Positions 1 through 64,000 of a DNA stretch of 64,000 nt are shown here, piece by piece. A program made the translations under genes and the position numbers. The stretch is taken from the NCBI RefSeq assembly GCF_004345675.1, contig NZ_SLWU01000013.1, forward strand, positions 1 to 64,000, read 5' to 3'. The notes under the pieces were generated by a model. That model did no database searches, was not told the DNA's origin, and saw nothing but the letters and a program-made list of their open reading frames with translations. The stretch is from Caldanaerobacter subterraneus (GTDB lineage Bacteria; Bacillota; Thermoanaerobacteria; Thermoanaerobacterales; Thermoanaerobacteraceae). The stretch's first letter is position 1. The number at the start of each line of letters is the position of its first letter.

Positions 1-140
1 AAATGGTAATATAAGCCATGAGATGCTCTTGTTGTGATGAGAAAATTAAAGAAAAACTAAGATATTAAGAGAAAATAAAAGATAATAGAGGGAGGTGACA
101 TTATATTGAAAATCCCCATTATTTTAAATAATCAACGCTA

Positions 141-243
141 GTTCTTCTTCGCTTTGGTTTTTGATTCTCTCCCGGTGAGGTCTTTTTTCCACATTCATAC
201 TTAATTTTCCTGCTCAGTTACTTATTGAAATTTTACGCTATCC
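141..243 (-). repeat. Dispersed repeat, copy 1, with degenerate small ORF
   Basis: Read on the minus strand, this roughly 100-base block aligns with positions 63189-63298 read on the plus strand. Both copies share a GTAAAATTTCA stretch, then GCAGGAAAA (ribosome-site-like), an ATG, and a core coding for K-R-P-H-R-E-(K/R)-I-K-N-Q. In this copy the ORF runs from 198 down to a stop at 124-126 and gives only 24 residues, then homology ends. Two of the three base differences inside the conserved 11-codon core are synonymous, which hints that it was once coding. It could be an insertion-sequence end or a repeated small gene; no transposase is visible. Confidence 0.55.
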
Positions 244-285
244 GTTCATTTCTAATTTCCAGCTTCACCTTCCGCCTCTAAATTT

Positions 286-690
286 CTACAAAAATAAAAA
301 CGCCTTTTTCAGTGCGTTTACTTTTTCCTTATAAATTTCTAAAATTTTATTGCATAATTTTCTGCAAATGTAGCCTTTCCCTATATCATCTCATTTAAGA
401 GCGGTTTTACTTTTTTAAAATTCCTTTTTCTTTCGCCTTTATCAAAACTCCCAATGTGCTTACTACAGTTAATTCCAAATTTTTAATAGTCCCTTTACAC
501 ACAGAAAAAATTGCTAATAGAAAAGTATTCCGTTTCCTTTTAAGGCACAAGAATAGCCTAAGCTCACAACTCATTCAATTCCAACTATTCATTTTCTGCA
601 AACACTGTATTTCTCATCATAATAGCCATTGTAACTCCAAACTTAAAATGCCCATTATAAACTACTGCTTGATAAACATAGGACAGACTT
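286..690 (-). pseudogene. Decayed DUF3368 / PIN-like (VapC-type toxin) gene
   Basis: No intact ORF, but three minus-strand frames in succession give pieces in the order expected for a DUF3368 PIN-like protein: an E-L-N-E-L...GEA-x-AI stretch interrupted by stops, then KNLELTVVSTLGVLIKAKE in a second frame (close to the family's typical GL-x-VVGTLGVL-x-AK), then KPLLNEM, and finally CNKILEIYKEK ending at a TAG at 286. At least two frameshifts and several stops are needed to join them. DUF3368 proteins are usually toxin-like partners of UPF0175 antitoxins; no convincing antitoxin remains upstream. The identification rests on remembered family motifs, so it is moderate. Confidence 0.5.
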
Positions 691-910
691 TATTATTTTT
701 TGGAGACTAGATTTCATTTCAGGTATACCTTTTTTCTAAGATATTTTCTTAATTAAATTTCCCAAAAAAGCTATTTTTTTCGCTCAATCAGTGAACACTC
801 TTACTTTCTGCCTTTAATTCATGTATCATGGTGACAAACACATCCTACTATTTTCCTATTATATACGGTTAGCGGTATGTAATTATTTAACAGGTATTGC
901 AACAAGCAAT

Positions 911-939
911 AAAAAAAGGTATCCTCTTCAGGGATACCC
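911..939 (-). terminator. Rho-independent terminator after tRNA-Leu
   Basis: On the minus strand a GGGTATCC / GGATACC stem with a short loop is followed by seven T residues. It lies about 90 bases beyond the tRNA-Leu 3' end and is the first strong stop signal for that transcript. Confidence 0.7.
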
Positions 940-1026
940 TTTAAAGCATAATCTAATTGCATTACTGGGTCTATATTTAAAGGTCTTCCAGAAAGTTCAA
1001 AACTCTGGAAACCTTGATTTTTAAGC

Positions 1027-1115
1027 TGGTGCCGAAGGCGGGAGTCGAACCCGCACGGGGTGTGAGCCCCACTGGATTTTGAGTCCAGCGCGTCTGCCAG
1101 TTCCACCACTTCGGC
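1027..1115 (-). tRNA. tRNA-Leu (anticodon CAA)
   Basis: The minus strand folds as a class II tRNA: acceptor GCCGAAG pairs with CTTCGGC, discriminator A and an encoded CCA. The anticodon loop CTCAAAA carries CAA. A long variable arm (GGGGCTCACACCCC) and the TTCGACT T-loop are present. It reads UUG leucine codons. A minus-strand ORF across this region is only a shadow of the tRNA. Confidence 0.95.
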
Positions 1116-1131
1116 AACTGTTACATTTGAT

Positions 1132-1160
1132 ATAATACCACAGACTAATAAAAATTTCAA
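1132..1160 (-). promoter_or_regulatory. Sigma-A promoter of tRNA-Leu
   Basis: On the minus strand TTGAAA (1155-1160) is separated by 17 bases from TATTAT (1132-1137), about 17-20 bases upstream of the tRNA 5' end. Confidence 0.65.
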
Positions 1161-1178
1161 TACCTTTTTCTCTCCTAC

Positions 1179-1207
1179 TTTGATACTTTGCCGAAAAATG
1201 TTATAAT
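1179..1207 (+). promoter_or_regulatory. Sigma-A promoter upstream of small membrane ORF
   Basis: TTGATA (1179-1184), a 17-base spacer and a perfect TATAAT (1202-1207). The only downstream plus-strand target is the small TTG-started ORF at 1242. Confidence 0.6.
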
Positions 1208-1241
1208 TCCATTGATACTATACTAAAAGGAGTTAAAAAAC

Positions 1242-1407
1242 TTGCAATATCTGAAGCTTCCATTGAAAGTTGCCTTTTTGTTTGTCGGATGGATTGGTTC
1301 TGTCATGCTTTTTGCTTTTACTTAAAAATAGAAAGTTCTGTCTAATTCTTATGACAACGGGTCTTGGATTTATCATGGACAGCACACGATTTAATTTCCT
1401 TACTTAG
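1242..1407 (+). pseudogene. Small membrane protein, apparently frameshifted
   Basis: An AAAGGAG ribosome site (1225-1231) lies 10 bases before a TTG start at 1242. The first frame gives 27 residues, M-QYLKLPLKVAFLFVGWIG-SVMLFAFT, stopping at 1323-1325. A second frame starting around 1312-1321 continues with KNRKFCLILMTTGLGFIMDS and ends at 1405-1407, overlapping the convergent gene's last bases. Joined by one frameshift near the T-rich 1309-1320, the product would be about 55 residues with two hydrophobic segments. It has a good promoter and ribosome site, so this is either a recently broken gene, a sequencing slip, or a genuine 27-residue membrane peptide. Family not recognised. Confidence 0.45.
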
Positions 1408-3854
1408 AAATACATCCCGTCCATAAACTTCTTTTGAAAATCAGGATGCGTAGAAAGTTCTATATATCTGATCTTGTCCTTTAGACCAACAGCTCTTTTT
1501 AACTCTTTTTCTGAAAGTAGGCACATGACAGCCCCCATTCCCGCACTGTTTCCTATTTGTAAAACTTTTCCTTCCAACTCTTTTGGTATAAGGCCTATCT
1601 CAACAGCGCTTTTAGGTGAAATGTAGTTCCCAAAACCTCCCGCCAAAAATACTTTCTTAACATCTTTTACGTCTATTCCCATTTCTTTGAGCATGATGTC
1701 AATTCCTGCCCTTATAGCCCCTTTTGCCATCTGTATCTGCCTAATATCTCTTTGCGTTATATATATATCTCCTCCTATCAAAAAAGCATCTTCTCCTTTA
1801 AAAACCCCGACTCTCTCTTTAAAAAGCTCCACATCCTTTACAATTCGCCCTGTCTTGTCTATAATTCCATACCTTAATAATTCAGAGATGGCATCTACAA
1901 TGCCAGACCCGCATATGCCTTTTGGCTCTTTCCCCCCCACAGTAGTGTAAGGGGGAACTTTAGCAAAATCTACATGATCTATTGCTCCTTCAAGAGCAGG
2001 CATGCCAAAAGTAATACCTCCTCCTTCAAAAGCAGGACCTGCCGCCGCAGAAGAAGCTATCATTTTATGTTTATTGCCTAAGACCATCTCTCCATTAGTC
2101 CCTATATCTATGAGCAAGCTCATATCCTCTTCTAAATCCATTCTGCTGCCCAACACCGCTGCTATAGTATCTGCACCTACATAGGCTGAAATCAATGGCA
2201 ATGTGATCACATACCCTTCTTCGTTTATCTTTATCCCCAAATCTTTAGCCTTTATCTCCATCATAGAAGTAAAAGTAGGTACATAAGGTGAAACAGCTAT
2301 ATTCTTCACATCCACCTTCAGCAAAAAGTGTATCATCGTGGGATTCCCAACTGCTACAATCTCGTAAATATTATCTCTTTCTATTTTATTCCTCCAAGAA
2401 AATTCTGAAATTGCCTTATTTATTTCTTCAATCAGCAGAAAATGCAAAGTATTAAGCCCATCTCTCTCTTTAAGGGCATATTCCATCCTTGAAATTACAT
2501 CTGCTCCAAAATTTCTCTGAGGATTTAAAGAAGAATATACATCTATCTGTTTCCCTGAATCCAGGTCATACAAATAGGCTACAATAGTAGTAGTTCCTAT
2601 ATCCAAGGCTATCCCGTATTTTTTATTTGCCAGATCTACCCTTTCTATGGCAATAAGCTCACTTTTCCTCAAAACCAAAGTAACCTTCGAATTTTCCTTT
2701 TCCAAAAAAGAAGGTATATTTCTTACCACACTCAAAGGAATCTCTAAAAATTCTCCTACAGCTTCTTTCACCCTTTCAACAAAATCTCTTTGGTCTTCCA
2801 ACGTAGGTAAAGCAATAACTACAGGTCTTTTATCTATTCGACTATCAAGAGGCACTTCAATATCTTTCTTATTTTCAGTCAAGATCCTGGCTTTGCCTTC
2901 TTTATACAAAACCTGTACCTTCAAGTCCTCGCGAACTTCTACAAAACAAGCAAGCCTTACATTCTTTTCTATTTCTTCTCTTGACAAAAAATAGGCTTCT
3001 TGCTCAGAAACTTCATAAGATTTATCTACTCTAACTCTACATTTGCCACAAATCCTGTTTCCTCCACAAGAGTTAGGTAAGTATATGCCATCTCTTGAAA
3101 GCAAGTAAAAAAGGTTCTCTCCTTCTCTCGCTACCAACTCTTTTTCTTTCCCCTCAAAGTATACTATGACTTTGTATCTCTTTTCCCCCAACTGTTTTGA
3201 CATAATTTTTTTCCTGTATATACAATCCACTAAAGGGCAATTGTCACAACTTGCTGCTATCTCACAGGTCTTAACATTTTCCCCTATCCCACATACAAAG
3301 GAGACGCTTTTCTCTGGCAATATCATAAAATTTTCATTTATCTTCAGCCCAATTTCCTCTGCCCTTGCTAACCTAAAAATAGCCAACTGATTTTTTATAT
3401 CCCAGTTATTTCCTGGGAAAAATACTGGAGTTATTTTCTTCCCGTAACTTTCCGATTTCTTCTTTAAGTCCTTCCAAAAGTCCAAGGTAACTTCTTCCAA
3501 AAACACATTTGAGATGGTATCTAAAATAAATCCCTTTGTATACTCTCCTTTTTGAAAAAATTCTTTTATTTTGCTTTCAATCCCCTCCCCCAAGCTTATG
3601 ACTGCAGCAACTATATAATCACTGCCTTTCAAATTTTCAACCACATATTCTCCATGTAGAAATTCCCCATTACCTACACTTATCCTGTCTTTTGATATAT
3701 TGAATTCATCATACACTTCATATTTTACTTTATAATCAACAAACTCCTCAAACTCTTCTATCAATTGTTCAACCTCGCCCTGTATTTCCTCTACATCAAA
3801 TCCCATGCTTTTCAATTTTTCCGTACTTTCTTCGATCAAATGCTTGTTGAGCAT
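1404..3854 (-). CDS. RACo-like ATP-dependent corrinoid protein reductive activator with extra N-terminal domain
   Basis: Predicted to reactivate an oxidised corrinoid protein by ATP-driven electron transfer. Residues 1-210 resemble the methionine synthase activation domain and end in a cysteine-rich patch (Cys188, 197, 203, 206, 211). Residues 225-315 are a 2Fe-2S ferredoxin domain with CGGNRICGKC (Cys263, 269, 272) and Cys303. From about 415 to the end is the ASKHA-type ATPase of the DUF4445/RACo family (YGIALDIGTTTIVAYLYD, LLIDIGTNGEMV, VFLAGGFGNYI). An upstream in-frame ATG at 3896 is rejected because GGGGTGA sits just before the ATG at 3854. 816 residues is longer than typical RACo (about 630) because of the N-terminal domain. 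Monocistronic; no methyltransferase or corrinoid gene nearby. Confidence 0.8.
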   Translation of the reverse strand: MLNKHLIEESTEKLKSMGFDVEEIQGEVEQLIEEFEEFVDYKVKYEVYDEFNISKDRISVGNGEFLHGEYVVENLKGSDYIVAAVISLGEGIESKIKEFFQKGEYTKGFILDTISNVFLEEVTLDFWKDLKKKSESYGKKITPVFFPGNNWDIKNQLAIFRLARAEEIGLKINENFMILPEKSVSFVCGIGENVKTCEIAASCDNCPLVDCIYRKKIMSKQLGEKRYKVIVYFEGKEKELVAREGENLFYLLSRDGIYLPNSCGGNRICGKCRVRVDKSYEVSEQEAYFLSREEIEKNVRLACFVEVREDLKVQVLYKEGKARILTENKKDIEVPLDSRIDKRPVVIALPTLEDQRDFVERVKEAVGEFLEIPLSVVRNIPSFLEKENSKVTLVLRKSELIAIERVDLANKKYGIALDIGTTTIVAYLYDLDSGKQIDVYSSLNPQRNFGADVISRMEYALKERDGLNTLHFLLIEEINKAISEFSWRNKIERDNIYEIVAVGNPTMIHFLLKVDVKNIAVSPYVPTFTSMMEIKAKDLGIKINEEGYVITLPLISAYVGADTIAAVLGSRMDLEEDMSLLIDIGTNGEMVLGNKHKMIASSAAAGPAFEGGGITFGMPALEGAIDHVDFAKVPPYTTVGGKEPKGICGSGIVDAISELLRYGIIDKTGRIVKDVELFKERVGVFKGEDAFLIGGDIYITQRDIRQIQMAKGAIRAGIDIMLKEMGIDVKDVKKVFLAGGFGNYISPKSAVEIGLIPKELEGKVLQIGNSAGMGAVMCLLSEKELKRAVGLKDKIRYIELSTHPDFQKKFMDGMYF

Positions 3855-3959
3855 ACATTCACCCCTTTTTTTGAGCGACTTTCTTATATTATACAAGCAA
3901 ATTAATAAAAATCAAATTAAAAATTATGCCTGTAAACCTCTTCCTTCAATAAAATGTAT

Positions 3960-3988
3960 TTGACATTTTAAGCTTATTAACATAGTAT
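3960..3988 (+). promoter_or_regulatory. Possible distal promoter for decarboxylase gene
   Basis: TTGACA (3960-3965), 17-base spacer, TAGTAT (3983-3988), on the plus strand about 180 bases upstream of the decarboxylase start. A second, nearer promoter exists at 4065-4093. Confidence 0.4.
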
Positions 3989-4064
3989 ATAGTATAGTGC
4001 CATAAGCCTTTTAGATGTCACAAAAATTTTACAAACAATTTACTCCTCAACGCAAAATTTATTA

Positions 4065-4093
4065 TTGAAATTTGAATGGATATGTCTTATAAT
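4065..4093 (+). promoter_or_regulatory. Sigma-A promoter of Orn/Lys/Arg decarboxylase gene
   Basis: TTGAAA (4065-4070), a 17-base spacer and TATAAT (4088-4093), leaving a leader of about 70 bases with no obvious hairpin switch. Confidence 0.7.
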
Positions 4094-4167
4094 GAATTGA
4101 AGTTATTAATAAGTTTCAATCCGGGGGTTTTTTAAAGATTAAAAACTATGAAAGAGGTGTAAAAGGG

Positions 4168-5655
4168 TTGAAAAAGCTAGATCAAACTCAAACCCCTTTA
4201 TTTGACGCTCTAATGGAATATGTGAATAATAATACAATTCCCTTCCACGTACCGGGACACAAAAAAGGGGAGGGAATGGCCAAAAAATTTCTAGACTTTG
4301 TTGGAAAAAATGTGCTCTCAATGGATGTAACTGTGTTTCAGCAAGTAGACAGCTTGCACAAACCAACAGGTCCTATCAAATACGCTCAAGAGTTGGCAGC
4401 AGAAGCTTTTGGAGCAGACGCAACATTTTTCTCAATACACGGAACCTCTGGAGCCATCCAAGCTATGATTTTAAGCGTAATGGGAGAAGATGAAAAAATC
4501 ATTGTACCAAGAAACATTCACAAGTCTGTGACCTCCGGAATCATATTAAGTGGCGCTATACCAATTTACATGCAGCCAGAAATTGACAAAAATATCGGGG
4601 TTGCCTTGAACGTCACCCCTGAGACGGTCGAAAAAACTTTAAGACAGCATCCTGATGCAAAAGCGGTTTTAATCATCAACCCAACTTATTACGGAGTTTC
4701 TACAGACATAGTAAAAATTGCTGAAATTGTACACGATTATGGAGCAATTTTAATGGTAGATGAAGCTCATGGCCCTCACCTTAAATTTAACGAAAAATTG
4801 CCCATTTCGGCTATGGAAGCAGGAGCCGATATATGCGCTCAAAGCACTCATAAAATTATTGGTTCTATGACACAAAGTTCAATGCTTCATGTAAAAGGAG
4901 ACAGGATAGATATAAACAGGGTAAAGCAGGTGATGAGCTTATTACAGACCACAAGCCCTTCATATATACTCCTGGCGTCACTGGACGTAGCAAGAATGCA
5001 AATGGCTACAGAAGGAAAGGAACTTCTGGACAGGACTATCGAATTAGCTGAATACGCAAGGAGAGAGATAAATAAAATTAAAGGGCTTTACTGCTTTGGC
5101 GAAGAAATAGTAGGTCGCGATGGCGCTTACGATTTTGACCCTACAAAAGTGACCATAACTGCCAAAGGATTAGGTATAACTGGGCATCAACTGGAAAGAA
5201 TCTTAGCAGAAAAATACTACATTCAAGTAGAGCTTTCGGACATGTACAATGTCCTCTGCGTATTCTCAATTGGAGACACAAAAGAAAAAGTAGATTACTT
5301 GCTTCGCGCTTTAAGAGAGATAAGCGACGAATTGTACGACGAAAACATAGAAGTAGCAAAGCCAATAGATATTCCAGAAATTCCTGAATTAGTAGTTTCA
5401 CCTAGATATGCCTTTAACGCTCCTACAGTGGCTCTTCCTCTGAGAGAAAGTGTAGGGCAGATAAGCGCAGAATTTTTAATGGCATATCCACCTGGAATAC
5501 CAGTGCTCTGCCCTGGCGAAAGAATAACAATGGAAATTATAGAATACGTCGAAAAAATGAAAGAGGCAAATTTAAGCATTCAAGGCACAGAAGACCCAGA
5601 GGCAAATTATATAAAGGTGGTAAATTACAGACAGGCTCTAAATGTAATCGCATAA
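4168..5655 (+). CDS. speA: Orn/Lys/Arg decarboxylase family protein (probable arginine decarboxylase)
   Basis: Cytoplasmic PLP enzyme of the fold-I 'major domain' decarboxylases, likely making agmatine or cadaverine for polyamines. The PLP lysine lies in the STHKIIGSMTQ stretch about 230 residues in; VDEAHGPH is the cofactor-binding Asp-Glu-Ala-His motif, and the N-terminal FHVPGHKKG motif is typical. The 495-residue length matches the short SpeA/YaaO-type proteins without an N-terminal wing domain. TTG start chosen because AGAGGTG lies 8 bases upstream and the protein begins as in homologues. Substrate cannot be decided from sequence alone; arginine is most common in this group. Stands alone between its promoter and a terminator. 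Confidence 0.88.
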   Translation: MKKLDQTQTPLFDALMEYVNNNTIPFHVPGHKKGEGMAKKFLDFVGKNVLSMDVTVFQQVDSLHKPTGPIKYAQELAAEAFGADATFFSIHGTSGAIQAMILSVMGEDEKIIVPRNIHKSVTSGIILSGAIPIYMQPEIDKNIGVALNVTPETVEKTLRQHPDAKAVLIINPTYYGVSTDIVKIAEIVHDYGAILMVDEAHGPHLKFNEKLPISAMEAGADICAQSTHKIIGSMTQSSMLHVKGDRIDINRVKQVMSLLQTTSPSYILLASLDVARMQMATEGKELLDRTIELAEYARREINKIKGLYCFGEEIVGRDGAYDFDPTKVTITAKGLGITGHQLERILAEKYYIQVELSDMYNVLCVFSIGDTKEKVDYLLRALREISDELYDENIEVAKPIDIPEIPELVVSPRYAFNAPTVALPLRESVGQISAEFLMAYPPGIPVLCPGERITMEIIEYVEKMKEANLSIQGTEDPEANYIKVVNYRQALNVIA

Positions 5656-5690
5656 AAAAGAGTATCTCCCCACGAGAGATACTCTTTTTT
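5654..5690. terminator. Bidirectional rho-independent terminator
   Basis: AAAAAAGAGTATCTC pairs with GAGATACTCTTTTTT around a short loop. It serves the decarboxylase gene on the plus strand and the TlpA-like gene on the minus strand. Confidence 0.85.
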
Positions 5691-6264
5691 ATTCTGAAAG
5701 CGCTTTGTAGTACTCCTCTATTTCATCGTAGGTCATAGCCCCGTTGCTGATGGCCCTTATTACCCCATTTTTGTCTATAAAATAAGAAACCGGTATAAAC
5801 TGTATTTTATAATCGTAGGCTGTGCTCAAATCTGAATCCAAAAGCACAGTAAACTGGTATCCCTTTCCTTCTAAATACTGTCTAACTTTCGCTTCGCTCT
5901 CCCCTAAATCTATAGCCAACAAAACAGTGTCATCTTTATGCGCCCTTATAAACTTATCCAAAGCAGGCATCTCAATCTTACAGTAAGGGCAAGTAGTAGC
6001 CCAAAAGTTGAGTATTACCTTCTTTCCTCTCAAACTTGATAAGGTAACAGTATTGCCATTAAGGTCCTTTAAAGCGAAATCAGGAGCTATATCCCCTATT
6101 TCATTTCCTACTTTGCGCTCCTCATTGGAAGAATTTGATTTAGTTTGATTTTCCACTTTTGAAGGGGTAGGTTCTGCGGTTTTAGTGTAGCTATTTAAAA
6201 CAAAAATCAAAGCTCCTATAAGCGCAATTGCAACAATTGTAAAAATTAAACTTTTATTCTTCAC
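5689..6264 (-). CDS. TlpA/ResA-like membrane-anchored thioredoxin
   Basis: Extracytoplasmic thiol-disulfide oxidoreductase. Residues 5-25 are one membrane anchor (SLIFTIVAIALIGALIFVL); a Ser/Asn-rich linker follows; then an AhpC/TSA-thioredoxin domain with FWATTCPYCKIEMP carrying the redox CPYC. GTG at 6264 is chosen because GAGGTGG precedes it; a GTG at 6273 overlaps that site. It sits 12 bases after the ccdA-like gene, which would supply electrons through the membrane. 191 residues is normal for the family. In an anaerobe with no visible cytochrome c genes, its target is more likely spore or cell-wall thiol proteins than cytochromes (inference). Confidence 0.88.
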   Translation of the reverse strand: MKNKSLIFTIVAIALIGALIFVLNSYTKTAEPTPSKVENQTKSNSSNEERKVGNEIGDIAPDFALKDLNGNTVTLSSLRGKKVILNFWATTCPYCKIEMPALDKFIRAHKDDTVLLAIDLGESEAKVRQYLEGKGYQFTVLLDSDLSTAYDYKIQFIPVSYFIDKNGVIRAISNGAMTYDEIEEYYKALSE

Positions 6265-6276
6265 TTTTACCACCTC

Positions 6277-6933
6277 TTAATAAAGATACCCTGTTATTTT
6301 TATAAGCATATTAAAATACAGTAAAATGCCAAATATTATCAAAATAACACCACTTGCGACTTCTATGTAGGGAAGTATCTTATTAATTTTCTTGTACATG
6401 GTTTTAAACTTGTCAATCAAAAGGGCTGTAACAATAAAAGGAATCCCTAACCCCATAGAATAGGCAAAAAGAAGTATTACCCCTACGCTTAAAGTACTTA
6501 CAGAACTAGCATATAACAAAATAGAAGCCAAAATAGGACCTACGCAGGGCGTCCAGCCTGCTGCAAATGTAACCCCGAGTATAAAAGAACCTATATAGCC
6601 TGTCTGTATATTTTCCATATTTATTAGCTTCACTTCTTTATTCAAGAAAAGAGGCCTAAAAAGTCCTGTCATCTGAAGCCCAAAAATTACTATTATTATC
6701 CCGCTAATCTTCCTAAAAGCATCTTTATAAGATAAAAAAAGTTTCCCCAATTGGCTTGCAGTTGCTCCCATCAACACAAAAATTAAACTAAACCCCAGTA
6801 CAAAGAGAATCAAATTCACTATATTGTTCTTTCTATTGCCGAAAATATAGGAAACATAAGCGGGAATGAGCGGAAGAACGCACGGCGACAAAAAAGAAAC
6901 AATCCCTGCCGCAAAAGCAGTGTAAATTGGCAC
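6277..6933 (-). CDS. ccdA: CcdA/DsbD-type transmembrane electron carrier
   Basis: Six-helix membrane protein that moves reducing equivalents from cytoplasmic thioredoxin to outside thiol proteins. SFLSPCVLPLIPAYVSYIFG near the N terminus and AAGWTPCVGPILASIL in the middle hold the paired Pro-Cys residues that define the family. 218 residues, typical for CcdA. GTG start with GGAGGTG five bases upstream. First gene of a two-gene operon with the TlpA-like thioredoxin, the usual partner. Confidence 0.9.
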   Translation of the reverse strand: MPIYTAFAAGIVSFLSPCVLPLIPAYVSYIFGNRKNNIVNLILFVLGFSLIFVLMGATASQLGKLFLSYKDAFRKISGIIIVIFGLQMTGLFRPLFLNKEVKLINMENIQTGYIGSFILGVTFAAGWTPCVGPILASILLYASSVSTLSVGVILLFAYSMGLGIPFIVTALLIDKFKTMYKKINKILPYIEVASGVILIIFGILLYFNMLIKITGYLY

Positions 6934-7016
6934 AGGTACACCTCCCTCCCCTATGGGGTATAACTAGTAAATATTATATTACATTCTTCTGAAAATAACA
7001 ATAAAAAAGCTAAAAA

Positions 7017-8354
7017 TTACCTTCTATCTTTTGTGTAATCTATGACCATTTTCGCCTTCCCTGTCTTTTTATCGATTTGCAATTCTTTTACAAAGCGTAT
7101 CTCATACCTCACATTTCTTAACCTTTTTTTCATCAAAAACTCATCGATTTGCCTTCTTATCTGCTTTTCTATGTCACTGCTGTAATCGTCAAATTTTACA
7201 CAATTTAACACAAAACTTTCCTCTGAAGTTTTGACAAATTGATATTCCTTTAGCCCCTGAACGTCAAGGTCATCAATAAAAAGCGGATGGAGAAAATCAC
7301 TTCCCCCTTTTTCATTTTTAAACCACATCATCTCTTCTTCTCTTCCAACAACTCTTTTGATATAAGTGTAAGGCAAAACGCCTTTGTGGAATTTGTCAAA
7401 GCCTTCTACCACATCTTTCAATCTATACCTTATGAGAGGAAAAGCCTTATTGTAAAGAGGAGTTATGATGAGTCTGCCCAATTCATCTACTTCCACATAA
7501 TTCATGTCATCCATCAAATACATGCCTTCATACCAGCTAGATCCCATTCCTAAAAATATGGACTCAGTACAGCCATAATAGTCTATTATATCGGCGTCAA
7601 AGACAGAAGCCAAATATTCTTTGACTTCTTTGTTTAAAGGCTCTCCTCCTGTTATTACCTTTTTAGGTTTTATATCAATTTCTCCCTTTTCTTTCATATC
7701 CGCCAGTATTTTTACACAAGAAGGATAGCCAGCTACATACACAGGTTTAAAAGATTCAATTTTTCCCTTCCAAGTATCAATAGGTTCTTTTATGTCTACT
7801 ACAATGCTTTTAGCTTTATACTTTTTAATTCCACTCATTGCAAGAGTTGTAGCAGCATAACCACTTCCTACAGCGGCGATGTACAGCACTTTTATGGGAA
7901 AATCTTTAAGCTCAATTGAATTTTTACCTCCTACGCTTATGCGAACCATATTCGCCTCTATTGTATCAAGTCCTTCCTCGTCATAAAGAAAATTACACGG
8001 TTTTCCTGTACTTCCCGAAGTATGAACAAGGATATATTTGCCTACTTTAACCATAAGTTCATCACTTTTAATAGCATTTTCTATATCTTTCATAGATATA
8101 TTGCCAGTTATTATCTCAAAAAAATTGTCCCTCACCAAATCCTTGTCTATCATAGGCAATTCTTCAATTGGTATGACATCTAAGTCTTTTTCTTTTATCC
8201 CATGCTCTGTATAAAATTCCTTATAAAATCTACTTGAATTGTAAGCATATTTTACAATTTCTCTCATTTTCCTTTCACTGTATTTAAGAACTCTTTCCCT
8301 ACTCCACTTGTTATGGCTTAAAAGTTCAAATCCTTTTAAAAACATCTTTATCAT
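7017..8354 (-). CDS. Phenylacetate-CoA ligase / CapK-like adenylate-forming protein
   Basis: Member of the AMP-forming acyl ligase superfamily in the PaaK/CapK branch. It has the phosphate loop HTSGSTGKPC, the GGEPL motif and YYGCTES, and a C-terminal lysine in KKTGKAKMVIDY positioned like the catalytic lysine. About 445 residues, normal for the group. The true acid substrate is not predictable; CapK relatives occur in capsule and secondary metabolite loci, and no such genes are adjacent. ATG at 8354 preferred to the GTG at 8366 because GGTGAG lies just before it. Single gene. Confidence 0.75.
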   Translation of the reverse strand: MIKMFLKGFELLSHNKWSRERVLKYSERKMREIVKYAYNSSRFYKEFYTEHGIKEKDLDVIPIEELPMIDKDLVRDNFFEIITGNISMKDIENAIKSDELMVKVGKYILVHTSGSTGKPCNFLYDEEGLDTIEANMVRISVGGKNSIELKDFPIKVLYIAAVGSGYAATTLAMSGIKKYKAKSIVVDIKEPIDTWKGKIESFKPVYVAGYPSCVKILADMKEKGEIDIKPKKVITGGEPLNKEVKEYLASVFDADIIDYYGCTESIFLGMGSSWYEGMYLMDDMNYVEVDELGRLIITPLYNKAFPLIRYRLKDVVEGFDKFHKGVLPYTYIKRVVGREEEMMWFKNEKGGSDFLHPLFIDDLDVQGLKEYQFVKTSEESFVLNCVKFDDYSSDIEKQIRRQIDEFLMKKRLRNVRYEIRFVKELQIDKKTGKAKMVIDYTKDRR

Positions 8355-8446
8355 CTTTCTCACCACTATTAAGCCAATTTATGTAATCCTCTAACCTATT
8401 ATACCCCAAAGTAAAAAGCTATACAAAATAAAAAAAGGCTTGCGCC

Positions 8447-9211
8447 CTAATCTGTCAATTCCACATTGGCTAGCTCCTCATCCGTGAGAAGAGAAGCTGC
8501 CCCTTTATCTATTATTATAGTGACATCAGGATGTAGGGCTAAAACAGTAGAAGGTACTTTTGTTGTCAATCTCCCCTTTAAAGTTTCCTTTATCGCCTTA
8601 GCTTTATTACTTCCTGATGCTAAAAGCATAATTTTTCTTGCCTTCATAATACTGCTCAATCCCATAGTGATTGCTCTTCTTGGTACTTCCTCTATGCTTT
8701 TGAAAAACCTCTTATTAGCATTTATAGTCTCTTCCGTCAACGTCACTATATGGGTTTTCGTTTCAATGCTTTCATCTGGCTCATTAAAACCTATATGGCC
8801 GTTTACCCCAATACCTAGTATCTGCAGGTCAATCCTGCCTATTCTCCTTATCTCCCTTTCATATCTTTTGCATTCCTCTTCTAAATCTTCGGCGACTCCA
8901 TTTGGAATATGTATATTTTCTTTTTTAATATTTATGTGATTGAATAAATTTTCATACATGTAATAATGATAGCTTTGCGGATGGTCAGGAGAAAGTCCTA
9001 TGTACTCATCTAAATTAAAAGTAATTACATTTGAAAAATCAATTTCACCATTTTTATGCATTTCTATTAAATACTTATACATGCCCAAAGGAGTAGAACC
9101 TGTGGCAAGCCCTAAAACAGTGTCGGGTTTTTTCAGAATTTGCTCTTTTACAATTTCTGCAGCTCTTCTGCTCATTTCATCATAGTCTCTTACTATCATC
9201 ACTTTCATCAT
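8447..9211 (-). CDS. nagB: Glucosamine-6-phosphate deaminase
   Basis: Converts glucosamine-6-phosphate to fructose-6-phosphate and ammonia in amino-sugar catabolism. Motifs: [11 protein letters not shown] (phosphate loop), NLDEYIGL (catalytic Asp region), [13 protein letters not shown] (catalytic His and base). About 254 residues, as usual for bacterial NagB. Start at ATG 9211 follows a GTGGGGG site; the GTG at 9223 is part of that site. No nagA or nag transporter in the neighbourhood, so the source of substrate is not shown here. Confidence 0.95.
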
Positions 9212-9320
9212 CTTGACCCCCACTAATTTTCTGTTATTTCATTTCTCGGCTCTATTATACCATAAAAGGGCTGGAAAGTGTAAATAATAAAGTCTAGAAG
9301 GCAGAAAGGAAGGGAGAAAA

Positions 9321-10673
9321 ATGTCAAAAAAAGTAAGACATGTTGCTGTATTTTTATTAATTATTCTGGCAATATTCGGTTCAATAGAGATTAGCAGTTA
9401 CAATTACGAAAGAAAAAGTGCTGTAAAAAAATTATACCCTGTTCCCTCTATGTATCAAAGGGTATTAATCATTGCACCACATCCGGATGACGAAACTTTA
9501 GCAGCTGGAGGCTTAATTCAAGATACCCTAAAGTACGGCGGAGAAGTGAAGGTGGTAGTGATGACCAATGGAGATTCCTTTAAAAGGGCAGTGATAGAAA
9601 ATTACAATACTATAAAACCTACTCCTCATGATTTTTTGCGCTTAGGATATGAAAGACAGAGAGAAACTATTTCCGTTCTGAAATATCTGGGAGTCAAAGA
9701 AGAAAACATCATATTTTTGGGATATCCCGATAAAGGTCTGGCACTCTTATGGTGGAAAAATTTTGAAAGAACTTTAGAAAGCGCAGGAACTAAAAAAACT
9801 CACAGCCCTTATATAAACTCTTATTCAAAAGGCACAGAACATAAAGGAGAAAATGTTTTAAAAGATTTGAAATCAATCATAAAAGAGTATAACCCTACAT
9901 TAGTTGTTTATCCTCATCCGAATGAACTTCATCCAGACCATTGGGCAACAAACAGCTTTGTAAAATACACACTGTACACGCTGAAAAAAGACCAAATACC
10001 TCAGTTTTTGTACATTGTTCATCGCACTGACTGGCCTTTGCCTTTAGGGAAGCACCCCCATTTAAATCTAAACCCTCCTAAACCTCTTTTAAAAACAGGT
10101 ACAGAATGGCACTTATATCCTCTTTCTGAAGAGGAGGTAGAGAAAAAAGGTAAAGCTATAACCATGTACAAAACCCAAATGAAAGTAATGAAAGATTTTC
10201 TACTCGCTTTTGATAGAAAAACAGAGCTTTACGGCTTTTATAGAAATGGCACATTGAGAAAGTACAACAAAAATTTGAACTTCGAAGAATATAAAATCAT
10301 ACTGGATCCTGAAAGAGATAACTTAAGAGATTATGAAAATGGCAGTGTAGATATCACGGCCGTATACGGGTATGTAAAAACTAATATCTTAACCACAGCG
10401 ATAAAATGCAGAAATAATGCGAAAAAAGAATATGAGTACAATTTAAACGCTATACTGTTCAAAGACCACAGTGAAATTGGCAGAATAAATGTTAGATTTA
10501 AAAATGGAAAAATTTCTTCCTCAGAGGGAAAAGGCTATATAAAAAATGGAATAGTTTATATATCTATTCCTGTAGATAAAGATTTTGACGCAATTTACCT
10601 TTCTACCTTTACTACTTCAGGAAAAAGCCTCATTGATAAAACAGCATGGAGACTTCTGGAAAAAGAAAAATGA
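9321..10673 (+). CDS. Membrane-anchored PIG-L (LmbE) family deacetylase
   Basis: Predicted zinc-dependent N-acetylglucosaminyl deacetylase-like protein acting outside the membrane. Residues 7-27 are a membrane anchor (VAVFLLIILAIFGSIEI). The family metal motif PHPDDETLAAGG is at about residue 53, and HPNELHPDHWATN about 150 residues later completes the site. A region of about 150 residues after the deacetylase domain (from about 300) looks like a beta-rich accessory domain I do not recognise. Start supported by GGAAGGGAG upstream. Likely acts on a cell-envelope sugar or lipid; substrate unknown. It converges directly on the next gene with no spacer. Confidence 0.82.
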   Translation: MSKKVRHVAVFLLIILAIFGSIEISSYNYERKSAVKKLYPVPSMYQRVLIIAPHPDDETLAAGGLIQDTLKYGGEVKVVVMTNGDSFKRAVIENYNTIKPTPHDFLRLGYERQRETISVLKYLGVKEENIIFLGYPDKGLALLWWKNFERTLESAGTKKTHSPYINSYSKGTEHKGENVLKDLKSIIKEYNPTLVVYPHPNELHPDHWATNSFVKYTLYTLKKDQIPQFLYIVHRTDWPLPLGKHPHLNLNPPKPLLKTGTEWHLYPLSEEEVEKKGKAITMYKTQMKVMKDFLLAFDRKTELYGFYRNGTLRKYNKNLNFEEYKIILDPERDNLRDYENGSVDITAVYGYVKTNILTTAIKCRNNAKKEYEYNLNAILFKDHSEIGRINVRFKNGKISSSEGKGYIKNGIVYISIPVDKDFDAIYLSTFTTSGKSLIDKTAWRLLEKEK

Positions 10674-11228
10674 TTAATATCCTGATAATTTGTACCAGTT
10701 TATCAGGACTTTATTTGAAAGAGTTATTTTTCCAGCAATATTAATCTTGCCTTCAGGGACAGGTTTTATCAAACTAGCTATGTTATCTTCCCTTAAAAAC
10801 ACACCTGATTCCACCATAGTATTCTCTGGCATTTTTACATTTTCCAGCACAGCGCTTATCCCTACATAGCAATTATCGCCTATATAGGAATTAAATATTA
10901 TGCTCTTTACATTTATACTACAGTAATTTCCTATGTGGCACTCTCCTTTAATTATGACGCCGTTGGAGATTACTGTTCCTTCTCCTATTGTTATTTCAGA
11001 AGCCCCTGTGGTATTGATATTTGCTCCGTCGTAAATCGCTGCTTTATCCTTTATGACTATCTTGCCTACTCTGTAATTTTCATCAACTTCATCTGCTCTT
11101 ATGACGACATTGGGCCCAATGTATACATTCTCCCCCACCACAATATTACCTATTAAAATCGCTGTATCATCTACATAAGCGCTGTGAGCTATCTGAGGAT
11201 AGTTCCCAAATATATCCTCTCTAATCAT
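10674..11228 (-). CDS. Left-handed beta-helix (hexapeptide repeat) protein, gamma-carbonic-anhydrase fold, probably not a carbonic anhydrase
   Basis: About 184 residues of hexapeptide repeats (AILIGNIVVGENVYIGPNVV, EITIGEGTVISNGVII and so on) as in gamma-carbonic anhydrase and PaaY-like proteins. The three zinc-binding histidines expected in that family are not at their usual places: where GHGAILHG is typical this protein has ISNGVIIKG, and only one His (ECHIG) lies in the helix region. It is therefore more likely an acyltransferase-like or structural protein. Start supported by GGGGTGA. Function not assigned. Confidence 0.7.
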   Translation of the reverse strand: MIREDIFGNYPQIAHSAYVDDTAILIGNIVVGENVYIGPNVVIRADEVDENYRVGKIVIKDKAAIYDGANINTTGASEITIGEGTVISNGVIIKGECHIGNYCSINVKSIIFNSYIGDNCYVGISAVLENVKMPENTMVESGVFLREDNIASLIKPVPEGKINIAGKITLSNKVLINWYKLSGY

Positions 11229-11348
11229 AATTTCACCCCATATAAGTTAATCATTATACCAGGTTATAATAGTTGTTTATATTATACCACGAAAAAGTTA
11301 AATCTACAATAAAAAATGCAATTTAGAAGAGAAAAAATTTCAAAATAA

Positions 11349-11380
11349 AAGCCATAAAAGCTAAATAGCTTTTACGGCTT
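11349..11380 (-). terminator. Terminator of creatininase-family gene
   Basis: AAGCCGTAAAAGCT / AGCTTTTATGGCTT stem on the minus strand followed by TTATTTT, about 70 bases after the stop codon at 11449. Confidence 0.6.
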
Positions 11381-11448
11381 AGACTGCAAACAACTTTTTA
11401 AATAGAAAAAATGTAATTCGTTACAAGACAACTAAACTGGCAATTTAT

Positions 11449-12171
11449 CTAATCTGCAATGTATTTTCCATTTCGCACATTTAAAATTATTTCAACAATC
11501 TTTTCTGTCAGAAGTTTAAAGATTTTCTCCCCCTTTTCTTTTGTAGCAAGTGTAGCATCACCTGACATAGCATTTTCATAAAGTATTTTTCCCCTGTCCT
11601 TAAAATAAACCCTGTAAAGAGGTTTCTTGAAATTCTTTGTCGCTTTGTCCATTTGCACAAGCCTCTCATCGTAATATAAAATAGCCGACGTCTCGTCTTC
11701 TCCCGCATGTCCCTGCCCTTCTGTGATGGTAAGAATCTCTTTTGAAAAGTCTAACCACCAGTTTATTGTCAACACCGTCATACCCAGCTGCGCCAGTTTT
11801 TCACTGGCAAGGTTCAAAGCATTGATATTTCCTCCATGCCCATTTAAAAATATAAGCTTTTTAAGCTCGTTTTCATACAAGCTTTTTCCAACAGCATATA
11901 CGTATTCTGCTAATACTTCTAAAGGCACGTGAATTGTTCCGGGATAGACTGAAAGGTCATAGCTTTGACCATAGGGTATCTCAGGAGCAATCCACACATA
12001 ATCACCAATTTTTTCTTCAATCATCTGGCAAAAAAGCCTGGGGGAAAAAATGTCTGTACCCAGAGGAAGGTGGTGACCGTGAGCTTCCACAGAACCGATA
12101 GGCACTATTACTGTATCTGATTTTTGCAGATGTTTTTGAAAGTCATCAGAAGTGTAATTTATTAAATACAT
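11449..12171 (-). CDS. Creatininase family amidohydrolase
   Basis: Metal-dependent amidohydrolase fold of 240 residues. Metal ligands appear in PIGSVEAHGHHLPLGTD (Glu and His), LNGHGGN and AGEDETSAI. The family includes creatinine amidohydrolase, MftE-like peptidases and FAPy deformylases of riboflavin/F420 pathways; nothing nearby decides between them. Start has GGAGGTG 5 bases upstream. Single gene with its own terminator. Confidence 0.82.
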   Translation of the reverse strand: MYLINYTSDDFQKHLQKSDTVIVPIGSVEAHGHHLPLGTDIFSPRLFCQMIEEKIGDYVWIAPEIPYGQSYDLSVYPGTIHVPLEVLAEYVYAVGKSLYENELKKLIFLNGHGGNINALNLASEKLAQLGMTVLTINWWLDFSKEILTITEGQGHAGEDETSAILYYDERLVQMDKATKNFKKPLYRVYFKDRGKILYENAMSGDATLATKEKGEKIFKLLTEKIVEIILNVRNGKYIAD

Positions 12172-12302
12172 AAAAACACCTCCAAAATTTTTCTAATCTA
12201 AAAATAACATTTTTTAGGTGTTAAAACAACTGACTTACAAGTTGACACGAAAAGATAATTTTTTTACAATAACTACTGTATAATACTTTGGGAGGAACTA
12301 AA

Positions 12303-12866
12303 ATGGAAACGTTGTTTACCTCGTTTTTTCTAGTATTCGCTTCTGAAATGGGAGACAAATCACAACTCATGTCAATAGCATTTGCCTCTTTATTCAAAGC
12401 CAGAACCGTTTTAGTAAGTGTATTAATTGCAGCACTAATAAATAACGGTATTGCAGTATTATTTGGTTCATATATGGGAGAACACATACCAAACTTTTAT
12501 ATGAAATTTTTGGCTGCTCTTTTGTTTTTATTTTTTGGAGTCTTTTCTCTGAGCCATAAAGAGTCAGAAAACGGAAAAATAATAACCTCTCATTATCCTC
12601 CTCTTTTAACTATAATAATCACTTACGTCCTTTCAGAATTTGGAGACAAAACACAGCTGACCACTATTGCTTTAACTGCTTCCTATCGTCAGCCTTTTTA
12701 TATACTTCTGGGAACAACTCTAGGCATGTTCATGGCAGATGTGATAGGAATAATTATAGGTTCTTATTTCAATAAAAAAATTTCTCACAACTATTTAAAA
12801 TACATATCTTCTGCAGTTTTTATAGCATTTGCCTTTTCCCTGTTATATAAGCTCTTTTACAAATAA
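12303..12866 (+). CDS. GDT1/TMEM165 (UPF0016) family cation transporter
   Basis: Six-helix membrane protein built from two repeats, each with the signature: SEMGDKSQLM near residue 15 and SEFGDKTQLT near residue 115. Family members move Mn2+ or Ca2+ across membranes. 187 residues is normal. ATG 12303 is chosen because GGGAGGA lies just upstream, inside the longer TTG-started reading. A perfect TATAAT sits at 12280-12285, only about 15 bases before the coding start, leaving no room for the yybP-ykoY Mn riboswitch that often precedes such genes. Confidence 0.88.
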   Translation: METLFTSFFLVFASEMGDKSQLMSIAFASLFKARTVLVSVLIAALINNGIAVLFGSYMGEHIPNFYMKFLAALLFLFFGVFSLSHKESENGKIITSHYPPLLTIIITYVLSEFGDKTQLTTIALTASYRQPFYILLGTTLGMFMADVIGIIIGSYFNKKISHNYLKYISSAVFIAFAFSLLYKLFYK

Positions 12867-12870
12867 AAGT

Positions 12871-12897
12871 AAAAAAGAGGCGGTTACTCCGCCTCTT
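12871..12897 (-). terminator. Terminator of LysM/SleB gene
   Basis: AAGAGGCGG / CCGCCTCTT stem followed on the minus strand by TTTTTTAC, just after the stop codon at 12913; the same stem may slow the convergent GDT1 transcript. Confidence 0.75.
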
Positions 12898-12912
12898 ACC
12901 CCTCTCATCGCT

Positions 12913-13719
12913 TTATTTCCCGTAACAAAAAACCATATTGCCTATTCTTGCCGCTATGGGTAAGGACCACAACCAGGCATTAGTGGAGCTCTGGTCAAAA
13001 TAATATAAAGCTCCATTAGTGGGGTCAATGCCATTTAGAGCATCTCTTGCAGCAGCTATAGCATCTGTAGATGCAGGCCTATTTATCCAGCCATTGAGTA
13101 CAGGAGTAAATTGGTAATTCCCCCACGCATCCACTTGATATATGACATCTTTTATAGTATTGGGAAAAATACCGCTTTTCACTCTATTTATCACTACAGC
13201 TGCTACTGCTACTTTAGCCTGATACGGCTCTCCATCCGCTTCTGCTGTAACGAGTCGCGCAAGAAGGTCAAATTCCTCTGGAGTGTAAGGTATTACACTC
13301 CTTTGAACATAACCTCTGCTGACATCATTATATGTTCGAGAGGAAGAATTAACAGGCTTTGGTATGATAAACACCTGACCTGGATATATGATATCGCTTT
13401 TATAATCGTTTGCAGCTTTTAACGCATCTACGGTAATTCCATATTTTTTAGCTATTAAGTACAAGCTATCGCCTTTTTGAACCACATATGTGTTATCATT
13501 ACCAGGCACTTGCAACACTTGGCCAGGATATATTGTAGTAGTCTGTAACCCGTTTAGAGCCATCAATTTAGTGTAAGTAATGCCGTATTTTTGACTTATC
13601 CCCCATAAAGTATCTCCTGGTTTCACAGTATAAGTAGCGGCAAAGGCAGCTTGAAATAAAAATAGTCCTCCGATAATTAATGCGATGAGAGGCTTTACTT
13701 TGAGGTGAACTTTGGACAT
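12913..13719 (-). CDS. LysM-containing SleB-type cell wall hydrolase
   Basis: Secreted peptidoglycan hydrolase. Residues 10-28 are a signal peptide (ALIIGGLFLFQAAFA then cleavage). Two LysM domains follow (YTVKPGDTLWGISQKYGI at about 30 and YVVQKGDSLYLIAKKYGI at about 78). The C-terminal 120 residues are a Hydrolase_2/SleB catalytic domain with LVTAEADGEP (catalytic Glu) and ALYYFDQ. Similar proteins degrade spore cortex or vegetative wall. The leader is a cyclic di-AMP riboswitch, so expression should fall when cyclic di-AMP is high, as known for LysM hydrolases under this switch. Start has AAGGGGGT upstream. Confidence 0.9.
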   Translation of the reverse strand: MSKVHLKVKPLIALIIGGLFLFQAAFAATYTVKPGDTLWGISQKYGITYTKLMALNGLQTTTIYPGQVLQVPGNDNTYVVQKGDSLYLIAKKYGITVDALKAANDYKSDIIYPGQVFIIPKPVNSSSRTYNDVSRGYVQRSVIPYTPEEFDLLARLVTAEADGEPYQAKVAVAAVVINRVKSGIFPNTIKDVIYQVDAWGNYQFTPVLNGWINRPASTDAIAAARDALNGIDPTNGALYYFDQSSTNAWLWSLPIAARIGNMVFCYGK

Positions 13720-13731
13720 GATTTACCCCCT

Positions 13732-13842
13732 TTGCCTCCGAGGTTAGTTGACGGGTTCGGGTGAGGGCCACCCTACCACAATACGTGGATTCACCCCAAA
13801 TTTACATCCCCCGTACCCCTTATCGGGGATTCGGCATGTTTT
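13732..13842 (-). promoter_or_regulatory. Cyclic di-AMP riboswitch (ydaO/yuaA type)
   Basis: Minus-strand leader carries the conserved ydaO elements in order: GCCGAATCCCCG, GGGGTACGGGGG, TTGGGGTGAATCC, GGTAGGGTGGCC, TCACCCGAACCCGTCA, CTAACCTCGGAGGC. The last element lies about 20 bases before the hydrolase start, so the expression platform is very short; the final stem could mask the AAGGGGGT ribosome site region. Recognised from the family consensus, not by a covariance search. Confidence 0.92.
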
Positions 13843-13848
13843 AACTAA

Positions 13849-13878
13849 ATTATACACGGAATACAAAAACTCTGTCCA
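13849..13878 (-). promoter_or_regulatory. Sigma-A promoter for riboswitch-controlled hydrolase
   Basis: TGGACA (complement of 13873-13878), 18-base spacer and a perfect TATAAT (complement of 13849-13854) directly upstream of the riboswitch. Confidence 0.7.
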
Positions 13879-13900
13879 TATTAAACTGATGGGAATACAG

Positions 13901-15289
13901 TCATTTGCTGTCATTGATAAGCGGAAGCATCACGGTAAACTCCGTTCCTTTCCCTACCTCGCTTTTTACCCCAATCACTCCACCGTGTTCCTCTACAATC
14001 CATTTTGCGATAGAAAGACCTAAGCCCGTGCCCCCTGTATCTTTAGACCTAGCTTTGTCTACTCTGTAAAATCTCTCAAAAATATACGGCAAATCCTCTT
14101 CGGGTATTCCTATCCCATCGTCTTTAACCTTTATATAGGCCTCGTCACCACTTCCTATTTCAATTTCTATGTTGCCATTTTTTAAGGTGTACTTTGCCGC
14201 ATTATCAAGGAGTATCCTCAAAACCTCTTTTATAAGCTTCTTATCTGCATTTATTCTCACATTTTCCCCTTTTAATGATACATTTTTTCCTTCGTAAATC
14301 AGTTTAATCTCTCTGACCACTTCTTCTGCTATCTCTTTCAAATCAAAACTTTCCCTCTCCAGCTTTATTGACCTGTCATCGCCCTTCGCTAAAAAAAGAA
14401 GTTTTTCAACAAGATTTTCCATCTCTAAAGTTTCCTTCTTTATGGCTTTAATTCCTTCTTCTAATACTTCTCTGTCGTCTTTTCCCCATCTATCTAGCAT
14501 GTCAATATATCCTTTTATGACAGAAATAGGAGTCCTCAATTCATGGGAGGCATCAGACACAAATCTATTTTGACGCGCAAAAGACTCTTCAAGCCTGTCC
14601 AACATGTCATTAAAGGTCTTTGCCAGCCTTGTGAGTTCATCCTCCTCTCCGTAAACTTTAAGTCTTTTATTTAAGCCTTTTGCATCTATGTCTTTCACTT
14701 CTTTTATCATGTAATCTACAGGTCTTAATGCCCTTTTTGTAACAAAATAACCTGTCACAAATGAAATGAAAATACCAGCTCCATCAGCAAAAAACATCAA
14801 AATAAAAAGAAGCTTTAAAAAAGCGTACTCATTCTTCATATCCTTTATAACTTGTATATAAAATGTAGCATCGCCTTTTTTAAATACTGTATTTAAGTAA
14901 ACTAAATCCTTATCAAATTCATCAACCTTAACAGGAACTTCTAGATTAGTATTATATGGAATCGCAACTCTTTCTAATTTTTTAGATAAATACAGCAATC
15001 GCCCTTTTGAATCAAATATTTTTACATAAATATTTTCATCAGGTATCCCAGAAAATGCTGTGTCTTTTAAAGCTCCGTCCATATTTTGTTTTGCTTCACT
15101 AAGTTTTGCCTTTATAACCTCTGCTTGAGTTGACACCTGTTCCATTGATTGGTATATAAGGTAATACTTCAAAGTGTAAATCACTGAGGCATTCAAAGAA
15201 ATCAGCACAAATGAAAAAACTGCTGAATAAAGAAGCGCTATTTTTAAAGTTATGCGCTGAGGTAACAATTTAATCTTCATCTTCACCAT
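13901..15289 (-). CDS. Membrane sensor histidine kinase
   Basis: Two-component sensor. Membrane helices at about 16-40 and 158-182 flank an outside sensing region of about 110 residues. HAMP domain about 183-238, then the dimerisation H-box SDASHELRTPISV with phospho-His249, N-box LLDNAAKYT, and ATP-lid motifs DDGIGIP, ERFYR and GGTGLGLSIAKW. 462 residues, a typical PhoR/CzcS-class layout. It overlaps the response-regulator gene by 20 bases, so the pair is translationally coupled. The start could be either of two nearby ATGs. The stimulus is unknown. Confidence 0.92.
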   Translation of the reverse strand: MVKMKIKLLPQRITLKIALLYSAVFSFVLISLNASVIYTLKYYLIYQSMEQVSTQAEVIKAKLSEAKQNMDGALKDTAFSGIPDENIYVKIFDSKGRLLYLSKKLERVAIPYNTNLEVPVKVDEFDKDLVYLNTVFKKGDATFYIQVIKDMKNEYAFLKLLFILMFFADGAGIFISFVTGYFVTKRALRPVDYMIKEVKDIDAKGLNKRLKVYGEEDELTRLAKTFNDMLDRLEESFARQNRFVSDASHELRTPISVIKGYIDMLDRWGKDDREVLEEGIKAIKKETLEMENLVEKLLFLAKGDDRSIKLERESFDLKEIAEEVVREIKLIYEGKNVSLKGENVRINADKKLIKEVLRILLDNAAKYTLKNGNIEIEIGSGDEAYIKVKDDGIGIPEEDLPYIFERFYRVDKARSKDTGGTGLGLSIAKWIVEEHGGVIGVKSEVGKGTEFTVMLPLINDSK

Positions 15290-15959
15290 CTCTCAAACTG
15301 TAACCTACTCCCCTTATAGTGTGAATCAATTTTCTGTCAAATGGGTCGTCAATTTTGCTTCTCAAATACCTTATGTACACGTCTACTACATTGGTATCCC
15401 CATAATAGTCATATCCCCAAACTGACTGCAGAATTTTTTCTCTAGAAAGAGCAATATTCGCATTTCTCATTAAAAATTCTAAAAGGTCAAACTCTTTTTT
15501 CGTAAGGTCAATTTTTACTCCCTGCCTCCTGACCTCATGAGTAGTCAAATCCATAACAATACCAGCAAACTTCAGCACATCTTTTTTAATACTGGGATTT
15601 CTCTTTCTCAATGCAGCCCTCACTCTAGCGAAAAGCTCCTCTATAGAAAAAGGCTTAGTTACATAGTCATCTGCACCAATGTCTAGCCCTCTTACCTTGT
15701 CTTTCACCTCATATTTTGCTGTAAGCATTATAACAGGTATGTCAGAGTTTTCTCTTATTTTTTTCAAAACTTCATATCCATCCATTCCTGGAAGCATTAT
15801 ATCCAAAAGCACAAGGTCATAATCGCCCTCTAAAGCTTCTTTCACGCCTGAGGTTCCGTCGTAAACTATTTTCACTTCATAGCCTTCGTGTTCGAATTCC
15901 AATTGTAAAAAACGCGCTATCTGTCTTTCATCTTCTACAATCAGTATCTTTTCCTTCAT
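15270..15959 (-). CDS. OmpR-family response regulator
   Basis: Receiver domain (1-115) with acidic pocket EDE at 9-11, phospho-acceptor Asp in LVLLDIMLPGMDG and conserved Lys in TKPFS; C-terminal winged-helix DNA-binding domain (130-225, ending TIRGVGYSL). 229 residues. It begins only 18 bases after aroA, so it may be transcribed with the aromatic amino acid genes as well as from its own promoter; partner kinase gene overlaps downstream. Confidence 0.93.
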   Translation of the reverse strand: MKEKILIVEDERQIARFLQLEFEHEGYEVKIVYDGTSGVKEALEGDYDLVLLDIMLPGMDGYEVLKKIRENSDIPVIMLTAKYEVKDKVRGLDIGADDYVTKPFSIEELFARVRAALRKRNPSIKKDVLKFAGIVMDLTTHEVRRQGVKIDLTKKEFDLLEFLMRNANIALSREKILQSVWGYDYYGDTNVVDVYIRYLRSKIDDPFDRKLIHTIRGVGYSLRDGEDED

Positions 15960-15977
15960 TGGCCATCACCAATAAAA

Positions 15978-17249
15978 TTATAGCATATCAAATGTCTTAT
16001 AGAAATCGGGATATGAAACGTCGACGCATTCACCCTTCTTAATTATGGTCCGACCTTCTGCTAAAAGGCCAGCAATCCACAAGGACATGGCCACACGGTG
16101 GTCGTTGTAACTCTCAACTTCGGCTCCTCTTAAAAAGCCTGTCCCTTCTATAATCATTCCATCTTCTGTCTCAAAAATTTTAGCTCCCATTTTCCCAAGC
16201 TCTGATGTCATTGATTTTATCCTGTTGCTTTCTTTTATCTTTAATTCCTCTGCATTTTTTATCACAGTGGTTCCTTCAGCAAAAACTGCTGCAACTGCGA
16301 TAACAGGAATTTCATCAATAAGCTTAGGAATAAGGTCTCCGCCGATTTCTATACCCTTTAATTTAGAACTTTTAACTACAATGTCCGCTATTTTTTCATT
16401 ATTCACATATCTTTCATTTATAAGCTCAACATTTCCTCCCATATCTTTTAAAACATCTATAATTCCTGTTCTCGTAGGATTTACATTCACATCTTTTATA
16501 ACCACCTCTGAATTAGGAAGCAAATTTGCTGCCACTATAAAATAGGCAGCAGAAGATATATCTCCCGGCACTATAATTTTCTGCCCTTTTAATTTACTTC
16601 CCGGATAACAAAATATTTTCTTTCCATCTATCTCTATCCTTGCACCAAAAGTTTGAAGCATAAGCTCCGTATGATTTCGCGATAAAGCAGGCTCCTCAAT
16701 AACCGTCATACCTTCCGCATAAAGGCTTGCAAGCATTATGCTAGATTTAACCTGGGCACTGGCAATAGGCATTTTATACTCTATTCCTCGAAGTTTCCCA
16801 CCTCTTATTTTGACAGGAGCAAAATTCCCTTCCCTTGCCTCTATTTTAGCCCCCATGAGAGTAAGAGGCACTATCACTCTTCCCATAGGCCGCCTCTTGA
16901 TAGAATCATCCCCTGTGAGTATTGTCTCAAACTCTTGCCCTGCAAGTATTCCCATCAAAAGCCTAATTGTTGTCCCAGAATTTCCTACATCTAACACTTC
17001 ACTGCTTTTACTAAGGTACAATCCTTTTCCATACACTTTCACTCTATTTCCTTCCAATTTAATGTCTACACCCAGTTTCCTCATACACTCTACAGTAGAA
17101 AGAGTATCCTTAGCAACAAGAAAATTTTCTACTTCTGTTAGCCCTTCAGCTATTGAACCTATCATAACAGCTCTGTGAGATATAGATTTGTCTCCTGGGA
17201 CAGAAATAACCCCTTTTAAGCTGTTTTTCTTTTTTACCTCTACATCCAT
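15978..17249 (-). CDS. aroA: 3-phosphoshikimate 1-carboxyvinyltransferase (EPSP synthase)
   Basis: Joins shikimate-3-phosphate and PEP in the sixth chorismate-pathway step. Motifs: [13 protein letters not shown] (phosphate binding), [13 protein letters not shown] (PEP site), IKRRPMGR, and the C-terminal KESNRIKSM and NDHRVAMS. About 423 residues. ATG 17249 chosen because GAGGTGAG precedes it; the GTG at 17258 belongs to that site. NSGTT with Gly-Asn-Ser fits the common bacterial class. Last aro gene of the pheA-aroF-tyrA-aroA set. Confidence 0.96.
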
Positions 17250-17259
17250 TTTTCTCACC

Positions 17260-18105
17260 TCATACCTCTAGTATTTTTCTGCATTCTCGGGCCTTGTCAA
17301 AGAAGTCCACTAAAAACTCTTCATCTCCTCTCTCCAGATGATACACAAATTCTTCGAGGAGGTTTTTATAATTTCTTAGTAAATCAAGAACCACTTCTCT
17401 ATTGCTAAAAATTATGTCCTTCCACATTTCAGTCTGAGAAAGAGCGATTCTCGTAGTATCTTTAAATCCTCCTGCAGCGTATTTTAAGGCATCTTTGCAT
17501 TCTCTGTGTGCAAAATTAGAAAGTGCCGTAGAAACTATATGAGGAACATGGCTTATAACTCCTACTATCCTGTCATGTTCATTATAATCTACAATGACAG
17601 GTTTTGCACCTATCTTTTTTATTATTTCTTTTACAAAAATCTCTAAAATCCCTTCTTCCACACTGCTAGAAGGAATCAAGAAATAAAAAGAATTTACAAA
17701 AAGGTCAGGGTGAGAATAATCGTACCCTGCCTTTTCAGTGCCAGCCATAGGATGCCCTCCAATGAAGTAAAAATCCGAAGGTAGAAATTTTTCTATCTCT
17801 TCCATGACAACTTTTTTAGTGCTCCCAACATCAGTTATTATGCATCCCTTTTTAAGATGAGGATATATCTTCTTAACACTATCAGCTATTTTACCAACAG
17901 GAGTGCAGATAAAAAGAGCATCTACATCAAGTGCAAAATTTATTTCCCTGAAGGCTTCAGAAATTGTACCCTCTCTTAAAGCCTTATCTAAAGTTTTTGT
18001 ATCAACATCCACTCCAATAACATCTATATCTGTATACTTTCTTAAAGCTTTTGCGATAGACCCGCCTATAAGGCCCAGTCCCACAACAGCTACCTTCTCT
18101 ATCAT
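17260..18105 (-). CDS. tyrA: Prephenate dehydrogenase
   Basis: NAD-dependent oxidative decarboxylation of prephenate to 4-hydroxyphenylpyruvate for tyrosine. Rossmann motif [17 protein letters not shown] at the N terminus; [14 protein letters not shown] holds the conserved His and substrate residues; [12 protein letters not shown] is the helical domain signature. 281 residues, without a C-terminal ACT domain, so any feedback control must work differently from ACT-bearing forms. Its ATG overlaps the aroF stop. Confidence 0.94.
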
Positions 18106-19118
18106 GCCAGTTCCCGCCCTACAGCTTCAGCAATAATTTTTAATTCTTTCACCAAGCTTTCAAAGTTGTCTGGGGTCAAAGATTGAGGCCCATCAGAAAG
18201 AGCATTTTTAGGGTCAGGATGCACTTCTATGATAAGTCCATCCGCTCCTGCAGCAACAGCCGCTTTGGCCATGGAAGGCACAAGGTGCCACCGACCAGTT
18301 CCATGGCTGGGGTCTACTATTATAGGTAGATGACTCAGTTTTTTTATGGCTGGAACCGCACTCAAATCTAAAGTATTGCGGGTATAAGTCTCAAAAGTCC
18401 TTATGCCTCTTTCGCAGAGAATTACATCTTTATTCCCTTCATTTAAAATGTACTCTGCAGCGCTCAGCCACTCCTCCAGTGTAGCCGCAAGCCCCCTTTT
18501 TAAAAGTACAGGCTTATTCATCCTCCCTACCGCCTTAAGAAGTGAGAAATTCTGCATGTTTCTTGCTCCAATTTGAAGGACATCCGCATACTCCGCAACT
18601 TTTTCCACTGAATGCACGTCCATCACTTCCGTGACAATTTTAAGACCCGTAAGCTCTCTCGCCTCACTGAGCATTTTTAATCCTTCCTCCTCTAACCCTT
18701 GGAAAGAGTAAGGCGAGGTCCTGGGTTTATATGCCCCTCCCCTTAAAAAGTGAGCTCCCGCTCTTTTCACTGCCACAGCACTCTCAAGAAGCTGTTCTCT
18801 GCTCTCTACAGCACAAGGTCCTGCCATTATGACAATATTTTTGCCCCCTATTTCAATATCGCCAACTTTTACAATAGTAGGCTCTGGTTTGAATATCCTA
18901 CTCGCCAGCTTATAGGGATCTACTATTGGAATTACTTTCTCTACCCCTTCCATCATCTCTATCGCTTTTCCATCAAGTTTCCGTTTGTCCCCTATCACAC
19001 CTATTACTATTTTTTCTTCCCCTCTTGAAATGTGATAACCCAGCCCGAGAGAAGTTAAAAGATTTGTAATCTCGGAAATTTGTTTCTCACTAGCATCTAT
19101 ATTCATTACAATTACCAT
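18102..19118 (-). CDS. aroF: 3-deoxy-7-phosphoheptulonate synthase (DAHP synthase, type I-beta)
   Basis: First committed step to aromatic amino acids, PEP plus erythrose-4-phosphate. Residues 1-70 form a ferredoxin-like regulatory domain ([20 protein letters not shown]) as in Thermotoga-type enzymes, followed by the KDO8P/DAHP barrel with [34 protein letters not shown] and [10 protein letters not shown]. 338 residues, normal for this class. The N-terminal domain probably mediates tyrosine or phenylalanine inhibition (family knowledge). Confidence 0.95.
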
Positions 19119-19134
19119 ACCTCTTCTCCTCCCT

Positions 19135-19968
19135 TTATTTTCCCATCTTGAACTTTGGATAAGAACCTATAACTTTTAAAAAATCTGCCTTTACCTTCAA
19201 TTCTTCTAAAGCCCCTTTTATCCTCTCCTCTTCCCTGTGGCCTTCTATATCTACCCAAAAGACGTACTCCCCAAACTTTTTGCGAGAAGGCCTTGACTCA
19301 ATTTTTGTCATATTGATATTCTTTTCTGCAAACACTCCTAAAGCCCTATACAAACTTCCAGGAACATTCGGCACAGAAAAAACTATTGAAGTCTTGTCCT
19401 CCCCTGTATAGTCACTGTCTCTTTTCGCAATAACCAAAAATCTCGTGTAATTCTCCTTTATATCCTGCACATCTTTTTCTAATATCTTAAGGTTATAAAG
19501 CCAAGCAGCTCTTTCCGGTCCAATGGCAACTATCCCTTTTTTAGCATTTACCCCTAACAAAGCCTTTACAGTGCTTTCTGTAGTTTTTACTTCAGCCGTT
19601 GGGAAATTATTCAATATGTATTCCCTGCACTGGGCAAGAGCCTGAGGATGAGAAAGTATACAATGTACATCTTTAAAGTCAATAAAGTCATCGCAAATCA
19701 AACATTGTGAAATAGAAATTATCACCTCTCCTCTGACCAAAATACCCTCGGCATCGTTTATCAACAAATCCAGTGATACATTGACAGAACCCTCAATAGA
19801 ATTTTCAACAGGCAAAATGCCCTCATCGCACGTCCCTTCCGCTACACTTTTAACTACATCTTGGATGGTAGCAAACTCTATAGCTTCACACTCTTTCATT
19901 CCTTCTATATATTTAAAAACAGCCTCTTCAGAAAAAGTACCTTTAGGCCCTAAATACCCAACTTTCAT
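19135..19968 (-). CDS. pheA: Prephenate dehydratase
   Basis: Converts prephenate to phenylpyruvate. Catalytic domain begins [16 protein letters not shown] and includes [16 protein letters not shown] and the TRFLVIAKR substrate motif; the C-terminal ACT domain (about 195-270, [26 protein letters not shown]) binds phenylalanine for feedback inhibition. 277 residues, no chorismate mutase fused. ATG 19968 chosen since GGGGGTGTAGG lies just before it. First gene of the pheA-aroF-tyrA-aroA operon. Confidence 0.95.
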
Positions 19969-20000
19969 CCTACACCCCCTTATCATACTATATTGCTGAT

Positions 20001-20029
20001 ATTTTAATACTTTGCCTAATTAAAGTCAA
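20001..20029 (-). promoter_or_regulatory. Sigma-A promoter of pheA-aroF-tyrA-aroA operon
   Basis: TTGACT (complement of 20024-20029), 17-base spacer, TAAAAT (complement of 20001-20006). It lies between the aroB terminator and pheA. Confidence 0.65.
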
Positions 20030-20062
20030 GTAAATTTTTCATAAACCTTATAAAAGGATAAT

Positions 20063-20085
20063 AAAAAAAGCGGTGTACCCGCCTT
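20063..20085 (-). terminator. Terminator after aroB
   Basis: AAGGCGG / CCGCTTT stem with a four-base loop followed by a run of T on the minus strand, right at the aroB stop; it closes the zwf-to-aroB gene series. Confidence 0.75.
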
Positions 20086-21154
20086 ATTTCAAAACTTTTA
20101 ATACATCTTCTTCTTTCACACTCACAATATCCACTTTGCCTAAACCTACAGGTAGAACAAAATTTATTCTCCCTTCTCTCATTTTTTTATCAAGCTTTAT
20201 GGCATTTAGCATATCCGTCTTTTCAATACCCTCATAGTCAGCTGGCAGTCCCGCTCTTTTAATTAAATTCAATATGCGCTCTAAATATCCTTCATCAATA
20301 TATCCCAAGTTAAATGCAAGCCGTGCCTCATACGCCATTCCTATTGCCACAGCTTCTCCGTGAATATATCTCTCATACCCTGTTAAAGCCTCAATAGCAT
20401 GACCTATTGTATGCCCAAAATTTAATATCGCTCTTAAATTCTCTTCTTTTTCATCCAATGATACAACCTTAGCTTTTATCTCACATGACCTTTTAACTAT
20501 ATAAGTCAAATCCTCCTTTTTTAATCTCAAAATATCACCCAAATTTTCTTCAATATAGGTAAACAAATCAAAGTCCCATATAACTCCATACTTGATTACT
20601 TCAGCTAATCCACCAAGAACTTCTCTTTTATTCAAAGTCCCCAAAACTGAAGTATCAATATACACCATTTTAGGTTGATAAAAAGCTCCAACTATATTCT
20701 TACCTTTTTTTAGATTTACCGCTACCTTACCACCAACACTGCTGTCTACCTGAGCTAACAATGTCGTAGGAATCTGAATAAAATCAATTCCTCTCATATA
20801 GGTCGCAGCAACAAACCCGGCTATATCTCCAACAACTCCTCCCCCCAGTGCAATGATAGAACTATCCCTTAAAAGACCACTGTCATAAGCTACCTCAAGA
20901 AGTCTTTGTGCCATTTCCATAGTTTTGCTCGTCTCACCAGCAGGTATAACTTCATATAAGACATCGAATCCACTTTTTCTAAGGCTTTCTTCAATCTTTT
21001 CAAAATACAAAGGATAAACATTAGAATCAGTAATAACAAATGTCTTGCTGCTTCTCACATGTTTTTTAATTAAATCTCCAACTCTATCAAAACCTTCATA
21101 GTCAAAATAAATAGGATAAGACCTTTCCTTCAATTCAACAATCACTTCATCCAT
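20084..21154 (-). CDS. aroB: 3-dehydroquinate synthase
   Basis: Second chorismate-pathway enzyme, NAD and metal dependent. Motifs: ALGGGVVGDIAGFVAATYMRG (NAD binding), PTTLLAQVDSSVGGKVAVN, and metal ligands in NFGHTIGHAIE and IHGEAVAIGM. About 356 residues. ATG 21154 chosen because AGAGGTGGGAG lies just upstream. It is separated from the other aro genes by a terminator and a promoter and is likely expressed with the pepF/sda/zwf genes upstream. Confidence 0.96.
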   Translation of the reverse strand: MDEVIVELKERSYPIYFDYEGFDRVGDLIKKHVRSSKTFVITDSNVYPLYFEKIEESLRKSGFDVLYEVIPAGETSKTMEMAQRLLEVAYDSGLLRDSSIIALGGGVVGDIAGFVAATYMRGIDFIQIPTTLLAQVDSSVGGKVAVNLKKGKNIVGAFYQPKMVYIDTSVLGTLNKREVLGGLAEVIKYGVIWDFDLFTYIEENLGDILRLKKEDLTYIVKRSCEIKAKVVSLDEKEENLRAILNFGHTIGHAIEALTGYERYIHGEAVAIGMAYEARLAFNLGYIDEGYLERILNLIKRAGLPADYEGIEKTDMLNAIKLDKKMREGRINFVLPVGLGKVDIVSVKEEDVLKVLK

Positions 21155-21176
21155 ACTCCCACCTCTTTTTACACCA

Positions 21177-21212
21177 GACAAAGGGGACGGTTCCTTTTTG
21201 TCCCCCCTTGTC
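21177..21212. repeat. Near-palindromic GGGGAC/GTCCCC repeat between aroB and pepF
   Basis: GACAAaGGGGAC and GTCCCCccTTGTC form an imperfect inverted repeat around a GGTTCCTTTTT loop. The sequence resembles short palindromes found scattered in intergenic DNA of many low-GC bacteria. It lies in the 58-base gap inside an operon, so it would form a hairpin in the transcript, but it has no T tract on the transcribed strand and should not be a strong terminator. Confidence 0.6.
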
Positions 21213-23003
21213 TCATGCTATCTTTTCAAACTCATCAAGTAATTTTTCAAAAACATCTAATGCGTCGTTAACTGGTTTTGGAGTTGTAAGGTCCACACCT
21301 GCCCTTTTTAAAAGGTTTAGCGGATAGTCAGAACTTCCGCTTTTTAAAAATTCTTTATATCTCTCCACAGCCTTTTCTCCTTCATTTAGTATCATCTGTG
21401 AAATAGCTATTGCCGCAGAAAATCCTGTAGCATATTTGTAGACGTAGAAATTTCTGTAAAAATGTGGAATTCTCGCCCATTCGTAGCTTATTTTTTCATC
21501 TACTACTATATCATCTCCGTAGTAGAGTTTATTTAGTTCATAATATTTTTCGTTCAATACCTCTGCCGTAAGAGGCTCTCCTCTTTCTGCCATTTCATGA
21601 ATTAATTTTTCAAATTCTGCGAACATGACCTGTCTGAAAACTGTCCCTCTAAATTCCTCGAGAAAATGATTTAGTACGTAAAGTCTTTCCTTTTCATCTT
21701 TGGAATTTTTCAAAAGATAATCCATAAGTATAGCTTCATTGCAGGTAGAAGCTACTTCTGCCACAAAAATCTTATAACCTGCATACACATATGGTTGTGT
21801 CACATTTGAATAATACGTATGCAAAGAATGTCCCATTTCATGGGCAATTGTAAATACATCATTTAATTTACCCTGAAAATTTAAAAGCACATAAGGATGT
21901 GTACCATAAGCACCCCATGAATAAGCTCCAGAGGTTTTGCCTCTATTTTCATACACATCTACCCAGCGAGATTCAAAACCTTTTTTTAGTAAATCTATGT
22001 ACTCTTCCCCCAAAGGCTTAAGGCCTTCCAAAACTAGTTCAATTGCCTCTTCATATGTAAACTCTTTATCATACTCTTGCATCAAAGGAACATACAAGTC
22101 ATACATGTGAAGTTCGTCTAATTTTAAGAGTTTCTTTTTAAGCCTTACATATCTATGTAAAACATCAAGCCTACTATGTACTGTTTCTATGAGGTTATTA
22201 TAAACCTCTACACTGACATTGTCTTCAAAAAGTGAAGCCTCCAAAGAAGAATTGTATCTACGGGCTTTAGCATAAAAAATATCTTTCTTTACACTGCCAG
22301 CCAGAGTAGAAGCAAAAGTGTTTATAAATTTTTTGTAAGTATCATACAGTGCTTCAAAAGCAGCCTTTCGGACATTTCTATCCTTACTTTGCATAAAGCT
22401 TATAAAATTTCCATGAGTAAGCTCCACTTCATTACCATTTTCGTCTTTAATAGTCGGGAATCTCAAGTCCGCGTGATTCAGCATAGAATATATAGTTGAA
22501 ACAGATTCTGCCAGTGTCTCTGCTTCTGCTAGTATTTTTTCTTCCTCCGGTGAAAGCACATGAGGCTTGTATCTAATTAAATCCTCAATATACTGCTTAT
22601 AAATTTTTAACTCCTCTAATTCTTCTATCATGTTCCTCAAGTTTTCAGTCTCAATAGACAAAATCTCTGGAACTATAAAAGAAGTAGCACTCATGACTTC
22701 AATATTAAGTCTCATCGCTTTATCAGACAATGCCTGATATTTAGAATTGGTATTATCTTCATCTCTTCTCATTCTGGCATAGGCGAAAATCTTGCTGGCT
22801 GTCATCCCAATTTGGTCATTAAGCTTCAAAACTTCCAATAAGTCCTTAGAAGTTTTAATTTTTCCTTTAAACTTTACAATCTCTTTTAGGAGCTCTTTTA
22901 CCTTCCTGTAGTCTTCTTCCCACAACTCTTCATTTTCATATATGTCTTCCAATCTCCATTTATATCTTTCATCTATTTCACTTCTCTCTCTTAAATTTCC
23001 CAT
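21213..23003 (-). CDS. pepF: Oligoendopeptidase F
   Basis: Cytoplasmic M3B zinc peptidase that degrades short peptides. Zinc motif IAHEMGHSLHTYYS at about residue 385 with the third ligand Glu about 25 residues later (FVAEVASTCNEAILM). 596 residues, the usual PepF length, N-terminal helical half included. It follows sdaAA by 2 bases, so the two are probably co-translated; a peptidase next to serine dehydratase suggests peptide-derived amino acid use (inference). Confidence 0.94.
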   Translation of the reverse strand: MGNLRERSEIDERYKWRLEDIYENEELWEEDYRKVKELLKEIVKFKGKIKTSKDLLEVLKLNDQIGMTASKIFAYARMRRDEDNTNSKYQALSDKAMRLNIEVMSATSFIVPEILSIETENLRNMIEELEELKIYKQYIEDLIRYKPHVLSPEEEKILAEAETLAESVSTIYSMLNHADLRFPTIKDENGNEVELTHGNFISFMQSKDRNVRKAAFEALYDTYKKFINTFASTLAGSVKKDIFYAKARRYNSSLEASLFEDNVSVEVYNNLIETVHSRLDVLHRYVRLKKKLLKLDELHMYDLYVPLMQEYDKEFTYEEAIELVLEGLKPLGEEYIDLLKKGFESRWVDVYENRGKTSGAYSWGAYGTHPYVLLNFQGKLNDVFTIAHEMGHSLHTYYSNVTQPYVYAGYKIFVAEVASTCNEAILMDYLLKNSKDEKERLYVLNHFLEEFRGTVFRQVMFAEFEKLIHEMAERGEPLTAEVLNEKYYELNKLYYGDDIVVDEKISYEWARIPHFYRNFYVYKYATGFSAAIAISQMILNEGEKAVERYKEFLKSGSSDYPLNLLKRAGVDLTTPKPVNDALDVFEKLLDEFEKIA

Positions 23004-23005
23004 GT

Positions 23006-23899
23006 TTAATCCCCCCGCTTTTCTTTTTCAAATATTTCTTTTTTAAGTCTCATTGCTGTTGGAGTTTTGGCAAGCCCCCCTTCTGCCGTTTCTCTTAAGG
23101 CACTTGGGATAGCCTTTCCTACCCTGTACATAGTTTCTACAACCTCGTCAAAAGGTATTACACTGTCCATTCCCGCTATAGCAAAATCAGCACATATCAT
23201 TGCATTGAGAGCTCCTAAGGCATTTCTCTTCTCACAAGGAATTTCTACTAATCCGGCAACTGGATCGCATACCAGTCCCAATAAGTTCATTATGGCAAAA
23301 GCAGCAGCTGTCAAGCATTGCTCAGGGGTTCCCCCCATGAGTTCCACTAAAGCCCCTGCTGCCATAGCTGAGGCAGACCCTACTTCTGCTTGACACCCTC
23401 CTTCGGCTCCCGCTAAAGTAGCATTTTTTGCTATTATAATTCCTATTCCTGAAGCTGTAAAAAGCGCTTTTGTCATGTCATCTTCATTTTTGCCAAATTT
23501 CCTTGCAACAGTAATTAAAGCACCTGGTATCACACCACTTGAGCCTGCTGTAGGAGCAGCAACGATCCTACCCATTGAGGCATTTACCTCTGTAACGGCA
23601 AGAGCAGAAGCCGCAGCTTTTGCCATTGTTTCACAGGACAAAGTATTTCCAATCACAATCCTCGCATAAAGCTTTTTGGCATCTCCTCCTGATAAACCGC
23701 TTACAGATTTTATATCCTCATTTAACCCTTTATTTATAGCTTCTCTCATCACCTGAAGATTTTTCTTCATTTTTTCAAAAATAACTTCTAAGTCCTCTCC
23801 TGTTCTTTCCTGTTCGGCCAGCATTACAATTTCTGATATAGGCTTATTGAACTTTTTTGTAAGCTCTAAAAGTTCATATCCGTAATTGAATTGATACAT
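23006..23899 (-). CDS. sdaAA: L-serine dehydratase, alpha subunit (iron-sulfur)
   Basis: Deaminates L-serine to pyruvate with the beta subunit, using an oxygen-sensitive 4Fe-4S cluster. Cysteine positions fit the family: GNTLSCETMAKAA, GGCQAEVGSASA, GLVCDPVAGLVEIPCEKRN. APTAGSSGVIPGAL is the substrate loop. 297 residues. Start has GGAGGGC upstream; follows sdaAB by 16 bases. Confidence 0.94.
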   Translation of the reverse strand: MYQFNYGYELLELTKKFNKPISEIVMLAEQERTGEDLEVIFEKMKKNLQVMREAINKGLNEDIKSVSGLSGGDAKKLYARIVIGNTLSCETMAKAAASALAVTEVNASMGRIVAAPTAGSSGVIPGALITVARKFGKNEDDMTKALFTASGIGIIIAKNATLAGAEGGCQAEVGSASAMAAGALVELMGGTPEQCLTAAAFAIMNLLGLVCDPVAGLVEIPCEKRNALGALNAMICADFAIAGMDSVIPFDEVVETMYRVGKAIPSALRETAEGGLAKTPTAMRLKKEIFEKEKRGD

Positions 23900-23915
23900 A
23901 AAAGCATGCCCTCCA

Positions 23916-24584
23916 TTACACAGGATTTAAAATTATGGCATTTAAAATTCCGTCAATATTTTTAATGACCTCTTTTGCTCTTTCGGGAATTGGCTGATCA
24001 GATTCTATCACCATTATAGCTTTGTCCCCTTTTGCGTGCCTGTAAACTCTCATAAAAGCAATGTTTATATTGCAGTCTGCCAATACTTTTGTAACAGCAG
24101 CCACAATCCCAGGCTTATCTATATGGGTGGTAATTAAAGTCTCATACTCCCCAGTAAACTCTACTTCTATGCCATTTATCTCTTTTAAAAGGACATTACC
24201 TCCACCTACAGAACAGCCTAAAATATCATAAGTCTTTCCATCAGAGGTCTTGATTATCATCCTCACTGTGTTTGGATGGGGAGCTTCTTTGTCACTTTCA
24301 GTAAATTTAAACTTAAGTCCTAATTCTTTAGCAATTTCAAAAGAACGAGGCAATCTCTCATCATCAGGATCAAATCCCAATATCCCTGCAAGTAACGCCC
24401 TGTCTGTACCATGCCCCTTATAAGTTCTGGCAAAAGATTCGTATAAAATAAATTCCACCTCTTTTATCTCATCGTCCGCAATCTTTCTAGCAATTTTAGC
24501 AAGCCTTGCTGCCCCCGCAGTATGGGAACTGCTCGGGCCAATCATTATAGGCCCCATAATATCAAAAACAGAAAATTCCCTCAT
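23916..24584 (-). CDS. sdaAB: L-serine dehydratase, beta subunit
   Basis: Partner of SdaAA. N-terminal dehydratase domain begins FDIMGPIMIGPSSSHTAGAARL, the serine-binding Ser-Ser-Ser-His motif; the C-terminal ACT domain (about 145-220, THIDKPGIVAAVTKVLADCN) likely senses serine. 222 residues. ATG has AAAGGGGAT upstream. Confidence 0.94.
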   Translation of the reverse strand: MREFSVFDIMGPIMIGPSSSHTAGAARLAKIARKIADDEIKEVEFILYESFARTYKGHGTDRALLAGILGFDPDDERLPRSFEIAKELGLKFKFTESDKEAPHPNTVRMIIKTSDGKTYDILGCSVGGGNVLLKEINGIEVEFTGEYETLITTHIDKPGIVAAVTKVLADCNINIAFMRVYRHAKGDKAIMVIESDQPIPERAKEVIKNIDGILNAIILNPV

Positions 24585-24595
24585 ATCAATCCCCT

Positions 24596-24835
24596 TTACT
24601 CTTTCCCTATTTTCCTTACCCTAATCTTTTTTACTTTACCTTCCTGTATAAGCATTTCTTTAAAAGCGTGATCAATTGATAAACCCTCTTGATATTTCAA
24701 ATACACCTTTTTAAAAAAATCTTCTCCGTACTTTTCAAATAATAGGCTTATGTATTCATTTTCACTTTCTTTATCATGCAGTACTTCGCCAAAAATGAAA
24801 TTTTTAAAACGAGATAATCTTAATCTCATAGTCAT
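24596..24835 (-). CDS. Small hypothetical protein (79 residues)
   Basis: Charged soluble protein, no membrane segment or known motif: a basic start (MRLRLSRFKNFIF), an acidic middle (DKESENEYISLLFEKYGEDF) and a strongly basic end (GKVKKIRVRKIGKE). The ATG at 24835 overlaps the previous gene's TGA (ATGA), while AAGGAAG also fits an ATG at 24829. Placed between the cyclase-family gene and sdaAB, so it is co-transcribed with serine dehydratase. Function unknown. Confidence 0.7.
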   Translation of the reverse strand: MTMRLRLSRFKNFIFGEVLHDKESENEYISLLFEKYGEDFFKKVYLKYQEGLSIDHAFKEMLIQEGKVKKIRVRKIGKE

Positions 24836-25449
24836 TCTTCCTTTATTAAAACCGCTCTGGTAGGAGCTGCTTCTGCTCCTTTTATTTTGAGAGGAGCAGC
24901 AAATAAGAAATACTCGCCTTCTTCTACATCTTTTAATCTCAATCCTTCCAAAATCACTATACCAGATCCAAAAAGAATCTTATGAGTCTCATGCTCTGGT
25001 TGGTCTCTCTCAATACCCAAAGCATCGATTCCCACTCCAATTACGCCTTTTTCCTTCAAAAATTCTGCACCGCTTTTTTCGAGATAGACAAATTGAAAAT
25101 CAAAATCCTCTCTGAAAGAATTCCGAGTTTTAAAAATCACAAAATCTCCCTTTTCAATTTGCTTATCTTTTAAGTCTTCCTCTGTTATTTTATCAGATAA
25201 GTGAGTAAAATCGAAAACTTTGCATTTTGTTATAACCTTCTTAAGGTCAATATTTTCTATGGTATCTCCCCCATTGAGCATGTGGAGAGGGGCATCAACG
25301 TGAGCCCCTGTATGCATATCCATGCATATACGGGATTCAGTCACATCGCCCTGTTGTACTGTAATTGTGTGTTGAGGTCTTTTCTCTTGTTTGTTTTTAT
25401 AAACCGTCATGTTTTCATGAATTTCCATAGAGATGTCGTATATTTTCAT
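24832..25449 (-). CDS. Cyclase family protein (kynurenine formamidase-like)
   Basis: Metal-dependent hydrolase of the cyclase/formamidase family; signature MHTGAHVDAPLHML carries the H-x-G-x-H-x-D-x-P-x-H ligands, and GIGVDALGIERDQPEHETHK-like residues near 145 complete the site. 205 residues. ATG 25449 chosen because GGGGGG lies 6 bases upstream; a longer start at 25479 would overlap zwf. No other tryptophan-breakdown gene is visible, so kynurenine as substrate is doubtful. Confidence 0.82.
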   Translation of the reverse strand: MKIYDISMEIHENMTVYKNKQEKRPQHTITVQQGDVTESRICMDMHTGAHVDAPLHMLNGGDTIENIDLKKVITKCKVFDFTHLSDKITEEDLKDKQIEKGDFVIFKTRNSFREDFDFQFVYLEKSGAEFLKEKGVIGVGIDALGIERDQPEHETHKILFGSGIVILEGLRLKDVEEGEYFLFAAPLKIKGAEAAPTRAVLIKEE

Positions 25450-25463
25450 TTCCATCCCCCCGT

Positions 25464-26921
25464 TTACACATTCCACCACATTCTTCCGTCTCTTCTCAAA
25501 AGGTCATCGGCTTCCTTGGGTCCCCAAGTTCCCGGATAATAATTGGGAAAATCGGGTGTTTTTTCTGCCCAGGCTTCAGCAATAGCATCTACAAACCTCC
25601 AAGAATATTCTACCTCATCCCAGCGGGTAAATAAAGTAGAATCTCCTCTCATCACATCAAAAAGAAGTCTTTCATATGCCTCCGGAGAATTATTGGATAT
25701 CTGGCAGTTCTGACAAAAGTCCATATTTACAGGCTCTATAGTTATATCTCCTGCTCCCGGCACTTTGGCATTAAACTGAAGTTTTACTCCTTCCTCCGGC
25801 TGAATTTTTATTACAAGCAAATTGGGAAGCAAATTTTTATACTCTTTGAAATACAAAATACCTGGCAAGGGTTTAAACTGTATGACAATCTGTGTGGATT
25901 TTTCCGGCATCCTTTTTCCAGTCCTGATGTAAAAAGGAACTCCTGCCCATCTGAAATTTTCTATGTGCACTTTTAATGCCACAAAAGTCTCTGTATTGGA
26001 AGTTGGAGATACTTTTTCCTCCTGCCTATATCCCACATACTGCCCTCTCACCACATTTTTCTCTACAAGCTCAGGAGTCATAATCTCTAAGGATTTTAAA
26101 ACCTTCACCTTCTCATCCCTTATAGATTCTGTATCCAAATTTACAGGTGGTTCCATCGCCGTCAAGGTCAGAAGCTGCATCATGTGGTTTTGAACCATGT
26201 CCCTCAAAGCTCCTGCTTTCTCGTAGTATCCTCCTCTATTTTCTATCCCCACCGTCTCATTAGAAGAAATTTGCACATTGTCTATATATCTTCTGTTCCA
26301 AACTGGCTCAAAAAACACATTGGCAAATCTGATGACCATTATATTCTGCAGCATCTCTTTTCCTAAATAGTGATCAATTCTATAAGTATTTCTTTCTGTA
26401 AAGACATCTGTTATCATTTTATTTAGTTTTCGGGCAGATTCTAAATTTTCTCCAAAAGGCTTTTCTATAACTACTCTTTGCCATGAAGTTTCATTATTTA
26501 CCATTCCGTGTCTGTATAACTTTTCCACAATGACGCCAAAATATTCCGGTGCAACTGCAAGATAATATACCCTGTTGCCCTGTGTATTGTATTTCCTATC
26601 CAGTTCATCTAAAAAGTAACTAAGCTCCATATATCCGTTGTCATAGTTAAAATCAAATCTTTTGTAGAATATCCTGCTACTTAAATCTTGCCAGATTTTT
26701 TCGTCAATGTCAAATCTAGAATAAGTTTTAACAGACTCCAGCATCTCATTTCTATATTCCTCTTCAGTCTTGTCCCTTCTCCCTATAGCAACTACAGCAA
26801 AATTTTCAGGCAAGATATTTTGATATCTTAAGTTGTAAAGGGCCGGCATCAATTTTTTATGGGTTAAATCTCCTGTTCCACCGAATATGACCATCACGTT
26901 TGAAAGGTCTTTATCTTTCAT
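25464..26921 (-). CDS. zwf: Glucose-6-phosphate 1-dehydrogenase
   Basis: Oxidises glucose-6-phosphate to 6-phosphogluconolactone with NADP, start of the oxidative pentose phosphate route. N-terminal GGTGDLTHKKLMPALY (nucleotide binding), RVVIEKPFGENLESA, and the active-site RIDHYLGKEMLQN. 485 residues, typical. ATG 26921 chosen because GAGGTGATC precedes it. First gene of a likely operon running through the cyclase, sdaAB-sdaAA, pepF and aroB. No gnd or pgl gene is seen in this window. Confidence 0.95.
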   Translation of the reverse strand: MKDKDLSNVMVIFGGTGDLTHKKLMPALYNLRYQNILPENFAVVAIGRRDKTEEEYRNEMLESVKTYSRFDIDEKIWQDLSSRIFYKRFDFNYDNGYMELSYFLDELDRKYNTQGNRVYYLAVAPEYFGVIVEKLYRHGMVNNETSWQRVVIEKPFGENLESARKLNKMITDVFTERNTYRIDHYLGKEMLQNIMVIRFANVFFEPVWNRRYIDNVQISSNETVGIENRGGYYEKAGALRDMVQNHMMQLLTLTAMEPPVNLDTESIRDEKVKVLKSLEIMTPELVEKNVVRGQYVGYRQEEKVSPTSNTETFVALKVHIENFRWAGVPFYIRTGKRMPEKSTQIVIQFKPLPGILYFKEYKNLLPNLLVIKIQPEEGVKLQFNAKVPGAGDITIEPVNMDFCQNCQISNNSPEAYERLLFDVMRGDSTLFTRWDEVEYSWRFVDAIAEAWAEKTPDFPNYYPGTWGPKEADDLLRRDGRMWWNV

Positions 26922-27004
26922 GTTGATCACCTCACGAAAATGTTAAACGATTCCGTGCAACTATTTATTGTCAATTAATACTTTTTATCTTGAGTAGTTA
27001 TATT

Positions 27005-27032
27005 ATTATACCACATATTTTAAAATTTTAAA
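27005..27032 (-). promoter_or_regulatory. Probable promoter of zwf operon
   Basis: TTTAAA (complement of 27027-27032), 16-base spacer, perfect TATAAT (complement of 27005-27010), overlapping the tail of the upstream gene's terminator. Confidence 0.45.
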
Positions 27033-27050
27033 GCAGGGTTAATCCCTGCT
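27030..27050 (-). terminator. Terminator at end of beta-propeller protein gene
   Basis: AGCAGGG / CCCTGCT stem containing the stop codon itself, then TTTAAAATTTT on the minus strand. Confidence 0.65.
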
Positions 27051-28064
27051 AAATCGCTTCAATATTATTTTATCCCCATTTTTATATACTATATAATCCC
27101 TAGTAATTTCTATAATTTTTCCTTTAGCTTCAGAGATTACATTTCCCCGCAAATCCTCAAGCCTATTATTTCCAGTTATAATCCCAACACTTTTTTCATT
27201 AAATAATACAACCAGATCCTTTAAAACTTGTCCTCTTTTTAGTGAAATTTTATGCCACATGCCTATAGGCTTATCTACACTGTCATAATATATCTCCTCT
27301 ATTCCTTCTGTACCCATCTTTCCAATATAGACATTATCATCTCTATCTATTCCCAAAAGAGCGTATTTATTCTTAGCACTGAGCAAAACCTGCTTTCTTC
27401 CATCTTTTAGTAAATACAGTCTTCCATCATCAGACTGATAAATTAAATTGTCCTTTCTTTGGGTTTCTACCATTTTCTCTATCCTCTTTACAGGAAGGTA
27501 AATTCGCCTTACCTCTCCCATTATATTCACCTGATAGAGCCTGTCTCCATACGGAGTAGTAGCTTTCAAATAGATCACGTTTGTGAGAGGAGATAAAGTT
27601 ACATAACTAATGGCGCTCTTAGAGGGCAAATATATCTTTATATACACAGTATTGTATAAGTCATTGTCTACATCGTAGGACTTCAGTTCCACTTTTGTAC
27701 CAGTTAGAGAGTCCATTCGAGAAAAATACAAAATTCTATTTCTGTCTGGAAGCCATGTATAATAATCTCCTTCTTTTGTAGCCTTCTCAATTACCTTTAC
27801 AGTCTTTCCTGTTTTGGCATCAGCTATAATTAAATTACCTCCTTCGTCATATGAGATGTATTTCCCATCATAAGAGACATGAACATCTTTAGCATAAGAT
27901 GGAATTTTTATCTCTATGAGAGGAGGCAGAGAAATACTTCCAAAAACTTCTTCACTTTTTATAAAAGTTGAATCTACTAAAAATACATTGTTTAAATAGT
28001 AAAGAAATGCCAGTTCTAATGCCAAAGTAGCAAATGCCCATTTTAAGACCTTCTTAATCTTCAC
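27039..28064 (-). CDS. Membrane-anchored protein with TolB/WD40-like beta-propeller repeats
   Basis: Residues 8-25 are a membrane anchor (VLKWAFATLALELAFLYYL), then an outside domain with repeated strands of the TolB/PD40 type (VHVSYDGKYISYDEGGNLII, YYTWLPDRNRILYFSRMD). Function unknown. The upstream ATG at 28082 overlaps the preceding stop but has no ribosome site; AGGAGG sits 9 bases before GTG 28064, so that start is preferred. Tight linkage with the phosphodiester glycosidase gene suggests both work at the cell surface on the same polymer (inference). Confidence 0.65.
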   Translation of the reverse strand: MKIKKVLKWAFATLALELAFLYYLNNVFLVDSTFIKSEEVFGSISLPPLIEIKIPSYAKDVHVSYDGKYISYDEGGNLIIADAKTGKTVKVIEKATKEGDYYTWLPDRNRILYFSRMDSLTGTKVELKSYDVDNDLYNTVYIKIYLPSKSAISYVTLSPLTNVIYLKATTPYGDRLYQVNIMGEVRRIYLPVKRIEKMVETQRKDNLIYQSDDGRLYLLKDGRKQVLLSAKNKYALLGIDRDDNVYIGKMGTEGIEEIYYDSVDKPIGMWHKISLKRGQVLKDLVVLFNEKSVGIITGNNRLEDLRGNVISEAKGKIIEITRDYIVYKNGDKIILKRFSRD

Positions 28065-28078
28065 CTCAAAAATCCTCC

Positions 28079-29023
28079 TCATCTTACAAAGAATATGGTA
28101 GGAACGGCTCTTTCTCCCAGAGCATCAGAAGGGTGATTTATCACTTTCCCCTTAAAGTACATCGTTGTAGAAGAACCCCCATCGAGGTTAGCTGCATTAT
28201 AAGCTCCGTATTTGAGCATTATATCTTGCACATCCTTTAAAGTAGCACCTATGCTCTTTAAAGTTCTGCCATCTATCACCAAAAAAATCACTGTTCCATC
28301 TTTCCTCTGACCTATGGCAGTTCGAGGAGCTATCCCCCAACCTCCATCTCCTTTTTTTATCATGGCTTGTCCGTTAATGACAAGGGCTGGCCCAAAGCTT
28401 ACCGCCTCTTTTATGCCCATATTGAGTACTTCTTTGTACCTGTACTTTCCAACCATCAACTTACCATCATTTGTAAAACCAATTAAATCCACTTTTTCAT
28501 CCGGATTTTTAATCTCTGTATACAGTAGTTTCCCTCTGTGTATCACAAACCCCTGAGGAGCCCCACCTATACCTTTCATACTGCTGTCTCCAAAGCCTCC
28601 AGCATTTATAGCCGCTAGAGCATTATAGTGTTTCGCAATTACACTTGTGGTCTCCCCTTCATATGGGAATTTACTAGATGTCCCTACTTCTACTCTAGTA
28701 GGGTCATGAATCAAAATCACTTTTCCTTCAAAATGCTTGCCGTACACATTATAAAGTTCAATCCTTCTATCCTTTCCCCCGTTCACATGTATTAAATTTT
28801 TATCAGTTCTACCACTTTCTATTTTGCTTTCAGACATTATTTTATCTATCACCTTTTTGGGCAAAAACAGAGTAGCCAGGTATTGGTGGGTAAAAGTAGT
28901 CATGGCAGTAGCGACAAAAGTATCTCTCACCCTTGTAAAAGGACCGTAAAACATCAAAACGGGCATGGTAATAGAAACAAAAAGTACCTCAAAAATTATA
29001 AAAGCAATCGCTCTTTTTAGCAT
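28079..29023 (-). CDS. Phosphodiester glycosidase (NAGPA/DUF2233) family exported protein
   Basis: Signal-anchor at residues 1-22 (AIAFIIFEVLFVSITMPVLM). The C-terminal domain has the NAGPA family signatures VFLVIDGRTLKSIGATLKD and AYNAANLDGGSSTTMYFKG and GERAVPTIFFV. Family members hydrolyse sugar phosphodiester bonds; some are annotated as exopolysaccharide or wall-teichoic proteins. 314 residues. ATG 29023 chosen because GAGGTGG lies upstream. First of a two-gene unit. Confidence 0.82.
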   Translation of the reverse strand: MLKRAIAFIIFEVLFVSITMPVLMFYGPFTRVRDTFVATAMTTFTHQYLATLFLPKKVIDKIMSESKIESGRTDKNLIHVNGGKDRRIELYNVYGKHFEGKVILIHDPTRVEVGTSSKFPYEGETTSVIAKHYNALAAINAGGFGDSSMKGIGGAPQGFVIHRGKLLYTEIKNPDEKVDLIGFTNDGKLMVGKYRYKEVLNMGIKEAVSFGPALVINGQAMIKKGDGGWGIAPRTAIGQRKDGTVIFLVIDGRTLKSIGATLKDVQDIMLKYGAYNAANLDGGSSTTMYFKGKVINHPSDALGERAVPTIFFVR

Positions 29024-29106
29024 GTTCCACCTCATTCACATATGATTTGCCACAAATATTATAACTTTATTAGATTAAAAATTTGTTAAAAATGTGTAAA
29101 AAATTT

Positions 29107-29131
29107 AAAAGGGACTTATATCGTCCCTTTT
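29107..29131 (-). terminator. Terminator after 102-residue hypothetical gene
   Basis: AAAAGGGAC / GTCCCTTTT stem followed by TTTAAATTTTTT-like T-rich sequence on the minus strand. Confidence 0.65.
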
Positions 29132-29438
29132 ATCGAATCCTCAGGTACACTTTTAAATAGTCTACCATATCCTTTTCCCTTTCATCGTAAGTCTCAATGT
29201 AAATATTTTTCCCTTCCACCGTATAACTAAAATCAGTAAATCCCTGATTCAAAAGATAATCTTTTACCGCTTTTTCCCCCAAATCTCCCTGCGCTACGAG
29301 AATTTTTTCTCCTACATATCTTCCGTTTACGTATATACTAAAAGAGTCTGTCGGAACTTTAAGATTGTTCCTATCTGCCTCTGAAGGTAAAACTATGCCT
29401 GGAGCTATCGAATTTTGCCCGTAAGGATAATTTATCAT
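29130..29438 (-). CDS. Hypothetical protein (102 residues)
   Basis: No signal peptide or membrane segment. The N terminus is unstructured (MINYPYGQNSIAPGIVLPSE), then a small alpha/beta region: FSIYVNGRYVGEKILVAQG, DLGEKAVKDYLLNQGF, and a strand pair with an acidic end (KNIYIETYDEREKDM). GAGGTGA ribosome site upstream of the ATG and a terminator right at the stop support a real monocistronic gene. Not recognised. Confidence 0.7.
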   Translation of the reverse strand: MINYPYGQNSIAPGIVLPSEADRNNLKVPTDSFSIYVNGRYVGEKILVAQGDLGEKAVKDYLLNQGFTDFSYTVEGKNIYIETYDEREKDMVDYLKVYLRIR

Positions 29439-29503
29439 TTTGCATCACCTCTTTATTCTATTTTACTCAAAACGCTTTAACATATTCTTAACAAAAAAAT
29501 ACA

Positions 29504-29532
29504 TTGTTTTTCGATTGACAAGCTTTTATAAT
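29504..29532 (+). promoter_or_regulatory. Sigma-A promoter of arsC-like gene
   Basis: TTGTTT (29504-29509), 17-base spacer, TATAAT (29527-29532). A TTGACA at 29515-29520 is too close to the TATAAT to be its partner. Confidence 0.55.
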
Positions 29533-29564
29533 ATAGCTAAGCAGGAATATGAGGAGGAGTTACG

Positions 29565-29999
29565 ATGGCAAAGAAGATTTTGTACTTTATATGCACTGGA
29601 AATTCCTGTAGAAGTCAGATGGCAGAAGGATTTGGCAAATTTTACGGTGGAGATGATTTTGAAGTATATAGTGGCGGTGTAGAAGCTCACGGATTAAACT
29701 CTAAAGCCGTCGAAGTCATGAAAGAAATAGGTATCGACATAAGCAACCAAACTTCAGACTTAATAGACGAAAATATCCTCTTTAAAGCAGATTATGTTAT
29801 AACGCTGTGCGGAGATGCTAGAGACAAATGTCCTGCTCTGCCTCCTTCTGTAAAAAGCCTCCACTGGGAATTAGAAGACCCTGCAAGAGCGGAAGGCACA
29901 GAAGAAGAGATAATGAACAAGTTTAGAGAAGTAAGGGACATAATAAAAGAAAAAGTCAAAGCCTTAATAGAGGAGATAAGAGAAAAATCCCTGGCATAA
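29565..29999 (+). CDS. arsC: Arsenate reductase, thioredoxin-coupled LMW-phosphatase type
   Basis: Reduces arsenate to arsenite through a cysteine relay. Phosphatase loop [13 protein letters not shown] has the C-x5-R active site with an extra Cys; the redox pair follows in [14 protein letters not shown]. 144 residues, close to the Staphylococcus pI258 type (131). No arsR, arsB or acr3 is adjacent, so it is an orphan. Start has GAGGAG upstream; own promoter and terminator. Confidence 0.92.
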
Positions 30000-30016
30000 A
30001 AAGCCAGGGATTTTTT
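29983..30016. terminator. Bidirectional terminator between arsC and flavodiiron gene
   Basis: AAAAATCCCTGGC pairs with GCCAGGGATTTTTT; the stem overlaps both stop codons and gives T runs in both directions. Confidence 0.85.
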
Positions 30017-31193
30017 ACATAATTCCTGCTTCTTTGTGCCTTTTTACAATTTCCTCAGCAAGTGCATCAAGAGCTTTAAAGTCTTCTTCTTTTGGATAGC
30101 CTTTTATATATACTGAAGGAATAAATTCTACTTTTAAGTTACCAAACATCTGAGTAATCTGGTCTACAGCCTTGCTCCCCCAGTTGTAGGAGCCAATCAC
30201 TGAAATGAATTTAACTTTAGGTTTCAAAGCATTTGTGAGATAAGCGGCGTAAACAGCCATTGGGTGTGGTCCTACCAACACAGTAGGAGTGGCCATGACG
30301 ACTGTGGCAGCATCCACTAAAGCCATTGCAAATTCTCCTATATCAGTTACAGAGAGGTCAAAAGGCTTTACAATAACTCCCCTCTCTACTAAAGCAGCCT
30401 CTAGATATTCTACCATTTTCTTTACACTGCCGTGCATTGTCACATAAGGGATTAACACAATGTTTTTAGGCTTGTCTAAAACCCATTCTCTGTACGCATT
30501 TAATATAAACTCGGGGTTGTTATAAACAGGCCCATGGCTTGGAGCTATTATTTCTATATCTAAATCCTTTATTTTCTCAAGGTGCTTTTCTATAAAGTTC
30601 CTAAAAGGCATCATTATTTCTGCATAGTACCTTTTAGCTGAATCATATACTTTACATTCATCTGTAGCATAAAGCTCAGAAGTCGCAAGGTGTGAACCTA
30701 AAAAGTCGCATGTAAAAAGTATCTTGTCTTCCACCAAGTAAGTGAACATCGTCTCAGGCCAGTGAACCCATGGGGCATGTATGAACTTGAGGGTTTTACC
30801 TCCAAGGTCTAAAGTATCTCCATCTTCCACAGTGATAAATTTGTCTTCAGGTATGGGAAGGAGATCTATTAGGAAAGTCTTAGCCTTTGGAGTGCACACC
30901 ACCTTCGCCTCTTTATACTTTTCCAAAACTGCAGGGATACTGCCTGAATGGTCCTGCTCTGCGTGATGAGCTATTATATAATCAATCTTTTTCACATCTT
31001 TCAGTTGTTCCATCAAAATATATTCTGTCATCGAGTCAACAGTGTCCAAAAGCGCAACTTTCTCCTTGCCTTCTACCAGATAAGCGTTATAGCTAGTACC
31101 ATCTGGCAGGGGAATTAACGAGTCAAACAACCTTCTCTCCCAGTGAACTGCTCCTATCTTGCTTACTCCCGGTTTTATGACCATTGCTTTCAT
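30015..31193 (-). CDS. A-type flavodiiron protein (FprA family)
   Basis: Reduces O2 to water or NO to N2O to protect an anaerobe. N-terminal metallo-beta-lactamase domain with diiron ligands in HHAEQDHSGSIP (H-x-E-x-D-H) and later HWPETMFTYL and PSHGPVY; C-terminal flavodoxin domain from about 255 (NIVLIPYVTMHGSVKKMVEYL, FMN loop). 392 residues, standard two-domain form without rubredoxin. Start has AGGAGAGG upstream; single gene. Confidence 0.93.
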   Translation of the reverse strand: MKAMVIKPGVSKIGAVHWERRLFDSLIPLPDGTSYNAYLVEGKEKVALLDTVDSMTEYILMEQLKDVKKIDYIIAHHAEQDHSGSIPAVLEKYKEAKVVCTPKAKTFLIDLLPIPEDKFITVEDGDTLDLGGKTLKFIHAPWVHWPETMFTYLVEDKILFTCDFLGSHLATSELYATDECKVYDSAKRYYAEIMMPFRNFIEKHLEKIKDLDIEIIAPSHGPVYNNPEFILNAYREWVLDKPKNIVLIPYVTMHGSVKKMVEYLEAALVERGVIVKPFDLSVTDIGEFAMALVDAATVVMATPTVLVGPHPMAVYAAYLTNALKPKVKFISVIGSYNWGSKAVDQITQMFGNLKVEFIPSVYIKGYPKEEDFKALDALAEEIVKRHKEAGIM

Positions 31194-31387
31194 ACTATCC
31201 TCTCCTGTTTTTTATTCTCAAGTATATTATAACAAATGACAAAAAATAAATAAACACTTTTTCTTGAAAATTTTTATTATGTGCTTTATATTGCCATAAT
31301 TTCAATTTAAAACCTAAATACTCCAGTATAAAAATGCAGAAAATTAGCTACCATATAAACTGTAAAAAAGAAAGGGAGTGAAAAAGT

Positions 31388-32740
31388 GTGGAGCTTACAG
31401 CATCTCACATAGCTTACTTTATTGCAATTTTAGTTATACTTATACTTCTTTTAATGAGAAAAGATATAATCCTGCCTGTTATCATAGCAATTTTTGTAAT
31501 TGGGCTTTTAGCCACAAAGGACGTGATAAAAGCAATACAAATAATTTACACTGCCATATTGGTTTCAGGAATACGCCTGTGGCACATAATAGTGATAATT
31601 TCCCTCATAATAGCTATGTCAAAAGCTCTGGACGACATAGGAGCAGACGTAATATTGACAAAACCTTTTATAAGGCATCTAAAAAGCCCCACGTATTCTT
31701 TCTGGATAATAGGTCTGTTTATGATGCTACTTTCTTTTTTCATGTGGCCTGCCCCTGCTGTAGGCCTTATAGGTACAGTATTGATAATTCCTTCATTAAA
31801 ATCAGGCATTGACAAAGTTTCTTTAGCTTCCATAGTGTCCGTTTTTGGATTTGGCATAGCGCTTTCAGGAGATTTCTTTATACAGGGTGCTCCTTCAATA
31901 ACAGCAAAAGCAGCGGGAATAAATACGCATCAGCTGGTTCAGAATATTCTGCCAATTTGGGCAGTATCTTCTGTCGTAGCTAGTGTATCTTTATATTTTT
32001 GTGTTCTTTATACATCAAAACACCATCCACCTTCAGAATACGTAGAGACAAAACCGATCCACGGGAGACCAGTTTCATTTAAAAGTTATACAGTATCAGT
32101 AATAGCAGTAGTGCTCTTTTTGATAGACGTTCTCATAATGATACTTTTTAAAATCCATTCCAGCGGAGCCACTGCCTTAATAGGTGGAACAGCCATAATT
32201 GTTTTAATAGCTTCTGCAGCAATTCAAGAAAATTTTCTGGATAAAACAAGAGATTACTTAAGAGAAGGTTTTTTAAACGGCATGAGGACCTTTGCCCCCG
32301 TTATAATAATAAGTGCATTCTTTCTGTTGGGAGAAAACAGTATGGCAAAGCAAGTAATAGGTCCTCATGCAAGAGGATATCTTGTAGACCTTGGAACTTA
32401 CCTATCTCATCATATACCTCTTAATAAATACACTGCTTCCCTTTTGGAACTGGCAATGGGAATTCTCACGGGAATGTCTGGCTCGGGATTTTCAGGCCTT
32501 CCTTTAATAGGCGCTTTAGCAAAGACTTTTTCCTCAGCAGCTTCCCTCAACCCAGCTTTATTAGCTTCTATAGGACAGTTAGCTGCAGTCTGGACAGGAG
32601 GGGGTACATTAATACCCTGAAGCACAGCCGTAGTGTCAGCTGTAATAGGTGTTGACTCCAGAAAAATATCTAAGAGAAATTTTATACCTGCAGCATTGGG
32701 GCTTATCTCAGCTTACATTGTAACAGTCATACTTTTATAA
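31388..32740 (+). pseudogene. Multi-pass permease interrupted by an in-frame TGA
   Basis: GTG start at 31388 with GGGAG upstream. The frame codes for about 12 hydrophobic helices and stops at TGA 32618-32620 after ...GGGTLIP. The same frame then continues without another stop for 39 residues (S-TAVVSAVIGVDSRKISKRN, then a final helix) to TAA at 32738-32740. The tail completes the last helix, so the full protein is about 450 residues. TGA probably replaces a Trp codon (TGG). It looks like a GntP/CitMHS-type anion permease but I cannot place the family. Could be a nonsense mutation, sequencing error or recoding. Confidence 0.7.
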
Positions 32741-32772
32741 AAACTAGCCTGTTGATGAAGTATCAACAAATT

Positions 32773-32799
32773 AAGCCGAGGTAAAAAATACCTCGGCTT
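32773..32799. terminator. Hairpin between permease and sspI
   Basis: AAGCCGAGGT / ACCTCGGCTT stem with a seven-base A-rich loop, between convergent genes. T tracts on both sides are weak, so efficiency is uncertain. Confidence 0.5.
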
Positions 32800-33000
32800 T
32801 CAAGATATCCCCCTCATTATCAGGTTCATCATGCTGTCCTTCTCCTCTTCAGTCATTTTCTCCCATGCAGCTTCAAATATCACCCCCAGTCCGGGAATTG
32901 CATTTTCATTTTTGCTGTCCACCACCTCCTGAATAAAACCTTTTATTTCTTCTTTTGACCTTCTCTTTAAATTTTCCAATACAGCTCTTTTTATGTCCAT
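32800..33000 (-). CDS. sspI: Small acid-soluble spore protein, SspI family
   Basis: 66-residue soluble protein. The central [21 protein letters not shown] matches the SspI signature LPGLGVLFE-x-x-W and the helix before it ([20 protein letters not shown]) fits the family. SspI is a minor spore-core protein made in the forespore; a sigma-G promoter is expected but I did not find a convincing one. Start has GGAGGT upstream. A direct spore marker in this window. Confidence 0.85.
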
Positions 33001-33079
33001 ACACTACCTCCATATCCATGGGTTTCAGTTATATAATTCCCAAAATAGAAAATAATAAACAAAAACTAAGAAGGGACTT

Positions 33080-33346
33080 TCATATCACGTGAAACATGTA
33101 TTTTAATATCAGCAAAATTGCTATTCCTGCTATTCCAAAAACTCCTGTTATAAATGAAGTCACTATATTTACAGGCAGTTCCACATTAAAAAGTGCGCCA
33201 AAAAAATTAAAAAATAAAAGCATTATAAATCCTACAAGAGAGTTTAAGGCAAATTTTAAAAGCAATCTCAGTGATTTCCCCAAAACCCAAAGTATGAACA
33301 CCAATATCAAGACTGCTATTATAAAAGAAAGAGTCCCTTCAACCAT
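33080..33346 (-). CDS. bofA: BofA-like pro-sigma-K processing inhibitor
   Basis: 88 residues, two to three membrane helices (FIIAVLILVFILWVLGKSL; LNSLVGFIMLLFFNFFGAL; VTSFITGVFGIAGIAILLIL). The LLKFALNSLVGF and PVN-x-VT-x-x-x-GVFGIAG-x-x patterns are typical of BofA, which restrains the SpoIVFB protease in the outer forespore membrane. In Bacillus bofA lies near recR; here it lies near sspI and uppP. GGGGGA ribosome site upstream of the ATG. Confidence 0.82.
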   Translation of the reverse strand: MVEGTLSFIIAVLILVFILWVLGKSLRLLLKFALNSLVGFIMLLFFNFFGALFNVELPVNIVTSFITGVFGIAGIAILLILKYMFHVI

Positions 33347-33435
33347 GAGTTTTCCCCCTCTACCTTTTTCTTAACCTAGTTCCAATTATAACACAGAAAA
33401 CAGATTAAATTTAGATTAAATTTACATTTTCTTGA

Positions 33436-33464
33436 TTGATTCCTCCATCATTATCATATAAAAT
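33436..33464 (+). promoter_or_regulatory. Sigma-A promoter of uppP
   Basis: TTGATT (33436-33441), 17-base spacer, TAAAAT (33459-33464), about 40 bases before the coding start. Confidence 0.55.
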
Positions 33465-33504
33465 AGATAGAGGTGACAAAAATTCTATATAAAGGGGTAT
33501 GAAA

Positions 33505-34314
33505 ATGGAGCTACTGATCAAAGCCTTTATAATGGGCATCGTAGAGGGATTAACTGAGTTTCTTCCAATCTCATCCACTGGCCACCTCATAATCGTCGGA
33601 AGTTTTATCAAATTTACAGGAAAGTTTGCTACAATGTTCGAAATTGTAATTCAGCTGGGAGCAATTTTAGCGGTAGTGTATTATTTTAAAGACAAAATTC
33701 TCTCCTCCCTTAAGGCTTTAAAGCCAGGAGAATGGGGATTTAATCTGTGGTATAAAACGTTCATAGCCTTTTTGCCTGCTGCGATAATTGGTATACTGAC
33801 CCATCACTACATTGAAGAACATCTATTTTCTCCATTTACCGTAGCAATAGCCCTGATAGTAGGTGCAATAATGATGATAGTGATAGAAGATATATTCGGC
33901 AAAAAGTATAAAATTGATAACATGGACAAAGTAAGCACTTCTAAAGCTTTCTGGATTGGAGTAGCCCAAGTGATGTCTTTATTCCCAGGAATGTCAAGGT
34001 CTGCTTCCACTATAATGGGAGGAATGCTGGTAGGCCTATCAGTTAGAGCAGCTGCTGAATTTTCCTTTTTCTTGGCTATTCCCACAATGCTTGCTGCTAC
34101 AGGCTTTGAACTTGTGAAAAACATTACCTCCATGTCATTACTAGAATGGGAAGCGCTGGCAGTAGGATTTATAATGTCCTTTATAACTGCTTTGATCGTA
34201 GTCGATAAATTTTTGGCCTACCTCAAAAGGCATGGTTTAAAACCTTTTGCGTATTATAGACTCCTAGTTGGAGTGCTAATGTTATTCTTAATCGCCCAAA
34301 AAATAGTAAAATAA
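33505..34314 (+). CDS. uppP: Undecaprenyl-diphosphatase (bacitracin resistance protein)
   Basis: Membrane phosphatase that recycles undecaprenyl pyrophosphate for wall synthesis. Catalytic motifs EGLTEFLPISSTGHLI near the N terminus and PGMSRSASTIMGGML near residue 155 are both intact. About 269 residues, eight predicted helices. The ATG at 33505 is preferred because AAAGGGG lies 7 bases before it; the ATG at 33499 is too close to that site. Confidence 0.95.
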   Translation: MELLIKAFIMGIVEGLTEFLPISSTGHLIIVGSFIKFTGKFATMFEIVIQLGAILAVVYYFKDKILSSLKALKPGEWGFNLWYKTFIAFLPAAIIGILTHHYIEEHLFSPFTVAIALIVGAIMMIVIEDIFGKKYKIDNMDKVSTSKAFWIGVAQVMSLFPGMSRSASTIMGGMLVGLSVRAAAEFSFFLAIPTMLAATGFELVKNITSMSLLEWEALAVGFIMSFITALIVVDKFLAYLKRHGLKPFAYYRLLVGVLMLFLIAQKIVK

Positions 34315-34344
34315 AAAGGATAGGTCAAACCGCCTATCCTTTTT
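34313..34344. terminator. Bidirectional terminator between uppP and macro-domain gene
   Basis: AAAAAGGATAGG / CCTATCCTTTTT stem with T-rich flanks on both strands between convergent genes. Confidence 0.85.
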
Positions 34345-34870
34345 ATTTATCCAGCTCTTCATAAGCTTTTGAATACACTTCATAATCTCTATCGCTGAAG
34401 AGAACAAATCTCACTTCTTTTATGCTACTTCCCTCAAGATAGTCAGAAACTACCCTTAAAGCTATTCTCGCTGCCCTTTCCACAGGAAAACCATAGGCTC
34501 CTGTGCTTATTGAGGGAAAAGCAATAGTTTTTACATTATATTCATCCGCCAATTTTAAGCTCTCTACGTAGGCACTTGCTAATAAATTATCTTCGTTATG
34601 ATTGCCGCCTTTCCAGATAGGCCCTACAGCGTGAATGACATACTTGGCTTTCAAATTGCCTGCACCCGTTATAACCGCATGACCAGTCGGGCACCCTCCC
34701 TGCTTTTCCCTTATAACTTTAAGCTCCTCTGCAATAGCAGGACCTCCTGCTTTATGGATTGCTCCGTCTACCCCACCACCTCCAATCAAAGAAGAATTAG
34801 CTGCATTTACAATGGCATCTACTTCCTGGTCTACGATGTTCCCCTTTATCAATTTAATCTTCTCTTTCAT
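34343..34870 (-). CDS. Macro-domain protein (O-acetyl-ADP-ribose deacetylase-like)
   Basis: Single macro domain of 175 residues, close to E. coli YmdB. Ligand loops are intact: [45 protein letters not shown], and [10 protein letters not shown]. Likely removes acetyl or ADP-ribosyl groups from ADP-ribose derivatives. ATG 34870 is chosen because GGGTGAT precedes it; the longer ORF from 34972 overlaps the MFS gene and is not conserved-looking. Confidence 0.9.
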
Positions 34871-34919
34871 CAGATCACCCTGATTTATAAATTTATTTTT
34901 GTGTACAGTTAAAATTATA

Positions 34920-36146
34920 TCACAAAATCTCTGGCTTTTCACCTCTTTTACCAATAAGCCACAAAAACACAAAGGAAATAAAAACAGAAATTGAAGCTGC
35001 TAGAAAGAGTTTATTCACACCGATATAATCCATAATTGCGCCAAACGTAGAAGGAGTAACTATAGCCGCCAGTGAAGAAAAAAAGTAATAAAGTCCCGTG
35101 TAAGTTCCTATTTTTTCAGAAGAAGTATAACTTACGACAAGCGGATAAGAATTTATTGTAAAAAGAGCATTGAAAATTCCCGCAAAAGGCATTAAGATTT
35201 GAATAATCCTGAAATCCTTAACCACCATGAAAATCAAAAATAGTATCGCTTGCCCAAATGCGCCTATCATCATGGTTTTTCTCTTACCTATCTTCGAAGC
35301 AATAAATCCCGCTGGCAGTGCGAAAATCAAAAAAGCCAAAGCGTAAAACCCCATCGTAAAAGATGATACACTTTCATCAATTCCCAAAGCTATCTTACAG
35401 TACCTTGTAAAGAAAGTCTCAACTGCAGCAAAACCTGCTATCATCATAAAAATTGACAAAAGCGTGTAAAAGGGAGCTCTGTCCTCGTCCCTTACAACAG
35501 TTATAAGGGCTTTTATTATACTTTGCTTTTCTTTTCTTTCTTCAATAACAAAAGACTTAGGTTCCTTTATTGTCAAAAATAAAATTACAGGCACAATTAT
35601 TGAAAGAATTCCTGAAAGAAAAAAGGGATAGGCTTTATTTAATTTATAAAGCTGGGAACCTATAAAAAATATTATTAAAGCCCCCAATCCTCCCATGAAA
35701 TTTATTACCCCATTGGCCTTACTTCTGTGCTGCTCCTCAACAATATCTGGCATCAAGGCCACCAGCGGAGTCCTATAACTTGCAACGACAATATTAAACA
35801 TGAGGTCAACGATAAGAAGAGCCCATAGCTTTGTCTGTAAGGGAAGCATTGCATACAAAATGCCAGCAACTGGCATACCAATTAGTATATAGGGCATTCG
35901 CCTGCCTATGGAAGTCCTCGTATTGTCACTTAAAGCTCCGAAAACAGGAAGTATAAAGAGATTAGCTATATTATCCCAGCTCATCACAAAACCGATCAAT
36001 GTATTGCTTTTAGTAAAATTCCCGAGAAAAATGGGCATATAAGCATTATAAGCAGCCCATATCATAGAGACCACCATAAAACCAAGTCCTAAATTGAATA
36101 TCTTAAAATAGTTTAGCGGTAGTTGATTGTTTTCATCAAAAACCAT
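34920..36146 (-). CDS. MFS transporter (SLC45/sugar-like)
   Basis: Twelve-helix major facilitator, 408 residues. The loop motif after helix 2 reads [22 protein letters not shown], a variant of D-x-x-x-R-x-G-R-R as in the GPH/SLC45-like sugar carriers. It follows the glycerophosphodiesterase gene by one base, so a role in importing a glycerophosphodiester or its sugar/alcohol product is plausible but inferred. Start has GGGGGATA upstream. Confidence 0.82.
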
Positions 36147-36147
36147 A

Positions 36148-36879
36148 TTATCCCCCTTTCCTCACAAGATTTATCAAGGTCTCTGGGTCATCTGTGATAA
36201 TCCCGTCTACACCAGCCTTTATCATTCTTTCCATGTCTTCCTTTCTGTCAACTGTCCAAGGAAATAATTTAACACCGTTTTTCTTGCAACCCTCAACAAG
36301 CTCGGGTATTATGTTGAAATAAAAAGGATGCAACGAATAAGCTTCCATGCGAAGTGCCATGTGCCAAGGCTCTACAAGCCCGCATTGGTATAAAAGACCT
36401 ATCTTAAGATGGGGCGCCATTTTCTTTACATCTCTTAAGCTATAATGATTAAAAGAGGATATAATGACTCTCTCCTCAAAATTGTATTCTTTTATTGCTT
36501 TTATCAATTTTTCTTCAATTCCCGGATAAAGCACAATTCCACTTTTTATCTCTATATTTACAAGAAAGTCTTTATCTCCAATCAGTTCAAAAACCTCATA
36601 CAAAGTAGGTATTCTCTCTCCCGCAAATTTCTCACCAAACTTTATACCTGCATCCAACTTCTTAATTTCTTCTAGCGTAAAATCTTTCACAAAGCCCTCT
36701 CCATTTGTCGTTCTGTCTACTGTTTCATCGTGGATCACCACAAGATGCCCATCCTTTGTAAGCTGTACATCCAGCTCAATACCATCCGTCCCCAATTCCA
36801 TAGCCCTTTTAAAAGCAGCGATGGTGTTTTCAGGTACATTTTTAGAATCTCCCCTGTGCGCAATTACCAAAGTTTTCAT
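36148..36879 (-). CDS. ugpQ: Glycerophosphodiester phosphodiesterase
   Basis: Cytoplasmic GDPD (no signal peptide) cleaving glycerophosphodiesters to glycerol-3-phosphate and an alcohol. VIAHRGDSKNVPENTIAAF, DGIELDVQLTKDGHLVV and HDETVDRTTNG hold the catalytic His and metal-binding Glu/Asp residues; VNIEIKSG and GIITDDPETL close the barrel. 243 residues. GGGGAGGT ribosome site upstream. Forms a two-gene unit with the MFS transporter. Confidence 0.92.
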   Translation of the reverse strand: MKTLVIAHRGDSKNVPENTIAAFKRAMELGTDGIELDVQLTKDGHLVVIHDETVDRTTNGEGFVKDFTLEEIKKLDAGIKFGEKFAGERIPTLYEVFELIGDKDFLVNIEIKSGIVLYPGIEEKLIKAIKEYNFEERVIISSFNHYSLRDVKKMAPHLKIGLLYQCGLVEPWHMALRMEAYSLHPFYFNIIPELVEGCKKNGVKLFPWTVDRKEDMERMIKAGVDGIITDDPETLINLVRKGG

Positions 36880-36945
36880 AAAAATACCTCCCCAAGATTT
36901 ACTTTACAGAAAAATTCTATCACACTTTTCTAAAAAAGCGAAATT

Positions 36946-38634
36946 TTATAATTCTATTTTTGCTAAATAGGTCTTCTTTTCACTGTGAAGAAAAATTATT
37001 ATCAAATCTTTTTTCATCAAATTTTCCGTCACATCGTACTCAAAAAAAGCGTAAGAAACTCTTTTTGATAATTCAAGACTGGAAAGCCCTACGGCCTGCG
37101 GAAGGTTTTGTTTTAGCCATTCTTCATTTTTTAAGTAATCCCTAAACAGGTCAGGTATCTTTTTATCTTTTTCCTTTACACAGTCCGGCAAGTCCTTGGC
37201 ATTAGTGGAGTATAAAAAGTCAAACTTCAACAAGTCCTTTATTATATTTTCTTCTAATCCAATGTTTTTAACACTAAAATCGTAAAGAACATTATAAAGA
37301 GCCTTTAACGAATGATTCTTATAAAAAAGCTTATTTTCTTTCCAGTACCTATAAAACTCAAAATACAAGTCAAAAGGCCTTTTAAAATGCTTTTCTAAGT
37401 ACTCGAGGGTTTTTAAAAATTTACCTGAGTTATAGTATTTGTCTATAAGAAACGCTATCCCTTTTAATATTACTAGCTCCTCATAGCTTATATCCTTTGT
37501 ATACAAAACCTCATAAGGAGGTTTACTGTCATAAACTATCCCAAACTCCCCCACTTTTTTAGCCAGAGGAGTACCTTTTAAAATTTTTAAAAATCCCAAC
37601 TGTATTTCTTCCGGTTTCAAATTGTACACATCGTCAAAAGCTTTGCTGAAAGTCTTTAAACTATCCTCAGGAAGTCCCGCTATTAAATCCACATGAAGCT
37701 TTATACCCGCTTTTTTTAAAAGCTCTATCCCCTTTAAAGCCATTTCAACAGCGGTAGTACGGGATATTTTTCTAAGTGTAACTTTATTAGTAGTCTGCAC
37801 TCCCACTTCAAACTGAATCCTTCCCTTTAAATCTTCAAGCTCAGAGATAAACTCTTCGTTTACAAGTTCTGGATTCACTTCACAGTGAAATACCATCTCT
37901 CCTTCTATCCTTTTCATAATAGATAAAATCTCTCTGGCTCTTTTTCTGTTGGCATTAAAGGACCTGTCTACAAGCTTTAAAATCTTAACATTTTTGTTTG
38001 CAAACCATTTCAAATCTTTTTCTACCTTCTCTAAGCTCTCATATCTTAGCACATTGTCGATAGAGGAAAGACAGTACGCACATTTAAAAGGGCATCCCCT
38101 TGAAGTCTCATAATACGCAAGCTTGTCAGATAAATCTTCTTTTTCATCGTACCCAATGGGAACCTCATCTAAGTTTACATAATATTTTTGCGGTTGAATT
38201 ACTATTTCTTCCTCTACTTTATAGCCAATACCTGGAACTTCTTTTAAATCTTTTTTTCCTTCCAGCGCCTCCAATAACTCTTTAAAAGCAATCTCTCCCT
38301 CTCCAATGACTACATAGTCTACAAAGCCTTTTGATAATAGGTTTTCTACATCATAAGACGCTTCCGGGCCTCCCAATACCATCACTACGTTGGGAAGTAT
38401 TTTCTTCACATTTTCAGCTAAATTAAGGGCAATTTCAATGTTCCAAATATAACATGAAATACCTACCACGTCTGGTTTCTTTTCAATTACGCTTTCCAGC
38501 ATATAATCTGTACTGTCATTTATAGTAGCTTCAAAAATCTCTATATCATATGGCTGGCAAAATTTTTTTATATTTCTTATAGCCAAATTAGTGTGATAGT
38601 ACTTGGCATTTATCCCAACTAGAAGAACTTTCAT
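36946..38634 (-). CDS. B12-binding radical SAM protein (DUF4080 type)
   Basis: N-terminal cobalamin-binding-like Rossmann domain (VLLVGINAKYYHTNLAIRNI, VGISCYIWNIE, VLGGPEAS); radical SAM barrel with SRGCPFKCAYCLSS, the C-x3-C-x2-C cluster, starting near residue 185; then a C-terminal DUF4080-like helical region of about 170 residues. Often annotated as magnesium-protoporphyrin cyclase-like, which is unlikely here; real substrate unknown. ATG 38634 is chosen since GAGAGGG lies six bases upstream. 563 residues, single gene. Confidence 0.85.
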   Translation of the reverse strand: MKVLLVGINAKYYHTNLAIRNIKKFCQPYDIEIFEATINDSTDYMLESVIEKKPDVVGISCYIWNIEIALNLAENVKKILPNVVMVLGGPEASYDVENLLSKGFVDYVVIGEGEIAFKELLEALEGKKDLKEVPGIGYKVEEEIVIQPQKYYVNLDEVPIGYDEKEDLSDKLAYYETSRGCPFKCAYCLSSIDNVLRYESLEKVEKDLKWFANKNVKILKLVDRSFNANRKRAREILSIMKRIEGEMVFHCEVNPELVNEEFISELEDLKGRIQFEVGVQTTNKVTLRKISRTTAVEMALKGIELLKKAGIKLHVDLIAGLPEDSLKTFSKAFDDVYNLKPEEIQLGFLKILKGTPLAKKVGEFGIVYDSKPPYEVLYTKDISYEELVILKGIAFLIDKYYNSGKFLKTLEYLEKHFKRPFDLYFEFYRYWKENKLFYKNHSLKALYNVLYDFSVKNIGLEENIIKDLLKFDFLYSTNAKDLPDCVKEKDKKIPDLFRDYLKNEEWLKQNLPQAVGLSSLELSKRVSYAFFEYDVTENLMKKDLIIIFLHSEKKTYLAKIEL

Positions 38635-38770
38635 CTTCATCCCTCTCACTTACTTTCACTTACAACTATATGATATATACATTTTTTCAAAAAAGCAAAC
38701 TGCTGGTACTACTTTCCTCTTTAATGATATATAATAATGTCAGATATCTTTTTTGAAAGGACTGAAGAAA

Positions 38771-39997
38771 ATGGAATTTGTAAAATTCAACAAGTTATGG
38801 TTTTTGCTCATTTTAATTGCAGGAATATTCTCTTTTTTGTACCTTTATTATACATTATTTCCTGGAAATATACCCCATGATGTCTACAAATACTTTTCCC
38901 CTGCTGAAATCGCAAAAGCTCAAAAATATCACAAAATAAACCGCTTAATCTATATAAGTTCTTTCATGGCGAAGGCATTATTTTTAATATGGTTTACCTT
39001 TGGAAGAGGATCCCTTTTGTTTTCAAGATATACAGAAAAAGTTTCTTGTGGAAAATATTATTTGAATGTCTTTTTATACTTCATGGCTTTATGGTTAATC
39101 TTAAGATTAATTTCTCTCCCCTTCAGTTTAATAAACCATTTCGTCCAGGTGGAATGGGGATTTTCCGTTCAGACAATGGCCTCTTGGTGGAGTGACTATT
39201 TTAAAAGCATTCTTTTAGATTTTATTTTTTCCTCCATTGGGGTACTGTTACTCTTTATATTTTTAAACAAATGGCCCATTACGTGGTGGATAGCCGCCTT
39301 TTTCTTCCTCACCGTCGTAATGTTTGCTCAAATTTACATATATCCAAACTTCATAGCTCCAATGTTTAATAAATTCACCCCAATCAAAGACCTTAAGATA
39401 ATAAATATGGTACAAGAAATCTCTCGAAATGCAGGAATAAAAATAGATAAAATTCAAGAAATGGACGCAAGTAAACGCACAACGCTGGCAAACGCTTATT
39501 TTTATGGTTTTGGCAGCACAAGTAAAATTGTGCTTTACGATACGCTACTAAAAAATTATCCAGATGATGAAATAAAAGCGGTCATAGCCCATGAAGCAGG
39601 TCACTGGAAAGAAAATCATGTGCTAAAAAGCTTACTTATAGGTACAATCGGACTTTTCATAGGACTTTACTTACTTAATATTTTTATTCACTCAAGTATT
39701 ACAATTCATCCCAATATTAAAATAACTCCAGCTGTGTTATCGGTAATATACTTGTTTATTTTGCTTATCAATTTTGACACAAATCCTATACAAAATTACA
39801 TTTCAAGGCAGATGGAAAAACAGGCTGATTTACTATCCGTTGAATTCCTTCACAGCAAAGAACCTGTTATAAAACTTCAAATTGACCTCGCAAAAAGAAG
39901 TTTGTTGGACGTATCTCCTCCCCCTTTTATAGAATGGTTCTCTTACTCCCATCCCTCTACTATGCACAGGATTGAATTAGTAGAAAAAGCCAAATAA
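38771..39997 (+). CDS. M48 family membrane metallopeptidase (Ste24-like)
   Basis: Integral membrane zinc protease. Several N-terminal helices (LWFLLILIAGIFSFLYLYYT and others), then the zinc motif AVIAHEAGHWKENH at about residue 275 and the third ligand Glu in SRQMEKQADLLSVEF. 408 residues, the size of CAAX prenyl protease 1 homologues; bacteria usually do not prenylate, so it more likely acts in membrane protein quality control. ATG 38771 preferred to the TTG at 38753 because AAAGGA lies between them. Confidence 0.9.
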   Translation: MEFVKFNKLWFLLILIAGIFSFLYLYYTLFPGNIPHDVYKYFSPAEIAKAQKYHKINRLIYISSFMAKALFLIWFTFGRGSLLFSRYTEKVSCGKYYLNVFLYFMALWLILRLISLPFSLINHFVQVEWGFSVQTMASWWSDYFKSILLDFIFSSIGVLLLFIFLNKWPITWWIAAFFFLTVVMFAQIYIYPNFIAPMFNKFTPIKDLKIINMVQEISRNAGIKIDKIQEMDASKRTTLANAYFYGFGSTSKIVLYDTLLKNYPDDEIKAVIAHEAGHWKENHVLKSLLIGTIGLFIGLYLLNIFIHSSITIHPNIKITPAVLSVIYLFILLINFDTNPIQNYISRQMEKQADLLSVEFLHSKEPVIKLQIDLAKRSLLDVSPPPFIEWFSYSHPSTMHRIELVEKAK

Positions 39998-40025
39998 AAA
40001 GGAAGGCAGAATAGCCTCCCTTTTT
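39996..40025. terminator. Terminator between M48 protease and ferredoxin-like genes
   Basis: AAAAAGGaaGGC / GCCtcCCTTTTT stem with a 2-base internal mismatch, between convergent genes. Confidence 0.6.
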
Positions 40026-40239
40026 ACGAAGCCTTTTCTTTTTCTATAAGCTTGATTGCTCCAGGTCCACAATACCTCACGCATACACCGCAACCTGTAC
40101 ATTTTTCTTCATCAATACTTATGTTGACTCTAAAAGAAGTCCCCAGGATCACTCTAAAAGCTTTAAACCTACAACTTGCTGCAGCTGGACAAAAAGGTGA
40201 TTTATCACATATCTTTTCATCAATTCTTGCTACTCTCAT
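40024..40239 (-). CDS. Small ferredoxin-like 4Fe-4S protein
   Basis: 71 residues. One canonical cluster motif near the C terminus, CTGCGVCVRYCGPGAI (C-x2-C-x2-C-x3-C). An N-terminal cysteine set, ICDKSPFCPAAASCRFKAF, has non-standard spacing and may bind a second cluster or only mimic one. ATG 40239 is chosen because GGAGGT precedes it. Monocistronic; partner unknown. Confidence 0.8.
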   Translation of the reverse strand: MRVARIDEKICDKSPFCPAAASCRFKAFRVILGTSFRVNISIDEEKCTGCGVCVRYCGPGAIKLIEKEKAS

Positions 40240-40325
40240 TTTTCTACCTCCAACAAAATACTCCCCTACTGTTGTGGGATGTTCTGTATACATTATACAG
40301 TATTTTTCGCATTTGTCAACTATAA

Positions 40326-40354
40326 AAAAAGAGATACCTTTAACGGTATCCCTT
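40326..40354 (-). terminator. Terminator downstream of old-yellow-enzyme gene
   Basis: GGGATACC / GGTATCTC stem followed by a run of seven T on the minus strand, about 100 bases after the stop at 40451. Confidence 0.6.
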
Positions 40355-40450
40355 TATTCTCTAAAAAAATCTCCCAACACCTTAGAAAATTTCTTTGCAT
40401 TGTCAAAATAACAAGTATGACCTGAATCTTAAAAACACTAGTCTCACCTC

Positions 40451-42271
40451 TCATATAAAAAGTGAAACTTCTGCCCCTTCCCTTATAGCCTCTACCGCAG
40501 ATGCTACTTCTTTACAATCCCCAATGAAATAAATTCTCTCATCGCCTTTTAGTTCTGAAAATTCTTCATCTGGAACATTGCCAACCGCCAATACTACCGC
40601 CTCTACCTCAATTACATCAAATCTATCCTTTACCTTGTACATAAGTTTTCCTTTTGATATATCCTTCACTTCGGCATCAGTCACTATATTGACTTTCAAA
40701 TTTTCCAGTCTTTGAAGAAGTAGCTTTTTCACCATCGGATATATTCCTTCGCCCACTTCACTTCTAATCTCAAAAACTGTCACCTTTTTCCCTTTCTCTG
40801 CCAAATATTCAGCCGTTTCAAGCCCTGTAAGTCCCCCTCCAATTATTGCTATATTTTTACCCTCTGGAATGTTGCCTTCTAGTACTTCAATGGCTGTAAG
40901 AGGTGCAATATCTGTATCTAAATTCATTTTTGCTGGTTTTGAACCAGTAGCTATAATAATTTTATCGTACTGCATTTCTTTAATATCTCGTAAAGATATT
41001 TTTGTATTTAAATTTATTTTCACATTGTACTTTTCTAAATCCCTTTTCAAATATTCAATAACTCTCCCAATCTCTTGCTTGTGAGGAGGAATTTGAGCAA
41101 CATTTAACTGTCCTCCTAACCTATTCTCTTTTTCAAAAAGTGTAACATTGTGGCCTTTTCTTGCCAGATATTTAGCTGCAGACATTCCAGCAGGACCTCC
41201 GCCAATTACTGCTATATTTAGCGGTTTATCAGTTTTTACCTCAAACTCTCTTTCTCTTCCTACCTCTGGATTAATCATGCAAGAAACCGAAAGCCCTTTC
41301 TGTATATAAGCAATACAAGCTTGATTGCAGTGAATGCAATACCTTATATCTGTTTCTTCTCCCTTAATCAATTTCTCAGCCAAATCGGGATCTCCAATCA
41401 AACCTCTGGCAATACCTATAAAATCGGCTATTCTTTCCTCTAAAATCCTTTCCCAGTCGTAAACATCCCCTAACTTATTAGCAGCAATTACAGGAATACT
41501 AATACTTTCCTTTATCTTTTTAGTAAAAGGTAATAATGGTCTATCTTCTATCCCCATTGGAGAAATATGATACTCAGAAGTTGAAGACACTCCTGAAGAT
41601 ACATCTATAGCAGAAGCTCCATTTTTCTCCAGTATTTTGGCAAATTCAATACTTTCTTTTATATTGAATCCCCCATCCGTGAAATCATCTCCATTAATCC
41701 TGCAAATCACCGTAAAATCTGGTAGAGCATCTTTTATCTCTTTTAAGATTTCAACGGCAAATCTTACCCTTCCTTCTAAACTTCCCCCATACTCATCTTC
41801 TCTTTTATTTGTATTTGGTGACAAAAACTGACTTACAAACCATCCATGGGCAAAGTGCAGTTCTACTGCATCAAAATCCGCTTTCTTTGCTCTTATCGCT
41901 CCTCTGACAAAATCCTTCACAAAGTTTTTTATTTTTTCTTTTGGAAAATCTGTTGGTTTGTACTTTGGATTGTGCATTGCCAGTTGAATTGCTGCTTTAG
42001 CACCATTTTGATGTATTGCCTCTGCCAATTTGCTAAGACCTTCTATTTTATCATCTGCATCTATTCCTATTTGATTGGGAAAGAACTTGCCTAATGGATT
42101 TACGAAACTTGCTCCTACGATCACTAAAGCAACTGACCTTGACCTTCTTCTGTAGTACTCTATCTCTTTTTCTGTGACGTAGCCATCCTTTGACAAATTT
42201 GTAACGGTCGGAAGCATCACAATTCTATTTTTTAAATGTAACCCGCCTATTTTCCCTTCTTTTAAGAGCAT
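40451..42271 (-). CDS. NADH:flavin oxidoreductase / 2,4-dienoyl-CoA reductase-like (old yellow enzyme fused to FAD domain)
   Basis: Three parts: FMN barrel (1-330) with HFAHGWFVSQFLSPNTNKREDEYGGS and NGDDFTDGG; a 4Fe-4S site CIHCNQACIAYIQKGLSVSC; then FAD/NAD(P) domains with IAVIGGGPAGMSAAKYLA and IAIIGGGLTGLETAEYLA. 606 residues, a bit shorter than FadH (about 670). Substrates of such enzymes include enoates, enones and N-oxides. The active-site Tyr of FadH is not clearly identified. It is divergent from a LysR gene that likely controls it. Confidence 0.85.
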   Translation of the reverse strand: MLLKEGKIGGLHLKNRIVMLPTVTNLSKDGYVTEKEIEYYRRRSRSVALVIVGASFVNPLGKFFPNQIGIDADDKIEGLSKLAEAIHQNGAKAAIQLAMHNPKYKPTDFPKEKIKNFVKDFVRGAIRAKKADFDAVELHFAHGWFVSQFLSPNTNKREDEYGGSLEGRVRFAVEILKEIKDALPDFTVICRINGDDFTDGGFNIKESIEFAKILEKNGASAIDVSSGVSSTSEYHISPMGIEDRPLLPFTKKIKESISIPVIAANKLGDVYDWERILEERIADFIGIARGLIGDPDLAEKLIKGEETDIRYCIHCNQACIAYIQKGLSVSCMINPEVGREREFEVKTDKPLNIAVIGGGPAGMSAAKYLARKGHNVTLFEKENRLGGQLNVAQIPPHKQEIGRVIEYLKRDLEKYNVKINLNTKISLRDIKEMQYDKIIIATGSKPAKMNLDTDIAPLTAIEVLEGNIPEGKNIAIIGGGLTGLETAEYLAEKGKKVTVFEIRSEVGEGIYPMVKKLLLQRLENLKVNIVTDAEVKDISKGKLMYKVKDRFDVIEVEAVVLAVGNVPDEEFSELKGDERIYFIGDCKEVASAVEAIREGAEVSLFI

Positions 42272-42306
42272 TTTAAATCACCTCACCACATTTTATATTG
42301 TAGCGA

Positions 42307-42335
42307 TTGAACAACTATAAGTAAAATAGTATAAT
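42307..42335 (+). promoter_or_regulatory. Promoter of lysR-type gene
   Basis: TTGAAC (42307-42312), 17-base spacer, TATAAT (42330-42335). On the other strand TTACTT and TACAAT, 16 bases apart in the same 100-base gap, could serve the divergent oxidoreductase gene. Confidence 0.5.
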
Positions 42336-42347
42336 TTTATTAAATAC

Positions 42348-42363
42348 ATAAGCATATACTTAT
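42348..42363. promoter_or_regulatory. Candidate LysR operator
   Basis: Perfect palindrome ATAAG-N6-CTTAT fitting the LysR T-N11-A pattern, in the intergenic region between the divergent oxidoreductase and lysR genes, and downstream of the lysR -10 element, a position suited to autorepression. Confidence 0.55.
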
Positions 42364-42374
42364 GAGGTGATTTT

Positions 42375-43259
42375 ATGAATTTACGCCAGCTAAAAATTTT
42401 TCTAACTGTATGCCAAGAAGGAAGCATGTCAAAGGCAGCCAAAAAACTGTACATGACTCAACCTTCCATAAGCCAGACTATAGGTGAATTAGAACAAGAG
42501 CTAAATATAAAATTGTTTGAAAGGATTAACAAACATCTCTACCTCACTTATCCAGGCGAAATTTTAAGAGAATATTCAAAAAGAATAATCTCTTTACTTG
42601 AAGAAGCTGAAAATACCCTCTTAGACATTTCAAATTTAAAAACTGGAAAACTTCGCGTAGGTGCAAGTACAACTATAGGAACTTATTTAATTCCAAAAAT
42701 ACTCAGTGAGTTCCGCAAAAAATACGAAAATACCTCTATATTTTTTAATATTGACAACACAGCAGTAATAGAAAAGCAAATTTTAGAAAATTCTATAGAT
42801 ATAGGAATTGTAGAAGGTCCCATTCATTCACAAGATATCATTATAGAACCTTTTATAGAAGATGAATTATACCTTGTATGTTCCAAAGGCCACAGATGGG
42901 CTTTAAAAAAAGTAATAGAGCCGTGGGAAATTGAGGAGGAAGAATTAATTATTCGTGAAAAGGGAAGTGGCACAAGAGAAGTTTTTGAAACAATAATGTC
43001 CGCCAACAACTTAAAATACCATATAAAACATGTACTTAACAATACAGAAGCCATAAAAAAAGCCGTTGAATTAAATATGGGCGTATCAGTTCTTTCAAAA
43101 CTTGCCGTATCAGAAGAGCTCAAAAAAGGCACCCTTGTAAAAATAGAAATAGAGGGTATAAAGTTCAAGAGAATGTTCAATATAATCTATCACAAGGATA
43201 AATACTTCTCCCCTACGTTTAAAGCTTTTATGGAGTATTTAAAGAGCGGTAGGAGATAA
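42375..43259 (+). CDS. LysR-family transcriptional regulator
   Basis: N-terminal helix-turn-helix (MNLRQLKIFLTVCQEGSMSK, then ITQPSIS-type recognition helix TQPSISQTIGELEQEL), followed by a linker and substrate-binding domain from about residue 90 (LRVGASTTIGTYLIPKIL), close to CysL/YwfK-type regulators. 294 residues. GAGGTGA ribosome site. Divergent from the oxidoreductase gene, its most likely target. Confidence 0.9.
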   Translation: MNLRQLKIFLTVCQEGSMSKAAKKLYMTQPSISQTIGELEQELNIKLFERINKHLYLTYPGEILREYSKRIISLLEEAENTLLDISNLKTGKLRVGASTTIGTYLIPKILSEFRKKYENTSIFFNIDNTAVIEKQILENSIDIGIVEGPIHSQDIIIEPFIEDELYLVCSKGHRWALKKVIEPWEIEEEELIIREKGSGTREVFETIMSANNLKYHIKHVLNNTEAIKKAVELNMGVSVLSKLAVSEELKKGTLVKIEIEGIKFKRMFNIIYHKDKYFSPTFKAFMEYLKSGRR

Positions 43260-43322
43260 AATTAAAACAACCATCTTTGAAGGCCAAGAAATAGATTTAG
43301 ATGTATTTAGCCATTAATGGGA

Positions 43323-43351
43323 TTGACATAAGTATCCAATAAGGCTAAAAT
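43323..43351 (+). promoter_or_regulatory. Strong sigma-A promoter of DJ-1/PfpI gene
   Basis: Perfect TTGACA (43323-43328), 17-base spacer, TAAAAT (43346-43351). Confidence 0.75.
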
Positions 43352-43384
43352 AAAGATAAACCATGAACAAACGAGGTGGTTTAA

Positions 43385-43891
43385 ATGAAAAGAGTAGCCA
43401 TTTTAATTGAAAACCTCTATGAAGAGCCCGAGCTTTTATATCCATACTACAGATTGAAAGAAGAAGGGTATGAAGTTCACCTAGTGGGGACAGAAAAAGA
43501 TAAAGTGTACACAGGCAAATATGGTTATCCTATGAAAAGCACTCACGCATCAAAAGAAGTAAAAGCCGATGATTATGATGCTGTGGTAATACCAGGAGGT
43601 TATTCTCCGGACCACATGAGAAGGTGCCAGGATACTGTAAATTTCGTTAAAGAGATGTGCCAACAGCAAAAAATAATTGCTGCGATATGCCATGGACCCT
43701 GGATGATGGCTTCAAGCTGCGACTTAAAAGGTAAAAGAGTCACAAGCTTTTTCTCAATAAAGGATGACTTAATAAATGCAGGAGCTCAGTACGTAGACGA
43801 AGAAGTAGTAATAGATGGAAATCTAATAACCTCTAGAACTCCCAATGATTTAGTAGCTTTTGTAAAAGCTATAATTGAAAAACTGAAATAA
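43385..43891 (+). CDS. DJ-1/PfpI family protein
   Basis: 168-residue single-domain protein of the glutamine amidotransferase fold. AAICHGPWMMAS carries the nucleophile Cys and following His (nucleophile elbow); VIPGGYSPD holds the oxyanion region; the acid is in the N-terminal NLYEEPELLYP. PfpI/YraA relatives are general stress proteins acting as peptidases, glyoxalases or deglycases; function here is open. Own promoter and terminator, GAGGTGG ribosome site. Confidence 0.88.
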   Translation: MKRVAILIENLYEEPELLYPYYRLKEEGYEVHLVGTEKDKVYTGKYGYPMKSTHASKEVKADDYDAVVIPGGYSPDHMRRCQDTVNFVKEMCQQQKIIAAICHGPWMMASSCDLKGKRVTSFFSIKDDLINAGAQYVDEEVVIDGNLITSRTPNDLVAFVKAIIEKLK

Positions 43892-43902
43892 GAATACCAA
43901 AA

Positions 43903-43945
43903 AAGGGTTCTGGTACTTTATATGTACCGAGAACCCTTGATTTTT
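43903..43945 (+). terminator. Terminator of DJ-1/PfpI gene
   Basis: AAGGGTTCTGGTAC / GTACCgAGAACCCTT stem with one bulged base, then GATTTTTC; ends just before the convergent tRNA-Ala 3' end. Confidence 0.8.
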
Positions 43946-43946
43946 C

Positions 43947-44022
43947 TGGTGGAGCTGATGGGACTTGAACCCACGGCCTCCACAATGCCATTGTGGCGCT
44001 CTCCCAACTGAGCTACAGCCCC
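43947..44022 (-). tRNA. tRNA-Ala (anticodon GGC)
   Basis: 76 bases on the minus strand: acceptor GGGGCTG / CAGCTCC, discriminator A, encoded CCA. Anticodon stem CCACA / TGTGG encloses ATGGCAT with anticodon GGC. D-loop AGCTCAGTTGGGAGAGC and T-loop GGTTCAAGTCC are standard. Confidence 0.96.
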
Positions 44023-44053
44023 AAGTCTATGTGAAATTGCCACTGCGATTAAT

Positions 44054-44082
44054 ATTATAGCACAAACTCAATCGTTTGTCTA
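44054..44082 (-). promoter_or_regulatory. Promoter of tRNA-Ala
   Basis: TAGACA (complement of 44077-44082), 17-base spacer, TATAAT (complement of 44054-44059), about 30 bases upstream of the mature 5' end. Confidence 0.65.
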
Positions 44083-44193
44083 TAATAGAGAAAATCGAAC
44101 GCCTCTATTAGTTTTGCATATACTACAAGTATGAACTATTACACTTCAAAGAAGGTGATAGCAAAATGCATTTTTGCTCGAAGAAGATAATGA

Positions 44194-44251
44194 AAAAAGA
44201 TAAACTGATTCACTTTGCGGTTATACCGTAAAGTGGATCAGTTTATCTTTT
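44194..44251 (-). terminator. Terminator of tmRNA gene
   Basis: Very long stem: about 24 paired bases (AAAGATAAACTGAT...) around a short loop, followed by TTTTTT on the minus strand, directly after the tmRNA 3' end. Confidence 0.9.
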
Positions 44252-44252
44252 A

Positions 44253-44603
44253 TGGTGGAGGTGCGGGGATTCGAACCCCGGTCCGAAGGCGTCCCGGTAA
44301 AAGCTTCTCCGAGCGCAGTCGCTGTTTTAGCTTTCCCTCAGCGGTTCTCCCAGCGACAGGATAACCGCTTCGGTAGCCTCATTATTCCGGTTTTGCCCCG
44401 AGGCGCAGGCAAAACCAGTTCCCCACTCTTTTGACGCCCAGTCCTGAAACGTGGGCATTTCAGGCTGGACGGCCGCCTTTAATTAGGCAGCGTAAGCGAG
44501 TTCTCTGTCTGCGTTTATTTTTTTCCACCTTTTTTACGAGCTGGTGGAGAACTCGGCTCGCTACTTTTACCTCGACCGCCCCCGTCGAAACCAACACACC
44601 CCC
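44253..44603 (-). ncRNA. ssrA: Transfer-messenger RNA
   Basis: 5' end GGGGGTGTGTTGGTTTCGACGG pairs with 3' CACCTCC-A-CCA to form the tRNA-like end, with GGTTCGAATCC as T-arm. The internal tag reading frame gives ADRELAYAA then TAA, ending in the conserved ALA/AYAA-type degron. Pseudoknot stems follow. About 351 bases. It rescues stalled ribosomes together with SmpB, whose gene ends 4 bases upstream. A plus-strand ORF here is a shadow. Confidence 0.96.
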
Positions 44604-44606
44604 ACG

Positions 44607-45083
44607 TTAAATGCCAAGCTGTTTTTCCTTAAACTGCTTCTCTAATTCTCTTTTTGCATCTCTTCTTGCAATGTCTTCTCTTTTGTCAAAGAGCTTCTTA
44701 CCTTTTGCAACAGCCAATTCCACCTTCACAAGGCCTCTTTTGAGGTACACTTTAGTAGGAATTAGAGTGTATCCCTTTCTTGACACATATCCTGAAAGTT
44801 TATTTATCTCGTGCCTGTGGAGCAAAAGCTTTCTTGGCCTTAAAGGATCTTTATTGAAGATGTTACCTTTTTCATAAGGGCTTATGTGCATGTTATAAAG
44901 TATAACTTCATTGTTCTCTACTCTTGCAAAGCTGTCTTTTAAATTTACCTTACCCTGCCTTACAGATTTAACTTCTGTCCCCACAAGTTCTATACCCGCT
45001 TCATAGGTTTCTTCGATGAAGTAGTCATGAAAGGCTTTCCTGTTCTGGGCAATTATTTTTATCTCTTCCTTTTCTTTTGACAA
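44607..45083 (-). CDS. smpB: SsrA-binding protein SmpB
   Basis: Binds tmRNA and places it in the stalled ribosome. Motifs: [47 protein letters not shown] and the basic tail [20 protein letters not shown]. The TTG at 45083 is chosen because AGGGTG lies 8 bases upstream and it yields 158 residues, the family length; the 45170 ATG would add 29 unrelated residues from the leader. Directly followed by ssrA, probably one transcript. Confidence 0.95.
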
Positions 45084-45112
45084 AGTCCCAACACCCTCTT
45101 TAGGAGAAAATT

Positions 45113-45139
45113 GCCCTATTTGTGTGTCACAAATAGGGC
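45113..45139 (-). promoter_or_regulatory. Perfect leader hairpin of smpB
   Basis: GCCCTATTTGTG / CACAAATAGGGC, a perfect 12-base stem with a 3-base loop, lies about 15-20 bases after the smpB transcription start and 30 bases before its TTG. It lacks a T run, so it could be a 5' stabiliser, a processing site or a weak stop for upstream transcripts. Confidence 0.55.
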
Positions 45140-45158
45140 CCTTTGCTGTCGCTATTAT

Positions 45159-45186
45159 ATTATAGCACATTTTTAATCCCTGTCAA
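45159..45186 (-). promoter_or_regulatory. Strong sigma-A promoter of smpB-ssrA
   Basis: Perfect TTGACA (complement of 45181-45186), 16-base spacer, perfect TATAAT (complement of 45159-45164), lying just after the stop codon of the upstream KaiC-like gene. Confidence 0.8.
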
Positions 45187-45192
45187 GTGCAA

Positions 45193-46020
45193 TTATTTTT
45201 CACTCAAAGCTTTTCCCACTTTGACTATGCCTAAATCATCTATGTGAAGAATATGCACTCTAGTATCATGCCCACACATCCTGCATCCGTCAATCCTTAT
45301 AGTCCTCACCACTTCTCCTGGCGAAACTCCATATGAAGAAGCAGTAGTTCTGCTGGCTACAATTTTTGCTAATACTATATTACAGTCCAGTATATGGGAT
45401 ACGGCGTATCCGCCTGCAGCTTCTGAAGATAACTCTTCATGGCTGCTTCTTTTCTGAGATATAAATATAGCTGTCTGATAATTATCTTTCATTACCTCAT
45501 AAAGCCTTCTCACCAATTTTCTCGCAACCATTTCCTGCCCTTCATAAAGCCCGGTGATGGAGTCTATCACGCAAGCTTTTATATTTTTTTCTCTTATTAT
45601 ATCCCCAAGCTTGGTGGTAAGCTCATCTACACTGCTTTTAAGCTCAGTTTGATGTGAAAGGTCAAGGAGGTAAATCGAATTTTCAATTTTTCCCCATTCA
45701 ATTCCCAAGCCCTTACAGCGCTGTTTCAAACCTTGCACAGTAAAAACCGCCGGGACTTCTACTGTAACAAAAAGCACATTATATCCTCTCGCCGCCTGCG
45801 TTATGGCAAACTGCTGCCCCATGAGAGTTTTCCCTGTGTCGGGCACTCCTGCTAAATGAATCACAGAAGCTGAGGGAAGCCCTTGAAGGGGTACCCTGAC
45901 TATCTCCCCTTCTTCAATTTCCGCCGTATAAAAGAGCTCATCAAGTCCGGGAATTCCAGAAGGTATGCCAAAAAGTTTAGGGGTCTTAGCAGCAACATCT
46001 CGCAAGAGTATCACTTGCAC
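45193..46020 (-). CDS. KaiC-like RecA-superfamily ATPase
   Basis: 275 residues with a single RecA/KaiC ATPase domain: FGIPSGIPGLDELFY at the front, a variant Walker A GVPDTGKT at about 58-65, Walker B KACVIDSITGLYEG, and the RecA-like SQKRSSHEE loop. Near the C terminus (about 245-255) GCRMCGHDTRVH looks like half a metal-binding site. No second KaiC domain or kinase partner nearby. GTG 46020 is preferred because GGGGGAGGTGG lies six bases upstream. Located between rnr and smpB, so a role in RNA or ribosome quality control is possible but unproven. Confidence 0.8.
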   Translation of the reverse strand: MQVILLRDVAAKTPKLFGIPSGIPGLDELFYTAEIEEGEIVRVPLQGLPSASVIHLAGVPDTGKTLMGQQFAITQAARGYNVLFVTVEVPAVFTVQGLKQRCKGLGIEWGKIENSIYLLDLSHQTELKSSVDELTTKLGDIIREKNIKACVIDSITGLYEGQEMVARKLVRRLYEVMKDNYQTAIFISQKRSSHEELSSEAAGGYAVSHILDCNIVLAKIVASRTTASSYGVSPGEVVRTIRIDGCRMCGHDTRVHILHIDDLGIVKVGKALSEK

Positions 46021-46090
46021 CGTTGCCACCTCCCCCATTTCCATATATTATCTCTCCATATATTATTTTATATTTATTTCAAAAAATTTG

Positions 46091-48217
46091 TCAACTATCT
46101 TCTTCTACCAGTACAAAATCTATCTCCCTATTATCCACATCTACATGGGCTACTTTAACGTAAACTTCTTTCCCTATAGAGTACACCTTTTTTGTCCTTT
46201 CCCCTACCAGAACATATCTTTCAGGGTCAAATACATAGTAATCATCTTCCAATGACGCTACATCCACCAATCCCTCAACGGTGTTATCGAGTTCTACAAA
46301 AAAGCCGTAACTGGTGACATTGGAAATTATGCCTTTGTACACATTTCCTACTTTATCTGCCATGTATTCCACTTTTTTGAGCTCCTCTATCTCTCTTTCT
46401 GCGGCTTCCGCAGCTCTTTCCCTTTCTGAGGCTCTTGCTGCAATATCCTCAAGGATCCTATTGTAATGTCTCTGCCTTTTTTCTGTAAGTTTTCCATTTA
46501 TGTATTCTTTTATTATCCTGTGAATCACAAGGTCTGGATATCTCCTTATAGGAGAGGTAAAATGAGTGTAATACTTTGCTGCCAAAGCGTAATGCCCTAT
46601 GTCTTCAGGACTGTACCTTGCTCTTTTCAAAGAGCGCAAGAGAAGAGTCTCTACTACTTTTTGTTCACTTTTCCCTCTGACCTGCCTTATGAGGTCCTGC
46701 AAAGCTTTGGGATGAATTTCTCCGCCTTCTACTCCCTTTATATGATATCCCAGGTTGTGGATGAATTTATTAAAAGCTAGTAGTTTCTCTATATCAGGAT
46801 GCTCGTGAATCCTGTAGACAAAAGGAACGTTTAACCAATGCATGTGTTCAGCTACCGTCTCATTGGCTGCCAGCATGAATTCTTCAATTATTTTGTGGGC
46901 AATATTTCTCTCTACCTTTACAATATCTACAGGTCTTCCCTTTTCATCCACAATCACTTTAGCTTCCGGGAAGTCAAAGTCCACACTCCCCCTTCTCTTT
47001 CTTTTTTCTAAAAGCACAAGTGCCAGTTCTTTCATTAGCTTAAAGTCTTCTACAAGATGGGAATACCTTTTTATCAGCTCTTCGTCATTTTCTTCAAGAA
47101 TTTTATAAACGCTGGTGTAAGTCATTCTCTCTTTGCTCTCTATTATGCTCTCAAAAATATCGTGGTCTACTATCTCTCCCCTTGTATTTATTTCCATTTT
47201 AACCGTGAGGCTCAACCTTTCTTCTCCCGGATTCAAACTGCATATGCCATTTGAAAGCTTTGGAGGAAGCATAGGTATCACTCTGTCGAGAAAGTAAACG
47301 CTACAACCCCTTCTAAGAGCTTCTTTGTCAAGATTTGTACCTTCTTTAACGTAATGGCTGACATCTGCTATACTGACATACAAGAGATAATTGCCGTTTG
47401 GAAGTCTTTCCACATAAACAGCGTCGTCCAAGTCTTTCGCATCTTCTCCATCAATAGTGACAAATTTTAATTTTGTGAGGTCAACCCGCCTCTTTTTTTC
47501 TTTTTCCGGTATCTCCTCTGGAAGTTCTTCCGCTTCTTTTAGAACCTCTTTAGGAAATGTCTCCGGAATGTCATAAGACCTCAAAATTGACTTTACGTCT
47601 ATCCCCGGATCTCCTTTGTACCCTAAAACTTCTATTATTTCTCCTTCAGGACTTCTTCTTCCCTCAGGCCATTTAGTAATTCTTACTACTACTTTCATTC
47701 CAGTTTTAGCGCCTTTATCTTCCCCTTTTGGAATGAATACATCTTGATGTATCTTTTTATTATCCGGTATCACAAAGCCAAAATTTTTATTTTTTTCGTA
47801 AGTTCCGACAATTGTCGTATTAGCTCTTTTTAAAATTTTTACTACTTCGCCTTCTTGGCTTTTCCCTTCAGCACCTTCTATGACCCTTACAAGAACTAGA
47901 TCTCCATCCATTGCTCCGTTCATCCCGCTAATAGGTATAAATATGTCTTTAATTCCCTGCTCTTCAGGAATTAAAAACCCATACCCTCTAGGATGTCCAT
48001 CTATTCTCCCTCTTACAAGGCCAAGCCTTTCTGGAAGGGCATATTTACCTCTTTTAGTTTTAAATACCAGTCCTTCTTTCTCCATTTCTTTCAAAGTAGC
48101 TTCTAATATTTTTCTCTGGTTGTAGTCTATGTGCAGCATGTCCATTATTTCCTCAATTTTGGAAGGTTTGTAATCTTCTTCTCTTAAAAGTTGCAATAAC
48201 CGTTCCTTTATCTTCAT
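46091..48217 (-). CDS. rnr: Ribonuclease R
   Basis: 3'-5' exoribonuclease that degrades structured RNA and helps tmRNA-linked decay. Order: N-terminal helix-turn-helix (about 1-65), two OB/cold-shock domains, RNB catalytic domain with TIDGEDAKDLDDAVYVE and CSVYFLDRVIPMLPP, and a C-terminal S1 domain (GNVYKGIISNVTSYGFFVEL). 708 residues, typical. GAGGTGT ribosome site. Follows an HD-domain gene by 14 bases and lies near smpB/ssrA, a common arrangement. Confidence 0.95.
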   Translation of the reverse strand: MKIKERLLQLLREEDYKPSKIEEIMDMLHIDYNQRKILEATLKEMEKEGLVFKTKRGKYALPERLGLVRGRIDGHPRGYGFLIPEEQGIKDIFIPISGMNGAMDGDLVLVRVIEGAEGKSQEGEVVKILKRANTTIVGTYEKNKNFGFVIPDNKKIHQDVFIPKGEDKGAKTGMKVVVRITKWPEGRRSPEGEIIEVLGYKGDPGIDVKSILRSYDIPETFPKEVLKEAEELPEEIPEKEKKRRVDLTKLKFVTIDGEDAKDLDDAVYVERLPNGNYLLYVSIADVSHYVKEGTNLDKEALRRGCSVYFLDRVIPMLPPKLSNGICSLNPGEERLSLTVKMEINTRGEIVDHDIFESIIESKERMTYTSVYKILEENDEELIKRYSHLVEDFKLMKELALVLLEKRKRRGSVDFDFPEAKVIVDEKGRPVDIVKVERNIAHKIIEEFMLAANETVAEHMHWLNVPFVYRIHEHPDIEKLLAFNKFIHNLGYHIKGVEGGEIHPKALQDLIRQVRGKSEQKVVETLLLRSLKRARYSPEDIGHYALAAKYYTHFTSPIRRYPDLVIHRIIKEYINGKLTEKRQRHYNRILEDIAARASERERAAEAAEREIEELKKVEYMADKVGNVYKGIISNVTSYGFFVELDNTVEGLVDVASLEDDYYVFDPERYVLVGERTKKVYSIGKEVYVKVAHVDVDNREIDFVLVEEDS

Positions 48218-48230
48218 TACACCTCATACC

Positions 48231-48782
48231 TCACAGTCCTATTTGTTCTGCAATTTCTTTCATGGAATTTAGACCTATCTCCAAGAATTCATCTAAAGAA
48301 ATCCCCAATTCTTCGCAGGTCTTTATCTGATCTCTGTTGGCACCTTTTGCGAAAGTCTTATCCTTAAATTTTTTCTTTAAAGAGCTTACCTTTACCTCTT
48401 CTAATTTTCTTGAAGGCATAACATAAGCGGTAGCTACAATAAGCCCTGAGAGAGGATCTGCTGCAAAAAGCGCCTTATCCAGTAACGTCTTTCTCTCAAC
48501 ACCGTGAATTTCGTTGTGAGCGATTACCGCTTGAACAATTTCTTCATCAAATCCCAGCTCTTTTAGGATTTCTCCTCCTCTTATGCTGTGTAGCTCTGGA
48601 TTGTCCTTTGTCTCTTCATAGTCGATGTCATGGACTATTCCTGTAACCACCCATTTTTCCACGTCCTGTCCAAGCCTTTTAGCAAGTCCTCCCATTATAG
48701 CACCTGTAGCTATCATATGGTTGATAAGGGTTTCGTCCGACACATACTCCTTGACTAAAGCTAATGCTTTTTCTCTGTCCAA
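48231..48782 (-). CDS. HD-domain protein (putative phosphohydrolase)
   Basis: 183 residues, one HD domain: MIATGAIMGGLAKRL, TGIVHDIDYEETKDNPE (His-Asp pair), AVIAHNEIHG and LFAADPLSGLIVA. Similar to small YedJ/COG2316-type HD hydrolases acting on nucleotides; substrate unknown. The TTG at 48782 is chosen because GGAGGG lies 7 bases upstream inside the longer reading. Upstream of rnr in the same transcript. Confidence 0.8.
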   Translation of the reverse strand: MDREKALALVKEYVSDETLINHMIATGAIMGGLAKRLGQDVEKWVVTGIVHDIDYEETKDNPELHSIRGGEILKELGFDEEIVQAVIAHNEIHGVERKTLLDKALFAADPLSGLIVATAYVMPSRKLEEVKVSSLKKKFKDKTFAKGANRDQIKTCEELGISLDEFLEIGLNSMKEIAEQIGL

Positions 48783-48840
48783 TTTTAATCCCTCCATTAT
48801 TAAATTGCCATTTTTACTTAATATTATAACATGTTCTCTG

Positions 48841-48878
48841 AAAAAACAATACAAAGGCAGCGCAAAAGCTGCCTTTGT
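48841..48878 (-). terminator. Terminator of ccpN-ppsR-ppdK operon
   Basis: ACAAAGGCAGC / GCTGCCTTTGT perfect stem, then ATTGTTTTTTC on the minus strand, just after the ppdK stop. Confidence 0.85.
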
Positions 48879-48881
48879 AAG

Positions 48882-51509
48882 TTAATTTCCGTATTTTATA
48901 GCTGCCTGTGCAGCTGCCAATCTTGCAATAGGCACTCTGTAAGGTGAAGCAGATACATAGTCTAATCCCACTCTGTGGCAGAACTCTATGGAAGATGGGT
49001 CTCCACCGTGCTCTCCGCATATTCCTACTTCGAGGTCTGGTCTCGTCTGCTTGCCAAGCTTTGTGCCCATCTCTACAAGTTTGCCTACACCTTCCTGATC
49101 TAACTTTTCAAATGGGTCAAATTCGTATATCTTTTTCTCATAGTAAGTCTCCAAGAATTTACCAGCGTCATCCCTTGAGAATCCGAAGGTCATCTGAGTT
49201 AAGTCGTTTGTACCAAAGGAGAAGAATTCAGCTTCTTTAGCGATCTTATCTGCAGTTAATGCTGCTCTTGGCACTTCTACCATTGTACCTACAAGGTATT
49301 TTAGTTCAATACCACTTTGTTTTATTATTTCATCTGCTACTTTTACAATTATGTCTTTCAAGTACTTGAACTCTTTCAATTCGCCCACAAGTGGTATCAT
49401 TATCTGGGGTTTGACGTCTTTGCCGGTTCTCTTCTTCACATTTATTGCAGCCTCTATTATAGCTCTAGTCTGCATTTCAGCTATCTCAGGATATGTTACG
49501 GCCAATCTACATCCTCTGTGTCCAAGCATTGGATTGAACTCTTTCAGGCTCTCTACTGTAGCCTTTAATTCTTCGAATGGAACGCCCATGTCTTCAGCAA
49601 GTTCCCTTATTTCCTCGTCAAGGTGTGGCAAGAATTCGTGAAGTGGTGGGTCCAAAAGCCTTATAGTAACAGGATATTCGCCCATTATCTCAAACAGCTG
49701 TTCAAAATCTGACCTCTGCATAGGCAGTATCTTCTCTAATGCCTTTCTCCTCTGCTCCTCTGTCTTGGCTATAATCATCTCTCTCATAGCAGGAATTCTT
49801 TCTTCATCAAAGAACATGTGCTCTGTCCTAGCAAGTCCAATTCCCTCTGCGCCAAATTCAAGAGCAATCTTTGCATCTCTTGGCGTGTCCGCATTTGCTT
49901 TGACTCTCAGTCTTCTGTACTTGTCTGCCCAGCCCATCAGTATAGCAAAGTCTCCGCTTATTTCAGGTGTCACTGTCTTTATTTCTCCGATGTACACATT
50001 GCCAGTGCTACCATCTATTGATATGTAGTCTCCTTCGCGCACAACTATATCGCCAATTCTCATTACCTTCGCCTGCTCGTCTATTCTCGCATCTCCACAT
50101 CCAACTACGCAGGGAGTACCCATTCCTCTTGCTACAACAGCAGCGTGAGATGTCATTCCACCGCGAGTTGTGAGTATTCCTTCTGCGGAGGCCATACCTT
50201 CAATATCGTCAGGAGAGGTCTCTGTCCTTACAAGTATTACCTTTTCTCCCGATTTTGCAGCAGCAACTGCTTCATCAGCTGTAAAGTACACCTTTCCTGA
50301 AGCAGCACCAGGAGATGCAGGCAATCCTTTGGCAACAGGTTTGGCAGCCTTTAACGCTTCTGGCTCAAAAGTAGGATGCAAGAGCTGGTCTAGCTGTTTT
50401 GGATCTACTCTTAATACAGCTGTCTTTTCGTCAATTAGGCCTTCTCTTACAAGGTCAACAGCTATCTTTATAGCGGCCTGAGCAGTTCTCTTACCATTTC
50501 TTGTCTGTAGCATGTAGAGTTTTCCTCTTTCAATGGTAAACTCTATATCCTGCATGTCTTTGTAGTGTTTCTCCAGCTTCTCAGCAATTTCTACAAACTG
50601 GTTATAAACTTCTGGCATTGTCTCTTTCAAGGTAGAAATTGGTTGAGGCGTTCTTATACCTGCAACCACGTCTTCGCCCTGAGCGTTCATCAAGAATTCA
50701 CCAAATAGAGCTTTTTCACCAGTTGCGGGATTTCTTGTGAATGCAACGCCAGTACCAGAATCGTTACCCATGTTGCCAAATACCATTGATTGCACGTTTA
50801 CTGCTGTTCCCCAGTCGCTCGGTATATCATTTAACCTTCTGTAGACTATAGCTCTCGGGTTGTTCCAGGACCTGAAAACAGCCTTCACAGCTTCCAAAAG
50901 CTGCTCTTGAGGGTCCTGTGGGAAGTCTACTCCCTTTTCCTGTTTATATAATTCTTTGAATCTCTTTACAACTTCTTTTAAATCCTCTGCTGTAAGGTCT
51001 GTGTCAAACTTAGCACCTCTTTTTTCCTTGATCTCATCTAAAATAGCTTCAAATTTGTTCTTGTCAATCCCCATAACTACGTCGGAGAACATCTGGATGA
51101 ACCTTCTGTAGCTGTCATAAGCAAATCTCTCGTTGTTAGTTGCTCTTGCAAGGCCCTCTACGGTCTCGTCGTTCAAGCCAAGGTTTAAAATGGTATCCAT
51201 CATTCCAGGCATTGAAACCCTTGCGCCGGACCTGACAGATACGAGAAGCGGGTTATTTGGGTCTCCAAATTTTTTCCCAGTAACCTCTTCTAACTTCTTC
51301 ATGTACTCATGAATCTGCTCAACTATCTCTGGTGCAATTGTCTCCCCATCTTCATAGTATCTTGTACAAGCCTCTGTGGTAACTGTAAACCCTGGCGGAA
51401 CAGGTAATCCCAATCTCGTCATTTCGGCTAAATTTGCACCTTTTCCTCCCAAGAGGTCTCTCATTGAGGCGTCGCCTTCATTGAAAAAATACACATATTT
51501 TTTAGTCAT
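48882..51509 (-). CDS. ppdK: Pyruvate, phosphate dikinase
   Basis: Interconverts pyruvate, ATP and phosphate with PEP, AMP and PPi. N-terminal ATP-grasp region begins [20 protein letters not shown]; the swivelling His domain has [17 protein letters not shown] with the catalytic His next to a regulatory Thr/Ser; the C-terminal PEP barrel has [12 protein letters not shown] and GICGEHGGD. 875 residues, the expected length. Its ATG overlaps the ppsR stop (ATGA). Allows glycolytic or gluconeogenic flux using PPi. Confidence 0.97.
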
Positions 51510-52318
51510 GTACTCTCTCCTCCTCTTAACACGTTTAATATTATGTTAGCTGTCTCCTCTACAGCCTTATTGGTAACATCTATCACTGTGCAGCCTAACT
51601 TTTGCATCACCTCCTCAGCATACTGTATCTCTTTTTTAACCCTTTCTTCTGTAGCGTAAAGAGCATTGTCATTAAGGCCTAGAGATTTAAGCCTTTCTTT
51701 TCTTATTTTCACCAAAACTTCAGGGTCTATAGTAAGTCCAAAGATCTTCTTGGGATTTATTTCAAAAAGCTCCCTCGGCGGCTCAATCTCAGGAACCAGA
51801 GGCAAATTGGCAGCCTTTATATATTTGTGAGCCAAGTACATGCAAAGGGGAGTTTTAGAAGTCCTTGATACTCCTATCACAACCACATCTGCTAATAGTA
51901 TTCCCATCGGGTCTTTTCCATCATCATATTTTACTGCAAATTCTATCACTTCTATTTTCTTTAGATAGTCCTCTTTGCTGTCCCTCAAAAGCTCTGTATG
52001 GGGTGATATGCCAGTGCTGTCCTCTATAGCATCTATAACTGGTCCCATTACATCAACTATCTTTATTCCAAATTTCTGGGCCTTCTTTTGGAGATATTCT
52101 TTTAGCTCTTTTACTACCATTGTGTGTATTATTATGCTGTTTGAATCATTAGCTGCTTCCATTACAATATCTTCAATTTGGTTAATATCCCCGACATAGG
52201 AATACTTCTTTATTTTTTCAATAAAAGTATCAAAATGAGCAGCAGCAATGCTTGCGATGTTCTCCGCAGTGTCTACATTGGAATCGGACACTAAGTATAT
52301 CGATACTCCTTCTTGCAT
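51506..52318 (-). CDS. ppsR: PPDK/PEP-synthase regulatory protein (DUF299 kinase/phosphorylase)
   Basis: Bifunctional ADP-dependent kinase and Pi-dependent phosphorylase that switches PPDK off and on at the Thr beside its catalytic His. P-loop [18 protein letters not shown] is the family hallmark; IYLVSDSN starts the N-terminal domain. 270 residues. Lies directly upstream of ppdK with an ATGA overlap, and downstream of ccpN, as in other Firmicutes. Confidence 0.94.
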
Positions 52319-52329
52319 CCACAGTCCCC

Positions 52330-52989
52330 CTAACCTTCCCCTAGCTTCACAAAAAGTCTGGTTATATTGGTCTTTGACAGTCTACCTGTCACCTTGTACC
52401 CCTGTTTTCCATCTTTCCCCACTACAGGTTCCACAACAGGGAGGCTGTCCACTTCATGCTCAATAATCTTCACAGCAGCGTTATACACAGGCTCATCGTC
52501 GTAAGTTGTGATGATGTTCGGCATCCGGGTCATAATTATTCCCACCGGGACCTTATAAATATCGGTATTGCCTATAGCAATTTTTAAAAAATCCTTTCTG
52601 GATACAGCGCCGGTTAAAAATCCACCATCCTGTACGAAAATTGTCCCAACATCCTTTAAAAAAAGAGTTACAATCGCATCATACACGGGAGTACTTTCTT
52701 CTACCACTACAGGCACCGACTTTACATCTTTTACCTTTATGCTTTTTATATAATCCTGTATCAGACTAAGGGGTGATTTTCCAGTGTAAAAATAGCCGAC
52801 TTTAGGTCTCGCTTCCAAGATCCCGGACATAGTCAAGATCGCCAGATCCGGTCTTAATGTGGCTCGAGTTACATTCAGTTTTTCAGCAATCTGTTCTCCT
52901 GTAATGGGTTGATATTTCTTTACAATATCGATAATGATCTGCTGTCTAGGCGTCAGTTGAATCTTTATCACCCCTTCAAAAGTTTTCAT
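52330..52989 (-). CDS. ccpN: CcpN-like transcriptional repressor with CBS domains
   Basis: Controls gluconeogenic genes. N-terminal winged helix (about 10-65) includes [22 protein letters not shown]; two CBS domains follow (about 80-215, [20 protein letters not shown] and [13 protein letters not shown]), which sense nucleotides. About 210-219 residues, like Bacillus CcpN. Start is uncertain: the ATG at 52989 has no ribosome site, while GGGGTGA lies five bases before an ATT at 52962 that matches the N terminus of homologues. First gene of the ccpN-ppsR-ppdK operon. Confidence 0.9.
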
Positions 52990-53026
52990 AAACGTTTTCT
53001 GGTCTTCTGTTTAACACTTTACTATA

Positions 53027-53055
53027 ATTATACCACAAAATAAAGGCATAACCAA
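53027..53055 (-). promoter_or_regulatory. Promoter of ccpN-ppsR-ppdK operon
   Basis: TTGGTT (complement of 53050-53055), 17-base spacer, perfect TATAAT (complement of 53027-53032). Confidence 0.7.
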
Positions 53056-53076
53056 CTTGTTTTTTAATTTTTAAGA

Positions 53077-53106
53077 AAGGGAAATCAGCGAAAACTGATT
53101 CCCCTT
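53077..53106 (-). terminator. Terminator of glyS
   Basis: AAGGGGAATCAG / CTGATTTCCCTT stem with one mismatch and a T-rich tail (TTCTTAAAAATT) on the minus strand, at the glyS stop. Confidence 0.7.
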
Positions 53107-54490
53107 AAAACTTGAGTTTCTCCTCCAGGTATTTATCCACTTGGTCTATGTCTATCCTTATTTGCTCCATAGTATCTCTGTCTCTTATTGTAACTTTGTG
53201 GTCATTTTCTGAGTCAAAATCGTAAGTTACGCAGAAAGGCGTTCCAATCTCATCCTGTCTTCTATACCTTCTTCCTATGCTACCTGATTCGTCATACTCT
53301 GCAGGAAACTTCTTTTTAAGGTCTAAGTAGATTTTATAAGCTGCTTCATTAAGCTTCTTGGAAAGAGGGAAAACCGCCACTTTAACAGGTGCGATAGCTG
53401 GGTGAAGCCTTAAAACTACTCTTGTTTCTCCTTCCACTTCCTCTTCATCGTAAGCATCAACCAAAAAAGCAAGCATTAGTCTATCCACTCCCACTGAAGG
53501 CTCAATACAATAGGGTATGTACTTTTCTCCTGTGACAGGGTCAGTGTAAGTCATGTCTTCTCCCGAATGTTCCATATGCTGTCTTAAATCATAGTCAGTT
53601 CTATTAGCAATTCCCCACAGTTCTCCCCATCCAAAGGGAAAATTGTACTCTATGTCGGTTGTGGCAGTGCTGTAATGAGACAGCTCTTCTTTTTTGTGGT
53701 CTCTGAACCTTAAATTCTCCCTCTTTAAGCCAAATTCTACAAGCCAATCCATGCAAAATTGTCTCCAGTAATTGAACCACTCCATGTCTTCCCCTGGCTT
53801 ACAGAAAAATTCCAGCTCCATCTGTTCAAATTCCCTCGTTCTAAATATGAAATTGCCAGGCGTAATTTCATTTCTAAAAGATTTGCCAATCTGCCCGATA
53901 CCAAAAGGAATTTTCTTGCGGCTTGTCCTCTGGACATTTTTAAAATTCACAAATATTCCCTGAGCTGTCTCAGGCCTCAAAAAAACTTCAGATTTTGAAT
54001 CCTCTGTAACCCCTACATAAGTTTTAAACATCAGGTTAAACTTCCTTATCTCTGTAAAATTGTGGGCTCCACACTTGGGACATGGAACTTTGTGCTCTTT
54101 TATAAATTCCATCATCTGCTCATTTGTCCATCCTTCAATCGAAATATCAAGTCCCTTTTCTTTTATGTAATCTTCAATTAGCTGGTCAGCTCTGAAGCGA
54201 GACTTGCATTCCTTGCAGTCCATCAGAGGATCGCTAAAACTAGCCACGTGACCTGAAGCAACCCACACTTCTCTGTTCATCAAAATAGCAGAATCAATTC
54301 CCACATTATAAGGGCTTTCCTGTATAAATTTCTTCCACCATATCCTTTTTATATTGTTTTTCATCTCCACTCCCAAAGGCCCATAGTCCCATGTGTTCGC
54401 AAGCCCGCCGTATATCTCAGACCCAGGAAACACAAAACCCCTGTTTTTTGCAAGAGCCACTATTTTATCCATTGTAACTTTGACAGGCAT
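53105..54490 (-). CDS. glyS: Glycyl-tRNA synthetase (dimeric type)
   Basis: Class II aminoacyl-tRNA synthetase charging tRNA-Gly. [14 protein letters not shown] (motif 1 region), [17 protein letters not shown] (motif 2), [10 protein letters not shown] (motif 3), C-terminal anticodon-binding domain from about 360. A CxxC...CxxC-type insertion ([18 protein letters not shown]) may bind zinc. 461 residues, the alpha-2 form. ATG 54490 is chosen because AAAGGAGTG precedes it. The 100-base leader contains no T-box. Confidence 0.96.
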
Positions 54491-54516
54491 CAATAACACT
54501 CCTTTTCCCAATTATA

Positions 54517-54553
54517 CAAAAACCCTTCATCCCCTTTCGGGGAGAAAGGTTTT
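54517..54553 (-). terminator. Terminator hairpin between DUF4342 gene and glyS
   Basis: AAACCTTTCTCCCC / GGGGatGAAGGGTTT stem with imperfections, then TTTTGTATAAT on the minus strand. The following TATAAT may begin the glyS transcript. Confidence 0.6.
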
Positions 54554-54593
54554 AGCATTACTTATTTTAGAATATCAAATTGAGTAATATATG

Positions 54594-55004
54594 TCAATCA
54601 TTTTTCTTCTCTTCTTTTAAAACTATAACACTTTTATCGTATTTTTCTACCTCTATGGTACAGTTAGCCAGAAAAGCCACCGCCGCTCCCAAAAGTGTAA
54701 GCTGCGGTATTACTACTGTTGAAATGGCTCCTGCAGTGACAGGGATCTCTAAAAGGACTTTATCATCCTTTTTGATTCTTATCTTTGTGACATTCCCTTT
54801 CTTAATGAGGTCTTTTATCTTATCCATTACCTCTGTGCCTGCTACTGTAAAAGACTCTGTCCAACTTTTTCTGTTCTCTTCAATGTATATTAAGGCGTCC
54901 ACCACATTTCCATTGGCTTTTTCCAGAGCCTCTTTTGCCTCTTTGTAACTTACCCCCGTTCTCTCCACAATCATGTCTATTTTTTCCAGTTGTTCGTCCA
55001 CCAT
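54594..55004 (-). CDS. DUF4342 domain protein with UBA-like N terminus
   Basis: 136 residues. Residues 1-45 (MIVERTGVSYKEAKEALEKA then NGNVVDALIYIEE) look like a UBA/TS-N helical bundle as in EF-Ts. The remainder is the DUF4342 domain with a basic strand (VTKIRIKKDDKVLLEIPV) and a hydrophobic segment (VVIPQLTLLGAAVAFLANCT) that may touch the membrane. GGGAGGGAG ribosome site. Follows recO in the era-recO gene series; function unknown. Confidence 0.75.
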   Translation of the reverse strand: MVDEQLEKIDMIVERTGVSYKEAKEALEKANGNVVDALIYIEENRKSWTESFTVAGTEVMDKIKDLIKKGNVTKIRIKKDDKVLLEIPVTAGAISTVVIPQLTLLGAAVAFLANCTIEVEKYDKSVIVLKEEKKND

Positions 55005-55021
55005 TCTTCTCCCTCCCTTCT

Positions 55022-55765
55022 TTAATCGCTCAATTTCATGGCAAAGTCTTTGGATTTAAAGTCCATTTCAAGGTGAGTTCTCACATACTCTGTTATTATT
55101 TTATCCGCTTCCTCTTTTATAACTCCTGGCACAGAAATTCTTTCAAGCTTTTCATACTTAGCTTTTAAAAGATACAGCAAAAACTTTAAGACTTTTTTAT
55201 TTAAAAATTTTGCATCTTTACAAGTTTCGTTACAATCTTTACAAACAGCCCCACCGCAAGAAGAAGAAAAATAACTTAAATTTTCTTTTTTCCCACAAAC
55301 AGCACAGCTGTCCAAAACAGGCATGTAGCCCAAAAGGGATATCAATTTTAAAGTGTAAGAAAAGAGAAAAATAGATGTCTCTACGTTTAAACTCTCTACA
55401 GCTTCCAGCGAATGTTTTGTAAAAAAGTATAGTTTTGTGTTTTTCTGCTTTTCCTCTAGTACTCTTGAAATGGTCTCACTTATATAGGAAGCCAAAGCAA
55501 ACTTTTTGAGGTCTTTTTCTATGTTTTCAAAGTTTTTTACAAGCTCCCACTGGTCAATGTAGTAATAGTTCTGACCTTCAAAAATCACGTAATTAGCCAC
55601 AATAAAAGGCCTTACAGCATTTACAAACCGGCTTTTCGAGCGCCTAGCTCCTTTAGCGACCGCCTGCAGTTTCCCGTAATCTCTGGTGAAAAGAGTAGCA
55701 ATTTTATCCTTCTCGCTTATCAAATTGCTCTTTAAAACTATTGCCTCTGTTTTTAAAAAGCGCAT
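55022..55765 (-). CDS. recO: DNA repair protein RecO
   Basis: Loads RecA on SSB-coated DNA with RecR. N-terminal OB fold ([33 protein letters not shown]), helical core, and a zinc site [10 protein letters not shown]...CGGAVCKDC. About 247 residues, usual length. ATG 55765 is chosen to match family N termini ([12 protein letters not shown]). Lies after deoC in the ybeY-dgk-era-recO series common in Firmicutes. Confidence 0.94.
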
Positions 55766-55770
55766 TTTTA

Positions 55771-56442
55771 TCAACCTAAACCTTGTTTTTTCCACTCCTC
55801 TACTATTTTAACACCCGCACTAGCTCCAATCCTGTTAGCCCCTGCTTCTATCATCGCTTTTGCATCTTCATAGCTTCTTATTCCGCCGGAAGCTTTTACT
55901 CCAAAATTCTCTCCAACCACTTTTCTCATGAGCTTCACATCTTCTACTGTAGCACCTCCCGGCCCAAAGCCTGTAGAAGTTTTTACAAAATCAGCGCCTG
56001 CTTCCTTTGAAATCTCACAGGCTTTGATTTTCTCCTCATCAGATAAATAGCAAGTCTCCAGTATCACTTTCACAACTATGTCCCCGTGGGATTTCACAGC
56101 CTTTACTACTTCCCCTATTTCTTTCTTCACATAGTCATATTCGCCACTTTTCAGCATGCTTATATTAAGCACCATATCTATCTCAGTAGCTCCCTTTTTA
56201 ACCGCTTCCACTGCCTCAACCACTTTTGTCTCAATTGTATTAGCTCCCAGAGGGAAACCTACAACCGTGCATACCTTCACATCAGTATCCTTTAGCATCT
56301 CATAGGCCAAATCAACAAAACATGGATTTATGCACACTGAAGCAAATCCGTATTCCCTCGCCTCTTCGCAGACCTTTTTTATCTCTTCTTTTGTGGCATT
56401 TGGCTTTAAAAGAGTGTGGTCTATCATCTTAGCTATGTTCAT
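55771..56442 (-). CDS. deoC: Deoxyribose-phosphate aldolase
   Basis: Cleaves 2-deoxyribose-5-phosphate to glyceraldehyde-3-phosphate and acetaldehyde in nucleoside breakdown. Class I aldolase barrel with [13 protein letters not shown] (Schiff-base Lys) and [25 protein letters not shown] starts the enzyme. 223 residues. ATG 56442 has GGAGGA upstream. Its insertion between era and recO is less common (cdd is often there) but fits nucleoside use. Confidence 0.95.
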
Positions 56443-56496
56443 TAAAGATTCCTCCTTTTTCAACATCTTTCTCCTATAATTTACTACTCTAAAAGC

Positions 56497-57393
56497 TTAC
56501 TTGTCAATGGCATAGCCCAATTTCCTGAGAAGCTTCTCATTGTCCCTCCAGCCTTTCCTCACTTTAACCCACAGCTGCAAAAATACCTGCTTTCCATAAA
56601 ATTCTTCCAAGTCCTGCCTTGCCGCCTGCCCTATCTTCTTTAACATCTGCCCATTCTTTCCTATGATTATTCCTTTGTGGGACTCTTTCTCACAGTAAAT
56701 ATAAGCGTCAATGTCTACTATCTCTTTGTCCTCCCTCTCTTTTATGGATTCCACTTCTACATAGACTCCATGAGGAACTTCCTCCTCCAGAAAATAAAGC
56801 ATTTTTTCTCTTATTATCTCCGCAACTATCAACTTCTCGGGCTGGTCAGTTATATAGTCATCAAGATAGTACCTAGGTCCTTCTGGCAAGAAAGAAACTA
56901 TCTTCTCTTTCAAAACCTCAACATTAGTGCCCAAAGAAGCAGAAATGGCCACCACATCCTTAAAATTGTACTCGCTTTTAAAAACCTTAATAGCCTCTTC
57001 TACTCTCTCAGCAGGCACCAAGTCAATTTTATTGACCACCAAAATAACTGGAGTATCCACCTCTTTTAGATTATCCAAAATATACCTATCTCCAGGGCCT
57101 ATCGAAGTATCGGGCTCCACCATGTACAAAATTAAATCTACATCTTTTAGAGTCCTTTTTGCTACTTCAATCATGAATTCACTCAGTTTAGATTTAGGTT
57201 TATGAATTCCAGGAGTGTCCACAAAAATAATCTGGTAATCTTCTGTAGTCAATATACCCCTTATGGTATTGCGGGTGGTCTGGGGCTTTGGAGAAGTAAT
57301 AGCAACTTTTTCTTTCAATATGGCGTTTAAAAGGGTTGATTTTCCTACATTTGTCCTTCCAATCAACGCTACAAAGCCAGCTCTGTAGGCCAT
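56497..57393 (-). CDS. era: GTPase Era
   Basis: Ribosome-assembly GTPase acting on the 16S rRNA 3' end. G1 GRTNVGKST, G3 DTPG, G4 NKID, G5 SAS motifs all visible; C-terminal KH domain from about 205 with GIIIGKNGQMLKKIG. 298 residues. GAAGGTGA ribosome site. Between dgk/PAP2 and deoC. Confidence 0.96.
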   Translation of the reverse strand: MAYRAGFVALIGRTNVGKSTLLNAILKEKVAITSPKPQTTRNTIRGILTTEDYQIIFVDTPGIHKPKSKLSEFMIEVAKRTLKDVDLILYMVEPDTSIGPGDRYILDNLKEVDTPVILVVNKIDLVPAERVEEAIKVFKSEYNFKDVVAISASLGTNVEVLKEKIVSFLPEGPRYYLDDYITDQPEKLIVAEIIREKMLYFLEEEVPHGVYVEVESIKEREDKEIVDIDAYIYCEKESHKGIIIGKNGQMLKKIGQAARQDLEEFYGKQVFLQLWVKVRKGWRDNEKLLRKLGYAIDK

Positions 57394-57408
57394 TTTTTCA
57401 CCTTCCCT

Positions 57409-58107
57409 TCACCTTATAATCTGAAAAATTAACACTGTAAACAAAATCCCTAAAATTGCCCCGACAAAAACCTGAGAAAAAGTGTGAATCTTGCCCTCCA
57501 CTCTGCTCTCTGCTACCATAAGAGCTAATAAAAAACTCAAAGTAGAAATAAAGGCATCTGCTGTCATGAAAGTGATAGCAGTAGCCACTGAAAAGGCAAT
57601 TGCACTGTGAGCGCTGGGCATTCCGCCTCTCATCGGAGTCCCTTTTTTAAAGTATACCTTTAAAATCAAAGTCAAAAAAACTACCACTAAAATACTTATT
57701 ACTGTAACGTGAATTGGTGACTCCCTGATTTTTACAAGTACCATCTTCGTCCAGGGGTTTACCCTGTCAAAAAATATCAAATAGGCAACGAGCACAGAAT
57801 TCACTGCAGCTATCAATACTGCCCCAGCAGCTACATTCTTGGCAATCTTCGCCATTGGGTTGTAATTCTTCACTAACATATCAATGGTAGTTTCAATGGC
57901 AGTGTTTATCATCTCCGCAATCAATACCAGAGAAATTGTAAACAATATTATTACAAATTCTACTCTAGTAAGGTCCAAAAAAAGGCAAAAAAACAGCACA
58001 GCTATTGCTATTGCAAAGTGAATTTTCATGTTCCTCTGCGTTTTAAAAACGTGTAGAATCCCCTCTATGGCATAGTTAAAACTATCTATTAAATTTCTTG
58101 ACTTCAC
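57409..58107 (-). CDS. Diacylglycerol/undecaprenol kinase fused to PAP2 phosphatase
   Basis: Two membrane domains in one 232-residue protein. Residues 1-120 are the DagK family (Firmicute members phosphorylate undecaprenol): EMINTAIETTIDML is the catalytic motif. Residues 125-232 are a PAP2-like domain with MPSAHSAIAFSVAT and a later VAESRVEGKIHTFSQVFVGA, matching the family's His and Arg-containing motifs. Joining a kinase and a phosphatase suggests local control of the lipid-carrier phosphate pool. Located ybeY-dgk-era as in relatives where dgk is often separate. Confidence 0.88.
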   Translation of the reverse strand: MKSRNLIDSFNYAIEGILHVFKTQRNMKIHFAIAIAVLFFCLFLDLTRVEFVIILFTISLVLIAEMINTAIETTIDMLVKNYNPMAKIAKNVAAGAVLIAAVNSVLVAYLIFFDRVNPWTKMVLVKIRESPIHVTVISILVVVFLTLILKVYFKKGTPMRGGMPSAHSAIAFSVATAITFMTADAFISTLSFLLALMVAESRVEGKIHTFSQVFVGAILGILFTVLIFQIIR

Positions 58108-58111
58108 AAAA

Positions 58112-58588
58112 TCACCGCCTAAGGCCTAACCTTTCCATTACTTTTTCCTCTTTCTCCCTCATCAATTTTCTCTCTTCTTCCGTCTCGTGGTCATAGCCTA
58201 AAAGGTGAAGCATGCTGTGAACAGTCAAATAAGCTACTTCCCTTTCAAAAGAATGCCCGTATTCTTCTGCCTGTCCCTTGGCCTTTTCTAAAGATATTAC
58301 TATATCTCCTATCGGATATATTTCCTCAGCATCTTTTTCATCTTCTTCTCCCTTTTCAATTTCCTCAAATTCCATAAGAGGAAAAGAAAGCACATCTGTA
58401 GGGCTGTCAATCCCTCTGTAGTATTTATTCAATTTCCTTATCTCCTCATTGTCCACAAAAGAGACGCTAACTTCAACTTCATCTACAACTTCTTCCTCTT
58501 CTAAAGTAGCTTTAATTGCCCTCTCAACAAGGGCTTCCAAACCTGAGGCATCCACTTTAGTTTGCCTGTTATCAATCAAGACGTTCAT
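58112..58588 (-). CDS. ybeY: Endoribonuclease YbeY (rRNA maturation factor)
   Basis: Zinc-dependent RNase acting in 16S rRNA 3' end maturation and 70S quality control. Metal motif VHSMLHLLGYDHE (H-x3-H-x5-H). SPTDVLSFPLMEF is the second family signature. 158 residues. ATG overlaps the pgpH stop (ATGA). Followed by dgk/PAP2 and era. Confidence 0.95.
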   Translation of the reverse strand: MNVLIDNRQTKVDASGLEALVERAIKATLEEEEVVDEVEVSVSFVDNEEIRKLNKYYRGIDSPTDVLSFPLMEFEEIEKGEEDEKDAEEIYPIGDIVISLEKAKGQAEEYGHSFEREVAYLTVHSMLHLLGYDHETEEERKLMREKEEKVMERLGLRR

Positions 58589-60648
58589 TCTAACACCTCT
58601 TTGTTTTGATTTGTCTCAATATCAGGATACTCAATTCTCTTGTGAAACATACCTGCCAGCAAATTTAGAAAAGAAGCCTTAATCGTTTCAATATCTTTTA
58701 AAGTGAGGTCGCTATTTGAAAGTTGTCCGTCGTTTAACCTATCTGTCACAATTTTCTCTATCATGTTTCTTACATTTTCCTCTGTCGGGTCAGACAAAGA
58801 CCTCACAGCCGCCTCAACAGAATCAGCCAGCATCAGAATGGCCGACTCTTTAGTAGAAGGCTTGGGGCCTGGATATCTGAAGGATTCTTCCTCACAGACA
58901 CCCTCTTCTTTTTGAAGAGCTTTATTGTAAAAGTATTTTACAAGCGTAGTGCCATGGTGCTCTTTTATCATGTCAATTATCTGTGGAGGAAGTTTATATT
59001 TCTTAGCCAGTTCCACTCCGTCTTTTACATGAGAAATTATCACCAATGTACTTAAGTCTGGAGAAATTTTGTCGTGCAAATTTTCGTCTGACAATTGGTT
59101 TTCTTTGAAAAAATAAGGCCTTTTTATCTTCCCTATGTCGTGGTAGTAAGCTCCTACCCTGACAAGAAGGCTGTTTGCTCCAACAGCGTCAGAAGCTGCC
59201 TCTGCCAGATTCGCCACTATCATACTGTGATGATAGGTGCCAGGAGCATCCATCATCAACTTCTTAAGAAGCGGATTGTTAGGATTTGAAAGCTCTAAAA
59301 GCTTCAAAGGAGTCAAAATGTCAAAAGCAGCCTCCCAAAAAGGCAAAGTCCCAATCACCAAAATTATGCTAAAAACTCCATTTATTATCCCCCACAAGCC
59401 GCTTTTTAAAACAGATACTATGTCATTGCTGTTTAAAAGCCCTACTCCAACTATGCTCACCAAGTTGACAGCGCTAACATAAAGTCCAGCCTTTACAAAG
59501 TCCATCCTCTGCTTTGCGCTAGACAGCTTAATAGCCCCAATTAAGCCTCCTAGCAAAGACATGAAGATGAAGGCTTGGTTAAAGCTTACCATCAACCCAA
59601 CTAAAAGAGAGTATATGATGTCTACCATGATGGCGATATAAGGGTCTATGAGGATGGAGACAAGCATTGGAAGCATGGCAGCAGGTATTAAAAGAGGCTC
59701 TATGCCTTTAAAAGCCACCACCAACACAAGGTACAAAATCCCAGTAAGGCACAAAAGCTCAATGTACATCTTCTTTGTCGCTATTTTTTTGTCAAGCCTT
59801 ATTATATAGTAAACTGAAAGGAACAAAGAAAGAGACAAAATCAAAAATAACCCTACTATCAAAGCATAATCTATTTTGTCAGTGCCTTTCAAAAGCCCCA
59901 ATGACTTTAAAACTTCTATCTGTTCGGGCGTAACTATTTCTCCGCTCACAACGATGTTTTGACCTTTTTTGTACATTACCGGCTGGACTTTTTCTTCTGC
60001 CTCTTTTTTTGCAAGATTCGTTTCATACGCATTGTAAATCATGTTAGGCACTATGACAGAAGACAAAATTTCCACAGCTACAGGCTTTGCATCAACCGGA
60101 ATATCAGAACTTTCCACTACACTTTTTGCGTCATTCAAAGCGCTCTGCAAAGCATCTTCTGTAATCTGCCTCGCCATAATAGCTTTTTCTGCAGAAAGTA
60201 TCACAGTCTCCATTTTTATAAGAGTGCTGTCATCTATTTTGAGCAAAAAAGCTATATCCTTATCTTCCAGGTTGATAGGAGTGATGTTTTTAAAGTCCTG
60301 CAGTTTTTGCTCTTCACTCTCTGAAGATTTTCTAACTTCCCTCAGCTTATTAAAAAAGTCTGCCAGTTTTAGATAAGATTCTTTAGCAATGTTTTCATTG
60401 TAGTCGTATTTGGGATTGACTGCATTTACTGCCTCCTGAATTTTCTTTTGGGTTGCGATGACATCTATCACGTCTTTAGGTGCTTTTATATCTTGAGGTG
60501 CCACATCTCCTGCCTTTAAATCGAATTTCGGAGGAGTTATACTAGTATATATCAGCATGTAACTTGAAACAAAATAAAAAACGACAAAAAAAATGATTAT
60601 GAGCGGGTCTTTATTTAAAAAATTTTTAAGTTTGTCCAACTTGCTCAT
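58585..60648 (-). CDS. pgpH: 7TM-HD cyclic di-AMP phosphodiesterase PgpH
   Basis: Membrane phosphodiesterase that hydrolyses cyclic di-AMP. N-terminal anchor (about 17-35), large extracytoplasmic 7TMR-HDED domain, seven-helix region (about 260-450) and cytoplasmic HD domain with TYHHSMIVANLAEAA and AYYHDIGKIKRPYFF, plus IISHVKDGVELA and HHGTTLVKYF. About 687 residues. ATG 60648 is chosen because GAGGGGAA lies upstream. Relevant to the riboswitch at 13732-13842, which reads the same nucleotide. Confidence 0.93.
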   Translation of the reverse strand: MSKLDKLKNFLNKDPLIIIFFVVFYFVSSYMLIYTSITPPKFDLKAGDVAPQDIKAPKDVIDVIATQKKIQEAVNAVNPKYDYNENIAKESYLKLADFFNKLREVRKSSESEEQKLQDFKNITPINLEDKDIAFLLKIDDSTLIKMETVILSAEKAIMARQITEDALQSALNDAKSVVESSDIPVDAKPVAVEILSSVIVPNMIYNAYETNLAKKEAEEKVQPVMYKKGQNIVVSGEIVTPEQIEVLKSLGLLKGTDKIDYALIVGLFLILSLSLFLSVYYIIRLDKKIATKKMYIELLCLTGILYLVLVVAFKGIEPLLIPAAMLPMLVSILIDPYIAIMVDIIYSLLVGLMVSFNQAFIFMSLLGGLIGAIKLSSAKQRMDFVKAGLYVSAVNLVSIVGVGLLNSNDIVSVLKSGLWGIINGVFSIILVIGTLPFWEAAFDILTPLKLLELSNPNNPLLKKLMMDAPGTYHHSMIVANLAEAASDAVGANSLLVRVGAYYHDIGKIKRPYFFKENQLSDENLHDKISPDLSTLVIISHVKDGVELAKKYKLPPQIIDMIKEHHGTTLVKYFYNKALQKEEGVCEEESFRYPGPKPSTKESAILMLADSVEAAVRSLSDPTEENVRNMIEKIVTDRLNDGQLSNSDLTLKDIETIKASFLNLLAGMFHKRIEYPDIETNQNKEVLE

Positions 60649-60652
60649 AAAA

Positions 60653-61645
60653 TTATTCCCCTCGCTCTTTTTCCAAATCGCTCTCCTCTTTCCTCTTTTC
60701 GTACTCCTCATAGGCTTTTATAATCTTTGCAACAAGGGGATGCCTTATTACGTCCTGTTCCGAAAGCATCACAAATTCTATGCCTTCAATTCCTCTCAAT
60801 ATCTCCATTACTTCCTTAAGCCCTGATTTTTTCCCCTTTGGAAGGTCAATCTGAGTCACATCTCCTGTTATCACAGCCTTAGACCCAAATCCGATTCTTG
60901 TCAAAAACATCTTCATCTGCTCAGGAGTGGTGTTTTGAGCCTCATCCAGTATTATAAAAGAGTCATCCAAAGTTCTCCCCCTCATATAAGCCAAAGGAGC
61001 CACTTCAATCAAACCTTTTTCCATGTATTTTTGAAACACTTCAGCTCCCAAAATGTCATAAAGAGCATCGTAAAGAGGCCTCAAATAAGGGTCCACTTTC
61101 TCCTGCAGGTCTCCCGGCAAAAATCCTAGTTTTTCTCCTGCCTCTACAGCCGGCCTCGTAAGAATTATTCGCCCCACTTCTTTGTTTTTAAGGGCAGTGA
61201 TTGCCATAGCCATTGCCAAATACGTTTTCCCCGTCCCTGCCGGTCCTATTCCAAAAACTATCTGATTCTTCCTTATGGCCTCTACATATCTTAGCTGTCC
61301 GTAAGTCTTGCACCTTATCTGTTTTCCCCTGGCAGTTATGCACACTATGTCTGACATTAGCTCTTTTAGCTTTTCCTCTTCCCCTTCATCAATTAAGTTC
61401 ATAGTATAAAGCACATTTTGAGTAGTGATGACATCTCCTCTTTTTATCATATCCATAAGCTTAGTAAAAAGCTTATTAGCAGAATCCACATTTTTCTCCT
61501 CTCCAGTTATTTTTATAGTTCCACCTCTTACGACTATTTTGACATCCAGCCCCTTCTCTATCAACTTTATATTCTCATCAAAATTGCCAAACAAATTGGC
61601 AGTCTCTTCCACATTGTCAATATTGATAGCAAGCTCCTTAATCAA
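60653..61645 (-). CDS. phoH: PhoH-like ATPase
   Basis: Cytoplasmic ATPase, about 330 residues. P-loop GIGPAGTGKTYLAMAMA, Walker B SFIILDEAQN, and the PhoH signature LRPLYDALYDILG. The N-terminal region has a KH-like domain (about 20-85). Role likely in RNA metabolism (family inference). TTG start with GGAAGG 8 bases upstream. Between yqfD and pgpH, as in Bacillus. Confidence 0.93.
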   Translation of the reverse strand: MIKELAINIDNVEETANLFGNFDENIKLIEKGLDVKIVVRGGTIKITGEEKNVDSANKLFTKLMDMIKRGDVITTQNVLYTMNLIDEGEEEKLKELMSDIVCITARGKQIRCKTYGQLRYVEAIRKNQIVFGIGPAGTGKTYLAMAMAITALKNKEVGRIILTRPAVEAGEKLGFLPGDLQEKVDPYLRPLYDALYDILGAEVFQKYMEKGLIEVAPLAYMRGRTLDDSFIILDEAQNTTPEQMKMFLTRIGFGSKAVITGDVTQIDLPKGKKSGLKEVMEILRGIEGIEFVMLSEQDVIRHPLVAKIIKAYEEYEKRKEESDLEKERGE

Positions 61646-62837
61646 TCTTTTTTCCTTCCCCTCCTGTATAAGAAATTTTTTCTTTCACCCCAATATCCTC
61701 TAAAACCTCTGCCATAACAGTTACCCTCAATATCCTTCCATCTATCACTTCATATTTTTCTTTTTTGTTCACCACTTTACCTCCAGGACTTACCACTTTT
61801 TCAAGCTCTTCTAAAGCCTTTTTGCGCCCTTTCTCTTTTGCCTCTTCAATAGGCACAGTTTCCACTTCTGGCTTCACTTCATAGTAGACCTCTTTAACTA
61901 TCTTAAAAGGCGCCTCATAGGGAATTAAATTTTTCTCCTCTTTTTCAAACTTTTCAAATTCGATTTTCCTCGGGGTAAAAGTGATGGTATTGCTCCCTAT
62001 AATAATTTTTGTCGCTACTATTTTTTCCCCTGTTTTTACCCATCTTGTCCTTTTTAACTCCTCTTCTACAGAAATCTCATACCAGGTTCTGGCCAAAACT
62101 TCTCCATCCGCATGGACAAACATTGTGTCAAGCCCAGGTTTTTCAATTATACCGCTTATGAGTATGTCACCTGTTTTTACTGTGTCTCCTACTTTTTTGA
62201 CAGCTTCTCCTTCCAAAACCGTCATTTTATAAATTATGCCGTCTCTTTTAGCTATTATATTGCAAGGTTCTTCTTTTGACAATACTTTTTGCGGTTTAGT
62301 CTTTCCCACTACCTTTACAAAAGCCTTAGTACCCCTTACATTTATCCCTATCCAAGCAACCTCTTCATTATTCAACAAAAATTCCTTTTCCAGTTTATTT
62401 ATATCTATTTTAAACTTTGAAACCCCTGATTTTAAGCCCATCTCTGACAATTTCTTGGCAACTTCCTCTTCTTTTAAGCCATTTACAGTCTTTATATCAA
62501 TTTCCCATATAAAAGTAGAAAAAAGGTACACAAGCAACACAGAGAGAAGAAACCCTAAGACAATACCCTTTCTCTTCCTTAACCTAAAAACTGCGAAAGG
62601 CAATCCCTTTTTTGAAACTATAAAGACGCGGCATCCAGTTTTCTTGGCGTACTGAAGAACTTCTTTAAAAGCTTTTGTGCTGACTTTCGCTGTAAGGGTG
62701 GTGTAATTTTTTCTTTCAACATCCCATATATAAACCTCATTCACCATCACAAGGTTTAGAAATTTTTCAATTGCCAGTCCTTCAACTTTTATAATAACAT
62801 ATCCTCTTAAAAAATTCCATAATTTTATTGAAACCAA
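61638..62837 (-). CDS. yqfD: Sporulation protein YqfD
   Basis: Membrane protein needed for efficient sporulation in Bacillus; made in the mother cell. One membrane helix at about 85-105 (IVLGFLLSVLLVYLFSTFIW), followed by a POTRA-like region (VNGLKEEEVAKKL) and a SpoIV-like domain (IAKRDGIIYKMTVLEGEAVK, VKTGDILISG). About 399 residues. TTG 62837 chosen since GAGGGGG lies six bases upstream; an ATG at 62852 overlapping the yqfC stop is the alternative. Overlaps phoH by 8 bases. Confidence 0.9.
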   Translation of the reverse strand: MVSIKLWNFLRGYVIIKVEGLAIEKFLNLVMVNEVYIWDVERKNYTTLTAKVSTKAFKEVLQYAKKTGCRVFIVSKKGLPFAVFRLRKRKGIVLGFLLSVLLVYLFSTFIWEIDIKTVNGLKEEEVAKKLSEMGLKSGVSKFKIDINKLEKEFLLNNEEVAWIGINVRGTKAFVKVVGKTKPQKVLSKEEPCNIIAKRDGIIYKMTVLEGEAVKKVGDTVKTGDILISGIIEKPGLDTMFVHADGEVLARTWYEISVEEELKRTRWVKTGEKIVATKIIIGSNTITFTPRKIEFEKFEKEEKNLIPYEAPFKIVKEVYYEVKPEVETVPIEEAKEKGRKKALEELEKVVSPGGKVVNKKEKYEVIDGRILRVTVMAEVLEDIGVKEKISYTGGEGKKID

Positions 62838-62848
62838 GCCTATCCCCC

Positions 62849-63118
62849 TCATACCACTATTTCAACACTCTTTATCTCACCTGTGATCGTGATAACCTCA
62901 GTCATTATGGAATTTATAACCATATTCTCCCCTATAACCCTTATAATTCCCACTGTCGAATTGATTCTTACTCTTTCAGGGAGGTACTCCACAATGCCCC
63001 TATGGTTTTCGACAGTCAAGTGGGTTTTGCCAATCAGCGTAATTTTAGGAAGATTGAGTAGCGCATCTTTTGGGAAATCTATCGCGTTTATGAGCTCATC
63101 TTTTAAGCTCTGCTTCAT
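62849..63118 (-). CDS. yqfC: Sporulation protein YqfC
   Basis: Small 89-residue protein. The YabP/YqfC family pattern is seen: LLNLPKITLIGKTHLTVENH and a following beta-rich part (GIIRVIGENMVINSIM; ITITGEIKSVEI). ATG 63118 chosen because AAAGGGGGGAC precedes it. Directly upstream of yqfD. In Bacillus yqfC is transcribed with yqfD in the mother cell. Confidence 0.88.
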   Translation of the reverse strand: MKQSLKDELINAIDFPKDALLNLPKITLIGKTHLTVENHRGIVEYLPERVRINSTVGIIRVIGENMVINSIMTEVITITGEIKSVEIVV

Positions 63119-63188
63119 GGAAGTCCCCCCTTTTTTAAATTTTATGTATAAGAAAAACAAAAAATTCTCTTATGCTTTTAAGACAAGT

Positions 63189-63298
63189 TGATAGTGTAAA
63201 ATTTCAGTAGATGACAAAGCAGGAAAATAAGGTATGGATGCAAAAAAAAGACCTCACCGGGAAAAAATCAAAAATCAAATTCAAAGGAAGAAGAAGTC
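63189..63298 (+). repeat. Dispersed repeat, copy 2 (inverted relative to copy 1)
   Basis: Plus-strand block homologous to 243-141 read on the minus strand; shares GATAGYGTAAAATTTCARTA, GCAGGAAAA and GACCTCACCGGG. The homology ends near 63298. The flanking sequences differ, so this is a true dispersed repeat and not a large duplication of one locus. Confidence 0.6.
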
Positions 63299-63371
63299 TG
63301 ATATGTTATTAGATATTCGACAAATAATAGATATAATCCTGTTGGAGAGTAGTAAGTTTAATAGCAATTAA
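63234..63371 (+). CDS. Repeat-associated small ORF (45 residues)
   Basis: ATG at 63234 preceded by AGGAAAATAAGGT; the reading frame gives a basic 45-residue protein starting MDAKKRPHREKIKNQIQRKK and ending in a hydrophobic stretch DIRQIIDIILLESSKFNSN. The first 15 codons are conserved in the copy at 198-124 (minus), with mostly synonymous differences in the core. May be a real small protein or the 5' part of a lost mobile gene. No known family. Confidence 0.35.
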   Translation: MDAKKRPHREKIKNQIQRKKKSDMLLDIRQIIDIILLESSKFNSN

Positions 63372-63477
63372 CAATCTTTACTATATCAAAGATGGAAAAG
63401 AAAGGGAAAGTTTTTAGGTTTTGAAATCAAAAATTTAGCATAAATGGAAATATATATAATAAATACCAGAAGGAAAA

Positions 63478-63831
63478 TTAATTAGTATCTTTCTTTAAAG
63501 TTACTATTTTCCTATTCCCTTCATATTTTATACTAATAAGTCCATTTTTATATAAATCGTCTACAATAAAATTAACAAACTTCTCCGGGTCATTCACCTT
63601 TACCTGTTTGCTACTCCAAAAGACCCTTCCTTTTATATTTTTTATTAAATCCTGCAGTTCTGGAATACTTGCACTTTTGTTTTTAGATAAATAATCTGTT
63701 ATTTTTTTCTTGGATTTTCTGTAAAGATCGTTTACAAGTTCATCAGGAAGCGTGCTTTCTTTAATGTATCCAACATAAATTAGAAGCATTGTAATTAACG
63801 CAACAAGTATAACATATAACAAATACTTCAC
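63478..63831 (-). CDS. Hypothetical protein with N-terminal membrane anchor (117 residues)
   Basis: Residues 2-22 form a membrane helix (KYLLYVILVALITMLLIYVG). The soluble remainder has a helix-rich region (DELVNDLYRKSKKKITDYLS) and a winged-helix-like strand pair at the end (FIVDDLYKNGLISIKYEGNR, KIVTLKK). GTG start with GGGGGGAAT upstream. Probably follows the partial gene at the window end, across a terminator-like stem. Not recognised. Confidence 0.7.
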   Translation of the reverse strand: MKYLLYVILVALITMLLIYVGYIKESTLPDELVNDLYRKSKKKITDYLSKNKSASIPELQDLIKNIKGRVFWSSKQVKVNDPEKFVNFIVDDLYKNGLISIKYEGNRKIVTLKKDTN

Positions 63832-63850
63832 AGAAATTCCCCCCTTATCA

Positions 63851-63875
63851 TAAAGGGCGGCATTAGCCGCCCTTT
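63851..63875 (-). terminator. Terminator after membrane-protein gene at window end
   Basis: AAAGGGCGGC / GCCGCCCTTT perfect stem, TTTAT tail on the minus strand, right after the stop codon at 63877. Confidence 0.75.
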
Positions 63876-63876
63876 A

Positions 63877-64000
63877 TTACTTTATAGCTTCACCTTTTGA
63901 GCTATTCTGCTTACCAACCTTATCTACATACATCCAAAGTGACCATGCTACTAACAAGAACAGTATCAATGCTCCCCATTGTCCAAGTAGCATATTCTTT
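63877..64000 (-). CDS. Membrane protein, 3' end only (partial)
   Basis: The minus-strand frame entering from position 64000 reads K-N-M-L-LGQWGALILFLLVAWSLWMY-VDKVGKQNSSKGEAIK then TAA. One transmembrane helix plus a short cytoplasmic-type basic tail, so this is either the last helix of a larger carrier or a tiny one-helix protein starting at the ATG near 63993. The gene's start is outside the window or at its edge, so family is undecided. Confidence 0.55.
   Translation of the reverse strand, partial: KNMLLGQWGALILFLLVAWSLWMYVDKVGKQNSSKGEAIK

Follow-up and report, generated by a model that had tools for sequence, protein, structure and literature searches.

Bacterial genes inactivated by a nonsense mutation are characterized by a single-base stop in an otherwise open reading frame, and the same gene shows differing lesions in relatives. 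The carriers ArsB, INDY/DASS (such as VcINDY), TRAP-M (such as SiaQM), MleN and YdaH/MtrF, which belong to the ion-transporter (IT) superfamily, are those that the permease described here matches in structure. Bacterial selenoproteins, for example the SelD encoded by the same genome, also associate an in-frame TGA with the presence of the selenocysteine (Sec) machinery. In PMC1088965, the main criterion for their identification is that the TGA pairs with Cys in homologues, and the SECIS element is a hairpin just downstream of the TGA that has a G in its small apical loop.

The window, i.e. the whole stretch of 64,000 nucleotides that was analysed, carries a truncated permease ORF (31388..32620, + strand), which a structural model and its matches predict to encode a membrane protein of the ion-transporter type. 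This ORF has a GTG start and 410 codons and ends with a TGA (32618..32620, + strand). As the first-pass annotation had claimed, the frame continues beyond this TGA for 39 codons, up to the TAA at 32738-32740 (orphaned tail 32621..32740, + strand), and the protein obtained by reading the TGA through has 450 residues. By itself, an open run of this length is weak evidence, because in 11 of the 59 ORFs of the window (non-overlapping, mechanically defined, at least 100 aa), the permease counted, the next in-frame stop is 39 or more codons away. One such case, the ORF pair 57409-58107 / 56497-57393, was checked with Pfam, and there the extension turned out to be the following gene. The tail is assigned to the permease gene because it is homologous to the C-termini of orthologues, not because of the length of the open run.

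Homologues came from two sources: 41 genomes that were searched, of which 23 matched (own genome included), and genome contigs that were scanned and gave 24 loci. In an alignment of the 450-residue joined protein with these sequences, the residue at the stop is Trp, encoded by TGG, in each of the 44 other rows extending to the site, and all of them run through it into the same C-terminal tail. As L038, L039 and L056 are identical to L003, L007 and L008, these rows represent 41 distinct sequences; L024, L025, L026, L027, L029, L058 and L060, all of them 5' fragments ending before codon 411, were omitted from the count. The partial frame of one homologue row, L059, contains stops at codons 1 and 75. 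Among the rows reaching the site, no homologue ends at LIP, and none has Cys or Sec at the position of the TGA. W411 is one of the 33 invariant columns of alignment A1 (30/30 others), which contains 31 rows chosen out of 45 and in which the W of the window was supplied by reading the TGA as Trp; two residues of the tail, N431 and G438, are also invariant in these 31 rows. The proposal that a TGG had changed to TGA is therefore supported by every other row, and the in-frame stop cuts off a region that is conserved in homologues, as in nonsense pseudogenes.

The tail shares 51-59% identity with eight rows of the genus, versus 65-79% for the body of the protein; for the pair formed by the window and L003, the values are 59% and 72%. 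About 17% of the 39-residue segments of this pair are as low as the tail, and about 16% are as low in the intact pair L003/L016. The decay of the tail was considered as a clock and rejected, as the identity of the tail is below that of the body but within the spread of the 39-residue segments, and no age was derived from it. The first-pass statement that the tail has no further damage held, since the tail contains no other stop and does not diverge to an unusual degree. Such absence of clear decay beyond the stop is consistent with a recent mutation, and would be equally so with an error or readthrough. As judged from the alignments, the tail is a genuine homologous C-terminus.

The permease itself matches no Pfam and no NCBIfam family at E<=1, and the permease alignment retrieved no PDB sequence at E<=10. 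Among 31 relatives, Pfam DcuC was found in two (best E 2.2e-06) and DctM in one (0.0036), and NCBIfam DcuC and DASS in one each (5.1e-06 and 1.8e-04, respectively); most of the weak family matches of these relatives look like chance, e.g. Mpo1-like in 10/31 (best E 0.0054). The contig scan found members of the permease family in Thermoanaerobacter relatives, Oscillibacter, Pelosinus and others. An AlphaFold model built from the read-through protein (mean pLDDT 85.5, pTM 0.82) matches ArsB (10tp_A) with a Z of 25.4, 399 aligned residues and an rmsd of 4.7. Structural matches over model residues 2-450 include NaS1 (Z 24.2), an integrative model of MleN (23.4) and SiaQM (20.9), and Foldseek gave E values of 5.3e-07 to 9a59_A (integrative model of MleN-MetQ) and 1.0e-05 to VcINDY (6okz_A). 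As modelled, the read-through permease has the ion-transporter fold (ArsB, INDY, TRAP-M) over its full length. Its likeness to the carriers of the IT superfamily lies in this whole-length match, but it differs from them in having no Pfam, NCBIfam or PDB sequence match, its identity to the structural neighbours being only about 7-17%. In the predicted model, the stop takes away helix 410-420 except its first residue and the whole of helix 424-449. The corresponding broken helix of VcINDY is located at a substrate and sodium site, and a loss of function is therefore likely.

The permease has a match in all of the ten genomes compared within the genus, own included, and is intact in five of the nine relatives (G001, G003, G004, G006 and G009). 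It is broken by lesions other than the TGA in at least three of these nine. In G008, a one-contig genome, an IS110-type transposase gene (PF01548, PF02371) lies between codons 230 and 231. In G005, codons 22-300 (279 codons) have been deleted in frame. In G002, the two sides of the locus are on different contigs, and the gene is divided near codon 28 between the ends of these; the non-permease ends show an inverted-repeat match of 17/22 bases with a 7-base direct repeat alongside. The G002 permease was thus apparently broken by an insertion element, which was not itself seen and whose presence is deduced from the contig ends. The own genome is Thermoanaerobacter-like: within its genus, G002 carries the sequence of Thermoanaerobacter sp. 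A7A and G009 that of T. wiegelii Rt8.B1. A fourth candidate lesion, the frameshift of the G007 permease, was withdrawn because its neighbours, the flavoprotein and UppP genes, are also frameshifted in the same 9 kb stretch (L067); it is probably an assembly error, and this stretch suggests an error-rich assembly. The break found in G017 (sister genus, about 100 contigs) resembles a frameshift and was left out of the lesion count.

On these data, a G-to-A nonsense mutation of an ordinary kind very probably inactivated the permease, which the genus would be able to dispense with. Since the orthologue is also broken in relatives, plain loss of function is the simplest account of the TGA. Taken as a whole, the fate of the gene can be viewed as follows. 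The gene would encode a membrane transporter of 450 residues that adopts the ion-transporter fold. A single G-to-A change would have converted the TGG of Trp411 into TGA, and translation would stop at residue 410, giving a product without helix 424-449 and with only the first residue of helix 410-420. This 410-residue product is presumably non-working. The mutation would be recent enough for no second stop or frameshift to have accumulated. From the comparison of genomes, we infer that the permease is dispensable and has been lost repeatedly in the genus. The locus shows no notable difference from described bacterial nonsense pseudogenes, and its TGA could be polymorphic within the species. 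Against this account, the G007 frameshift cannot be firmly counted, and lesions are also found in neighbouring genes (G006, G005 and G009). The permease nevertheless has the most lesions among the genes compared in the genus, as a plain count of small numbers.

The main rival explains the TGA by an error of sequencing or assembly in an intact permease gene; it is improbable but deserves consideration, as the codon is one base away from that of every homologue row and the frame has no other stop. In PMC1088965, clusters in which only one sequence has a TGA are kept as mere candidates because of a possible sequencing error. However, the matches of the seven neighbours tested on this contig show neither a stop nor a gap. 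Moreover, when the 23-40 kb stretch was compared with five relatives and judged by eye, no gene besides the permease was clearly broken: further stops in the matches fell within ORFs that are short or antisense, within a start extension of SspI or right at the end of a gene. Lesions of the permease also occur in relatives.

Alternatively, a near-cognate tRNA might decode the UGA as Trp or some other residue, efficiently enough to yield a useful amount of full-length permease. This is unlikely: the tail without other stop and without clear acceleration is what readthrough would leave, but a recent mutation would look identical, and TGA, which is absent from all the other rows at this site, terminates 20 of the 59 ORFs of the window, the permease included. 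Genome-wide recoding of TGA to Trp was ruled out, on account of these terminations and of the neighbouring orthologues, which keep their frames. Still less likely is a conditional form of readthrough, in which the UGA would be decoded by a near-cognate Trp-tRNA or by the Sec machinery and the amount of full-length transporter would thereby be regulated.

Recoding of the permease UGA as selenocysteine can be considered in the light of the own genome, which carries selD as well as selA, selB and selC (tRNA-Sec), the three genes that the first-pass annotation had suggested looking for. On its contig C14 (L001:255-1244), selD precedes selA and selB, with tRNA-Sec located just beyond them on the opposite strand. 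The selD gene has its own in-frame TGA (L001:255, context SAG-stop-AAKIGP), and an 8-bp hairpin lies downstream of it in both the predicted fold and the centroid. An annotation of selD beginning after this TGA would miss the N-terminus. For T. tengcongensis, the listing given in PMC1794560 includes SelD, GrdA and GrdB as selenoproteins; with the Sec machinery present, Sec insertion is therefore expected in such organisms. The weak 5-bp stem that had been noticed 3' of the permease TGA (32624..32643, + strand) is present as described, its arms being ACAGC (32624-32628) and GCTGT (32639-32643), and shows no evidence of function. All five pairs are possible in none of the 41 TGG relatives, and four of the five can form in 28 of the 41; as these relatives have no TGA, the stem predates the stop, and it looks mostly like a by-product of conserved coding letters. 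Folding energy was dropped as a SECIS test, as the z-score of the permease stem (-0.83) and that of the selD region of the same genome (-0.78) show that the measure does not discriminate. Unlike the bacterial selenoproteins, the permease has a site that pairs with Trp and not with Cys, and no conserved downstream element is shown. Selenocysteine in the permease was ruled out on the basis of the Trp found at the site in every other row, and with the transporter fold of the protein and the incomplete stem of the relatives, this reading has almost no likelihood left. Of the three options left by the first-pass annotation (recent change, sequencing error or recoding), the first two agree with the TGG of the other rows and the intact tail, and recoding does not, because the site is Trp and never Cys.

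The inactivating nonsense mutation thus remains the preferred explanation, and the TGA looks like a case of routine gene loss and not like a special reading of the genetic code. For annotation, the permease is best labelled a probable pseudogene; the presence of the Sec machinery does not make it a selenoprotein candidate. The case matters little beyond annotation; it offers an example of the repeated loss of an uncharacterised permease with the ion-transporter fold in one genus of thermophiles, and this may point to a substrate that is required in certain niches only.

The permease adjoins a flavodiiron-type gene in all eight relatives that were fetched and sspI in seven of them, G006 being the exception. 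In G006, sspI and uppP were not found beside the permease and this end of the locus is rearranged; the flavodiiron-type gene is reduced to its last third (L072:10941-11324, residues 272-392) and the permease is intact. An MFS gene is split into ORFs of 204 and 191 aa in T. wiegelii (G009, L039:7817-9021), is absent from the syntenic region in G005 (L069) and is intact in the window (34920-36146).
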